A stretch of DNA of 64,000 nucleotides. It comes from Rugalucina vietnamica (taxonomy: Eukaryota > Mollusca > Bivalvia > Lucinida > Lucinidae). Position 1 is the first letter of the stretch. The number at the start of each line of letters is the position of its first letter. Position numbers and translations under genes: made by a program. Positions 1-64,000 of this stretch are shown here, in pieces. The stretch spans positions 62,336,711 through 62,400,710 of the forward strand of contig OZ024877.1 in assembly GCA_964017185.1 (NCBI GenBank), in the 5' to 3' direction. A model generated the notes under the pieces. The model ran no database searches. It was given only the letters and a program-made list of their open reading frames with translations, and was not told where the DNA came from.

Positions 1-231
1 AATTTTCAGTAGAAAAAAAAAATGATTTTTTTTAATTATTTTGCTACTTAAACAACTAGAATATTTATAAATTATATCATATATGCAAGAAAAATTCTAA
101 AATAAGTTAGAATCACCCAGTTTTGCAGTTTTGCTGAAGTTTCATTTTCGACCAAGGGCCGAATATATCCTATTTCCGTCGGTAGGTTTAAAGGAATGCC
201 GATGAAAATATTCCATCTACAGCGCCAGCTG

Positions 232-965
232 CATTTACATCAAATAAAATATAATGGTTTGATCCTTTGGAAGCAGTAAAACAATCAAAGGGAGAAAGTA
301 TGGATATTGCGCAATTTCGGGCAATGAACCCTCATCAGTAGCTCTTGTTAAATCGGCAACGACAGCCAGACTATACTGCTGAAATTTCAAGAATTTATAC
401 GAGAAGTCTAAACAAAAGACATATTCCTAAATGGGGTCAAGTAATTAAAACATTGCTTAGAAGTATGTTTCTAAATGTAAGTGTTTTGAAAGCTCTGAAT
501 ATCTTTACTGATTTCAAAGGATAGAAATAAAAATATAATCTGCACTATGGATGATGCACGGGGAGACGTTTTAGAAAGTTTGTATCCCAAAATGGCCAAA
601 CCGACATGATTTTGTCAACTTAAATTGTTCAAATGCCAAAATATTGATCAAAACCGCTTACGGTAGAGGCGAGTTTACCCAGGAACAAGAATAAAGTCTG
701 AAACAACCAAATGGATTCCCATAAAAAGTAGCGCACTGTCATTCTGAGCCAAATTTAAAAAGGCTGTAGGACAATTTGCAAGATTTCGAAAGTGTTTTCA
801 TGCTTAATGTCATGAACTAAAGAAACGATGCTTGCGTTTATAAAGGGTCGCTGATGAGGGTTCAGTACCGAAGTTGCGCAATATGGCCCATACCATCTCC
901 CTTTGAACATTTTCATTTCTTCCAAAGGAATAAACTTAAATATTTTATTTGCTTTCGGATTGAAA
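232..965. repeat. inverted-repeat MITE-like element
   Basis: The arm at ~258-345 (TCCTTTGGAAGCAG to GAACCCTCATCAG) is repeated inverted at ~840-935. A related single arm lies at 19070-19200 in copy A. No coding potential seen. Confidence 0.65.
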
Positions 966-1499
966 CATTTGACTTTGTTGTTGTTTTTATAACACAGAAA
1001 GTGGCTTAACTTTGAACCAAATGTTCTCAGAGATAGTTGAAAATTTTCACCACAGATAAACATTAAAAGGACGAATGTGATGTAGCCTTAAATAAAATGG
1101 TCGAATAAATCACTATAATCCATAGAAAATTGGTGATAAGACCGATTTTCAAAATTACAAGATTTTTTTCTCGAAAATCGTTTTTTTTCCCTATCCAAGC
1201 AAAGCTTCACTTTTTGCGAAATTCAGAGTCTGTTTTGTTTTTCGTATTGGCTAGGTTATTACCGCCACGTTCCAATCAAAATTAAATGAACAAGGTCTTA
1301 AAAAGATGTTTTGGATAAAATAGTTGATGTAAGTGACCCATGCCCAATTTTCGACAAAATCTGCCATGCGGTTCTCTAAAGAGTTGCAAAGCTAATAAAA
1401 TAAAATGGTTTAGATTCATTTTCTAACCAATGTTTAATATATTGGTCCCGTTTAGATACTACTAGTCTTTGTATCGTCTACACTGTTGAAAGTTGCAAA

Positions 1500-1640
1500 A
1501 GTTCAGTAATTCTCTTTGGCTTCATGTTGCCAATCTAAAGGGTCACTGACCAGACTTTAATAGTCGAAACCGTGTTTTGGCCCATCACCTTTCTCATAAA
1601 TAATTTCACTGCTCTTGAAGGATCTTATTTTTAATTTTTA
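1500..1640 (+). repeat. interspersed repeat (AGGGTCACTGAC family)
   Basis: Shares AAAGGGTCACTGAC, ACTTTAATAGTCGAAACCG and TGGCCCATC with 5945-6130, and inverted with 9225-9310. It has a short internal palindrome and no coding frame. Confidence 0.7.
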
Positions 1641-1725
1641 TTAGCGGTCCGTATTTTTGATCCCCAAAAATGACTTGAAAAGTTTGCGTTTCTTTTTCTA
1701 CTTATTGTGCATTGGTTCCTTGTAT

Positions 1726-3050
1726 AAGGTAATTAGGTTACGCCTATACCCACGAACAATTCTATTTCTTGCCAACACTATTGAAACCATGTTTAATTAT
1801 TACAATAATGGATTCAAAGAACAAGCAAGAATTTTACACTGAGTCTAATTGTTTCCACATTTCTTTTTCTTTCTTGCTTTTGTTTTTAAATTTGTTTAAG
1901 TAATGCATCTGAAAGTTGATGTGTTACCTAAAGCATAAAAGTGCTTGAATTATAATGCTTAATTTTATTATCAAATACAATATAATGGTTATATCGGAAG
2001 ACAGAACTAAGAATAAAGTCAATGATAAAAGTCCTTCTCATGATGACTGGCTCACAATGTCACAAACCTTGCAGAAGGCCAACAGCAAAAAATAATTAAG
2101 ATTCGGTTTCAAAAACGTTATACGTGCCTCAACCGTCACGGTTTATAGGACCGTAAGCCTTGTCACCTTTATGCACGATAGTTTAATCTTTCAAGCCAAG
2201 CAGCATGTCTGACAGACATTATATGGATACAATCAGTCTGTTGAAAACTAGCTTTCACCGTAACACCTATTGTGCCACTTCGTGTAAGCCCCGATGAATT
2301 ATGTAATGTGTCAGAAAATGGAAAATTTACATCACAAGCCAAGCGGTTTGGTTCTGACTAATCTCTGTGGGTCACCACTGAACTGTAACGCAGAGCTTTT
2401 ATCGTTCGCTATACACAACTCACTCGCCAAGAACAAACCTCAGACTTTTTGTGCGCTCTTGTCTTAATGTTGGTTTTGTTACGACGTGAGTGCAACAGAA
2501 ACATCACATAACTGTAAATACTGACAGATAATTATCAGACAAGAAATAAGACTCTGAGCCGCGAAGCAAGAAATCCGGTCTTCGGGGTTCCGACTAGGTC
2601 TGACATAAATCGACCTATACAGACACAGAAGATGGCTAGAAACTTTCGCCTCTATCTTATTCATTTTGTACCAATTGTCTCGCGTGGCATTTCCTAGAAT
2701 CAAGTGCTGAGCTGCAAACAATAAGTTTTGCATTGCATTATGTTAGATCTGCTGGATTTAAGAAGTAAAGGAATTTTTATACGAGTAGCGAAAACAAAGG
2801 CATTGAGCTGTGTGCATAGGCAAAATATCGTTTTCTCGTGACACGGCTTAAGATGTCACTGACTCAGCCGAAATGCTTGTCTAATACAAATATTATGGTA
2901 CAACATCTTTGCCTACTTGTATCTTTCTTTATTTATGTTTACCAACTTACAAATTCTACGAAATCATCTCAGTCTGCTTTTAGAATCTGACAGTTACTGT
3001 AGCTTCCTACATCTCTCAATCGACTTTATTCACAGCGCATCCACTTGTCA
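1726..3050 (+). repeat. paralogous segment (copy 1)
   Basis: Shares long ordered similarity with 9950-12645, for example GCCACTTCGTGTAAGCCCCG near 2275 and 11921. No gene seen. It includes a degraded palindromic MITE at 2552-2860. Confidence 0.65.
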
Positions 3051-3057
3051 TATTTAA

Positions 3058-3795
3058 AAAGGTACAAGTAGGCAAAGAACAGGAAAAGGCGCAATCAGAA
3101 AAAGATTCCCACTCCAAAAACCGAGGTGGGAAAAAACCAAACTAACAAGCAGGTACCTATACCATGAAAACATTTCGTAAGCCGAATGAGCAGCTATTTT
3201 CCCAATAGATGGCCACTCAGTTACCTTAACTTAACTAAAAATATGAAAACATACATAAGGCGCCAACAGCACAAAAATATTTTAAACACCAAGACATAAA
3301 ACAAAAAGAACCACCACAGAAGTATCGACTTGGAATGATCAGTAACACAAAATTACTGGCGGGTTTCAATCGATTTTACATGGCCATAACCTCACTTCAG
3401 CTTCTGCAGTGGTTCATAACATTTAGTTAGTTCTTCGGTCCTCGTTGTGAATCTCTAACTAGTCAATGAATCATCAAGAACAAACAAATAAATCAAGATA
3501 AACATCCTGATGAATCAAAAACCAGGACTCACAGCTTCACTAAGCTGCCCGACGATGGAGATCCCTGGGCGCCGAATAACTTACTAACTCCGGAGCAAAA
3601 GAAAAACATCAGTTAGACCCCGGTGGACCAAGCAACAGACAAGAAGCTCCGGCCCCAACCAACTAAAATAAATAGCTTTAAGTCGGGGCCATCATAGAGT
3701 CTGACGCCCGACCCACCGGCGTGCAATTAAAGAAGGCAGCATAGTTATCAACCGTGATTGGGTTAAAAACTAAGCATGAAGACTGTCGCATAACA
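3058..3795 (-). repeat. dispersed family R1
   Basis: Constant end (minus strand) TTGCCTACTTGTACCTTTTT at 3058. The copy extends upstream to a partial coding end read as VMRQSSCLVFNPITVDNY and AAFFNCTPVGRASDSMMAPT. No function recognised for the peptide. Confidence 0.75.
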
Positions 3796-3899
3796 ATCAA
3801 GTAAGTCTGTTTCTGTTGATTATCCTCCAATAAACATGCGTTTGGGTTTGATGGTAACGTCCTCACATTAGGTCATGTATTCAGTGTGCTTAGCTGTGA

Positions 3900-5390
3900 A
3901 AGTGCAGTTGAAACGTGTATATTTGAATAAGACTGATGGTTCTCCATGCTCAATTTGGGCTATTAACCTGTCGTAATTGCATGTAGTAAGGTCCCTCTGA
4001 AGCCTTCATTCAGCTGATAATCAACGCAATATCTTATTGTTCTATTCCGTCTTCTGTTACACAGCATAAGTACAGCCAGTGGGACTTCTGTCATGTTTGA
4101 TGTTGAATTGACAAAAACACAGGAATCAAAGAGGATAAGTTGAAGTTAAAATTGGTGTGTTTCTTTTTGTTTTACTGTGAATATCATATGGTCGACAAGA
4201 CAATTGTTCGAACTTTCCGAACGCCCCTCGTATTTTAGTAAGTAATTATGAGGTCATTAGGATCTACCTGGATGAGGCCGTATAAATGACATATAAAGCA
4301 CAATATCAATATGTACTGATACTGATTTTAATAACCCTTTCATTGGCAAATAATATTCCTCCTTGAAGTTCCCATCATTATCTGCTAAGAGTCATTAGGG
4401 CGTTATACAATCCAACATGTGTCTTTAAGACCGCATTAAGTTTGTGCGACGCTCTTCATAAGTCTTCATACTAGCACTTGTAGACATCATTCTGTTGCAA
4501 GTACCATGACGGAGATAATAAGAAAGACCAGTAATTGCTTTATAGACCAATTAACACGGCCATATTTAAGTTCATATACTGGTTTGGCACACATTAAACA
4601 GTCCAAACGGTAGACAATTACAGTTGCAAACCTGAAAAACTGTTAGCAAACAAGTACACCTAGGAACAATTGCAGTTTAACTGTACGGCTATATAGTAGG
4701 GATCGTTAAACTAGCCTCTAGTAAGGACATCTCAGAAGTGTTTGGCCAGGAAGTAAGCGCGTGCTTGAAACACACTCACTGTGCATCGCGAACGCGCCTT
4801 CCATACGGGTCTTTGATTGACTATTGAAAATAGGCAATGGCCAGGAGAAAATGATCTGGACAGGAAAGTTTATTCATAACTGAGAAAGGTGAAATCAAAT
4901 AATTAACCAAAAAAGAAAATCGAGAACTACTTTGTTTGTCCTTGCTCTTGAAGGATCTCAGCTTTTTATTCATATTTAAAATAATGTGATTCACGTAGAG
5001 ATTCCATTCTTGCAAGACATGCACATCGGAAAATTGTTTCATAGGTAGAAGGTTAGAAGTGCCCATAGCCTTGTGAACAAATGAGGTATCCAGTATTCAA
5101 AAAGGCATCGGATAATTATCTTAGTAGACATCAAGCATTGTTGGACACCACAACATAATAGTCACGTTTGAAAGACCAGTAATACACTTATGTAAAACTG
5201 TAGATACAATGTTTTGCAATCCACAAGGGTATTAAATGATACATATTTGTGTGGACTGTTTCCCGTATCAACTAATTTTAAGAGAGCTCAGGGCCTCATT
5301 TTAATTTTGTCAACAGTCATGCTATTAAGTAAATGATCATATGGGAATGGTCCAGGATTTTTGGAGTGGCGTAATGAGAAAAACTGATTT
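3900..5390. other. no feature seen
   Basis: AT-rich sequence; short open frames only, none with recognisable motifs. Confidence 0.5.
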
Positions 5391-5944
5391 TATCCTTTGC
5401 GAAAATAAAGGCACAAATCGGCTGTACAGTGACTTACACAGCTGATAAGCGCCTTTGTAAACGCTACACGGATAGCGCTCTTTTTCTTCAAATCTGAAAT
5501 GTCAAGTTTCTAGCCATCTCCTGTGGCTGTAAATGTCGTTTTGTGTCGAACCTGGTCTGAAACTCCGAAGACAGGCTCTCCCACCGTGGCTTATTTGTCA
5601 GACGACACGTTGTTTGACAGATAACAGATGCAAATGTTTAAATTGCTGAAACGTATAGTGTTTCTAGCAACAGTCTGTCACTTAGTCATTAGTCATAAAC
5701 AAATGAGTCTATGTAACAGCTTAATGTTCTTACATTTGTATGTCTTAGCTAGATATTTTGATCTAACGCTCCTGTCCCATAGTACTGTCGACACTCTGAA
5801 GTGCCTTTATTTTCTCGTCATTAAATTATGAAGAAGGTACACGGAGTTCACAACGAGTTTTGGCAACCATTACCAAGTGCAAGCAATAATACCTCTTTAA
5901 ACATACGTGCAACCAGCAAATTTTAATGATTTGCGGGATTTGGT

Positions 5945-6130
5945 CCCATTTAGATAATACTAGTCTTTGTATCGACTACCCTGTTGAAAATTGCAAAATT
6001 ACAGTAATTTTCTTAGGCTCCATGTTGCCAAATCTAAAGGGTCACTGACGAGACTTTAATAGTCGAAACCGCGGTATGGCCCATCCCCTTTCTCATTATT
6101 GTGTTCACTGCTCTTAAAGGATCTCAGTTT
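5945..6130 (+). repeat. interspersed repeat (AGGGTCACTGAC family)
   Basis: The clearest of three copies, including GGCTCCATGTTGCCAAATCT and a GGCCCATCCCCTTTCTCAT tail. The copy near 9225-9690 is interrupted by the palindromic element at 9302-9582. Confidence 0.7.
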
Positions 6131-6420
6131 TAATTTCTATTTCCAATTTTAACGCTCAGTCGATCGAGAAACAAATGATTGTGGAATAATCGGAGTTCTG
6201 CAAAATAACTGTCAGAGCTTTACACTTGAAACATAATAAAACAATCACCACATGTTACGGACATATTGCATTGCCATATATTCTGTATCTGTTTCGAATG
6301 TTATTACAACATTATCTCATTGTTTTGTTATGATTTAGTTCAGACAACCTCGCCCGTGTATTTTAACAGTGGTGTTTCTTGAATAACTGTATACGTCGAG
6401 CAGCCGTCTTTTAGAATATG

Positions 6421-6576
6421 TACAGCTCGCATTCTAAGCGTAAGAATGTATCGCTCTTGATTCTTTGAGATTTCTTTCTATTTTGCGCATGTATATTATA
6501 TTGCTTAAAGCTAAGCATATTTTGAAAGTTATTATTGTTAATCCAAAATTTTTAATAGGTTGAATTTCATTTATAG

Positions 6577-6616
<40 letters not shown>

Positions 6617-7345
6617 ATCTTCCAATACATTTTCTGCAGAACCCCAGAATGTTCTAAATTGAAAATGCGCTACAAGCGTAATATCTCTGACGATGGTGCC
6701 GTAAATACATTAACTGGAAGTTCATCTGTAGGCAGGGTTTTTCTAAATCTAATTATCAATGGTGCATTTTAATGAAAATCCTCGTTAGGTTATAAAACTC
6801 ACAGATACACTGACACAATTATGATATATTTTACCTCATTGTAACGAAATTGTGGTACATTTACCTCCGTTCTAATTGTCGATTAATTTTATTTTTCAAG
6901 GATATGTAAAACGTGCATTCTCTGCGTAAGAATGTTTTGCTCGTGATTCTTTAGAAATAGCGTATTTTACTTATTTGCAATACTGTAGGCATACTGTAGG
7001 GCTTAACGTTAAACATATTTTGCAAGATGTTGATTTAATTCGAAAATCTATTCAATAGCTTGATTTTATTTATAGAAAAAACAAACAAACAAAAACGCTT
7101 TCTCATACATTTTCTGCAGAAAGTCAGCCGGGAATGAATTGAAATTGTGTTACAAGCGTAATATATCTGAAAAGGGTATATTTAATACATAAACTGGAAG
7201 ATCATCTGTATGCAGACCTTTTCGAACTATAATTCCTACTAACGGTGATCAATGGTGCTTTATAATGAAAATATTCGTCAATTTCATAAAACTCACAGAT
7301 ACACTAACAAAATTATGGTACATTTTACCTCTCGTTTTTAGTGTG
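6421..7345 (+). repeat. ~480-bp direct duplication with a poly-A run
   Basis: 6421-6845 and 6905-7345 are diverged tandem copies (shared TACATTTTCTGCAGAA, TACAAGCGTAATAT, AAACTCACAGATACACT). The first contains a pure A39 run at 6577-6615 where the second has AAACAAACAAAC. Confidence 0.75.
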
Positions 7346-7349
7346 GCTT

Positions 7350-8140
7350 AATTTTTCGGGGATATCGTAATTCAATCTGTCCATGAAAACTATCATCATG
7401 GAAACATCTCCGTGTGGAATTTAATCCCTTCAAACCAGGTCCTATACTTACATAATAAAATTGAAGTTTGACGGGGTCAGGAGAAAAAATCAATTATTGA
7501 TGTAATTATGTAATGTAAAAGTCAAAAATGCTAAATTCTAACAATAAATGAATAATCAATATTATTAAACCATTATTTTATGATATTCAAGATCAATGTT
7601 TGTAAAATTAAAATTTAGTTCATAAATAGATATTGTATATGTACTTAAAAGAAATTTCCAAATAATCATGGAGAAGTTTCCGTAATTTACCCCTTGAACT
7701 CGAATTTTATATAATGTAATTGAGGTTTACAGGGGTATACATTTTCTATTTCTTATTTTTTAATCAAAAACATAGGCGAGGTGGTTCCAACGTGCACCAC
7801 AATCAATGTTACGAACAAAAATATCAAAAGTTTTCTAATGATGTTTTTATTTTACAGCTCAAAAAATAAAATCTCTCTATATTGCAAGGACAAGTTTTGG
7901 TAATGGTCTCATTTTGTTGTTCCATTTTCAGCTATCCTTGGCGCAGTTGGTACTGCAATCTGTTTTTATATATGCGGGCATGGGTTCAGACCATGCGACA
8001 TTAGTACAATAATAATGTGTTTTAAAAAAGTTTGAATGTGTTCATTGCTTTCATATGATCTAACTTTAATTATATTTACATTTTAGTACAAGAAGGTCGC
8101 TACCTCCCTATTCTGTTTATTCGAATAATTCGCACCAAAG
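7350..8140. other. no gene seen; one worn P1-like stretch
   Basis: AT-rich. Around 7690-7790 there are echoes of the P1 right half (GAGGTTTACAGGGGTATACA). Confidence 0.5.
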
Positions 8141-8149
8141 TATAAATAT

Positions 8150-8590
8150 TTCATCAAGGTGGTTATCATGATTTTTCCGTTGGTCCTTGATGATTCATTG
8201 ACTAGTTAGACTGGACTCACGACGAGGACCAAAGAACTAACCAAATGTTGTGAACCACAGCAGAAGATGAGGGTGGGGTTAGACGCCTGTAAAACCGGTT
8301 TAAGCCCCCCCAGTAATTTATATTACTGATCGTTCCAAGGCGATACTTCCGTTGTGGTACTGATTGTGTTGTGTTTTGGAGTCGATTTTTTGTGCTGTTT
8401 GGGCCTTATGTTCGTTTTCATATTTTAGTTCAGTTCGGGTAACTGAGTGGTCACCTATTGGGTAATAGCTGCTCACTCAGCTTAGTACTTAAGTGTAATT
8501 TTAGTTTTTTTCCCACCGCTCTGTTAATGTAGTGGGAATTTCTTTCTGATTGCGCCATTTCCTGACCATTGCCTATTTGTGCTTTCTGTA
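8150..8590 (+). repeat. dispersed family R1, diverged
   Basis: Older copy recognisable by GTTGTGAACCACAGCAGAAG, ATCGTTCCAAGGCGATACTT and GATTGCGCCATTTCCTGACC. Confidence 0.65.
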
Positions 8591-8594
8591 TAAT

Positions 8595-9220
8595 ATACTG
8601 TATATGGCGGAACTATTTGTATACAAAACGGGTTGGATCATAAAACATTATATACGTATTGGAACTGGTTTTGTACTTCAAGTATGACATTATTTGATGT
8701 TGAGGAAATTAGTTGGCCATTTATTTGCATTAATATTACCATAATGATAAACAACGTCATAGCTTTATCATTATATTGGCATTTTATACTAAACATGCTA
8801 TATATTCAAAAACATCAAACGATTTGAAATTGAACTAACGGCTGTAAAAGGATAAAATTATTGCAATTCAGAACTGATTGTACCAAATAATATGTATTGA
8901 CGTTTCTATTGTTTTGCTAAGCATTTTAGACATAATTGTCTCCTACGAGCGATTATAAGAAATCATATGTAAATTAGGATGTGTAATCTAGTCTCTTTAA
9001 TTGCTCTCAAGGGAAATGTCTATTCGTTGCTTTGAAATGTTATAGATTACATACAAGTTAACAGCTTTCCAGTTGCATTTGCTTTCAATTCGACTTTTTA
9101 TCTAGTTTATTGAAGGAAAATGTTTAACATCTTACTATTAACATTAATGATTCGTCTTGTGCTACAAAAAGAAAAAAGGCAAATGTGTAGTGATCTTGAT
9201 AAAAGTTAAAACCGATATCT
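8595..9220. other. no feature seen
   Basis: AT-rich; no repeat or coding signal recognised. Confidence 0.5.
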
Positions 9221-9301
9221 TTTAAGAGCAGTGGACGTAGTAATGAGGAAGGGGATGGGCCATACCATGTTTTCCGCTACTTTAGCCCCATCAGTGACCC
9301 T

Positions 9302-9582
9302 TTCATTACGAAAACTTGCCCATGCAATAAACAGAGATTTTTAAAGTTGTAAAACATGATTATTTTCAGTAGAAAAATATTGATATTTTTCTTACTTTTG
9401 CTCAAAACATAGATTGTGGGTACACGTTAGAACCGCCTCGCCGAGGCGGTTCTAACGAGTACCCACAATCTATGTTTTGGAGCAAAAATAAGGAAAATAG
9501 GTATACCCCTGCAAACCCCAGTTTTTCTATATAAAAGTGGGGTATGATGGGGTATATATTACACGGACATGTTTTCCTGATG
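9302..9582. mobile_element. palindromic short element P1
   Basis: A ~280-bp element with ends TCATTACGAAAACTTGCC and GTTTTCCTGAT and a central ~74-bp near-perfect palindrome (9405-9478, centre CCGCCTCG/CGAGGCGG). It then has GGTATACCCCTGCAAACCCC. No terminal inverted repeats are visible. Confidence 0.75.
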
Positions 9583-9949
9583 AAATTTGCCAACATGGAG
9601 CCAAAGAGAATTACTGTAATTTTGTGCACCTTTAAACAGGGTAGTTGTTACAAAGGCTAATATTATCCAAATGGGACAAAATATATCAAATATTGGCTAG
9701 AAATTTTATCTAAACCAATAATAGTTTTCTGCTTTCTTAGAATATCCTCGCTGATCTGAAAGGGCCATAAGGAAAAAATATAATCTGCAACTGAGACTTC
9801 CTAACCACAAAACATCAGACACAGTGCACCATCTGGAATTGTATGCAAATAAAGCGCAACTTGTGTTCCATTACCAGATATCCTATTACATTTACCGGCC
9901 CTAACGACAATTCGATTACCTCGCTAATCGAACTAGAATCCTGTATGAT

Positions 9950-12645
9950 AATTAGGTTACTAAATAGGACAACTATATTCCATGAACAACGATACATTGG
10001 TTCCTTGCAATAGGCAAATATGTTAATACATAGAACACATACATTCCCAAAACAATGCTATTTCTTACCGACACTATTGTGACCATGCTTAATCTTTATT
10101 TTAATGGATTTAATGAACATGCAAGAATTTTACAATACTACAGGTGTCCGAAATATTAGGCAAACACCCAGACAGAAAAGGGGGGACAAAAATACTGAGA
10201 CTGACAGGTAAGGTAGTCTTTGAACCTGCCTACACTGTTACCGTAAATACTTTCAAAAAAGCAATTGGCGTTTTAGAAGCAAATACACTGAAAAAAAAGT
10301 TATAAGAGGCCACCTCATATTTTTTCTTCTAATTCAGAAAGTAAAATACGATCAATTAAAATTCATGATCATATGAATAAACCAATGTCTAACAGTGGCT
10401 CTGTGGTTTCTGCATTCCAAAATGCGTGATACTTCTCACACAGACGAAGCATGTGTAAAGGTACCCTCATTTCAAAAAGTCACACTTTATTAACATCAAA
10501 TTAAATGTCATATTATGACGTTGTGTTTTTACATTTTAATTTATTTGAAAGTGCTACTGACTGCCATGATGCAAGATAAAATTAAGTCAAAAGTGTTGCT
10601 GCAATAAGAATCTTCGTTTCTGTTTTGTACATGCAAGAAGACAACAACCTGAATAACAGGAATTCAGCTTTTGTATGCAATTTGCATACCAACTTTGTTC
10701 TTCTCCAGTTGCGTTATTATCAGCAGCACGGCATTGAAATTTTCAGCGATTATTTAGGTCAAATACTAGACTCTGATAAACTTTGAAAATTCAAAAAATC
10801 GTCCACAAATTTTGTTATTTTGTTCGTCAAAAATTGGCATTGAAACCGGAAGTGTGCGGCAGCCTTGACCTGTTGGTCCTCGAAAATGGTATAAACAGTT
10901 CAGTCGAGTTATATCTCTCATTTCCAGGCCTCATCAAGTGAATTTAACAGGGGTCAACTTGTTTAAGAGGCACATTTATGAATTTTCCAAAAAATCTCAA
11001 AATTGGCGATTCTCAAAAATGCATAAAAATTCTACCAGTAGAGAAAATTCGAATGTTTGATGTTTTTCCGAGCCGCAACGACCCCTTTGATGACACCCGT
11101 TCCTAATTTCAATAAATGGTGTGCTGTATCCAATTTTTTATTTAAAAACATTGATTTTTGCATTTTTACTCCAAAAACGCTTTTAGCAGAAGAAAATTAT
11201 TTCTTAACACTTTGGAACTTTACTTACTTGAAAGACACGTCTTTCGGCAAAAAATCGTACAATTTTGAACATGGCTTAGAAACAAAAAATGAGTTTGAAA
11301 AGTGGCCTCTTATAACTTTTTTTCAGTGTAGTTTATGAAACTGAACTAGACCATAATTATCACTGCATTATCATTGCACCATCATCATCAATAAAATAAT
11401 TTTCACAATCGATTTCAGTACATTACCTATTTTATGAAGCTTCCTCTTCCTTTTGACAGCATTTATGGTAAGATTAAATACTACATTTACAGCTATGTTT
11501 TAAGGACATGTCAATCATCTAACTTGGTGTCTTTGATGTTTGATTTTTTAACTGGATAGGCCATTTTCCAGTAGGACTGATTTTGGTTTCTGGTCACCTG
11601 GTTTGCCAAATATTATTGCTGTTTGGTAGTAAGGCTAATTGTTTCTGCATTTCTCTTTTTTTTTCTTGTTTTTGAAATGCATCTGAAAATTGATGCGTTA
11701 TCTACAGCTTAACGGCGCCTGATTCATTGTAATAAAATTTGTTACCAATATTGGATGACAGACCAAAGAACAACGTCAGTGATAAGGACGTCATTTTATT
11801 GTGCATGTCACCTATATGCACGAAAGATTAATCTTTTAAGCCAAGCAACAGGTCTGATAGACATTATATGAATACAATCAGTCTCTTGAAAATTAGCTTT
11901 CACAGCAACACCTAATGTGCCACTTCGTGTAAGCCCCGATGTATTGTGGAGTGCGTCAGTAAATGGAAAGCTTACAGCATCAGTCTTTAAGGTTAGTCTC
12001 AGTCTTACTTATCCAACAGTTGCATAACTGCACTATGAAGAGAGGTCTTAGATCGTTCGCTACACACAACTCGCCAACCAGACCTGAGACTTTTTGTTTG
12101 CACTTGTCTTAATGTTGGTTTTGTTACGACGTCATTGTAATCTGCCCCGCAGAAACATCACAGAACTGTTAATACTGACAGATAATTATCATACAAGAAA
12201 AGAGCCGCCTTGTGGGAAAACTAACAATGTAGTTTCCGAACAGGTCTGACACAAACCAGGCTGTAAAAGCACAGAAGATGACTAGAGACTGTACTGTTTG
12301 GATTAAGAAAGTAGAGGAACTGCACTATCCGTGTAGCGAAAACAAAGGCGCTGATCAGCTTCGCACGCCTATGCAGATTGTTGGTTTTCCCACGTGGCGG
12401 CTCAAATAAGCTGCCTCTGACTCAGCCGATATGCTTGTCTAATTCCAGTATATTGTTGCACAACATGTTTTTTTATATTTGAGCATTTTGAAAATCCTAC
12501 GAAATCATCTCTATTTTAGAATCACTAGGGATTGGCCGATAAGTAATCGTTTGACAGTAACTTCCTGCATCCCCTCCTTTCGACATTAGTCACAGCGCAC
12601 CGACTTGTCATATTTAAGGCTGAATTTCGTAGATTCTCTTCCCAA
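9950..12645 (+). repeat. paralogous segment (copy 2)
   Basis: Diverged duplicate of 1726-3050, enlarged by a ~1.5 kb insert (10132-11630) holding the TIR element. Coding capacity is absent. Confidence 0.65.
10286..11328. mobile_element. 1.04 kb TIR element with TA target sites
   Basis: Both ends carry CACTG followed by an A-run and GTTATAAGAGGCCAC (about 27 bp inverted), flanked by TA. It is absent from the paralogous segment near 1845. No convincing transposase; the open frame at 11057-11338 is unrecognised. Confidence 0.75.
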
Positions 12646-12854
12646 TAAACAGATGCGAAACGTTTATGTTTATAATGATATTCGGGTTCCTTTAATCAAC
12701 CGACACTTAGATAATGACAATCATTGCCCTCGACAAACAAACAAAGAATGAAACAAAACAAAAAGAAAAAAAATACAATAAGAGTATGACAACTAGATCA
12801 CATAAAGCGGCGTATGTTTTGGTCACTAGTCTTCTTTAATTGATTAATCAAATA

Positions 12855-12985
12855 ATTGAAACTCCGGGCCCGGAGCTGCGTTCCGGTGCCGAGGGATCGT
12901 CGTTTTCCGATGGGTTCCGTGGGCCCGGCCCGGAGCCTTCGGTGCTTTCCGTGGGTTTGGCCGGGTCCGGTCCGGTTGTGTTTTT
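12855..12985. other. GC-rich island in AT-rich DNA
   Basis: About 130 bp of CCGGGCCCGG-rich sequence with the palindrome CTCCGGGCCCGGAG and repeated TTCCGTGGG. It has abrupt borders with AT-rich flanks. Open frames on both strands follow from the composition; no domain recognised. A P1-like half palindrome follows at 13120-13215. Confidence 0.7.
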
Positions 12986-13384
12986 TATCGATAGCCCATC
13001 ACGTGACATGCATTTTATAAATATATACAAAGCATTACGAACGAAAATCCATCCAAGCAATGCTGTAAAAGATGATAATTTTTAAAACATAAATTGAAAT
13101 TTAACCTGTTTTTGCAACGAAGCATGGATTGTGGGCGCAGTCTAGAACCGCCTCGGCGAAGCCCGGACGGCGATGTGGTTTCGGACGGTGCTCCCGGTCT
13201 ATGTTTTGGGGCAGAAAGAGGGGAAAATATGTATATATGCTCCAGACTAAACATATTATTTCAACTTTTTTTTTTCCAGGTATTCAGACTACTCTACTAC
13301 AACCCAGATCTACCACCTCCGCCGACCATTTTAGGACTGTACATAGTGTCATTTCAGATATTGCGTGTTATATATTATATAGTT

Positions 13385-13388
<4 letters not shown>

Positions 13389-13421
<33 letters not shown>
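13389..13421 (+). repeat. poly-A run
   Basis: 33 consecutive A after TATATAGTTTATT. Upstream (13260-13385) is a polypyrimidine-CAG and a short open stretch. It may be a retroposed tail, but no source is recognised. Confidence 0.8.
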
Positions 13422-13424
<3 letters not shown>

Positions 13425-14720
13425 CTTCTTAAAATCATTTGAAATGTATAATATTTATTATCATGTTAAAAAAAATCAAATAATTGAAACTTAATAAATA
13501 AATAAATTAATTAATTCTTGTTATTAATTAACAAATTAATTCTTGCTTTTATTATAAATATTACTATTATTATCAAGAGTATCTGACTAAAAAAAGTGTT
13601 TCTGGGTCGAATACATGACGCGACAGTGTATGTACATTTATTATACTCTTCGTCAAAAGTTTAACATAATTATTTGTGTAAAAGGAGGTAACAATATCTG
13701 GTTAGAAATGATCCAAGTGAATAAATATTTCGACACATTTGTTCCTATTCGATGTCATGGTTACGGTGGAAACAATCAGGACTTTTACGGATTCTAAATT
13801 GACTGTGTGTTAGTTAGATACTGAATGACAAAAGATAAGTCACTTGTTTGAAAAAGTTATTTTCGACACTGATTTTTAAAATCTTGTCTAAAAGTATTCA
13901 ATATCAGTATTTTCAATCAAAAGTTATAAAAATCTTTAGACAATAGAAAGAATAACAATGTGGTATAATATTATTTTCATGTCATTTGAGATGTAGGCAT
14001 TAGACATCTTTAAAGACAAACTTGTTTTCAAAATGTTAAACATTGAAATTTTGCTATATTTTCTTAACATTTTTGTGTCTTCTAGAAATGTCAGTGTTTG
14101 ATGCCAAGTCTCCATTTTTTGTTTAAAACAGATCGTTCCAACATACTCTTTCTTGACATGTGGTCAATTTTGTGCTGACATAGTGTATAGTGTGCAAAAT
14201 TCAGCTGTAAGAAATACGGCTTATCATAAAAATAATGCATTATTAACATATCCAAAAATTTACAAAATCTGACAGGCCGAGACAAAACTGTCATTGGTTC
14301 TTTGCTACGACATGATTTCTTTCTAAATCAATGAATGCTAAAGTCGTATTATTATTTGGGAATATTTTCAGGACATTTTACTTTAGCACTATAAAGGTTA
14401 GAATATGCTAAACTTTTGGCGAGGTGTATATATGGTTATTTATCAGATAAGCCCAATCGGTTGAAAACATTTGTACCAAATAAAGGGTAAAATAAAGCAT
14501 CGTGTGTTCGAATAATGTTAAAAGATTATTTTAGTTTATATTTCAGCACGTTATTCTTTAATTTGATTTCCTTTCGTTTTCTGTATATACGTTATTTTTA
14601 TCCATAACATGATGAATTTAAAGGTTATAGGAAGATGTGTAGGTCATTTTAAAACGCCATTTATTGACAAATATAAGAATTTGCAGTCGATACATAACTT
14701 GATTTTCGGCCAGTTCCAAC
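13422..14720. other. no certain feature upstream of copy A
   Basis: AT-rich. It may hold the promoter or first exon of copy A, but no TATA box, CpG island or splice-consistent exon was convincing. Confidence 0.4.
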
Positions 14721-14722
14721 CA

Positions 14723-14813
14723 ATGTGCACGATAAAGACCTTTTATTGTAAACGACTACACAGATTTTGCTGTTTATTGTTATATGCGTGTTATTATTGT
14801 TTTTCATTTCTTG
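14723..14813 (+). CDS. tentative exon 1 of copy A (signal peptide)
   Basis: An ATG at 14723 opens 30 codons with a basic start (MCTIKTFYCKRLHRF) and a hydrophobic run (CCLLLYACYYCFSFL). A possible but weak donor, TTG|GTATTA, follows 14813 in phase 1, which fits the phase-1 start of exon 2. The joined product would read on into AIGITCAATA, whose final A-T-A resembles a signal-peptidase site. Against it, the donor is poor, and this stretch also resembles a degenerate first unit of the adjoining 85-bp array. The true exon 1 could lie farther upstream. Confidence 0.3.
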
Positions 14814-17800
14814 GTATTACTTATATAAAACAGCGGTAATACTATATGTGCTGCCACGGTCCATGACCACGCCCGACTCCACGTGACGTTGTTATACACA
14901 TGTATCCTATATTTCAGCTTTTGGTATAACGTGTGCCGCCACGGCCAATGACCACGCCCGACTCCACGAGACGTTGTTATACACATGTATCCTATATTTC
15001 AGCTATTAGTATAACGTGTGCTGCCACGGCCAATGACCACGCCCGACTCCACGAGACGTTGTTATACATCTGTATCCTATATTTCAGCTATTGGTATAAC
15101 GTGTGCTGCCACGGCCCATGACCACGCCCGACTCCACGAGACGTTGTTATACACATGTATCCTATATTTCAGCTATTGGTATAACATGTGCTGCCACGGC
15201 CAATGACCACGCCCGACTCCACGAGACGTTGTTATACATCTGTATCCTATATTTCAGCTATTGGTATAACGTGTGCTGCCACGGCCCATGACCATGCCCG
15301 ACTCCACGAGACGTTGTTATACACATGTATCCTATATTTCAGCTATTGGTATAACGTGTGCTGCCACGGCCAATGACCACGCCCGACTCCACGAGACGTT
15401 GTTATACACATGTATCCTATATTTCAGATATTGGTATAACGTGTGCTGCCACGGCCCATGACCACGCCCGACTCCACGAGACGTTGTTATACACATGTAT
15501 CCTATATTTCAGCTATTGGTATAACGTGTGCTGCCACGGCCCATGACCACGCCCGACTCCACGAGACGTTGTTTGAGAACTACAAGAAGTTTATTAGGCC
15601 AGTGTATAATCAGAGTGAGGCTCTACAAGTCAACATTTCATTCTTTATCATCATGATACATGATCTGGTGAGTGGTCCATTTCTGTGTACTTGTATGTGT
15701 GTTTATGGGCATATGTGTACGTGCATGTATATGCGAGCATATGTGTGCGTACATAAGTGTGCGAGAATGTGTGTGCGTGCATGGGTGTGGGCGTACATGC
15801 GCGTTTAGACTGACTGATGTTTCTTATATTGAGTATTTACTTAAGGAATACTATCATGAATGATGCGTATTAGCAAAACTCAACAGATTACCCATCTGGC
15901 AAGAATTTGCGGTTCATTTGCAACTTTATTCAGATCTGTCAATATTTTACATAGTTTGCCTTTTATAGCAGTTCTTAATTACAGTATCACAACTGTGGTG
16001 AATAATGTTCATTCTAAACTGGTCCTCGTAATTACACTTGTCTGGAGTTCTTGCCTGCCATGAAATTGTTGGTGATAGATATATTAGACCACAGGTCACT
16101 TGGTATATATTTGCCCAAAAGAGTCCGTCTTCTGTGCTGTTTGACACATTTAAACTTAAGTTAGCCTGTGCAAAGAAAATTAGCTTTTGGGTTTTTGCAA
16201 GTTAGAAAAATATAATGATGAAGGTAAGTGTCGGGAAACAAAGTCCGTGTATGCTATCGTTTGTCTATACGTCATACGGCAGAGCGCGCGTTCGTACTGT
16301 ACTTAATTTCGGAAATCGCGCGTTGCTATTTTCAAATTGAAGAAAACTGTTTTACACATATCCTATCATATGCGGCATATTATAAACACTAATAAGCAAT
16401 ACTTTCTTTCTTTGAAACAATTGTCAGCCTTTAGAACACTCCGAAACTTTGAAACTTCCGAAGTGTTCTCAGTGACCAGATGGTGAATTGTGAAAGTTTT
16501 TATAGTTATACAATAGGATATTTAAAATATTTCACAAATTACTAACACGAACGGTACCACAACTTTTTCGAACTAAGGTTTAGTTAGAATTGTTAAAATT
16601 CTCTGTGACGTCACCGTTATGTGTGAAAATGACAGCTTACACGGAGTTTGTTTCCCGACTGTGGTAATATGTAACTGCATTTCAATCAGTTTGCCGAGGC
16701 GTAGGTTTATCAGAAATTTTGTTGTTCAGGAAATTCTTCAAGAGGTTTATACTCGGTGTGTAACACTGAGCTGTCACTCTAATTAGATTAAGTCAATGAA
16801 ATGAGAAGGACTTTATATTCTAGCTTGTCCTCTTGTTTCATGAACGACGACATATGAGAAAACGAACAATCTCAACAGGCGAAAACAAAGGCGCAGATCA
16901 GCTTCGCAGTGACTGCGAAGCTGATCAGCGCCTTTGTTTTCGTTATCCGGATACCCCATTTCCTCTACTTTCTAAATTTAATCTTTCCAGCCTCTAGCCA
17001 TCATCTGTGCTTGTACAGCTCGGTTTATGTCGGACCTGTTCGGCAACCAAATTGTTGGTTTTCCCATGATGCGGCTCGTATATAACACCATAATACATAT
17101 TTATATTTTGCAAAGATTCTTTTTTTTTCATCTGCAGGATCTAAAAAATCAAGTTCTGACGACGAACGCCTGGTTACGAGTGGTAAGTAGCAAATTTACT
17201 TACGAAAACTTGCCTATGCAATATACAGAAATTTTTTCAACTGTACAAAAATGAAAAATTAATTGCAAAACTATGACATTTCATTATGATTACTCAAAAC
17301 ATTGATATTGGGTGCACAAAAGAAACGCATCGCAAAGGCGTAACGAGTACCAACAATCTGTGTTTTGTATAAAAAATAATTTGTATTCCCCGTTGTCACT
17401 ATTTAAGAATTTGGTATAAGGGTATTTATCACACGGAAAGCTTTGCCTGCTAACCGGGAAAATGGAAAATAAGGTATCCGTAAGCGTTTCCCGCATTGAC
17501 CTCTTCAAAGAGACAAGAATGAAAGAGGTAGGAAATATTTAAGAACACGAAATCCAACAGCAATAACTCGCGTGTAAAGCTGGCTTCCCCATGGCTTCCT
17601 TCATAGAGAGCTCACCAATGACATTTTACCTTAAATAACTCTGGATTCCAATTACTGGAGGAGATCTGTCTTGCCTGTCAGTCAAATGGCTTCGTAATAA
17701 GAGTGACAAGGTTTCAATGACCTCAGGCGGCATGCATATCTCAATAGATTAGTTTCAAGATCCATTCAATGGTATCTAGTGACAATACTTATTTGTAAAG

Positions 17801-20800
17801 TCTCTCTATTCACTGAGAAGCGTCGCTGAATAGTTTCCTGGAGCCTCAAATAGAATTATACGGAAACTCATAGTCAGCAACGACTCATGTTCAACTCTTG
17901 TACGGTAAATAGTCTTCAATCATTTTTATTCTTACTGATGAAGCATCGCCAAACAGTTTGCTGAAGCCTCAAATAGAGTTATACGGAAACACATTGTATA
18001 TTCATGTACGCATATCTTTTACAGATTGAACGCCTTTGGAAAAGTATCTTATTTTTTAAAAACAGATTGACGGGATTTAAATATATATTCTATTATTGGT
18101 CCTTATTTAACGTATGAAACATATCCAACCTGTTGAAGGATAAGTACAAATCAAAATTAACCCAATTAAGTATAATACATGTATGTATGATAAATTACCG
18201 AAATCACAAATGATATGCTCGGTCGCCTCTTGCTAATGAGAAAGGCCCATTATTTCTCTTAATTATTAGATTGCTCATGGTGTTATGCTTACAACCGATT
18301 TATAATATTCAACAAAACTTGACAACTGAACAAGTGGTGATCTTAGAAGTATAGAATGGCGTTACAATATACAAATAGTATGGTTTTATTTAATGCTTTC
18401 CATTCATTCTTTCTGCTTTTCTGTTGTATTTGTTTGATGTTAGCCAGACGGGCACGTTCTCGGGAAATAGTTGCCTTTCTCTCCCTTCGAGTTGTAAACT
18501 TGTTTTATGATGTTTTATGCTGTCCTCTGGTGTCCACCTCGGTGACTGGGTTTGTTTAAATAAATTCCTGTCCCTACAATTTTAACTTTTTGTCTCGTCA
18601 TTTGGGCACTGAGAAATAGATGGACTGCTTGTGACTCCGGGCAAAGCTTATGCACAAATCACTAACCATCTGAATACTGGTTAACCGCTCAGAAGGACTG
18701 AACTGCCCAGGAAATGTGGCTGAAGTCAAACCATCCATACATGTAAGCCTTTTTGGTTTACTTGGGTTGTTATTTTTCAAACACATTTTGTTTGGTGTCA
18801 TGACATCCTAATGTAAGGTAGAAGTCCAGTAAAATGGAGGCAACGTCTCGCCATGACCGAGACGCTTATTAGCCACAACTCAAAGAAACAAATCATAATT
18901 CTTACTGCATAGAGTTGGTACGACGAGTTCCTGAGCTGGGACGAGGAGAAGTACGGAGGTCTACATGAGGTTCTGGTTGAGAAGGACGAGGTCTGGATAC
19001 CGGATCTACTCGTAGAGAATACGTAAGTCAACGTACACAAATCGACCTGTACAGTCAAAGAATAAAATATAAAGGTTTGATCCTTTGGAAGCAGCAAAAA
19101 CATTCAAAGGGAGATAGTATGGACTATATTGCGCAATTTCGGGTAATGAACCCTCATCAGTAGCCCTTTTTAAACCGGCAACGAAAGCCAGGCTAGAGGC
19201 TTGAAATTTTGGCTATAAGTAGAAGAGGAATTGTACTATCCGAGTAGCGAAAACAAAGGCGCTGGTCAGCTTCGCAGTTACTGCGAAACTGATCTGCGCC
19301 TTTGTTTTCGCATAGGCAAAAATCCGGTTTTCTCACGATGCGGCTCAGTTATAGTTGTATCTGTTAATAATTCATACATGTAAATGGTCGTAAATGTAGA
19401 ATTGTAAACTTAATTAACGTGAAGAAGCGATCATTGCTCTTATTTGAAGTTACATAAAATCCGTTACAAACAGTTTGCTCTTGCACCAAAACGCTATTAG
19501 TAACGGCATACCAAGAAACGTAACGTTGTAGGCGTTCTAATACCCTAAAACTGAAGTACAATATCACTCATTCTAAAATAAGGTGCAAATCCTGGAGAAA
19601 AAATGAAGAAAAATAAACTTATAGAATTACACTTTTTCGACATACCATCACTATTGTGGATCATTCAGGCTTCATCCTGTAAAATTTCACCACCTTCCCG
19701 ATATTCTTGCAATTTCTACATCATTTTGAAACTTGATGGGTATATTCCAATTTGGTAATCAACGTGACGCACTACATATCAACTAAATGTAACCATAACA
19801 CAAACTCAACGTATATCTCTGAATAGCAGACTTCAGTTTCTCAAATAAAGAGCAATATTAAGTAGATTAAATCAAACAATAAACGTCCTTTCATATCTAC
19901 TATCGAAAAATGTTAGATAATATGTGTATGATGCAGGCTTCTTGATTCAGAATTTTCAGTGTTGTTAACTTGCAACTATAATAACATCTGACCTGTACAT
20001 CAGAATTATATCAAAACATGTAATGATAATTACATTTGTCCTACATGAGTGGCGGAGCTTATAATTACTTTTCTAAATACATCTTGTTATATGGCAGGTC
20101 TTGTTTTATTCAGCGTCACGTAAATTACTTGCAAACCGCAACATAAATTATTTTTGCAATACAGATACACAATAGCATTAAATATTATCTGAAAGACTTT
20201 ATCTGGATACGTTTACTCCAAATAGACAATCTTGTGTGATCCTATTTAATTTTTTAATATTGTTTTACTTTTTGCACAACATTCTATAAAAATGTAATAT
20301 ACGTGACGGAATACTGTAATTTACGTGACGGTAATATTTAAGTCACCTACATTATTTTTAAACTAAGATATGTTTGAGTTTTTGTTAACTTAAAATGAAG
20401 CATGGAATTTGAACCAGTCTGCACAAGAAGTAAATCATTCGATTAATTAACCACGTAATTATTTAGTAAAACAAAACTGTTTTATATTGATAAAAATGTA
20501 TATTAATCTCAGGGCTGATATTTTACTGTTGGTCAGTATTTTGGAATGGACAAATGCGAATAACAAATGTAGTATTGCTATGTCTTTGATTGAAGGAGGT
20601 GTGATCCTTTTAGATTCAACTGTTTTCAACTATAACTGATAAATAGACTTAAACTTCCTTTGTATTTTACGTGACAAATGCGTAATTTACGTGATACTGC
20701 TTGAAAAAACATCATATTCCGTAAACTTAACTACTGAAAAGTACATAATGGACATTAAAACATTTATTGACGCTGATTCAAAGCACAATCTTAGCTATAT

Positions 20801-23800
20801 AGTAGGTCATATTGGCATTTTGGAAGTAAGTACCGTCACGTAAATTACTGTCACGTTTATTACATTTTCAACTTTAGCATCCAAAAAAAAAACACTTTAG
20901 GGTCGTTTGATATTAATTTTATTTTTTGTGAGATGTATTCATCCTCCATACTTTCATATTCAGATAACGTTGTTTCAAATACCATGTTGGATTTGTAGAA
21001 AAATGGTGTCACGTATGATTTCATCTTAAAAGGGACGCAATGGTTAAGCAGGGGGATTAGATATATTTGACCAAAATAGTAAAGCAAAAAGAAAATTCCA
21101 TATGTTATCCATATAAAGGACATATTCAACTATTTAGATGACACAGTTTGGTCTGCAATAAGAGAAAGCAGTATTAAGATTTGGACAATCTTCTATAACG
21201 TCACGTAAATTACAGAAAGTCTGTGACATGCTTTTTTCGATTTTTGATGTTTGATATTTTTGTTTGTTTACAAGATATAAAATAACCATTTCTTTTCCCA
21301 AAAAATATGCCAAATTAAGTAAATCGAGAGATGCTGTTTCGTATGAAAATAGAATTTGTTCATTCTATCGCCTTTTGAATTTTTGCATTTCAGTTTGTGA
21401 CATGCCGTTTTTGGTGGGGTCATGCATTATTCACTACTACCAGAGATCTTAAAAAAACATAACTGGGTATCATACTTTATTCGGTTTAAATGGAGATAGT
21501 ACCAAATTTTGAAAATACGGCCAACCTTGGTGATATATTGAACAATGTCACTCCAATTTTTATTTAACACCCCGAGACAGGGGGTGCGCTGCTTATTTTA
21601 GAATGAGTGTATACTACTTGCATCTCTTAAACGGCATCATTATACATTTTTTTTATAAATTCGATAACTATAACTAAAACTGAGAGGCGCCTTATTGTTT
21701 TATAACACTTTCACATTCAGATATCTAAATGCCTCAAAGTTATGCTGTATATAAGAAATGTCATATGCAATGATGGTATTCCTTGGAATTTAATTACAAC
21801 TTGTCTTCAGGCGTGTCGTTGATTAGATATTTCATTTTTTCAGGGCGTATGGCTATAAAGAACTCGGTATTAGCGAGATGAAAATCAACCTGGATTCCAG
21901 GGGATTACTGATATGGGAGCCTGGAATTGTCATGTCTACAGTATGTGAAGTCAGCATCGCAAAATATCCCTTTGACAAACAACACTGTGCAATACGAATA
22001 ATGTCCTGGATGCACACTAACAAAATGATTCACGTGCACGTGGAGAATCGTAAGGTTGATATCAAGAATTATTACCCGAACGGAGAGTGGGATCTTACTG
22101 ACACTCTGGTCCGGGAGTTCTACCCCGAGGACGGCTCCTATAATGACGGGGAGATTCTACCGGGGGCAGAGGCAATACTGATGCTGCGTAGGAAACCTAC
22201 GTTCTATATACTGAGTACAGTACTGCCTATATCATTGTTATCACTGCTCAACCTGCTGGTGTTCCTGCTGCCGGCCTCTACTGGGGAGAAAATGACGTTA
22301 GCTGTAACCGTGCTACTGTCGTATACCGTGTTCATGAGTGTCGTTAACGAGATCATGCCAAAGACGTCGAGCAGCGTTTCCATTTTAGGTAACGTCATAG
22401 TGTACTGGTTGTCTCGTATTTCAAATCATACTGTTCTTCATGTGGTGTAGATCTGTACTGTAAAGAACTTTAATATAATTTCTCGTGTGCATTATTGCAT
22501 TAAGCTGATTAAGACATTTCGCAATTCATTTTGCCTTCAGTTGCAGAACATTAACGAACGCATTATTGTCTGCGATGTTCCCAGATGAATTAAGCGTTTG
22601 TCTAACTGTAATTGAGCCCAGTCATTAAAATGCAGCTTAACATTTACATCATCGCCTACTCTTGAATCTTATATTTAATTAAAAGACAATTTTTTCATTA
22701 TACTTAAACAATCTAGTCAAAATATATATATCGTCTAGTTCACATACTGTATTTGGTTGTCAATAAGCATAACTGTCATTTGTATTTTGTATCAGACTAT
22801 ATTTTATTGATTTCATCCGTCTATCTGACGTTCCTGTTGTGTATGAGTGGTATATCCGTTGCCCCTACGGTCTGGGTGTTGTGTTTATGATATTATTGTG
22901 TATTTCAGCTGTGTATCTGACGTTCCTGCTGTGTATGAGTGGTATATCCATCACCTCCACGTTCTGGGTGTTGTATTATGATATTATTGTGTATTTCAGC
23001 TGTGTATCTGACGTTCCTGCTGTGTATGAGTGGTATATCCATCACCTCCACGTTCTGGGTGTTGTATTATGATATTATTGTGTATTTCAGCTGTCTATCT
23101 GACGTTTCTGCTGTGTATGAGTGGTATATCCGTCACCTCCATGGTCTGGGTGTTGTATTATGATATTATTGTGTATTGCAGCTGTGTATCTGACGTTCCT
23201 GCTGTGTATGAGTGGTATATCCGTCACCTCCACGGTCTGGGTGTTGTATTATGATATTATTGTGTATTGCAGCTGTGTATCTGACGTTCCTGCTGTGTAT
23301 GAGTGGTATATCCGTCACCTCTACGGTCTGGGTGTTGTATTATGATATTATTGTGTATTTCAGCTGTCTATCTGACGTTCCTTCTGTGTATGAGTGGTAT
23401 ATCTGTAGCATCTACGGTGTGGGTGCTGTATGTCCACCATAAAGAATTTATGCCCAGATGGTCAAGACACTTCCAGGAAGTTCACGAAACGAAATTCCAC
23501 CGCGTGTTTAGGCCCAAGGATAAGTCGTGTAACAACAACAGTGACGGCGCTAGTCTAGCACGTCCTAAGACTGTAATCAACGGGACGTGCCCGTCACCTA
23601 CACCTAGTGTCAATCAAAGACTACTGGAGATGAAGGAAACTGAGGCAACTCTCGACATATTAGAGGACGCGGAGGACACACGGGACTGTGCTAAACGGTT
23701 GTGTGATATTATCTGTGATCATGGTAGACCTGGAACAGACGGGGTTAGACAGCACCCCTCGGGGAAAATGGATAAAATATTGTTCTGGTTGGTCGGTGTT

Positions 23801-23851
23801 CTCACGGCTATAGCTACTCTTACAATGCTTGTGCTTCTAACTACAGAGTGA
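14723..23851 (+). CDS. nAChR-like Cys-loop receptor subunit, copy A (gene span)
   Basis: Predicted non-alpha nicotinic acetylcholine receptor-like subunit of a pentameric plasma-membrane ligand-gated cation channel. Proposed exons are 14723-14813 (tentative), 15513-15667, 17138-17182, 18913-19022, 21844-22388 and 23364-23851. Joined they give 1434 nt, or 477 residues, typical of the family. Visible features: probable signal peptide (~1-40), N-glycosylation sequons NQS and NIS in exon 2, loop D/A region in exon 4, Cys-loop C168-C182 with 13 residues between, M1 (~254-277) with its proline, M2 starting G281-E282-K283, M3 (~316-340), a ~105-residue intracellular loop with MPRW, and M4 (~453-475). 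GEK at the start of M2 plus E303 predict cation selectivity. No vicinal cysteines occur in loop C, so it is not a classic alpha subunit. Exons 3 (45 bp) and 4 (110 bp) match vertebrate nAChR exon lengths. Ligand and expression are unknown. Confidence 0.85.
14797..15573 (+). repeat. 85-bp minisatellite spanning the exon 2 splice acceptor
   Basis: About nine head-to-tail units. Exon-like segments start at 14918, 15003, 15088, 15173, 15258, 15343, 15428 and 15513, exactly 85 bp apart, with a degenerate first unit before them. Each unit is 61 nt of exon 2 start followed by 24 nt of intron end (ATGTATCCTATATTTCAG at its 3' side). Units at 15003-15343 alternate between CCAATG with ACATCTGTAT and CCCATG with ACACATGTAT, forming a 170-bp higher-order dimer. 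The ~62-residue open frames here are products of the repeat, not genes. Confidence 0.95.
15513..15667 (+). CDS. copy A exon 2: mature N-terminus and first beta strand
   Basis: The exon follows TATATTTCAG and ends at CTG|GTGAGT. It enters in phase 1 and leaves in phase 0. It encodes ARLHETLFENYKKFIRPVYN and then QSEALQVNISFFIIMIHDL, which matches the nAChR N-terminal helix and beta-1 region (family pattern LxxNYxxxxRPV). It holds two N-glycosylation sequons. The first 61 nt of this exon, with the 24 nt of intron before it, are the unit of the 85-bp array upstream, so eight AG sites with the same context precede or equal this one. Only the last gives an open frame into the rest of the exon. No counterpart was found in front of copy B. 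Confidence 0.85.
15683..15807 (+). repeat. TG-rich degenerate microsatellite after the exon 2 donor
   Basis: Alternating TGTGTG, CATATG and GCGTAC sequence begins about 15 nt after the exon 2 donor. It is low-complexity purine-pyrimidine alternation. UG-rich intronic RNA near donors can bind splicing regulators; a role here is only a guess. Confidence 0.7.
16855..17068. mobile_element. palindromic MITE M1 before copy A exon 3
   Basis: Contains CAAAGGCGCAGATCAGCTTC and its complement back to back around 16908, ending GATGCGGCTC. Counterpart at 39640-39858 before copy B exon 3. Confidence 0.7.
17138..17182 (+). CDS. copy A exon 3
   Basis: A 45-nt exon between TCTGCAG and GTAAGT, phase 0 at both ends, encoding DLKNQVLTTNAWLRV. 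It aligns with the invariant nAChR exon 3 (DEKNQxLTTNxWL pattern), with Leu in place of the usual Glu at position 2. The length equals that of exon 3 in vertebrate nAChR genes. Confidence 0.92.
17199..17455. mobile_element. palindromic element P1, decayed, copy A
   Basis: An older copy with an eroded palindrome right after exon 3. The same decayed copy sits after copy B exon 3, so it predates the duplication. Confidence 0.6.
18913..19022 (+). CDS. copy A exon 4: loop D and loop A region
   Basis: A 110-nt exon bounded by GCATAG and GTAAGT, entering in phase 0 and leaving in phase 2. It encodes SWYDEFLSWDEEKYGGLHEV and then LVEKDEVWIPDLLVENT. W-x-D-x-x-L-x-W and WIPD are the classic loop D and loop A signatures. 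The usual loop A tyrosine after WxPD is replaced (LLVENT), hinting at altered agonist recognition. The protein is identical to copy B exon 4, although about nine codons differ synonymously. Confidence 0.93.
19215..19348. mobile_element. palindromic MITE M1 in copy A intron 4
   Basis: Central palindrome (CGCTGGTCAGCTTCGCAGTT and complement) with the end TTTTCTCACGATGCGGCTCA. Other worn copies lie near 2552-2860, 5395-5605, 12203-12415, 38545-38745 and 57330-57520. Confidence 0.65.
19559..21612. mobile_element. 2.05 kb non-autonomous TIR element in copy A intron 4
   Basis: Inverted ends CACTCATTCTAAAATAAG (19565-19582 and its complement ending ~21609) bound a block absent from copy B, where GAAGTACTACTTGC is continuous (~46935); the target duplication is TA or TAC. 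No transposase frame is seen. The interior carries the motif GTCACGTAAATTAC in both orientations at ~20106, 20300, 20320, 20680, 20830 and 21199. Confidence 0.75.
21844..22388 (+). CDS. copy A exon 5: Cys-loop, M1 and M2
   Basis: A 545-nt exon from TTTTTTCAG to TTTTAG|GTAACG, entering in phase 2 and leaving in phase 1. It encodes the outer beta strands, the Cys-loop (C168 to C182, ending FDKQHC), loop B Trp189, NGEWDL of loop F, a loop C lacking a Cys pair, RRKPTFY before M1, and M2 with GEKMTL, T289, L292, V296 and E303. These pore positions match cation-selective nAChRs. It differs from copy B by one residue (R249 here, His in B). Confidence 0.94.
22794..23430 (+). repeat. 91-bp minisatellite spanning the exon 6 (M3) splice acceptor
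   Basis: Seven units with exon-like starts at about 22817 (AG lost, CAT), then 22909, 23000, 23091, 23182, 23273 and 23364, exactly 91 bp apart. Each holds 67 nt of M3 coding sequence and 24 nt of intron ending in GTGTATTTCAG or GTGTATTGCAG. Copy B has just two units at 52322-52500, so the expansion is specific to copy A. Confidence 0.95.
23364..23851 (+). CDS. copy A exon 6: M3, cytoplasmic loop, M4 and stop
   Basis: A 488-nt terminal exon after GTGTATTTCAG, entering in phase 1. It encodes M3 (AVYLTFLLCMSGISVASTVW), HHKEFMPRW at the start of the cytoplasmic loop, an acidic amphipathic stretch before M4, and M4 (KILFWLVGVLTAIATLTMLV), then a stop at 23849-23851. The first 67 nt, with 24 nt of intron, are repeated upstream as a 91-bp array with six intact AG acceptors. 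Only the last one keeps the frame through M4. Confidence 0.93.
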
Positions 23852-24544
23852 GAAGGATCAAACCTCCAGATGGTAGTTTTTGCTTTTATTTGATCGCGTC
23901 GAGAGATGGTGTCTTGAAAATGAAAATCATATGAGTGTATAACAATGTTGATGGACCTTACTGTGATGGTTCACACGCTCGTCACAATGCCGTTGTTATG
24001 TTGGCGATATGTTAAGCACTCGAGTGCTAATTTCATTCATGTATTTGTTTATTTAAACGCGGTTTCAATGGCAATTATTTCGAAGTTTTGTCTAACAGTT
24101 ACAGCGTTTTAAGTCTAAGGTGACGATGTGTTTACAGTTTTTTTCTTTGTAACACAACTTTATAACGGAAGTGATACAATCGACTGAATCTGGAGTCACC
24201 AGTCACGTTACACTGTCTAGTCACTGGTCTAGTCACCCGGTCCACTTAGTTCGATATAAAACACGATGTTCTGATTTTCATTATAATATAACTTTTTTTT
24301 AAATGTTGCTTTTCATGATTTTCAAATATGTTTTATGACTGCAAAAGTTATGACTGCATCGAATTTGTTTTAAAAAATGAACGTTTAACAAATAGTGTAA
24401 TTTAGTAGCTTTCATAAAACTTACAGATTATTATTTGATCAACATGATCAATGCTTTATAAGAATATTACTTTGTGTCTGTAAAGTTTTGAAGTTAAGTA
24501 AACGCAGAGGATCAATGTTAAAGGAGGTACGATTTCACATTAAG

Positions 24545-24798
24545 AAATAAAATCCCATGCAATATACAGCTACTTTTTTCACCTGTACAAATTGTTTGAC
24601 ATTTTTAATATGTTTGCTCAAAACCTTAATTGTGAGTACACGTTAGAACCACCTTGGCGGGAATGTTCTAACTAGTACCCACAATCTTTGTTTTGGATAA
24701 AAAAAAAAGAAAAATAGGTATTCCCTTGCAAACCCCTTTTTTCTGTATAAAACTGGGGTTAAGGGGGTATACATTTCATGGAAACGTTATCCTGATGA
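24545..24798. mobile_element. palindromic element P1, 3' flank of copy A
   Basis: Carries CCCATGCAATATACAGC, a worn palindrome and ATCCTGATG. It is matched at 53939-54189 in unit B, so it is older than the duplication. AATAAA at 24546-24551 could serve as a polyadenylation signal for copy A but is lost in B. Confidence 0.6.
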
Positions 24799-25895
24799 AC
24801 ATTTCTATGACTCCGTAAGCAAAACGGCAAATTATGGTATAATCACATTTCAAGCTACGGTAAATTACGTTTCTGGTACCTTGGGTGTTAAGTTACACAG
24901 ATTTTTGTACCGGAGCACAATATTTATAATTAGTTTCTATCCAACGGCAAAGTAAAACAAGAGTTAAGAAAGAAGTTTAGAAGAAGCTGAATGCATGTTA
25001 ATTAATTAACTGTGTGCAGCTTTGCATCCCCCAGATTGTTGAATTTTTTCAAACCCATTACGTGACAAATGTGTTGTTCTGTCTAAACAGTTAACATGCT
25101 AGAACAGTAGCAACGGAAATATCAAACATGTATTCACATGTCGCCCTATATCAGTGATTTGAAGGCAAAAGCTAACGGTGACGATTTCATTACAATGTCG
25201 TATATTGGTGTCCAATCGACCCAGCTTGCTAAAACAGCACTACATTCTACAAGTACGGAATCGCTGCAGAGGCAGCGATAAGATTGCACGGCGAAAAAAA
25301 AGGCATGCAATCATGATTGAGGGCTAACCCAAAACCATAACAAAAATCACATAGCTTTGAAGGCATTTAGCAAATTCACTGTACAATATAGGCCAACGTC
25401 TATAAAGTAATGTGCAAATATAATTCTTGGTCTAAAAGATATGTCGAATTACTGAATATTAAAATATATCCTCAGTGTCGATGAAAAGTTACAGTACAGT
25501 TGTCGCGATTCTTTGAGCGCACGCGCATTTATTTGCGCGTTGCACGTGGTTGCGCGTAGGGAATTATCTTTACTCGCGAGTGACTCGCAAGTCACTCGCA
25601 AACTTTGCGCAATCTTGCGCGGTCATCTCGCAAACGCGAAAAAACCATTTCTCAAACACGCGCGACGTGAATCAGGTATGCGCGATTTATTAAATTTAAA
25701 CAATTTTGCTCGTAAGGTGTGTTTTAAAAAATGTTTAATGTTGAATTTTCTATATCTAAATAGTGAGAAGAAAATAGTGTAAACAGAAGGTCTGCGATGA
25801 GACCTTAGCTATCTCAAGTACACGTATGGAGAAGATTTTTTCTATTAGTAAACCAAGCATTCTTTTTCTCAGTTAAGGCAATAAAAATGATAAAA

Positions 25896-26050
25896 GTAGG
25901 CAATGATCAGGAAAAGGCGCAATCAGAAAGAAATTCCCACTCCAAAACCCCAAAATGACAATTAGGTAATATTCTTAGAGAACATATCGTAAGCCGAGTG
26001 AGCAGCTACTTCCCAACAGGCGGCCATTCAGTTACCCAAACTTAACTTAA
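25896..26050 (-). repeat. dispersed family R1, short
   Basis: Only the last ~150 bp (complement begins AAAGTAGGCAATGATCAGGA), inside the 25490-27897 element. Confidence 0.65.
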
Positions 26051-26860
26051 CATCACGAAATCATTTCAGTGTAATGTATACCCACTTGAACCCCACTTGT
26101 ATAATGGCAAAACTGGGTATACATGGGTATACCTAATTTTCTTATTTTTGCTCTTAAACATAGGTTGTGAATACTCGTTAGAACCGCATCGCGTTTTGAG
26201 CAAAAATAAGAAAAGTATAATAAAATCTACTGAAAAGATTCAATTTTTACAAATCAATAATTCCAACTTCACTAGTTTCCTACATTCTGATTGGTCGTTT
26301 GGAAGACTTTATACTTCGATAAAAGCAATGCGTAAGAATACTTGGTTTTCACCTTAAAAACGGCGCGACGTTACGTGATTACGTGACGTTTCCTCGAGGA
26401 AACGATGACGTCACCAAATCTAAACGTCATAAAAACAATGGATGAACGCGTTTTAAAGGCGTCGAAATGAATATTTGGAAATTTTAATAAACATGGACGC
26501 TTTTTCTTTTAATACAACATCGTAAGGTAAGCGTTTTTATCTTCTTGTTGTGTGTTGAAATTTGACGTTTGAATTTCTAATGCGCCGAACCCCAGTTCAA
26601 AATCGACATGTCTTTCTATCGGCCCAGACGGCGACATTTCCTCCCAAAAGAACAATTTTGAATGAAGGAAAGATGTTTTAAAGCTCCCACTTTTACAGAT
26701 TGCCTTTAGGAAGCCAGTTATAGCTTCTATTAATTGCGAGAAGTGAGTTCTATGCTTTGGAAATTTTCAAGATGGCTGCCTCATGAAGATTTTCCTTCTG
26801 CTGGCTATTTAAAATGAAATCAATGTAAATAAATGCAGTGTCATGGGACAAAGTTGGAAT

Positions 26861-27026
26861 TATAAGGAATGAATTATTATTTTTGTTGATTTTATCGATG
26901 TGTAAACTCAGGCGAATCACTCACAAACTTTTTCATAAAGCCCTTCGGGCTTTATTTAGTTTGTGAGTGATTCGCCTGAGTTTACACATCGATAAAATCA
27001 ACAAAAATAAAATTCATTCCTATAGA
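26861..27026. repeat. 166-bp near-perfect hairpin
   Basis: Arms 26861-26929 and 26958-27026 are near-exact reverse complements (about 68 bp). The 28-nt loop itself contains the stem AAAGCCC/GGGCTTT. It sits near the middle of the 25490-27897 element. Confidence 0.9.
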
Positions 27027-27897
27027 ATATTACATGGGCATGTTTTCGTATTGACTATAAAAACGTGAATAAATTTGTCACATTGTAGTTGTTCGGTCCT
27101 CGTGGTAAACACCATTGAATTTAAACACACAAACGTGTACAGTATGTCATGTATGTGTATTTATATGCAGCTGTAAAACCAACTTGTTACAGTATTAACC
27201 TGTGAAAACATAAATAAAACTCCAGCAAGTTCATATGCGAATACTAGTCTGACTTTTTGCGCGCATGCAATTTTACGAGGTGGGCTGTGGTTGAATTTAC
27301 GTAGATGATGGTAAAATAAGATAAGCAAGATGAGCCTCAATCATTTTTCAATTGATAAAAATGACTTGTTATGCTTCAAACAATTTTGATGATTGACTGA
27401 CACCAACTCATTGTCATACAGTAGCCTGGCTAATTGGCTAGCATGTACTTCACAGTGAACAAGTTAATTGTTTTTTTTTTCTATGTCCGAAATAGCCCCA
27501 AACATAAAAGACTGTCCGAAATAGTCCCAAACATAAAGGACAAAGCAATTGATTAATAGCCAAACGTACATGTAGTTGTAGTTAAATTGAGCGTCATTTA
27601 AAAAAAGGCTTTGAAACTTAGCAAAAAAGTAGTAATTTACAAATACTTTTACAAGTACATGTACATGAATGTTGTAGTGCGATATGCATCGCGCATATCG
27701 CGCAAAGTTCTATGCGCGATGCGCGACGAACCAAAATAACTTTGCGCGTCACTCCCAAAATATATTACGTTAAACTTGGCGTCGCTCGCGAGTTACTCGC
27801 GAGTGATGCGCGAGTCACTCGCAAAACGTTTTTAGAAGGGATTAAAAATTTTTGCGCGTTGCGCGATCGCTCAAAGCATTGCGACAACTGTACTGTA

Positions 27898-29160
27898 CCA
27901 CAACTTAAATTTCGATATTATAAAGAATATATAATGTCTTCAACAAATTTAGTTTCATCCATCATTCTTGATTTAGAGACATGCAACAGTGCCACTAGCC
28001 CTGGAACTGTGATGCACGTGCAATTCGTGATTTGTGTTTAACTTTTTGATAACTAGAAAGTCGCTTATTTTCTAAAATCGCCATGCCTACTTATGCCTTT
28101 AACACCTATATATTGAAAACGGCACAAAACTGATTACATGACATACAATTACTTTTGGATCAATTCAAAGCACATGGCATACTCACTGACAATATGAAAG
28201 AAATATAAACCATACTATATAAAACGAAATCACCGTACCACGAAACTAGGTCAGATATAAATCAAAATAACCATATACCATGAAATTAGGTCACACTGAC
28301 CTAACAACGGGTACATTGGGTCGTATAAATTTACTCGTTATCACATCATGTTCATATTCGGCACTATCACTGAACCGTGCAATTCGCTATCACTGGGCTA
28401 TAGCTACTTTTAGTCAAGGGTGTAGGCACACTTACTAAAACGTTCGAAGATTCAATTCTAATACCAAACAAGACAGTAAAATTCTGTCAAAGGCTCATGT
28501 TTTTCATCTTCTTCTTCTTCCAAAAAAAGTGCTGGGCCCAGACAATGAGCATAGTCGCATTTTGAAGAACTATGTACATATATGTGAATAATGGCTCTTT
28601 GTACAAGTTAAAAACAGGATAAAATCATCTCTCTGGGCTTTAGTAGAGGAATCCGACACACCTCTTGACGGCATCAAGCGTTGGTGCTGTTACTGCAGAG
28701 ACCGGTAGGGCTTCAACTGAGTAAACGATGTGTTCATACATAGTCACTCAAAATCTATAAGAAACATGTTTAAAATACCAAAGGAGTGTCAATATATAAG
28801 GATAATTGATTGGTATCGTGGCAAAAAAGGTCAAGCCGACCTTCAGTTTATGACAAACAAGTCAGTGTCACACAGGTAGGAGATGCTTCACAAATAATCT
28901 AACAGACATGTTTTACTTAAAAAAAACTCTGGCGTCGCATGCCATCGACTGAACAGAATGCCAACCCTCAGGCAATGCCCTTATGCACCCATTATGAATG
29001 AACTCGTATGCCATTGTCACAATATATACATATGACTAATGAAAATAATCTACTTAAAATTCATGATTAAAATTTCAATCCCCAGTATTCCCAAACCCGA
29101 TCAGGGACCAAAGGGTCCCATTCTACTGAATAAAATCCATTTCTACAGAGTATCTATAGC
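27898..29160. other. no feature seen
   Basis: Part of the A-only insertion block after the TIR element; no motif recognised. Confidence 0.5.
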
Positions 29161-29658
29161 TCATGCATGAAAATTTCTGTTATGTGTGTGAGGTCGCAGG
29201 TCAACCAATACAGATACAGCTACACTTGAACTGATCTTATAAATATATATAAAAAAAGCTGAAACCGCAAGTACCTTGTGATAGTTCTGGTTTTTATTAG
29301 CAGTCCCGTTTTTTTTTATTTTTAAAGCCGGAAACCATGCAACAGCAACCGAAAGGCCAGTAGACATTTCAAATCCGGAAAAATATATAATCAACTGCAT
29401 GGTACTACGTCCAAATACTATGTCTCTTTCATCAGAGCTTTGCTTCGAATTTGATTGAATTTTACTTGAAGAAAAAACAAAACTATCATCAATATATCGA
29501 TAGAGATTTGAAAAAAATGCCGCAAAGAAACCGAAAGGATATTTAGAGTATCGATACCGAACAGTGACCATTTGAAAACCCTCCCAATAAGCCCGGCGCC
29601 GATGCGGCGTGCTAATCACGTGTAATGCGATGTTGCGTTCGTCTGCGCTGTTAGCCAT
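29161..29658 (-). other. unrecognised 165-codon open frame
   Basis: Open from MANSADERNIALH to the stop. It has no motif I recognise and a tract rich in Phe, Ser and Tyr. It lies in an A-only insertion block and may be chance or an exon of a captured gene. Confidence 0.2.
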
Positions 29659-30490
29659 TTGGTCTCATTATAGGTATATAGGGGTCTTAAGCGGTTGTAA
29701 ATATTATGAGGGTGCCACACCATACATGAAAAAAGAAGATATTTTATACTGCCAGACGACCAGCATTTGCAAATATTTGAATGGTTCGTGCACGCTCCCA
29801 TACTTACATGTAAATGATAAAATGAAAACTTTTAAAACGAGGCTGTGAGGAAATACATGTATACGTAGTCTTTCTTCAAGTTGAATCTAAAACATATTTT
29901 AACTACACGTAAATGTAGCGTTCAAACCAGACCCATACTTAGGGCTGTTAGCTATTTGGTCTTATTATAGGTATACAGGGTTCTTAAGCGGTTGTAAATA
30001 TTATGAGGGTACCACACCATACATGAAACAAAACCAGCATTTGCAAATATTTGAATGGTTCGTGCACGTTACCATACTTAAATGGTAAAACGAGACTGTG
30101 CAGAAATACATGTATACGTAATCCTTTTTCAAGTTGAATCTAAAACATATCTTAACTACACGTAAATGTAGCGTTCAAACCAGACCCATACTTAGGGCTG
30201 TTAGCAATTTTTTAGTCTTATTATAGGTATATAGGGTTCTTAAACGGTTGTAAATATTATGAGGGTGCCACACCATACATGAAACAAATATAATTTATAC
30301 TGCCAGAGGACCAGCATATTTGCCATATATTTGAATGGTTCGTGCACGTTACCATACTTAAATGGTAAAATCAAAACTTTTTAAACGAGACTGTGCAGAA
30401 ATACATGTATACGTAGTCCTTTTTCAAGTTGAATCTAAAACATATCTTACACGTAAATATAGCGTTCTAACCAGACCCACACTTAGGGCG
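29647..30490 (+). repeat. three ~250-297-bp tandem units, unit A
   Basis: Units start GCTGTTAGC at 29647, 29943 and ~30197 and end CAGACCCATACTTAGGG. Unit B has a single copy at ~54690-54975. Confidence 0.85.
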
Positions 30491-31151
30491 GCTCTATGAG
30501 TTCCAATAATTCTCTATTTTATTGCAGCACTATTTATCACAGGCTTTAGGACGTAATATAATGACGGCTTTAACTGGTAGTAATATCACCCTCTGGCATC
30601 TGACCCAGGATGTCAAGGAACAATCACGCGATACCACAATGTTTCTTAACGGAATAATCAAAGGTTTTAAGACAAAACAAAAATTACAATCTAAATAATT
30701 GATGGCATTTCTTGTAAAGTCAGCAGGCTGTCGTAATATTAGCATAGGTTAAAACAGAACTATATCTGTACTGTAAGAGCGAACATTTCTGGATTCATGA
30801 AGACACGAAAGGATTTGTCAGATTATTTTACGATAAAACAATCTCAAATCGAAGTTTATTTTGTTTGTAAAGTTAATCATCTTGGGAGAAAGAATTGTGT
30901 GACGTTGATATTTGATGAGACAGTTTGACATTTCTAAACCTCTTTTGAGAATCAAAACGAGAAAGCCTAATCCCAAAAGATTATTTCAAACTTCTCAAGA
31001 ACCATTTTGTCATTTTGCTCAATTATTATACACGCTTTAAAGGTGCAAAACTAAACTAGAGGCAATCACCACCGTTTGAAAAGATTCCGTGTATTATGGC
31101 ACATGAGACTAAATATTTCAAGACATTTTGTGCAGTAATTTCAATGCAATA

Positions 31152-31402
31152 ATTGAGCCGCATCGTGCGAAAACCAGGTGTTATGCGAAAACAAAAACGC
31201 AGATCAGCTAAGCAGTAACTGCGAAGCTGATCAGCGCCTTTGTTTGACATGCTTTGTTTTCAATACACGGATAGTACAATTTCTCTCCTTGCTAAGTCCG
31301 AAATTTCAAGCTTCTATCCATCTGCTATAGTTGAACAGGCCGGGTTTTGTCGGACCTGGTCGGAAACCCCGAAGACCGGGTTTCTTGCGTCGCGGCTCAA
31401 TT
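31152..31402. mobile_element. palindromic MITE M1 (best preserved)
   Basis: Ends TTGAGCCGCATCGTGCGAAA and its inverted match ending GCGGCTCAATTG give TIRs of ~20 bp with CAAT/AATT-type flanks. The interior has the palindrome GCAGATCAGC, CAGTAACTGCGAAGCTGATC and the common stretch GGACCTGGTCGGAAACCCCG. Non-coding. The unit B counterpart is 55642-55918, with an internal ~52-bp tandem duplication. Confidence 0.75.
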
Positions 31403-31786
31403 GGGTCTTGAGTATAATTTTAACCCGTATTTTTAGCAAAACCTCGATACAACAGTCTGATTCTGTACATCCAAAGCAATGTAGAAATTCTTTACAAACT
31501 GTGTTATGCAATTGAGGAAGCTATCTGTCATGTTCGACAACTAAATTTATGTAGTTTTAGTTTATGTCTAGGATTAGCAATGCAGACAACGCTGATGATG
31601 ATTAAATGTCAAACGCTTGAGCATTTATATCAGTCTTTGAGTGCGCGAAACTTAAACTGTTTTCAAAATTGGCAGTTTAAGTTAAAAAGAAGATTTGAAT
31701 TTCGTGATGAAATAAAATCGTCATTTACATGTCGAACGAATTCCAGATGAAAGTACTCTTATTTTAGCCTTAAACGTGGTCGTACA

Positions 31787-32001
31787 TTATGAAAACTTGT
31801 TCATGCCATATGCATAGACTTTTTCAGGTGCAACCATTAAAAATTTCACTGGGAAAATGTTGATTTTTTTTATTTCGAACACCCACAATGTATCTTTTTG
31901 ATCAAAACTAAGAAAATTAGGCATACCCCTGCAAACCCCAGTGTTTCTGTATAAAAATGGGGTTTAAGGCGGTATCTATTTCACGGACATGTTTTCCTGA
32001 T
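31787..32001. mobile_element. palindromic element P1, partial
   Basis: Starts TATGAAAACTTG and ends GTTTTCCTGATG, with half of the palindrome missing. A shorter matching remnant lies near 56290-56418 in unit B. Confidence 0.55.
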
Positions 32002-32109
32002 GATTTGGTATGGTATTTTGAAACATAAAACTAAAGAGAAAAGCGGACGTACAAAAAACTCTTAAAAACAGGAATTCCAAAATCATTGTAGATAAAAAAT
32101 AGACAGGAT

Positions 32110-33380
32110 ACTCCCTAAACTAACTAAACGTTATGAACCACTGCAGAAGCTGAGGGTGAGGTTATGGCCATGTAAAACCGGTTTAAGCCCGCCAGTAACT
32201 TTGTGTTACTGATCGTTCCAAGTCGATACTTCTGTGGTGGTTGGGTTAAAGACGCTTTTAAGTGAGGGTCTTTCGGAACCAGAATTTTATGGTGACTTGG
32301 TTTACAAATTTAAGAAACTTATAGGAAGTAATGATTTTTCTTTTCAGTTTAGAAAAATCATAACACGTTACAGACGTATAGGTTATAACTTGAATGTTAT
32401 GCGACAGTCTGCATGCTTAGTTTTTAACCCAATCACGGTTGATAACTATGCTGCCTTCTTTAATTGCACGCCGGTGGGTCGGGCGTCAGACTCTATGATG
32501 GCCCCGACTTAAAGCTATTCATTTTAGTTGGTTGGGGCCTGAGCTTCTTGTCTGTTGCTTGGCCCACCGGGGTCCAACTGATGTTTTTCTTTAGCTCCGG
32601 AGTTAGTAAGTTATTTGGCGCCCAGGGATCTCCATCGTCGGGCAGCTTACTCAATCTGTGAGTCCTGGTTTTTGATTCATCAGGATGTTTATCATGATTT
32701 ATTTGTTTGTTCTTGATGATTCATTTACTAGTTAGAGATTCACCACGAGGACCGAAGAACTAACTAAATGTTATGAACCATTGCAGAAGCTGAGGGTGAG
32801 GTTACGGCCGTGTAAAATCGATTTAAACCCGCCAGTAACTTTGTGTTACTGATCGTTCCAAGTCGATACTTCTGTGGTGGTTCTTTTTGTTTTATGTCTT
32901 GGTGTTTAAAATATTTTTGTGCTGTTGGCGCCTTATGTATGTTTGCATATTTTAGTTAAGTTAAGGTAACTGAGTGGCCACCTATTGGGAAAATAGCTGC
33001 TCATTCGGCTTACGAAATGTTTTCATGGTATAAGTACCTGATTGTTAGTTTGGTTTTTTCCCACCTTGGTTTTTGGAGTGGGAGTCTTTTTCTGATTGCG
33101 CCTTTTCCTGATCTTTGCCTACTTGTACTTTTTGTTTTATGTCTTGGTGTTTAAAAATTCTTTTTGTGCTGTTGGCGCCTTATGTATGTTTTCATATTTT
33201 TAGTTAAGTTAAGGTAACTGAGTGGCCACCTTTTGGGAAAATAGCTGCTCATTCGGCTTACGATATGTTTCATGGTATAAGTACCTGACTGTTAGTTTGG
33301 TTTTTTCCCACCTCGGTTTTTGGAGTGGGAATCTTTTTCTGATTGCGCCTTTTCCTGATCTTTGCCTACTTGTACCTTTT
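32110..33380 (+). repeat. dispersed family R1, long copy with coding end
   Basis: Longest copy. An internal direct repeat (ACTAACTAAATGTTATGAAC to CTGTGGTGGTT) occurs before and after a coding tail at ~32240-32512 (LLSEGLSEPEFYGDLVYKFK through SDSMMAPT stop). The final ~230 bp are duplicated in tandem (32888-33130 and 33133-33380). The coding tail suggests an autonomous parent of unknown class. Confidence 0.75.
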
Positions 33381-35450
33381 TCCCATCGGTTAGCTAAAGC
33401 CCCCGACTGAAAAAAGCCATAAAAAATCACTTTTGGTGGCCTCATGTTTAGCAGAAATTTCCTTGGTAAAGTTGTTTAGTACTGTCTTTGGGAAGTATGA
33501 AAACCAATGTTTTAAGTTTTTCGTTCTTGCAAAAGTACTTTTATTCTGGGTGAAAATGAACTACCCTAGCTTGTTTGAACCGCAACATTAAGGACAGTTA
33601 TCTCTGTGTACCCCAGGGGCCAATTTGACCTCCCTTGCTCATCCCCACCCAGGACAATCTTTCAAGGGTGTCAAATCATTCATAGGGACCCCAGAAATGA
33701 AAAGAACTTTTGTCGTCAAAGATAAACTATTTTGCTCTATGAAAAAATGCATGGTTTCCATGGCAACCATTGCAACATGATTCTTAAGCATGGGGGTGTA
33801 CATGCAAAAATGGCCATATCCCCACTGTTACTTATCCTGGACCACTGAAGCTGGTCTCATTTTAAAGCTTAAGACATAGCCCTTTCAACCTATGGTAAGT
33901 ATTGCAAGTTATCTATTTTGCATATTCATGAATATTAATGAAAACATTAAAATGACAGAAAAATGGTTAAAAAACAGTAATATTCTATTTCAGGACCAAA
34001 CTATCAATATGACACTTTGTCATTTAGCCAGTAATATCATATGACAAATGTATTGATGTCATGGGCCTAAATAAAATTATCTCATTTGCATTTTCATGAA
34101 TATCAATGAAATTGTCGAAAATCGAGGGAAAATTGTCACAACTGCAAGGTTTTGGATGGGTTATAAGATCTATCTTGCATCACTGGGACCAATTCTCATG
34201 GCTGCCAGTGTAGTCAGGGGTATCGCCTTAATGCCATAAAATATTGTAAATGATGTAAAATTTAATAGTTCCCACAAAAAAAGCATGTCAATGTTGATGT
34301 GCATACAAAAAAAAAAGAAAAAAAAATAGTTCCCACACCTACCCATAGTGTGATTCTAATAGATAGGGTACTCACAAAAATATACATATACCGACAATTC
34401 ATGCTGTAGAATACTATAATTGGTCTGATAGTGATGAAACATGGACTAAGCAATTTAACTTTTAATATCTTTTATTCAAATAGTTGAATTTGCTTATTCA
34501 TGAAAATTAATAAAATACATAAGTTATCGGTGACAAATCTTGGAAAATAGCAGTAGACATACACAATCACTTGTACCAGAGCTATTAACAAACTAAGGAT
34601 GCTGAATGAATGCTATGTCAAAGTACTATGTCCCTCAAGTCTGATATAATAATGATCTGATTTTCAATTTCATGAATTATAATGAAAACTCTAGAAACAG
34701 GAATGAAAAAAGGAAAACATGAAACTGGAAAACTTACAAAACAGCTTGTATCTTGGCAATCAAAATCCCTAACATGCTGAAAATGACATCACATGGTTTC
34801 TAGGGCAAAATAAGGGTTGTCCTGTACTACAATATACACGTCATTTGATTTTTTTGCTTTATGAATATTAACACAACCTTTCCAATTTAGAGGAAAATTA
34901 AGGAAAAGTTAGGGCGGTATACATAGAAAATCACGTGTATCTTGCCTACTGATAGATCTAGAGAGCTATTATTGGTATCAAATGATTGCTAGGACATTGT
35001 TCCATAACCATGATATTAATAGGTTTTATATGAATGAGAGAAAAATCAATGAAAAATAAAGGGGTACACCAACAAAATTGCTTATAACTCAGCTTCCAAT
35101 ATCCTCAGAGAACTGAAAATGGTACCAATAGAATGCTAGGACAATGCTCTGTTACCACATGATCTGATAGCTTAAGCATATGCTATTGCATTTTCTGTAT
35201 CGTACATAATATTTTAAAAAATTGTGGAAATGACAGAAAATTGAAGATTGTGCTCCAACATAATGTATTACATCTTGATTGTAAGTAAGCATGCTTTATT
35301 TATCTAAACAAATGGAAATAAAACAGTGTCTAACCAATAAATTAATGCCATTTTAAGTTCTCTGCGGCTCTTGACAGTCAAGATATACACAATTTTGTAT
35401 GTGTACCCCTTCATTTTTCGTTGCGTTTTGTCTTATTTATAAAGAATAGT

Positions 35451-36857
35451 TTAGCTCCGGAGTTAGTAAGTTATTTGGCGCCTAGGGATCTCCATCGTCG
35501 GGCAGCTTACTGAATCTGTGAGTCCTGGTTTTTGATTCATCAGGATGTTTATCATGATTTATTTGTTTGTTCTTGATGATTCATTTACTAGTTAGAGATT
35601 CACCACGAGGACCGAAGAACTAACTAAATGTTATGAACCACTGCAGAAGCTGAGGGTGAGGTTACGGCCGTGTAAAATCGATTTCGGAACCTGCATTTTA
35701 TGGTGACTTGGTTTACAAATTAAAGAAACTTAAAGGAATAAATGATTTTTCTCTTCAGTTCGGAAAAATCATATCACGTTACAGACGTATAGGTTATAAC
35801 TTGAATGTTATGCGACAGTCTGCATGCTTAGTTTTTAACCCAATCATGGTTGATAACTATGCTGCCTTCTTTAATTGCACGCCGGTGGGTCGGGCGTCAG
35901 ACTCTATGATGGCCCCGACTTAAAGCTATTCATTTTAGTTGGTTGGGGCCTGAGCTTCTTGTCTGTTGCTTGGCCCACCGGGGTCCAACTGGTGTTTTTC
36001 CTTTGCTCCGGAGTTAGTAGGTTATTCGGCGCCCAGGGATCTCCATCGTCGGGCAGCTTACTCAATCTGTGAGTCCTGGTTTTTGATTCATCAGGATGTT
36101 TATCATGATTTATTTGTTTGTTCTTGATGATTCATTGACTAGTTAGAGATTCACCCCGAGGACCGAAGAACTAACTAAATGTTGTGAACCACTGCAGAAG
36201 CTGAGGGTGAGGTTAGGTACCTGTAAAACCGGTTTAAGCCCGCCAGTAACTTTGTGTTACTGATCGTTCCAAGTCGATACTTCTGTAGTGGTTCTTTTTG
36301 TTTTATGTCTTGGTGTTTAAAATTTTTTTGTGCTGTTGGCGCCTTATGCATGTTTTCATATTTTTAGTTAAGTTAAGGTAACTGAGTGGCCACCTATTGG
36401 GAAAATAGCTGCTCATTCGGCTTACGATATGTTTCATGGTATAAGTACCTGATTGTTAGTTTGGTTTTTTCCCACCTCGGTTTTTGGAGTGGGAATCTTT
36501 TTCTGATTGCGCCTTTTCCTGATCTTTGCCTACTTGTACCTTTTTAAACCCGCCAGTAACTTTGTGTTACTGATCGTTCCAAGTCGATACTTCTGTGGTG
36601 GTTCTTTTTGTTTTATGTCTTGGTGTTTAAAATATTTTTGTGCTGTTGGCGCCTTATGTATGTTTGCATATTTTTAGTTAAGTTAAGGTAACTGAGTGGC
36701 CACCTATTGGGAAAATAGCTGCTCATTCGGCTTACGAAATCTTTTCATGGTATAAGTACCTGATTGTTAGTTTGTTGTTTTCCCACCTTGGTTTTTGGAG
36801 TGGGAGTCTTTTTCTGATTGCGCCTTTTCCTGATCTTTGCCTACTTGTACTTTTTTA
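35451..36857 (+). repeat. dispersed family R1, composite copies
   Basis: A partial copy (35451-35690) joins a copy with the coding tail (to 35923) and two further 3' ends finishing near 36546 and 36857. They are placed between the arms of the fold-back. Confidence 0.75.
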
Positions 36858-37119
36858 GCAATCATTTGATACCAATTATGGCTCTCTAGGTCTACCAGTG
36901 TCCAAGATACATGCGTTTATCTATGTAGACCTCCTCAGTTTTTCCCATTTTTTTCTCTAAAGTCTGAAGGTTTTGCTAATATTCTTAAAACTTAAAATCA
37001 AATGACTTATATATTGTTGTACAGAATGGTATAATATTGCTCTAGCAACAATTTGATGTCATTTTCAGCACTTTAGGGCTTTTTATTGGCGAGGTACAAT
37101 TCATTTTGTAGGCTTTCCC

Positions 37120-37120
<1 letters not shown>

Positions 37121-37157
<37 letters not shown>
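37121..37157 (+). repeat. poly-T run
   Basis: 37 consecutive T in the right arm of the fold-back. Confidence 0.9.
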
Positions 37158-39639
37158 CACTTTTTCTCTCCAATTTGTGAAGTTTTCATTAAACTTCATG
37201 AAACCGAAAATCAGGTTATTCTTATATCCTACTTTAGGATCATAGTACATTGCCATAGCAGTCATTTGATACTGCTTTCAGTGTCCTGGATTTCTTAACA
37301 GCTCTGGAACAAATGATTTTGTACATACACCCCCTATTTTTTTCCATTATTTGTTCAAGATTTCTTATGGGGTATTTTTTGTTAATTTTCATGAATAAGC
37401 AAATTCAAGGATTTGAATATTAGGTATCAAGGTTTTATTGCTAGGTACATGCATCACTATGGGACCAATTATAGTATGGTCCCAGGGATGCAAGATAGGT
37501 CTTATAACGCACACATAGATTTTTTCCCTTGTTTTTTCCTGGATTTTTGGCATTTTCATTAAAATTCATGAATATGCAAATGAGATAATTTCCATTTAGG
37601 CCTTTGACATATGATAGTACTGGCTCAATAACAAAGTGTCACAGTGATAATTTGGGCCTAAAATAAGTTTATTTATGGAATTTTAATGTTTTTTTCTGTA
37701 ATTTTAATGTTTTCATTTAAAATCATGAATATGAAAATTAGATGACTTGCATAACTTAACATAAGATAAAAGGGCTGTGTCTAAGCTTTAAAATGAGACC
37801 AGGTTCAGTGATGTAGGATAAGTAACAGCGGAGATATGACCAATTTTGCATGTACCCCCTAATTTTCGAGAATCGAATAATCGAATGTCATGTGTAGCGG
37901 TATACATCCCATAATTTAAACACTTTTGCAAGCCTTAAAATTGACCAAATATTGGTTTTCAAGCTTCCAGTGGGTTCTTCTATAAGAGGGTATAAATGAA
38001 ATTTCTGCTACTTTCCGACCACCTATTACCATTTTTCTGATGGCTGGGGCTCTAACTAGGTGTTCCGTAAAGCCTCTCCACCGGCACGGAATTGGAGCGA
38101 CGAAGTACATTGGAGTGCGGGTTAGCCAGCTGATCTAATTTAGGAAAAATAATGCAATGCTAAACATACTGTTTGCAGCTCAGCACTTGATTCTAGGAAA
38201 TGCCACACTAGACAATTGGTACAAAATGAAATAAATATAGGCGAATCAAGAATGTATTTCTTACATTGGCTACAAGTGTATAAAATATCGAAAAGTCTTT
38301 CTCCCTTTCCTTGAAAGCGTGTTTGATGCAAAATCTATGAAAATGTCTCTGAATTCTGATGGTTAAACATGTTAAGTTACGGACTTCATGGTTCCGATTG
38401 TGTATTCCCAGTAAATCGTTTGTTTCACTTGCTTTAATGTTGAATAATTACTGGAATATAAATTGCCCCTGTCTAGACAAGGAACAACATAACAACCATT
38501 CTGACCATTAAATAAGCCTTTGCGTTAGAAAACAAACAATCTGGGTTTGCGACCAAGCTCGACACAAACCGGTCTGTACAGCTACAGAGAATAGTTAGAA
38601 ACTTGGAATTTCGAATTTATAGACTATAGCAAGTTGAGGCACAGGAGAGAAAACAAAGGCGCTGATCAGCTGTGAAGTTTCTGCACATCTGATGTGAGTC
38701 GTTGTTTTCGCATCTGCAGATTGCTGGTTTTCTGGTTCGGCTGAAATGGATTGCTATGTGGGTTATTGATATAATTACCGGTCAAATGATAGCAGTAAGT
38801 GTTTCAGACACGCAATAGTTCGGTAATAGAATCAGTGATGCTGTGAATCAAGGACCTGGTACTTGCTTACATTAGCATAATGGTATATAACGATTATACT
38901 GTTTGTCACAAAGCAGTCCGTATGTAAACAACTGAGATCTAGCCAAATGTGAGTCGAAACTCTACTTGTGATAGGAAGCAATATATTTTGTCACATGCGT
39001 TCGTCATTATATCATTTATCATCCTAGTGTCGAGAAACAAAGTCCGTGTATGCTATTGTTTGTGTATACGTTATACGACAGAGCGCGCGTTCGCACTGTA
39101 CTTAGTTTCGGAAATCGCGCGTTGCCCTTTCCATATTGAAGAAAATGTTTTACACATATCCTATCATATGCTGCATATTATAAACACTAATAATCAACAT
39201 TTTCTTTCTTTGAAACAAATGTCAACATTTAGAACACTCCGAAACTTTGAAACTTCCGAAATGTTCTCAGTGACCAGATGATCAATTGTGAAAGGTTTTT
39301 ATAGTTATACAACCAAAAATGTTTGCTTCATATGATATGATATTTTAAATATTTCACAAATTACTTACGCGAACGGTACCACAAATTTTCCGAACTTAGG
39401 TTTAGTTAGAATTGTTAAAATTCTCTGTGACGTCACCGTTATATGTGAAAATGATAGCTTACAGGGAGTTTGTTTCCTGACAGTGGTAATGTAACTGCAT
39501 TTCAATCAGTTTGCGGAGGCCTAGGTTTATCAGAAATTTTGTTGTTCAGGAAATTCTTCAAGAGGTTTATACTCGGTGTTTAAATTAAGTCAATGAAATA
39601 TTCTAGCCTGTCCTTTATTTTCATGAACGACGACATATG

Positions 39640-39858
39640 AGAAAACCAACAACCTGCACAGGCAAAAACAAAGGCACAGATCAGCTTCGCAGTCACTGCG
39701 AAGCTGATCAGCGCCTTTGTTTTCTTTACCCGGATAGCCCAGTTTCTCTTCTTTCTAAATTCAATCTTTCCAACCTCTAGCCATCTTCTGTGCTTGTACA
39801 GCTCGGTTTATGTCGGACATGTTCGGCAACCAAATAGTGAGTTTTACCATGATGCGGC
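39640..39858. mobile_element. palindromic MITE M1 before copy B exon 3
   Basis: Counterpart of 16855-17068, with a well-kept central palindrome around 39694. Confidence 0.7.
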
Positions 39859-39915
39859 TCGTATATAACACCATAATACATATTTATATTTTGCAAAGAT
39901 GTTTTTCATCTGCAG

Positions 39916-39960
39916 GATCTAAAGAATCAAGTTCTGACGACGAACGTCTGGTTACGAGTG
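39916..39960 (+). CDS. copy B exon 3
   Basis: A 45-nt phase-0 exon between CATCTGCAG and GTGAGT encoding DLKNQVLTTNVWLRV. It differs from copy A by one residue (Val for Ala). Confidence 0.9.
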
Positions 39961-42900
39961 GTGAGTAGCAAATGTACTTACGAAAACTTGCCTATGGAAT
40001 ATACAGAGATTTGTTTCAACTGTACAAAAATGAAAAATTCATTGCAAAAATATGACATTTCAATATGATTACTCAAAATATTGATAGTGGGTGCACGTTA
40101 GAAAAGCATCGCAAAGGCGTAACGAGTACCAACAATCTATGTCTTGGATAAAGAAAACTCTTCCAAAGGATCTAACGATTATATTTTATCTGTATACCCC
40201 GTTCTCACTAATTAAGAATTGGGTATAAGGGTATTTATCACACGGACAGTTCTGCCTGCTAACCGGGAAAATGGAAAATAAGATATCTTCTTCGCAAACA
40301 AGTAAGCGTTTCCCACGCTGACCTTTTAAAAGAAACAAAAAAAAGATGTTGCTAACAAGAGGTAGGGGATATTTAAGAACACGAAACCCAAAAGCGAAGC
40401 ACGTTTATACCACAAATCCTGAGACCATCGTCGAATGCTTTGTACCATCTTATTCAATAAGCGATCACCTTCCGGTCTGTTTCACGAGAAAAGCTAGCTG
40501 TAAAATTCAAAAGCATGAGCACATTACCACCACTTATAGGTCATTTAAAAAATTCAATGAAACTCAGTTTTTGAATGATCTGGCATCTGCTCTGGAGCCT
40601 TATGGTAACTTTACGACTGGTTCTGATATAAATGATGACTGTTCTGCCTGGATCAAAATTATACAGAACCAGTTGGATCGCCATGCCCCGTTAAAATCGA
40701 GAAGAGTCAAATTCAAACGTTTGCCCGAGTGGTCAAATCAAGAAATCCAGACGACTCGTAGGTTAAGAGACATAAGCAAAAGACACGGCAACTGGTCTGA
40801 TAAAAAATATAGAAACAAAACAAAAACACTAATTCGGCAGGCAAAGAAGCATCACTTTTCAGAAGCTGTTACAAATCTTAAAGACACTAAATCCATCTGG
40901 AAGAATTTACGGACTGAAAGTCAAAAGGCCGCTGCGCAACAGAATTCTTTGCCTAATAAGCTCGAAATAAATGGCCAAAATTATACTAATTCACAAGAAA
41001 TTGCCTATAAATTGAACAACTATTTTGCTTCTATCAGTGAATACATCAACGACAATAATGTGACCACTAGTCCCCCCGACCTGACCAAATTACAAGCATA
41101 TATAGAGTCCAAAATTCCAAAAGAAACTTTCTTCAAAATACCAAAAATAACTCCAAATCAAGTTTCTCAATTTATAAATGGACTGAATCCGGATAAAGCT
41201 ACTGGTCTTGACGGCATTGGCCCTAGAATCTTAAAACTATCAAACTCTGTAATTTCCCCATCTATAGCAGCCCTAATAAACAAAAGTATAAACACAGCTA
41301 CATTTCCAGATCAGTTAAAAATGGCTAAGCTGTTTCCTATTCATAAAAGTGGGTCTAAAACTGACCCAGCAAACTACAGGCCAATTTCAATTCTTCCAAC
41401 TGTTTCTAAAATATTTGAAAAGCATATAAATAAACACTTAGTTGCATTTTTGAATAAATATAAAGTAATACACGCTAATCAATCAGGCTTTAGACAAAGG
41501 CATAGTTGCCAAACCGCCTTGGTCAAATTGATCGATCAATGGATGGCATGCATAGATAGAGGTGATTTGGTGGGTTCAGTTTTCCTCGATTTCCGAAAGG
41601 CATTCGATCTCGTTGACCATTCCATTCTTATTGATAAACTTTCACTATATAAATGCAAAGGTTCAGATTTAAATTTGTTCAGTTCGTATCTACAGTCTCG
41701 TCAACAAGTAATCGACAGTGGTCAGAGATTATCAAAACCAGCCGATATAAAAACGGGTGTGCCTCAGGGGTCAATTTTGGGACCTACATTGTTTTTAATT
41801 TTTATTAATGACCTCCCTCTTCATATGGAATACTGTGAAATTGACCTATTTGCTGACGATGCTACGTATCATATAAATGGTAAAACAAAATCCGAGGTCG
41901 AACCCAAATTGCAAACTGATGGCACTAATTCTAGAACTTGGGCTAAGCAGCATAAAATGCAAATACACATCGACTGCATGTATGGCACTCGGAACAAGAA
42001 ACATGACTCAGAATGGTTTTTCAAAATTAAATATAGACATAGATGGCAATAAAATAAAGCAAGTTGACAAACAAAAACTTCTAGGCGTATTTATCGACGA
42101 AAATTTATTGTGGACACCACATATAGATTATCTTTGTGCTACAATATCGACAAAAATATCCCTTTTGAAACATTTATCAACATATGTCCCCGTAAAAGTC
42201 CAAAAGTTATTTTATCAGGGGTACATCTTACCACTTATTGATTATGGCTCTAATACTTGGGGTTCAACGTCCAAACAAAATATTGAAAGATTAGCTAAAT
42301 TGCAAAAACGAGCGGCCCGCATTATCCTAAAGACGGGGTTCGATACATCATCTTCGGAAATGTTCACTGATTTGGGTTGGCTAACCATAAAAAACCGCCA
42401 TAACTATAATAAGGCAGTCCTTACGTATAAAGCTTTGAATAAATTAACGCCTGAATATATCTCCGATTTATTAAAGCCTGTGTCTGAAGTACATAATCGT
42501 AATCTGCGATCTGCATCCAACGGCTCCTTGGCAGTGCCAAGATCTAGTACATCATTCTTTGATAGGTCATACTCTGCAACTGCACCAAGATTATGGAACT
42601 CTATGCCAAATGAAATTATTACTGAGTCATCTTTAAAAAACTTTAAAAGGTCGGCTAAAACTTATTTTAGTAAACAGTGAACGTATTTTTTAAAATGGCA
42701 AATGTGCAATCGCAACTGCGCTCGCTTTGTACATTGATGGTCCACATCTGCTCTGGGCACCCTGGTTCCTGGAGAGATGGGAGATGGATCGTGGAGCAGC
42801 TTACACGTAACGCTCCGGTTCCAATTCTGCGGTGAGCTAGTCCAATTTATGGCTCGCGGGATGTTTCTGGATCATTCATTGTGCCTTGCGAGTGCATTGC

Positions 42901-45900
42901 AGTTCCAATGAATTTATGATGACAAGATTAGACAAAATATATGTTCTTAAAAACGAAGTACATTGATCTTATTCTTTTATCTTAAAACTTCTAGAATTTT
43001 TAAGGTTGCATGATAACGTTTTTTCCCTTTTAAAAAATTGGCTATAGATGTTTTATACGCTCACATGTACTGTACGTTATTTATCCTGCTGGTCAGAAAT
43101 CATGGTTTTAATGTATGTTTTACTTGTGTGCTTAATGTAAATTTTATATTTGTTTTTTTTTCCATTTTGTATGTTTTTTTTTTCCATTTTGTATGTACAT
43201 ATGTATATATGTTTTTGAGAGGGCCGCGAGGTAGAATAGCTAATGTAGCTAAGAGCGTAACCCTCGTAAAATATTGTATTAATAAATAAAATAAATAAAT
43301 AAATAAGCAATAACACGCGTGTAAAGCTGGCTTCCCCATGGCTTCCTTCATAGAAAAGCTCACCAATGACATTTTACTTTAAATAACTCTGGATTCCAAT
43401 TACTGGAGGAGATCTGTCTTGCCTGTCAGTCAAATGGCTTCATAATAAGAGTGACAAGGTTTCAATGACCGCAGGCGGCATGCATATCTCAATAGATTAG
43501 ATTCAAGATCCATTCAATGGTATCTAGTGACAAGTCTCTCTATTCAAGAAGCGTCACTGAATAGTTTCCTGGAGCCTCAAATAGAATTATACGGAAACTC
43601 GTAGTCAGCAATGTCTCATGTTCAACTCTTGTTCGGTAAACAGATGAGTCTTCTTACCGATGAAGTGTCGCCAAACAGTTTTCTGAAGCCTCAAATAGGG
43701 CTTATACGGAAGCACATTTTATATAGATCTACATGCACGCTGTATTTACCGACGCATATAGAACATATGCTGAGCTTTGGACAGTCTTCGCAACAAATGT
43801 GTCATTTCTATTTTTATTTGTCAGTAATGTTTCACTGTGGTAGGGTACATTACTGAAATCATGACAATCATAACATTTGTAGGCAGGTTAAAAGTTGTTA
43901 GCTAGTGTGCATTATTATAAAAAAAAATAAAAAAAAAATAAATAAATAAAAAAATAAAATAAAATATAATAAAAATACAACTGAACAAATGTGATTGAGA
44001 AGTCAAAAGCTTGTAAAATCTTTTAAAGTGCAGAATGGCGTTACAAGTACTGATGTCATCATGATATAGTTTTAGGTAAAATATTTATCTTTATGCATTC
44101 TGAACTGACGTCAACAAAAACACCTTAGTCAACTTCGACACGTCATATTGCCAAGATTACCAACTTTAATTATTTTAACTAGTGGTCATATCTTTTGCTA
44201 ATCTTTTACGCATTCGGAAATGCTGCATTGAAATTATTCAGACATCTGCTTGAAACATGGCATGCTGTTGAAAACATACACCTCTCGCGAAATCCATATT
44301 CTGTTCATGAACCTGTATATCAGGCTTTGCTTCTTTCGATTACTGAAAGTCTCCTTTGCAATACCAACACATAAGCCGTAGAGTGGGATATCCATACGTG
44401 GCCATATGATGTTGAAACACATTTTTTAAACCAAATTTCGTTCTCTGGCGTTATTGACGTCATTGCAGCTAATGATCAATGGTTAAATGGTAATCGCCGT
44501 CAAAATGGTCAAAAAGTTTTCAAATGCTATCCTGGCATGGCTATTTGACAAAGAATGGTTTCTATTGTTCTTTCTTTGCCTTTCAGCCTGAAACGAACGT
44601 CCTTACGGATAACGTGTATTTGACGTCTAGGGAAATAAGCGTCAGAATACCATTGCTCCATTCTTTGCTATTTATTTGAAATAATGGGACTACTGATGTT
44701 TTTCTTTAGCTCCGGAGTTAGTAAGTTATTTGGCGCCCAGGGATCTCCATCGTCGGGCAGCTTACTGAATCTGTGAGTCCTGGTTTTTGATTCATCAGGA
44801 TGTTTATCATGATTTATTTGTTTGTTCTTGATGATTCATTTACTAGTTAGAGATTCACCACGAGGACCGAAGAACAAACTAAATGTTATGAACCACTGCA
44901 GAAGCTGAGGGTGAGGTTACGGCCGTGTAAAATCGATTTTAACCCGCCAGTAACTTTGTGTTACTGATCGTTCCAAGTCGATACTTATGTGGTGGTTCTT
45001 TTTGTTTTATGTCTTGGTGTTTAAAATATTTTTGTGCTGTTGGCGCCTTATGTATGTTTGCATATTTTTAGTTAAGTTAAGGTAACTGAATGGCCACCTA
45101 TTGGGAAAATAGCTGCTCATTCGGCTTACGAAATGTTTTCATGGTATAAGTACCTGATTGTTAGTTTGGTTTTTTCCCACCTTGGTTTTTGGAGTGGGAA
45201 TCTTTTTCTGATTGCGCTTTTTCCTGATCTTTGCCTACTTGTACTTTTTATGAAAATGAACTCAAGGTGTACATCCGAATATAACGGCATCGTTTCTGAA
45301 ATGTTCCATCATTAGAATTCGTAAGCATAAGAGACGTCGACATCAAAATAATTTTGCCACAGAAGCGTCGGCGAAAGAGTTTGGGTAACAAAAATCGATA
45401 GAGGAAATCTTGTGTCAATGCGAATGATGATCCCGGACTATGGCGTCGCTTCGAACGCCAGAAACCGAGCAGTATCATTTTTTCTTTCCGTCTGATTCCT
45501 TTCTTGCGAAAAAGTCCCTTTGATAATTTCAGTATTTTAACTTCACATAGTCCAGTGATGTTGCGTTTCAAAATTTTGATGTTCACACGTTTGTAAAACG
45601 ACTTTGCACGGCTTTCAAGAATTTTCATGTATAATGACGTCAGGATGCATTTTTAAAAATGGTGCACCCACGCAAGTTTTGAGAAAAGTGCGCACCTTAA
45701 TCAAATTCAGTTTATGCTATATCTTGATAGAGAAGGTAAAAATAAGGAAAATGCAAGTTTTGTTCATATTGTGTATCTTTTGGCAAAATTATGCAACATT
45801 TTCGATGAGGCGTTTTTTATTCACGTTAGTATATTATTTCTCCCTTTCTGTTATATTTGTTTGATGCTAGCTAGACGGGCACACTGTCGGAAAATAGCTA

Positions 45901-48900
45901 GTCGCATTGCTCTCTATTCGTGCTGTAGATAATTGTTATGATCATGTTGTCCCCTTGTGCCCACCTCGGTGTCTGGGTTGGGATTTTAAATAACATGGTG
46001 AAAATTCCTGTACATATAATTCTTACTTTTGGCCCCGCTATTTAGGCACTGAGCATTAGATGGACTGCTTGTGCCTCCAGACAATGCTCATAGGCAACTC
46101 ACTAACCATCTGAATACTGGTTAGCCTGCCAAGGAAATGAGGCTCAAGTAAAACCATCTATGCATATACATGTATGCGTTTTTGGTTTACTTGGGTGGTA
46201 ATTTTTTGTTTGGTGTCATGACATCCTAATGTACGGAGGCAACGTCTCGACATGGCTTTAGCTATTGACTGGGACGCTAAGCCACAACTGAAAGAAACAA
46301 TTCAAAATTCTTCCTGTACAGAGTTGGTACGACGAGTTTCTGAGCTGGGACGAGGAGAAGTACGGAGGTCTACACGAGGTGCTGGTCGAGAAGGACGAGG
46401 TCTGGATACCTGACCTGCTCGTGGAGAATACGTAAGTCAACCTACACACTGATTATGATAGTAGTGTTTGTAAACAATTCATGCACGTAAATGATCGTAA
46501 ATGTAGAATTTTCATTACAAAAACTTGCCCATGCAATAAACGGATTTTTTTTGAGCTTTAAAAATTGAAAATTTTCAGCTGAAAAATTTGATATTTTTCT
46601 TATTTTTGCTCAAAACATAGATTGTGGGTACACGTTAGAACCGCCTCGCCGAGGCGGTTCTAACGAGTACCCACAATCTACGTTTTAGAGCAAACATAAG
46701 AAAAATAGGTATACCCCTGCATACCCCAGTTTTGCTATATAAAAGTGGGGTTCAAGGGGGTATACATTGCACGGACATGTTTTCCTGATGTAAACTTAAT
46801 TAACGTGAAGAAGGGATTGCTCTTATATTAAGTAACAAAATTCGTTACAAGCAGCATTGCTCTTGCACCAAAAACGCTGTTAGCAACGTCATACCAAGAA
46901 ACGTTACGTTGTAGGCGTTCTAATACCCTAAAACTGAAGTACTACTTGCATCTCTTGAACATCATCATTATACAATTTTCTAAAATTTGATAATTATAAC
47001 TAAGATTGAGAGGCGTCTTAGTGTTTCATAACACGTTCACATTCAGATATCTAAATGCCTCAAAGTTATGATGTATATAAGAAATGTCATATGCAATGAT
47101 GGTATTCCTTGGCATTTAATTACTACTTGTCTTCAGGCCGTGTCGTTGATTAGATATTTCATTTTTTTCAGGGCGTATGGCTATAAAGAGCTGGGTATTA
47201 GCGAGATGAAAATCAACCTGGATTCCAGAGGATTACTGATATGGGAGCCTGGAATTGTCATGTCTACAGTATGTGAAGTCAGCATCGCAAAATATCCCTT
47301 TGACAAACAACACTGTGCAATACGAATAATGTCCTGGATGCACACTAACAAAATGATTCACGTGCACGTAGAGAATCGTAAGGTTGATATCAAAAATTAT
47401 TACCCGAACGGAGAGTGGGATCTTACTGACACTCTGGTCCGGGAGTTCTACCCAGAGGACGGCTCCTATAATGACGGGGAGATTCTACCGGGGGCTGAGG
47501 CAATACTGATGCTGCATAGAAAACCTACGTTCTATATACTGAGTACAGTACTGCCTATATCATTGTTATCACTGCTCAACCTGCTGGTGTTCCTGCTGCC
47601 GGCCTCTACCGGGGAGAAAATGACATTAGCTGTAACCGTGCTACTGTCGTATACCGTGTTCATGAGTGTGGTTAACGAGATCATGCCAAAGACGTCTAGC
47701 AGCGTTTCCATTCTAGGTAACGTCCTAATGTACTGATTGTCTCGTATTTCAAATCATACTGTTCTTCATGTGGTGTAGATCTGTGGTCAGGTCAGTTTAA
47801 CTGCTACTGTAACATGTAATCAGTACTACCTGTTGTCATGCGGTGCAGATGGGGCTCGTTAGCCTTGGAAGGCAACTCATCTAGGAGTTAAGCTAGTTCT
47901 CTACACAAAAATCTAGCTGGGCAGGGGGAACTCATTAGTCTTGGTTGACAGTCCTCCTAGGAGTTTACAGGTCTCTAAACAAAACCTAAGAAAGGGTAGA
48001 TGGAGCTCTTCAGCTGTGGCCAGCAATTCATCTAGGAGAAGGAACCTCCAAAATCAAACCTGTGTGTCTGGATATGCCTAGTCCAGATATGCAAAGACTG
48101 TTTCGGTAGATGGAGCGGAAGAAATCACCTGATTCAACGGTTCAGAAAGCGATACAGCAACATGTTGTGGAACATGCAGAGCGTGACAAGGCACTAAAGA
48201 TGTTACGGTCATCCACAGCATCCAAACCCAACTCCAGACGTCTTGACCTGTGTCTTGCCTCTGGGCGCAGCTGGGCGAGGACTAGAGAGTGAGGTTGACG
48301 TTGCGCACCTCTTCCTCACTATAATCCAATTTCATAGCGCATGTCATCTTATTTCTCAACACACAAGCACTTGCATACACAACAATTTCATCACACTTGC
48401 ACCCACATACCTACAAAGTCCTGTGGCGATGGGCGAGTGGCGAAGCAGCAGGTGTAGGACACACTGGGAGCTGTAGTTGCAGACCTGCACACAGGCGGCT
48501 CAGTTCTAATGGTCGTTTTCTGTGAGGAGAAGCAGTAAGCAGAATTCGGCAGTCGGCTGAGCGACTGAGCAGACCTATTTAGGACCGCACTGCTCACCCC
48601 CGTAGCATGGGGAAGGGGCTAGAAAAGGTGCCCTAAACAATTGCCTGCTTCAAACCCCCTGGCTGGTTAACCGCGATCAGCGGGGATCCCCTTAAGCGGT
48701 CGAAATACAAAGAAAAAAGCTAGAGTAATCCCCTTACGGATTGGCGCATGGAATGTGCGTACTTTAATGGACAATGCTGGGTCAGATAGACCACAGCGTA
48801 GAACGGCCCTTGTGGGCAGAGAACTTGGGAGGTATGATATACAGATAGCTGCATTGAGTGAGACTCGGTTCGCAGATGTTGGGGAGATCAAAGAAGTTGG

Positions 48901-51900
48901 TGCTGGATACACCTTCTTCTGGAGTGGACGCAAAAGTGAAGAGAGGCGTGAAGCAGGAGTTGGCTTTGCCATCAAAACAGAACTTGTTGGTAAGCTGTCA
49001 GGATTGCCAAAAGGCATTAATGACCGTCTAATGACATTGAGACTTCCTCTGTCAGGCAATAAACATGCAACTATTGTCAGTGCTTATGCACCCACAATGA
49101 CCAATCCAGATGAGGTCAAGGACAAGTTCTATGATGACCTAGACAATGTTATTTCTGCAACACCCCGTACAGACAAGCTTATCCTTCTTGGCGACTTTAA
49201 TGCCAGAGTGGGTACAGACCACCAGACCTGGGAAGGAGTTATAGGTCCAGAAGGGGTTGGAAAGTGCAACAGCAATGGTCTCTTGCTTCTCAGGAAGTGT
49301 GCTGAACATGACCTTCTAATCACCAACACAGTCTTCCGTCTACCTAATAGGAACAAAACATCCTGGATGCATCCCCGTTCCAAACACTGGCATCTCATAG
49401 ACTATGTCATAGTGCGGAGAACAGACAGGCAGGATGTTAAAGTGACAAAGACTATGTGTGGTGCAGACTGCTGGACAGATCATAGACTGGTTGTCAGCAA
49501 ACTCAACCTAAGAATACAGCCTGCGAGGCGACCTCAAGGCAAGAAAGCTCCTAAGAGACTGGATGTCTCAAAGCTGAATAAAGACAGCATGAGACAAGAT
49601 TTCTTAACAGACATTTGCAACCAACTGGATGCAATGAATCTCAGTTCAGAGGACCCCGAAGAAAACTGGACAGTTTTCCATAAAACAGTTCTTTCTTCAG
49701 CTGCAAGCACCTTAGGCCATCCATCTCGCAAACATCAAGACTGGTTTGATGAGAATGATGACAAAATTCAGAGGCTTCTTGAAGAAAAGCACCGATTGCA
49801 CAAGGCACATCAAGATGATACTAGCTCAGTATCAAAGAAAGCAGCCTACAGCAACATTTGTAAGACAGTTCAGACCAAGCTTAGGGACATGCAAGATTCC
49901 TGGCTGAGGAAGAAAACAGAAGAAATTCAGTCTTTTGCGGATAGAAAGGACATGAAGAAATTTCATGATGCACTGAAAACCATTTATGGTCCAAAGAGTT
50001 CTGGAGCCACCACATTGCTCAGTGCAGATGGAAACACTCTTCTCACAGATAAAGAAGCTATCTTGGAAAGGTGGGCAGAACACTTCAATAGTGTGCTTAA
50101 TCGACCATCAAGCATCAATGAGGATGCAATCGACAGACTTCCACAGATAGAGTGCAATGTTCTGTTAGATGAATTTCCTACCGTTACGGAAACAAGAAAA
50201 GCAGTTCAACAACTATCATCTGGCAAAGCCCCAGGTGCAGATGCAATTCCTGCCGAAGTTTACAAGGCTGGGGGGCTACCCATGGCAGAGAAACTGACAG
50301 AGTTGTTTCACTGTATGTGGAGAAAGGAGGCTATCCCACAAGAATTTAAGGATGCATCCATAATCCACCTATACAAGCGGAAAGGAAATCCTCAAGTCTG
50401 TGACAATCACAGAGGCATCTCCCTCCTATCAATTACTGGGAAGATACTTGCAAAAATTCTGTTGAATCGTCTGAATGCTCATCTTGATCAGACGGGACTT
50501 ATCCCAGAAAGTCAATGTGGATTCAGAAAAGACAGAGGGACAATAGACATGATCTTCACAGCAAGACAGCTTCAGGAGAAATGCCAAGAACAGAATGTAG
50601 ATCTATACATGACGTTTGTTGACCTCACCAAAGCTTTTGACACTGTTAGTCGTGATGGACTCTGGAAAATCATGGCCAAGTTTGGCTGTCCACCCAGATT
50701 CATAGCAATGGTGCGGCAGTTTCATGATGGCATGCAGGCACGTGTGCAAAATGATGGAGAGTTCTCTGAACCATTTGAAGTAACAAATGGGGTCAAACAA
50801 GGCTGTGTTCTGGCACCAACACTGTTCAGCATGATGTTTTCTGCCATGCTTATGGATGCTTTTCAGGACAGTGACACTGGTTTTCCAATCAGGTACCGTT
50901 TTGATGGCAACATATTCAACCTCAGAAGGTTGCAAGCCAAAACTAAGGTCCAGACTGATGTGCTAGATGAGCTCCTCTATGCAGATGATATGGATAAGAA
51001 TGCCAGCACAGAGGCAAAAATGCAAAGAGCCATGGATCAAGTCTCACAGTCATGTGATAACTATGATCTCACAATCAGCACAAAAAAGACAGAGGTTGTA
51101 CACCAACCAGCGCCCGGAAAGCCATATAATGAACCAACCATCACTGTGAATGGGCAAAAACTGAAAGTTGTTGACAAGTTCACCTACCTGGGAAGCACTC
51201 TCTCCAGAGCAGTGCATATTGATGATGAGATCACTGCCAGAATTGCAAAGGCTAGTGTGGCATTCGGACGACTCCGTGCAAATGTCTGGGAGCGAAATGG
51301 AATCAAGCTTGACACCAAGCTGAAAGTCTACAAGGCTGTGGTACTGCCAACCCTCTTGTATGCATGTGAGACCTGGACAGTATACCAACGCCATGCAAAG
51401 AGACTTAACCATTTCCACTTAAGCTGTTTGAGAAAGTTGTTAAAAATCAAGTGGCAGGACAAGATTCCAGACACAGAGGTCCTGACGAAAGCAGGGATGC
51501 AAAGCATGCATACAGTCTTAAAGCTAGCACAGCTAAGATGGACTGGCCATGTTATAAGAATGCCTGATGCGCGACTTCCAAAGAAAGTTTTCTATGGAGA
51601 ACTACAGGAGGGAAAGCGCTCTCAAGGTGGCCAGAAGAAACGCTACAAAGACACCCTCAAAGCCTCTCTGAAGGATTTCGAAATACCAATGGGGTCCTGG
51701 GAACAGACTGCACAGGAGCGATCAAAGTGGCGAGGTCTCATCAACAAAGGGGCAGCTCTTTATGAAAAGAAGAGAATCTGTGAAGCTGAAAGAAAGCGAA
51801 GAGAGCGCAAAGCCAAAACAAATGTGCCACCATCAGACTCTATGACATTGACTTGCTCTACTTGCAACCGACAGTTTAGAGCCAGAATTGGCCTAGTCAG

Positions 51901-52923
51901 CCATCAAAGAACTCACCAACACACATCAGCACTATTCAAGAAATAATGATGGTCTTTCTCATTAGTGAGAGACGAACTATCAGATCTGTACTTCAAAGAG
52001 CTTAAATGTAATTTCTCGTGTACATTATTGCATTAAGCTGATTAAGACATTTTGCAAATCATTTTGCCTTCAATTGCAGGACATAAACGAACGTATTATT
52101 GTCTGCGATGTTCGCCAATTAATTAAACGTTTGTCTTACTGTAATTGAGCTCAGCCATTAAAATGCAGCTTAATACTTACAGCGTCGCCTACTCTTGAAT
52201 CTTAAATTCAATTAAAGACAATCTTTTCATTACACTTAAATAATTTCGTCAAAATATATCATCTAGTTCACATACATTATTTGGTTGTCAATAAGCATAA
52301 CTGACATTTGTATTTTGTATCAGACTGTATTTTATCGTTTTCACCCGTCTATCTGACGTTCCTGTTGTGTATGAGAGGTATATCCGTAGCCTCCATCGTC
52401 TATGTGTTGTATTATGCTATAATTGTGCATTTCAGCTGTCTATCTGACGTTCCTACTGTGTATGAGTGGTATATCTGTAGCCTCCACGGTGTGGGTGCTG
52501 TATGTCCACCATAAGGAGTTTATGCCCAGATGGTCAAGACACTTCCAGGAAGTTCACGAAACGAAATTCCACCGCGTGTTTAGGCCCAAGGATAAGTCGT
52601 GTAACAACAACAGTGACGGCGCTAGTCTAGCACGTCCTAAGACTGTGATCAACGGGACGTGCCCGTCACCTACCCCTAGTGTCAATCAAAGACTATTGGA
52701 AATGAAGGAAACCGAAGCAACTCTCGACATATTAGAGGACGCGGAGGACACACGGGACTGCGCTAAACGGTTGTGTGATATTATCTGTGATCATGGTAAA
52801 CCTGGAACAGACGGGGTCAGGCAGCACCCTTCGGGGAAAATGGATAAAATATTGTTCTGGTTGGTCGGTGTTCTCACGGCTATAGCTACTCTTACAATGC
52901 TTGTGCTTCTAACTACAGAGTGA
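39916..52923 (+). CDS. nAChR-like Cys-loop receptor subunit, copy B (exons 3-6 only)
   Basis: Paralogue of copy A in the second tandem unit, with exons 39916-39960, 46322-46431, 47172-47716 and 52436-52923 (1188 nt, 395 residues plus stop). All splice sites, phases and exon lengths equal those of copy A. There are three amino-acid differences by eye (A to V in exon 3, R to H before M1, R to K in the cytoplasmic loop) against about three dozen synonymous changes. Exons 1-2 are missing because the duplication starts inside intron 2. The introns hold two LINEs and several small elements, but no exon is broken. It is either a 5'-truncated gene using copy A's 5' exons by long-range alternative splicing, or a gene with an unrecognised start. 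The conserved coding sequence argues against a dead pseudogene. Confidence 0.8.
39977..40258. mobile_element. palindromic element P1, decayed, copy B
   Basis: Counterpart of 17199-17455 in unit B. Confidence 0.6.
40397..42680 (+). pseudogene. LINE reverse transcriptase, frame-broken
   Basis: The fragment starts with the end of an AP-like endonuclease (SDHLPVCF), then the reverse transcriptase with NYRPISILP, FLDFRKAFD, GVPQGSILGPTLF and the catalytic FADD at 41849-41860. The reading frame is lost at about 41,990-42,030 and resumes in another frame through LLGVFIDENLLW to the end at 42680. The missing N-terminal endonuclease and the frameshift make it non-autonomous. The first ~17 codons of the longest open frame (from 40346) are receptor intron, not element. 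Confidence 0.85.
40397..43305 (+). mobile_element. 5'-truncated CR1/L2-like LINE in copy B intron 3
   Basis: Comparison with the empty site in copy A intron 3 (~17546-17570) places the insert between CGAAACCCAAAAGCG and GCAATAACACGCG, with a short AGC-rAA overlap as a possible target duplication. It starts inside the endonuclease domain, carries the reverse transcriptase, and ends in an (AAAT)n tail at ~43278-43305, typical of non-LTR elements. The C-terminal pattern (RLWNSMPNEI) is common in CR1/L2/Jockey-group elements; clade assignment is tentative. Confidence 0.85.
43917..43977 (+). repeat. A-rich low-complexity tract
   Basis: Mixed A-runs and AAAT units in copy B intron 3, not attached to a recognised element. 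Confidence 0.8.
44695..45252 (+). repeat. dispersed family R1 in copy B intron 3
   Basis: Runs from TTTTCTTTAGCTCCGGAGTT to ACTTGTACTTTTTA. Not seen in the copy A intron. Confidence 0.75.
46322..46431 (+). CDS. copy B exon 4: loop D and loop A region
   Basis: A 110-nt exon between TGTACAG and GTAAGT. The protein is identical to copy A exon 4 although several codons differ at third positions, a sign of purifying selection. Confidence 0.92.
46511..46789. mobile_element. palindromic short element P1 in copy B intron 4
   Basis: Nearly identical to the 9302 copy, with a perfect palindrome around 46615-46686. Copy A intron 4 has the empty site (GTAGAATTGTAAACTT at ~19395); filled against empty shows no target-site duplication. 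Confidence 0.8.
47172..47716 (+). CDS. copy B exon 5: Cys-loop, M1 and M2
   Basis: A 545-nt exon from TTTTTTTCAG to TTCTAG|GTAACG. It encodes the same Cys-loop, M1 and GEK-M2 as copy A, with His for Arg just before M1 (MLHRKP) and about eleven synonymous differences. A 4.2 kb LINE sits in the intron that follows. Confidence 0.93.
47785..51981 (+). mobile_element. near-full-length LINE in copy B intron 5
   Basis: Flanked by the 8-bp duplication AGATCTGT (47777-47784 and 51982-51989). Copy A has this site once, uninterrupted, at ~22449, so insertion followed the duplication. The element is 4,197 bp, has no poly-A, and ends GAGAGACGAACTATC. A decayed relative lies at 58684-59130. The endonuclease is of the RTE/craniofacial-development-protein-2-like type, but the C-terminal C2H2 finger suggests an I-group/Nimb-like member; the clade is uncertain. 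Confidence 0.88.
48671..51946 (+). CDS. LINE polyprotein: AP endonuclease, reverse transcriptase, C2H2 finger
   Basis: One uninterrupted frame after the stop at 48668-48670. The endonuclease starts PLRIGAWNVRTLMD and continues with AALSETRF, LLGDFNARVG, LIDYVIV and TDHRLV. The reverse transcriptase follows (NHRGISLLS, FVDLTKAFDTVSRDGLW, GVKQGCVLAPTLF, YADD at 50978-50989). The C-terminus carries CETWTVY, LRWTGHVIRMPD and a C-x2-C-x12-H-x3-H finger (cysteines at 51854 and 51863). The product would nick target DNA and prime reverse transcription on it. No ATG lies upstream of the endonuclease in frame; the first ATG (48767) would cut off its first strand, so the start is unclear (GTG at 48755, non-AUG, or lost ATG). 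No disabling mutation is seen downstream. Confidence 0.85.
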   Translation, partial: PRSAGIPLSGRNTKKKARVIPLRIGAWNVRTLMDNAGSDRPQRRTALVGRELGRYDIQIAALSETRFADVGEIKEVGAGYTFFWSGRKSEERREAGVGFAIKTELVGKLSGLPKGINDRLMTLRLPLSGNKHATIVSAYAPTMTNPDEVKDKFYDDLDNVISATPRTDKLILLGDFNARVGTDHQTWEGVIGPEGVGKCNSNGLLLLRKCAEHDLLITNTVFRLPNRNKTSWMHPRSKHWHLIDYVIVRRTDRQDVKVTKTMCGADCWTDHRLVVSKLNLRIQPARRPQGKKAPKRLDVSKLNKDSMRQDFLTDICNQLDAMNLSSEDPEENWTVFHKTVLSSAASTLGHPSRKHQDWFDENDDKIQRLLEEKHRLHKAHQDDTSSVSKKAAYSNICKTVQTKLRDMQDSWLRKKTEEIQSFADRKDMKKFHDALKTIYGPKSSGATTLLSADGNTLLTDKEAILERWAEHFNSVLNRPSSINEDAIDRLPQIECNVLLDEFPTVTETRKAVQQLSSGKAPGADAIPAEVYKAGGLPMAEKLTELFHCMWRKEAIPQEFKDASIIHLYKRKGNPQVCDNHRGISLLSITGKILAKILLNRLNAHLDQTGLIPESQCGFRKDRGTIDMIFTARQLQEKCQEQNVDLYMTFVDLTKAFDTVSRDGLWKIMAKFGCPPRFIAMVRQFHDGMQARVQNDGEFSEPFEVTNGVKQGCVLAPTLFSMMFSAMLMDAFQDSDTGFPIRYRFDGNIFNLRRLQAKTKVQTDVLDELLYADDMDKNASTEAKMQRAMDQVSQSCDNYDLTISTKKTEVVHQPAPGKPYNEPTITVNGQKLKVVDKFTYLGSTLSRAVHIDDEITARIAKASVAFGRLRANVWERNGIKLDTKLKVYKAVVLPTLLYACETWTVYQRHAKRLNHFHLSCLRKLLKIKWQDKIPDTEVLTKAGMQSMHTVLKLAQLRWTGHVIRMPDARLPKKVFYGELQEGKRSQGGQKKRYKDTLKASLKDFEIPMGSWEQTAQERSKWRGLINKGAALYEKKRICEAERKRRERKAKTNVPPSDSMTLTCSTCNRQFRARIGLVSHQRTHQHTSALFKK
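52436..52923 (+). CDS. copy B exon 6: M3, cytoplasmic loop, M4 and stop
   Basis: A 488-nt terminal exon after GTGCATTTCAG, encoding M3, the loop and M4 and ending TGA. One residue differs from copy A (DHGKPG here, DHGRPG in A). Only one degenerate extra array unit lies upstream (exon-like start 52345, AG mutated to AC), so this exon has a single usable acceptor. Confidence 0.92.
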
Positions 52924-53466
52924 TAAGGATCAAACCTCCAGATGGTAGTTTTTGCTTTTATTTGATCGCGTCGAGAGATGGTGTCTTGATAAACATATGA
53001 GTGTATAACAATGTTGATGGACGTTACTGTGATGGGTCACACGCTCGTCACAATGCCGTTGTTATGTTGGCGATATGTTAAGCACTCGAGTGCTAATTTC
53101 ATTCATGTATTTGTTTATTTAAACGCGGTTTCAATGGCAATTATTTCGAAGTTTTGTCTAACAGTTACAGCGTTTTAAGTCTTAGGTGACGATGTGTTTA
53201 CAGTTTATTTCTTTGTAACACAACTTTATAACGGAAGTGATACAATCGACTGAATCTGGAGTCACCAGTCACGTCACACTGTCTAGTCACTGGTCTAGTC
53301 ACCCGGTCTACTTAGTTCGATATAAAACACGATGTTCCGATTTTCATTATAATACAACTTTTTTTTAAATGTTGCTTTTCAAATATGTTTTATGACTGCT
53401 AAAGTTATGACTGACTCGAATTTGTTTTAAAAAATGAACGTTTAACAAATAGTTTAGTAGCTTTTG

Positions 53467-53806
53467 AGGGTGAGGTTAGGTACCTGTAAAACCGGTTTAA
53501 GCCCGCCAGTAACTTTGTGTTACTGATCGTTCCAAGTCGATACTTCTGTAGTGGTTCTTTTTGTTTTATGTCTTGGTGTTTAAAATTTTTTGTGCTGTTG
53601 GCGCCTTATGTATGTTTTCATATTTTTAGTTAAGTTAAGGTAACTGAGTGGCCACCTATTGGGAAAATAGCTGCTCATTCGGCTTACGATATGTTTCATG
53701 GTATAAGTACCTGATTGTTAGTTTGGTTTTTTCCCCACCTCGGTTTTTGGAGTGGGAATCTTTTTCTGATTGCGCCTTTTCCTGATCTTTGCCTACTTGT
53801 ACCTTT
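53467..53806 (+). repeat. dispersed family R1, 340-bp insertion with empty site
   Basis: The copy A flank reads AGCTTTCATAAAAC (~24409). Unit B has the element between AGCTTT and CATAAAAC. The element starts GAGGGTGAGGTTAGG and ends at the constant TTGTACCTTTT. Confidence 0.85.
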
Positions 53807-53938
53807 TCATAAAACTTACAGATTATTACCGGATCAACATGATCAATGATTTATAAGAATATTACTTTGTGTCTGTAAAGTTTTGAAGTTAAGTTAACGC
53901 AGAGGATCACTGTTGAAGGAGGTAAGATTTTACATTAA

Positions 53939-54189
53939 GAAAAAAATCCCATGCAATATACAGCTACTTTTTTCACCTGTACAAATTGTTAGAAATTTTT
54001 GATATGTTTGCTCAGAACCTTAATTATGAGTACACGTTAGAACCAACTCGGCGAGAATGTTCTAACAAGTACCCACAATCTATGTTTTGTATAAAAAAAA
54101 AAAATAGGTATTCCCTTGTAAATCCCTTTTTTTCTATACAAAACTAGGGTTAAGGGGGTATACATTTCATGGGAACTTTTTCCTGATGA
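53939..54189. mobile_element. palindromic element P1, 3' flank of copy B
   Basis: Counterpart of 24545-24798. Confidence 0.6.
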
Positions 54190-54689
54190 ACAGTCCTGTA
54201 TGCTAGCGACTGATTACAATTTTTATGACTCCGTAAGCAAAATGGCAAATTATCGTATAATCACATTTTAAGCTACGGTTATTACATTTCTGGTACTTTG
54301 GTTGTTAAGTTACACAGATTTTTGTACCGGAGTACAATATTTGTAATTAGTTTCTATCCAACGGCAAAGTAAAAAAAAGAGTTAAGAAGCAAGTAGAGAA
54401 GAAGCAGAATGCATGTAAATTAATTAAATGTGTGCAGCTTTGCATTCCCTAGATTGTTGAATGTTCCGAACCCATTACGTGACAAATGTGTTGTTCTGTC
54501 TAGAACAGTAGCACATGTACATATATTCACATGTCGCCCTATATATCAGTAATGCAACGACAAAGTAGTACGGTGATTTGAAGGCAATAACTAATGGTGA
54601 CGATTTCATTACAATGCCGTAGATTGGTGTCCAATCGATCCAGCTTGCTAACACCTTCTATCACGTGTTGTGTGATGTTGCATACGTCT

Positions 54690-54975
54690 GCGCTGTTAGC
54701 AATTTGGTCTCATCATAGGTATAATTATAAGGGTTCTTAAGCGGTTGTAGATATTATGAGGGTGCCACACCATACATGAAACAAATATATTTTATACTGC
54801 TTTGCCATATATTTGAATGGTTTGTGCACGCTCCCATACTTAAATGGTAAACTGAAAACTTTTAAAACGAGGCTGTGCGGAAAGACATGTATACGTAGTC
54901 CTTCTTCAAGTTGAATCTAAAACATATTTTAACTACGCGTAAATATAGCGGTCTTACCAGACCCACACTTAGGGC
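54690..54975 (+). repeat. single copy of the ~290-bp unit, unit B
   Basis: One copy of the sequence triplicated at 29647-30490. Confidence 0.8.
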
Positions 54976-55641
54976 GGTTCTAAAGAGTACCAATAATTCT
55001 CTATTTTATTGCAGCACTATTTATCACAGGCTTGAGGACGTAATATAATGACGGCTTTAGCTGGTAGTAATTTCACCCTCTGGCATCTGGCCCAGGATGT
55101 CATGGAACAATCACGCGATACCACAATGTTTCTTAACGGAATAATCAAAGATTTTAAGACAAAACAAACATTATCATCTAAATAATTGATGGCATTTCTT
55201 GTAAAGTCAGCGGGCTGCCGTAATATTAGCATGGGTTAAAACAGAACTATATTTGTACTGTAAGAGCGAACATTTCTGGATTCATGAAGACACGAAAGGA
55301 TTTGTCAGATTATTTTACGATAAAACAATCTCAAATCAAAGTGTATTTTGTTTGTTAAGTTAATCATCTTGGGAGAAAGAAATGTGTGACGTTGATATCT
55401 GATGAGACAGTTTGACATTTCTAAACCTCTTTTGAGAATCAAAACGAGAAAGCCTAATCCCAAAAGTTTATTTGAAACTTCTCAAGAACCATTTTGTCAT
55501 TTTGCTCAATGATTATACACGCTTAAAAGGTGCAAAAACAAACTAGAGGCAATCACCACCGCTTGAAAAGATTTCGTGCATCATGACACATGAGACCAAA
55601 TCTTTCAAGACATTTTGTGCAGTAATTCCAATGCAATAATT

Positions 55642-55918
55642 TAGCCGCGTCGTGAGAAAACTAGATGTTTGCCTATGCGGTAACAAAGGCGCAGATCAGC
55701 TGCGCAGTAACTGCGAAGCCGATCAGCGCCTTTATTTTCGCTACGCGGATAGTACAATTCCTTTTCTTGCTAAATCTTCTCGCCTTTATTTTCGCTACAC
55801 GGATAGTACAATTCCTTTTCTTGCTAAATCTTCTATCCATTTTCTATAGTTGCACTGGCCGATTTGTGCCGGACCTGGTCGGAAACCCCGAAGACCGGAT
55901 TTCTTGCTTCGCGGCTCA
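55642..55918. mobile_element. palindromic MITE M1, unit B
   Basis: Same insertion as 31152-31402. Here the CGCCTTTATTTTCGCTAC segment through TTGCTAAATCTTCT is duplicated in tandem. Confidence 0.7.
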
Positions 55919-56778
55919 GTTGAGTCTTGAGTATAACTTTAACCCGTATTTTGGCAAAACCTCGATACCTCAGTTTGATTCTGTACATCCACAGCAATGT
56001 AGAAATTCTTTACAAACTGTGTTATGCAATTGAGGAAGCTATCTGTCATGTTCGACAACTAAATTTATGTAGTTCTAGTTTATGTCTAGGATTAGCAATG
56101 CTGACAACGCTGATGATGATTAAATGTCAAACGCTTGAGCATTTATATCAGTCTTTCAGTGCGCGAAACCTAAACTATTTTCAAAATTGGCAGTTTAAGT
56201 TTAAAAGAAGATTTGAATTTCGTAATGAAATAAAATCATCATTTACATGTCGTAGGAATTCCAGATGGAAATACTTATATTTTAGCTTAAACATTATATA
56301 TACATAGATTTTTTTTCAGAAGCAAACATTAAAAACGTCACAGGGAAAATGTTGATTTTTTTTTTATTTTGGCTCAAAACATTAAGACGGTATTTTTTCA
56401 CGGATATGTTTTCCTGATGATTTGGTATTGTATTTTGAAACATAAACTAATGAGAAAAAACAGACGTACAAAACTATTAAAAGCAGGAATTCCGAAATCA
56501 TTGTAGATAAAAAAAATAGACAGCATACTCCCGCCGTTATTCCGTAAAGCCTCTCCAGCGGCACGGAAGTGGAGCGAGGTACGAAATACAATGGAGTGCG
56601 GGTTAGCCAGCTGATCCAATTTAGGAACAATAATGCAATGCAAAACATACTATTTGCTGCTGAATAATTGATTCTAGGAAATGCCACACGAGACAATTGG
56701 TACAAAATGAATTAAATACAGGCGAAACAAGAATGCATTTCTAAAGCTTAGATTGGCTACAAGTGTATAATATCGAAA

Positions 56779-57073
56779 AAACGTACAAGTAGGCAAAGAT
56801 CAGGAAAAGGCGCAATCAGAAAAAGACTCCCACTCCAAAAACCAAGGTGGGAAAAAACCAAACTAACAATCAGGTACTTATACCATGAAAACATTTCGTA
56901 AGCCGAATGAGCAGCTATTTTCCCAATAGGTGGCCACTCAGTTACCTTAACTTAACTAAAAATATGCAAACATACATAAGGCGCCAACAGCACAAAAATA
57001 TTTTAAACACCAAGACATAAAACAAAAAGAACCACCACAGAAGTATCGACTTGGAACGATCAGTAACACAAAG
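56779..57073 (-). repeat. dispersed family R1, 295-bp insertion with empty site
   Basis: The unit A empty site is ATATCGAAAAGTCTTTCTCC (~38286). The unit B copy has the constant end at 56779 and a variable end at AACACAAAG. Confidence 0.85.
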
Positions 57074-57838
57074 ATCTTTCTCCCTTTCTTTGAAAGCGCG
57101 TTTGATGCAAAATCTATGAAAATGTCTCTGCATTCTGATGGTTAAACATGTTAAGTTACGAACATCATGGTTCCGATTTTGTATTCCCAGTATATCGTTT
57201 GTTTCACTTGCTTTAATGTTGAATAATTACTGGAATATAAATTGCCCCTGTCTAGACAAGGAACAACATAACCATTCTGACCATTAAAAAGCCTTTGCGT
57301 TAGAAAACAAACAATCTGGGTGTGTGGCCAAGCTCGACACAAACCGGTCTGTATAAATTAAGCTATAGATAACAGTTACAAACTTGGAATTTTACATTTA
57401 AAAACTATAGTAAGAAGAGGCACAAGAACGAAAACAAAGGTGCTGATCAGTTGTGAAGTTTCTGCACAGCTGATTTGAGTCGTTGTTTTCGAATCTGCAG
57501 ATTGCTGGTTTTCTGGTTCGGCTCAAATGGATTGCTGTGTGGCTTATTGATATAATTACTGGTCAAATGATAGCAGTAAGTGTTTTAGACACACAATAGT
57601 TCGGTAATAGAATCAATGATGCTGTGAATCAAGGACCTGATATTTGCTAACGTTAGCATAATGATATATAACGATTATACTCAGTCTGTTTGTCACTAAG
57701 CAGTCCGCATGTAAACAACTGGGATCTAGCCAAAGGTGAGTCGAAACTCAACAGCCCTTCTTTAAGTCGAGATATACATGTAATAGGAAGCAACAGATTT
57801 TGTCTCAGACGTTCGTCATCATATCATTCATCATCCTA

Positions 57839-58540
57839 TCCCGCTGAACAGCTACAACTGTTGTTATGTAATACAAAGTGTTGAAAGTGTTATTAATAAA
57901 TAAAATAATGTGTTAGCCTGGCAATGGCGATACTCAACCATATCTACCAGCGTTACCACGCATCACCACAAACATTATGAAATGGCGTTATTAAAACCAT
58001 TTCATCAGCGTTACTGAATTGAATTACTGGCCTGCATCATCTCACGCACCATTTTATCATCAACAAAGAAATAGTGTTTTATTCGGAATCTAGCACGAGA
58101 TGCGTATGCATTTAGGAATATCATGATAGTAACTATCGGGTATTAATTTCCGGATTAACAATACAAATTATCATTTTTGTCATTCACTAACACAATCTAA
58201 GAAAGAGATAGAATAGTGAATATGCCCACCCAGGCTAGGAAATGTCATATAGAGATGGGCTCCTGGTTTAAAGTCTCGTCCGAAAAGCGAAAGAAGTCCA
58301 AGATCGAAACCATGACCCACTTTTACGTCAGGAAGGCTTCTATTCACCGTAGCATTATTTTACGACCGGATTTCTACGACCCCTTGTCCGTTCAGTTTAA
58401 AGCATGGTGGAAGGGAGAAAACTATGTTTTCTATACAGCATAGCCGATGATAAGTTAAGGTTGTAACAAAGAATACAGATAACGCCGAATAGACGAAATA
58501 TGTTGACACCAGTAATGTCAGAGAACTCTCGGTATTTTTT
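57839..58540. other. no feature seen beyond the duplication end
   Basis: Single-copy-looking sequence directly after unit B; the short frame at 58216-58443 is unrecognised. Confidence 0.5.
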
Positions 58541-58545
58541 TCCTT

Positions 58546-58596
<51 letters not shown>

Positions 58597-58598
58597 TT
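58546..58598 (+). repeat. (TTTA)n microsatellite
   Basis: About 13 TTTA units, 85 bp before the LINE remnant. Confidence 0.9.
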
Positions 58599-58683
58599 CA
58601 GTTTCACGTCCTTTTCAAGATTATTTCAGCTCATATGACACGGGCCAATCAGTAGGTGGGGCGAAAACGGGAGAACCCCGAGA

Positions 58684-59130
58684 AATGTCTGGGAGCGAAA
58701 TGGAATCAACGTGTGCTATAAGAATGCCCGATAAGCGACTTCCAATGAAAGTCTTCTATGGAAAACTACAGAAGGGAAAGCGCTCTCAAGGTGGCCAGAA
58801 GAAACGCTACAACGACACCCTTAAATCCTCTCTGAAGGATTTCGACATACCAGTTGGGTCTTGGAGGAGCGATCAAAGTGGCGAGCTCTCATCAACAAAG
58901 GACAAGCTCTCTATGAAAAAAGTGAATCTGCAAAGCTGTAAGCGCAGTGAACGCAAAGCCAATACCAATATACCACCACACCAGCTTCCATGACATTGAC
59001 TTTCTCTACATGCAACCGACAATTAATTGATAGAATTGGTCAGCCATCAAAGAACGCACCAACACACACAAAACTATTCAAGAAGTAATGATGGTATTTC
59101 TCATAAATGAGAGACGAACGACCATATCAG
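58684..59130 (+). pseudogene. 3' remnant of the EN-RT-C2H2 LINE family
   Basis: Matches the end of the 47785-51981 element (VFYGKLQKGKRSQGGQKKRY) with an internal deletion of about 250 bp between the GTCTGGGAGCGAAATGGAA region and the ATAAGAATGCC region. The finger is frameshifted. It ends GAGAGACGAACGACCATATCA, close to the end of the complete element. Confidence 0.85.
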
Positions 59131-59606
59131 GGAAGTAAGTAAATCGCAAATTTTCACAAAGGCCAATCAGTGATTTTAAGAATACTTGAAATACCAGGAT
59201 CTTTGTTAGTATTTCTAATAACTCAACAATTGACATTTAGTCATTAGATTGTGTTTAAATCAAATCCGGTAGATTTAAAGTGTTTCGATAATTGCCACTT
59301 TATACAAAGCAATTGTTTTGGCACTTACAGCATCACGGTTTTTGAGAACATGAACTTATGTCAACCACGATATTGTCTTTAAAAGGGACCGCGTCATGAG
59401 AAAAAAGGATTTTGCCTATGTGTCTGACATGCAGACGAAGATGACAAGATCTTTCCAAGAAAAAAAAAATATTAAGTAATTGAAGGAAAGGGGAAAAGTA
59501 CGGGTAACCACCTCAGGCAAAACAGAGCAACGTTTGTTCATGCATAATATCGTCGAAAATATAAAAAGGAACAAACATAATCATAGCTTTTGACTGGGAT
59601 ATAAAA

Positions 59607-60075
59607 AAGTACAAGTAGGAAAAGGCGCAATCAGAAAAAGACTCCCACTCCAAAAACCGAGGTGGGAAAAAACCAAACTAACAATCAGGTACATATACCA
59701 TGAAAACATTTCGTAAGCCGAATGAGCAGCTATTTTCCCAATAGGTGGCCACTCATTTACCTTAACTTAACTAAAAATATGCAAACATACATAAGGCGCC
59801 AACAGCACAAAAATATTTTTAACACCAAGACATAAAACAAAATTGACCACCACAGAAGTATCGACTTGGAACGATCAGTAACACAAAGTTACTGGCGGGT
59901 TTAAATCGATTTTACACGGCCGTAACCTCACCCTCAGCTTCTGCAGTGGTTCATAACATTTAGTTAGTTCTTCGGTCCTCGTGGTGAATCTCTAACTAGT
60001 AAATCATCAAGAACAAACAAATAAATCATGATAAACATCCTGATGAATCAAAAACCAGGACTCACAGATTCAGTA
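59607..60075 (-). repeat. dispersed family R1
   Basis: Constant end at 59607 (AAAGTACAAGTAGG), extending to CAGGACTCACAGATTCAGTA. Confidence 0.75.
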
Positions 60076-60712
60076 AAGCATCAAATCAAACCAACAGATA
60101 AAAAAACCTTTTCATAGTTACTGTAACACAAAGTAAGAAATATACATACACCAACGCATTGTCATTGTCATAGCAATCTTTCGCGGCTATTTTTATTTCG
60201 GTTAGTAGCAAGCTATCGTAGTTGGTTAAGGAAGTCACCTCGACCTAAACCATTGTCTTAGATCGATAAGTAACAAGCTACCGTGGTGGGAATAAGGAAA
60301 TCATATAGAACTAAACCACAATATTCTTAGTCTTAGATCGGTCAGTAGCAAACTATCCTGGTTGGGTTACGAAAGTCAAATAGACCTAAGCCATTGTCTT
60401 AGATCGTTTAGTAACAAACTAGCGTGGTGGGTTTAAGGAAGTCAAATAGACCATAACCATTATCTTACATCGGCCAGTAGCAAGCTACCGTGGTGGGTTT
60501 AAGGAAGGCATAAGAAAAGATATTAAGATAAAGTTTATTTCAATGCAGTAGGTCAATGGCCGTTGAGCATATACTACAATTACACTCATAACCACATGCA
60601 ATGTGAAGTGTCAAATAAAGTCATGTAGACATAAAACAACCATTGTCTTAGATCGTTTAGTACCAACCTACCGTAGTGGGGTTAGGGTTAGGGGGTCCAA
60701 ATGGTATTTTTC

Positions 60713-61198
60713 TTTTGCTCCGGAGTTAGTAAGTTATTCGGCGCCCAGAGATCTCCATCGTCGGGCAGCTTACTGAATCTGTTGAGTCCTCGTTTTTGAT
60801 TCATCAGGATGTTTATAATGATTTATCTGTTTGTTCTTGATGATTCATTGACTAGTTAGAGATTCACCACGAGGACCGAAGAACTAACGAAATGTTATGA
60901 ACCACTGCAGAAGCTGAGGGTAAGGTTATGGTACTTCTGGGGTGGTTCTTTCGTTTTATGTCTTGGTGTTTAAAATATTTGTGCTGTTGGCGCCTTATGT
61001 ATGTTTTCATATTTTTAGTTAAGTTTATGTAACTGAGTGGCCACCTATTGGGAAAATAGCTGCCCATTCGGCTTACGATATGTTTTCATGGTATACGTAC
61101 TTGATTGTTAATTTAGTTTTTATCCCATCTCGGTTTTTGGAGTGGGGATCTTTTTCTGATTGCGCCTTTTCCTGATCTTTGCCTACTTGTACCTTTTT
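60713..61198 (+). repeat. dispersed family R1 inside the satellite
   Basis: From CTTTTGCTCCGGAGTTAGTA to ACTTGTACCTTTTT, splitting the 66-bp satellite. Confidence 0.75.
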
Positions 61199-61403
61199 AT
61201 ATGAAGTCATAAATAGCAAGCTAGCGTGGTGGGTTTATGGAAGTCATATAGACATAAACTAGAGTCTAAGATCGGTCTGAAGCAAGCTACAGTGTTGGGA
61301 TTAAGAAAGTCATAAAGACCTAAACCATTGTCTTAGATCGATTAGTAACAAGTCTTACGAATATGAAAATTCGTAACTAAGAAATGATGCAAAGCTTGAA
61401 AAA

Positions 61404-61490
61404 ATCCCACGTCCCGGATGGGATTCGAACCCGGACCGCCGGGGTAGAAATCCAATGCTCTAACCACTGAGCCAAAGAGTCGACTCCCTG
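61404..61490 (-). other. tRNA-Arg-like sequence within the TRIM LTR (3' LTR)
   Basis: On the minus strand it holds a perfect A box (TGGCTCAGTGG) and B box (GGTTCGAATCC) at tRNA spacing. The anticodon-arm segment GCATTGGATTTCTA resembles tRNA-Arg(TCT). Acceptor and anticodon stems pair poorly, so it is a tRNA-derived Pol III promoter rather than a working tRNA. A T6 run just after it could end Pol III transcription. A TATA-like CTATAAATAG lies upstream on the same strand. Confidence 0.8.
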
Positions 61491-61683
61491 ACGCAGTATG
61501 TCAGAGATTGTACATATGTGATACATTGTATCGAATAGCTGTGCTATTTATAGAAGCTACGCATCATAGATAATCTCGAATGAATGAGTGGTGCAATGGG
61601 ACATAACACACCCCCATTTCGAGGAAGTAATCATTTATGATTACGAGAATGTCATTATAATGACTAAATGACTCAAATGGTCC

Positions 61684-61701
61684 ATCCCGGACGAGCCCCC
61701 A
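61684..61701 (-). promoter_or_regulatory. tRNA-Pro primer-binding site of the TRIM
   Basis: The + strand reads ATCCCGGACGAGCCCCCA, the 3' end of animal tRNA-Pro including CCA. It abuts the LTR boundary at 61702 with no gap, as expected for minus-strand priming. Confidence 0.85.
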
Positions 61702-61752
61702 TCTTACGAATATGAAAATTCGTAACTAAGAAATGATGCAAAGCTTGAAAAA

Positions 61753-61839
61753 ATCCCACGTCCCGGATGGGATTCGAACCCGGACCGCCGGGGTAGAAAT
61801 CCAATGCTCTAACCACTGAGCCAAAGAGTCGACTCCCTG
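61753..61839 (-). other. tRNA-Arg-like sequence within the TRIM LTR (5' LTR)
   Basis: Identical second copy of the tRNA-like promoter, in the upstream LTR in element orientation, 3' of the TATA-like sequence and 5' of the primer-binding site. Confidence 0.8.
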
Positions 61840-62410
61840 ACGCAGTATGTCAGAGATTGTACATATGTGATACATTGTATCGAATAGCTGTGCTATTTAT
61901 AGAAGCTACGCATCATAGATAATCTCGAATGAATGAGTGGTGCAATGGGACATAACACAAGCAACCGTGGTGAGGTTAAGGAAGTCATATAGACCTAAAC
62001 CATTGTCTTAGATCGATTAGTAACAAGCAACCGTTGTGAGGTTAAGGAAGTCATAAAGACCTAAACCATTGTCTTAGATCGATTAGTAACAAGCAACCGT
62101 GGTGAGGTTAAGGAAGTCATATAGACCTAAATCATTGTCTTAGATCGATTAGTCACAAGCAACCGTGGTGAGGTTAAGGAAGTCATAAAGACCATAACCA
62201 TTGTCTTAGATCCATTAGTTACAAGCAACCGTGGTGAGGTTAAGGAAGAGGTTAAGGAAGTCATAAGTCATATAGACCTAAACCATTGTCCTAGATCGAT
62301 AAGTGACAAGCAACCTTGGTGAGGTTAAGGAGGTCATATAGACCTAACCATTGTCTTAGATCGGTAAGTAGCAAGCTACCGTAGTGAAATTACGGAAGTC
62401 ACATAGACTA

Positions 62411-64000
62411 GAGAGTGATTAATTTCACAGATATCAAAAGTCTTATCACATGATATGTTTAAACAATCGCCATGCTTAAACAGAGAAAACAATAAAACCT
62501 GTCAGTTGCTCCAACATATTTTATGAACCATGATAAAAATTGGCACTATAATTGTATAAAAGCAAACGGTAAGGTCTTGAGGTCAGAGTCTTGTTACGTG
62601 ATAGGGTGTCCCATATTCACTCATTTTCTTTTCGGTTCTGACAATCCTTTGTCCCGTGAAAATGAAACTGAAAACCGATTTTGGGACACTGGTTTGCTCA
62701 AAACAGCATTTCATGTACTGTCAGATGTTTTCATTACACAGTGCAAATTTCAATTAAGAAAAGTTTCAGTCCAATAGTAAATGTCTTGAAAAATCTGTAA
62801 AATCTAAACAGATGCCCGCAGCTCATAGGTTTCTAAACTCGCAGTATAAAGGCAACCGTTTTAAGTGACAATTATTTGTTGTAAACAATCATGTGCTAAC
62901 AAAACGTCAACATTTCTGGAATTTTCCAAAATTCAGTTTTAGACATAAAAGAGGGTCTGGATGGGGTATAATGATTAATGAATAATGGCCTAAAATGTTT
63001 AATAAGAGTGAATAAAGAGCAAAAAAATTAATTATTAGTGAATAATGAGGTCCTAAAAAATAATGGATAAATGTAAATTTTTAGTAAATAGCAGAATAAT
63101 ATAATGAATAGTGAATAATAACATTTTAAAGAATAATGAATATGCTAAAATTTGGCTATGGAATTATCTTAGATGACCTCCTTGGCATTCCAGAATTTCA
63201 TTTTTTTCCTGTGGTCTGGATGCCCCCAGACCCGATTTAGTTCAAATGTTGTATTCATATTTCAGAAATCCTTGAATGTTTGGAAATACATGTCTGGAAG
63301 CCAAACATGTAGGGGCTCACCTCATGGACCAATTGAAAATGAAATGCGTCATTTGAAGGCAGAGAAAAATAAATCATTCTGGATTTTTACGGAGCCAGAT
63401 ACTATTTCACTGTTTTGTTTGCCTATATATATGTACTTTCTTTTTATTCTATTATCCCACTTAGTCCTGTGTTCCAATCCTATAATGATAATCTTTTCTG
63501 TGGGTGGACACCACCTTGCTTTTTTATATGACAGAACATAACATTTGCAATCAGAAACAAGGCAGCACTAAGAATGTTAATGCAAATCTGGCAATTTATA
63601 TGGCGCTACATATTTTTTACTCGCTCGCTTCGCTCGCTTGGTATTTTAAGACATTAATAAAATGTATTGTACAATCAGGCACAAGCACCAATCCATACAT
63701 CCCATAGTACTCCTATGCTAACTAGTTTACTAAATAGGAACAAAAGATTTTATTATTCTTTTTTACCCCTGAAGTTACAATTTTTCTTAAATAACCCTTG
63801 GTATTTATAATTGAAGAGAGATTCAGGGAAAAACTTTGTTTGTATTCAGTATTTAAGGTGGAGGGGATTATACTCCCAACATATTTAAAAGGGGATTTGC
63901 TAAAAGAAATTGGTATACTATTTCAGAAAGTTTCTATGAGGCTTTGTGGTCTAGCAGCGTATATAATTATCGTTGGCTCGTTGACAAAACCTCGTAACTG
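62411..64000. other. no gene seen
   Basis: AT-rich. GAATAATGA-like simple repetition occurs at ~62970-63150 and a short CGCTCGCTTCGCTCGC palindrome at ~63621. The open frame at 63173-63541 has no recognised motif. Confidence 0.5.

Follow-up and report, generated by a model that had tools for sequence, protein, structure and literature searches.

A numerous and recently active Helenus-type miniature LTR retrotransposon, with a tRNA-like unit in its LTRs, in the genome of Rugalucina vietnamica

The 64,000-nucleotide stretch of Rugalucina vietnamica DNA analyzed here (the window) carries, at positions 61353-61957, a complete Helenus-type miniature LTR retrotransposon (TRIM) of 605 bp, whose limits rest on the sequence, on the alignment of its repeats, and on the ends and copies found family-wide. 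A repeat comparison across the whole window returned two direct repeats of 258 nucleotides (61353-61610 and 61702-61959) with 100% identity. Of the 258 bases, two match the target duplication and the interior by chance, and the ends shared throughout the family set the LTR at 256 bp (TGTTATG...GTAAGA in the sense of the element) and the element at exactly 61353-61957. In that sense, the 5′ LTR lies at 61702-61957 and the 3′ LTR at 61353-61608, with no differences between them, and they enclose an interior of 93 bp (61609-61701) that includes the TG preceding the 3′ LTR. The interior holds an 18-nucleotide primer site (61684-61701), which directly follows the 5′ LTR and is complementary to the 3′ end plus CCA of the host tRNA-Pro; two short inverted repeats, namely, a perfect 14-nucleotide palindrome, GTCATTATAATGAC (61651-61664), and a hairpin, GTAATCATAAATGATTAC (61627-61644); a polypurine-rich tract, AAATGGGGG (61611-61619), with GGGGG ahead of the 3′ LTR; and little else. 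All of these features run on the minus strand, a correction to the initial annotation. No open reading frame of 150 amino acids or more (the sizes considered) overlaps the element, and the interior folds no better than its shuffled versions (z = -1.0). The element is flanked by the target site duplication CAAG (61349-61352 and 61958-61961), the length of 4 bp being that found throughout the family. It sits in a satellite array with a repeat of roughly 66 bp (units at 61215-61340, 61957-62248, and 62265-62408), and the satellite repeat reveals the sequence of the empty site, which agrees with a CAAG duplication.

Each LTR contains a tRNA-like unit on the minus strand (61767-61823 in the 5′ LTR, with the A box at 61813-61823 and the B box at 61770-61780; 61418-61474 in the 3′ LTR). 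Both units match the Rfam tRNA model at 26.2 bits (E value of 0.0038), which is under the gathering score of 29. The acceptor stem is missing from the match, and some of the pairing in the D, anticodon, and T stems is nonstandard. ARAGORN found no tRNA in the whole window, and the fold of the unit does not stand out from that of shuffled sequences (z = +0.4). Given the subgathering score and the missing acceptor stem, we regard the unit as a promoter-like relic rather than a tRNA gene. Downstream of it, again on the minus strand, is a run of six T residues (T6), a possible Pol III terminator (61748-61753 in the 5′ LTR, where it lies upstream of the primer site, and 61399-61404 in the 3′ LTR), and upstream of the A box of the 5′ LTR is a TATA-like sequence, TATAAATAG (61893-61901). 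The initial annotation, made from the letters alone, had listed identical 256-bp LTRs, the CAAG duplication, an exact 18-nucleotide tRNA-Pro primer site touching the LTR, a purine tract, the A and B boxes, the T6 run and TATA-like sequence, and the lack of a coding region; strand aside, these points were all borne out (the last at the frame sizes considered), and the limits that it gave for the element are exact.

Elsewhere in the window, the segments 21827-22450 and 23303-23851, compared with 47032-47736 and 52423-52923, are two nearly identical copies of a set of exons, which we take to belong to an acetylcholine-receptor-like gene; their near identity suggests a recent duplication. Three SECIS elements score above the Rfam gathering score (3636-3703 on the minus strand, 32487-32554, and 35898-35965), pointing to possible repeated selenoprotein genes. 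Two long reading frames (40322-42680 and 48671-51946, the latter with 1,091 amino acids and no stop) presumably resemble non-LTR retrotransposon polymerases.

The genome searched comprises 1.09 Gb, nearly all of it in 17 large contigs (35 to 102 Mb); the small contigs C18, C19, and C30 to C47 range from 12 to 123 kb. (C47 is an AT-rich contig of 30.7 kb, 9 kb of which was read [L146, C47:1-9000]; positions 3659-4948 of this read hold a 429-amino-acid frame under the invertebrate mitochondrial code, with no Rfam match, and the contig is possibly a mitochondrial genome of large size.) With 3 or fewer mismatches allowed, the junction of LTR and primer site occurs 366 times genome-wide (the reversed control gave 0) and the LTR 3′ end occurs 1,333 times, so that many LTR ends must lie outside complete copies. 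Six of 20 sampled lone-looking LTR ends proved to be solo LTRs with an exact 4-bp duplication. From 1,550 candidates, 46 scored matches spanned all 605 bases, some of them overlapping in arrays. The loci that we examined in detail yielded 112 interior regions. Both LTRs were present for 82 of these, and setting aside 18 flagged as tandem left 64 complete copies. A perfect 4-bp duplication surrounds 51 of the 64 (the chance expectation is about 1 in 256 for each), and in another 7 the duplication is offset by one because a further base precedes the 5′ LTR, the outcome to be expected if the polypurine tract were cut imprecisely. The remaining 6 have no duplication, and 2 of these (L042 and L073) are array units that the tandem filter missed, which makes at least two such misses. 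The LTR pair shows no difference at all in 22 of the 64 copies, a count to be read with the sampling in mind: most copies were drawn from lists ranked by match to the common junction (about 100 of the 366 places) or to the window copy, and ages are thus biased toward the young. One copy is nested within the interior of another (L010/L102).

The family is therefore genuine, numerous, and recently active in this genome. The initial annotation had proposed a very young miniature LTR retrotransposon whose LTR holds a tRNA-like promoter, and it had named as its own refutation the finding that the unit is mostly a dispersed SINE, paired here by chance, or that no other copies have the primer site and CAAG-like target duplications. 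The genome-wide counts point the other way and uphold the proposal in both structure and youth. The tRNA-like head, with its A and B boxes and T run, is indeed what a tRNA-derived SINE (SINE2) would offer. However, SINEs have no LTR pair, primer site, or polypurine tract and use target-primed reverse transcription, and the 366 tRNA-Pro primer-site junctions, the 51 exact duplications, and the solo LTRs refute a chance tandem pair, a reading to which we give practically no credence. A search with a 77-nucleotide tRNA-like query (40 scored matches of 1,420 candidates) was uninformative about related SINEs. At a separate locus (L058, from about position 1511), we noted another A/B-box sequence with a T run, outside the Helenus-type family and possibly a SINE; it is the only one of its kind in the 723,378 bases (both strands) of the window and loci examined.

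Fifteen distinct chains with at least two interiors were seen among the loci examined, one of which (L010/L011/L102) is a nested insertion. In seven chains (L040/L071, L070, L073, L085, L099, L101, and L042, the last only if its LTR ends one base earlier), a 4-bp duplication surrounds the chain as a whole, and in all of these but L042 the units inside that one duplication are unlike. L070 has identical outer LTRs around a middle LTR with 9 differences; the outer two of L101 are a single site apart, and its middle LTR departs from them at 4 or 5 sites. L099 contains four unlike interiors, its outermost LTRs differing at 2 sites and its first two LTRs being identical. The interiors of L042 are identical, a pattern expected from unequal crossing-over, and 7 sites distinguish its outer LTRs. 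The outer LTRs of L073 and L085 have diverged (23 and 8 differences, respectively), and these two thus lend no support to insertion as one product. Overall, the sequences of two of the seven arrays speak for the insertion of a multitemplate product or, alternatively, for an element circle having recombined with a copy already in place.

The common form of the primer site pairs at 18 of 18 nucleotides with the 3′ end plus CCA of the host tRNA-Pro. That 3′ end, GTTCAAATCCCGGACGAGCCC, has 17 exact copies in the genome (the reversed-pattern control gave 0), 14 of them at C10:10.99-11.16 Mb, and 28 matches at up to 1 mismatch. A second type differs at positions 13, 15, and sometimes 16. Among the 112 interior regions, 94 carry the common type, 16 the variant, and 2 some other sequence, proportions that reflect selection by exact or window-copy match and are no estimate for the genome; among 18 further sites chosen for their absence from the listed exact junctions, 11 are variant, 3 common or common-like, and 4 other. 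The loci recorded for the presence of two primer-site types are L002, L007, L008, L026, L053, L055, L059, L073, L095, L099, L101, L103, and L105, with the short reads L147 to L164.

Several different interior and LTR backgrounds carry the variant. It is not confined to one branch of the element tree, where the 14 variant rows need 12 changes (a mean of 13.1 after shuffling, with 111 of 500 shuffles as low), on a tree that is itself poorly resolved (3 of 78 inner branches starred). When the type of primer site was compared with nine variable interior sites, of which the closest is about 10 bases from it, no linkage emerged (r2 ≤ 0.02; P ≥ 0.28), in a sample where selection by the window copy also enriches the variant rows for the common interior and could mask an opposite association. 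Many pairs of interior sites are linked (r2 of 0.54 for sites 36 and 45, 0.66 for 43 and 45, and 0.56 for 35 and 77), and even site 25, with only 8 minor copies, is associated with 6 of 8 other sites at P < 0.01. A distance permutation test of primer-site linkage was uninformative, as its positive controls failed too.

In the textbook course of reverse transcription, sequence copied from the primer tRNA replaces the primer site that was inherited. A primer site that varies independently of its own molecule is what would be expected if the tRNA rewrites it, and the polymorphism may in this regard serve as a genomic readout of primer rewriting. One could instead suppose that the two types reflect two primers, the variant copies being primed by an unassembled or diverged tRNA-Pro isodecoder; the recurrence of the variant on several backgrounds without linkage would suit this equally. 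However, no genomic tRNA-Pro 3′ end fits the variant site at up to 1 mismatch, and the variant type is absent among 21 tRNA-Pro-like ends (reversed control, 1). The variant 3′ end not followed by C has 8 matches in the genome, a search blind to any gene in which C follows and the T loop is unusual; of the 7 that were examined, 6 are mutated primer sites of the family and 1 (L167) lies in an unrelated context, and the eighth falls at the primer site of L111. Since these matches are family primer sites or unrelated sequence, a second isodecoder that rewrites the variant site found no support. Moreover, an inherited variant that is partly overwritten gives the same pattern without any second tRNA, and we consider two primers improbable. 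With no tRNA gene found for the variant, the simplest model is that a mismatched inherited site would be overwritten in part of the events.

How the element is transcribed is less clear-cut. Both boxes are intact in 56 of 64 LTRs, and their spacing is 42 bases in 55 of the 57 LTRs in which both starts could be located. A run of six or seven T residues follows the tRNA-like unit in 57 of 64 LTRs, and TATAWAW lies upstream in 55 of 64. Conservation in the A and B boxes does not exceed that elsewhere in the LTR (their 11-mers rank 157 and 135 of 246), so that selection on the promoter is not apparent from the copies, and the lowest mean entropy in the LTR (0.088) belongs instead to the stretch from the TATA-like sequence to the A box. 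The T run poses a concrete and testable problem, namely, how a Pol III transcript can span the whole element: because the run precedes the primer site, Pol III transcripts terminated at it cannot be templates, and only read-through could give a full-length Pol III RNA.

The presence of a TATA-like sequence, together with T6 ahead of the primer site, makes Pol II transcription possible. The template RNA could be either a set of read-through Pol III transcripts ending at the second T run or a Pol II product. In the latter case, the element would be an ordinary Pol II TRIM driven from its TATA-like box, with the tRNA-like unit as a passenger from an old SINE insertion, and the frequency of TATAWAW, the unremarkable conservation of the boxes, the low entropy between the TATA-like sequence and the A box, and the expected halt of Pol III at T6 all fit this account. 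It sits less well with the intactness of both boxes in 56 of 64 copies and with the scarcity of AATAAA or ATTAAA, which occurs in 1 of 64 LTRs; its absence from the other 63, together with the retained T run, favors Pol III read-through. In addition, the same arrangement recurs in many lineages, according to the available text of Kojima 2024 (PMC10886601). On balance, we think the Pol II account rather unlikely and, from the sequence features, lean modestly toward Pol III transcription of the element.

An element of this size, with no overlapping frame of 150 amino acids or more, would use helper enzymes, and the initial annotation had suggested looking for a larger element with the same LTR and primer site. 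No such element, and no other helper, was identified among the copies of the primer-site 18-mer and the flanks examined. There are 226 exact 18-mers genome-wide whose preceding base is not A (among the approximately 100 matches listed, the base is G in three and T in the rest). At least one of the 226 (C2:45554419, L025) belongs to the Helenus-type family itself. Two others (L172 and L173) share the same sequence over the 90 bases read of each, and both flanks are unlike the family. These further 18-mers, at C1:2416524, C7:58416176, and more than 200 other sites, look like a second set in a different repeat, with a hairpin sequence alongside at L172, L173, and L038. At L038, the 18-mer lies beside a truncated family LTR, opposite in orientation to the hairpin sequence of the L172/L173 type; this locus is unlike a plain LTR/primer-site junction and has no frame longer than 77 amino acids in the 1.4 kb after the 18-mer. 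A similarity of the LTR 3′ end to the L172/L173 sequence was equaled by 109 of 5,000 shuffles, and we give it no weight. These further 18-mers may equally belong to another tRNA-Pro-primed retroelement or to a repeat carrying a tRNA-Pro 3′ end, and, given L025 and L038, we do not count the 226 as support for a second tRNA-Pro-primed family or candidate helper. At L045, the 18-mer abuts and continues a reading frame, presumably gag/protease-like, with no family LTR before it.

The copies display the arrangement of LTR, primer site, and polypurine tract, the match to tRNA-Pro, the 4-bp duplications, and dispersal as complete copies, solo LTRs, and arrays. We consider it very probable that the element is of the Helenus type and propagates through an RNA derived from its LTR, priming by tRNA-Pro, the enzymes of a helper, and an insertion that duplicates 4 bp. 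The RNA would start in the LTR, probably by Pol III through the A and B boxes, with partial read-through of the T run in the 5′ LTR; a stop at the T run of the 3′ LTR would make R span the tRNA-like unit. Host tRNA-Pro would then prime minus-strand synthesis by the reverse transcriptase of the helper, presumably a Gypsy element by analogy with animal Helenus. In being copied, the tRNA would rewrite the primer site and so decouple it from the remaining molecule, and the integrase of the helper would insert the DNA with a 4-bp duplication. A more elaborate, and to our minds doubtful, version is that the element is driven by Pol III, that tRNA-Pro overwrites a mismatched site only in part (linkage being lost within about 10 bases), and that multitemplate arrays integrate as one product, which would account for identical outer LTRs and unlike inner units within a single target duplication.

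Among known systems, the plant Cassandra elements, biv-TRIM, and Helenus are the closest in design. Cassandra, likewise a TRIM, has a Pol III promoter within its LTR and forms long tandem arrays (the available part of PMC7215508), but its promoter is derived from 5S and the one here from a tRNA; both Rfam matches at an E value of ≤1 in 61300-62000 are to tRNA, which rules Cassandra out. The bivalve biv-TRIM resembles the element in size, solo repeats, and tandem arrays. As far as the accessible text of PMC6934838 describes it, however, it has repeats of 202 to 218 bp and an interior of 77 to 80 bp (256 and 93 bp here), with GGGGAGA as the polypurine tract in most and no canonical primer site identified, in contrast to AAATGGGGG and an exact tRNA-Pro site; LTR length, interior length, and tract together exclude it.

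It is with Helenus that the element fits, by anatomy rather than by comparison of family sequences. Kojima 2024 (PMC10886601) gave this name to TRIMs with tRNA-derived sequences in their LTRs, and the sections available to us describe 51 families in pteriomorph bivalves. The kind has thus been known since 2024, and a tRNA-derived counterpart of Cassandra is not the unusual find that the initial annotation supposed. According to the same sections, animal Helenus elements are mostly shorter than 1,000 bp, carry a tRNA-derived A/B-box sequence in the LTR whose tRNA is mostly judged nonfunctional, possess a primer site and polypurine tract, make 4-bp target duplications, and leave solo LTRs; the primers in bivalves include tRNA-Pro, and one zebrafish family (LTR-11_DR) forms tandem arrays. 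The element described here is noncoding at the frame sizes considered and 605 bp long, its tRNA-like unit scores below the gathering level with both boxes in most LTRs, its primer site pairs in full with tRNA-Pro plus CCA, a GGGGG tract precedes its 3′ LTR, its duplications are 4 bp (51 exact, 7 offset, and 6 lacking of 64), and it too forms arrays. In those sections, the origin proposed for Helenus is the insertion of a SINE into an LTR, Pol III transcription is left unproven, and there is no mention of a T run before the primer site or of primer-site polymorphism. To this picture, the present family adds the Helenus design active recently and at large scale in one chromosome-level genome, in which the genes of the host primer tRNA are also found.
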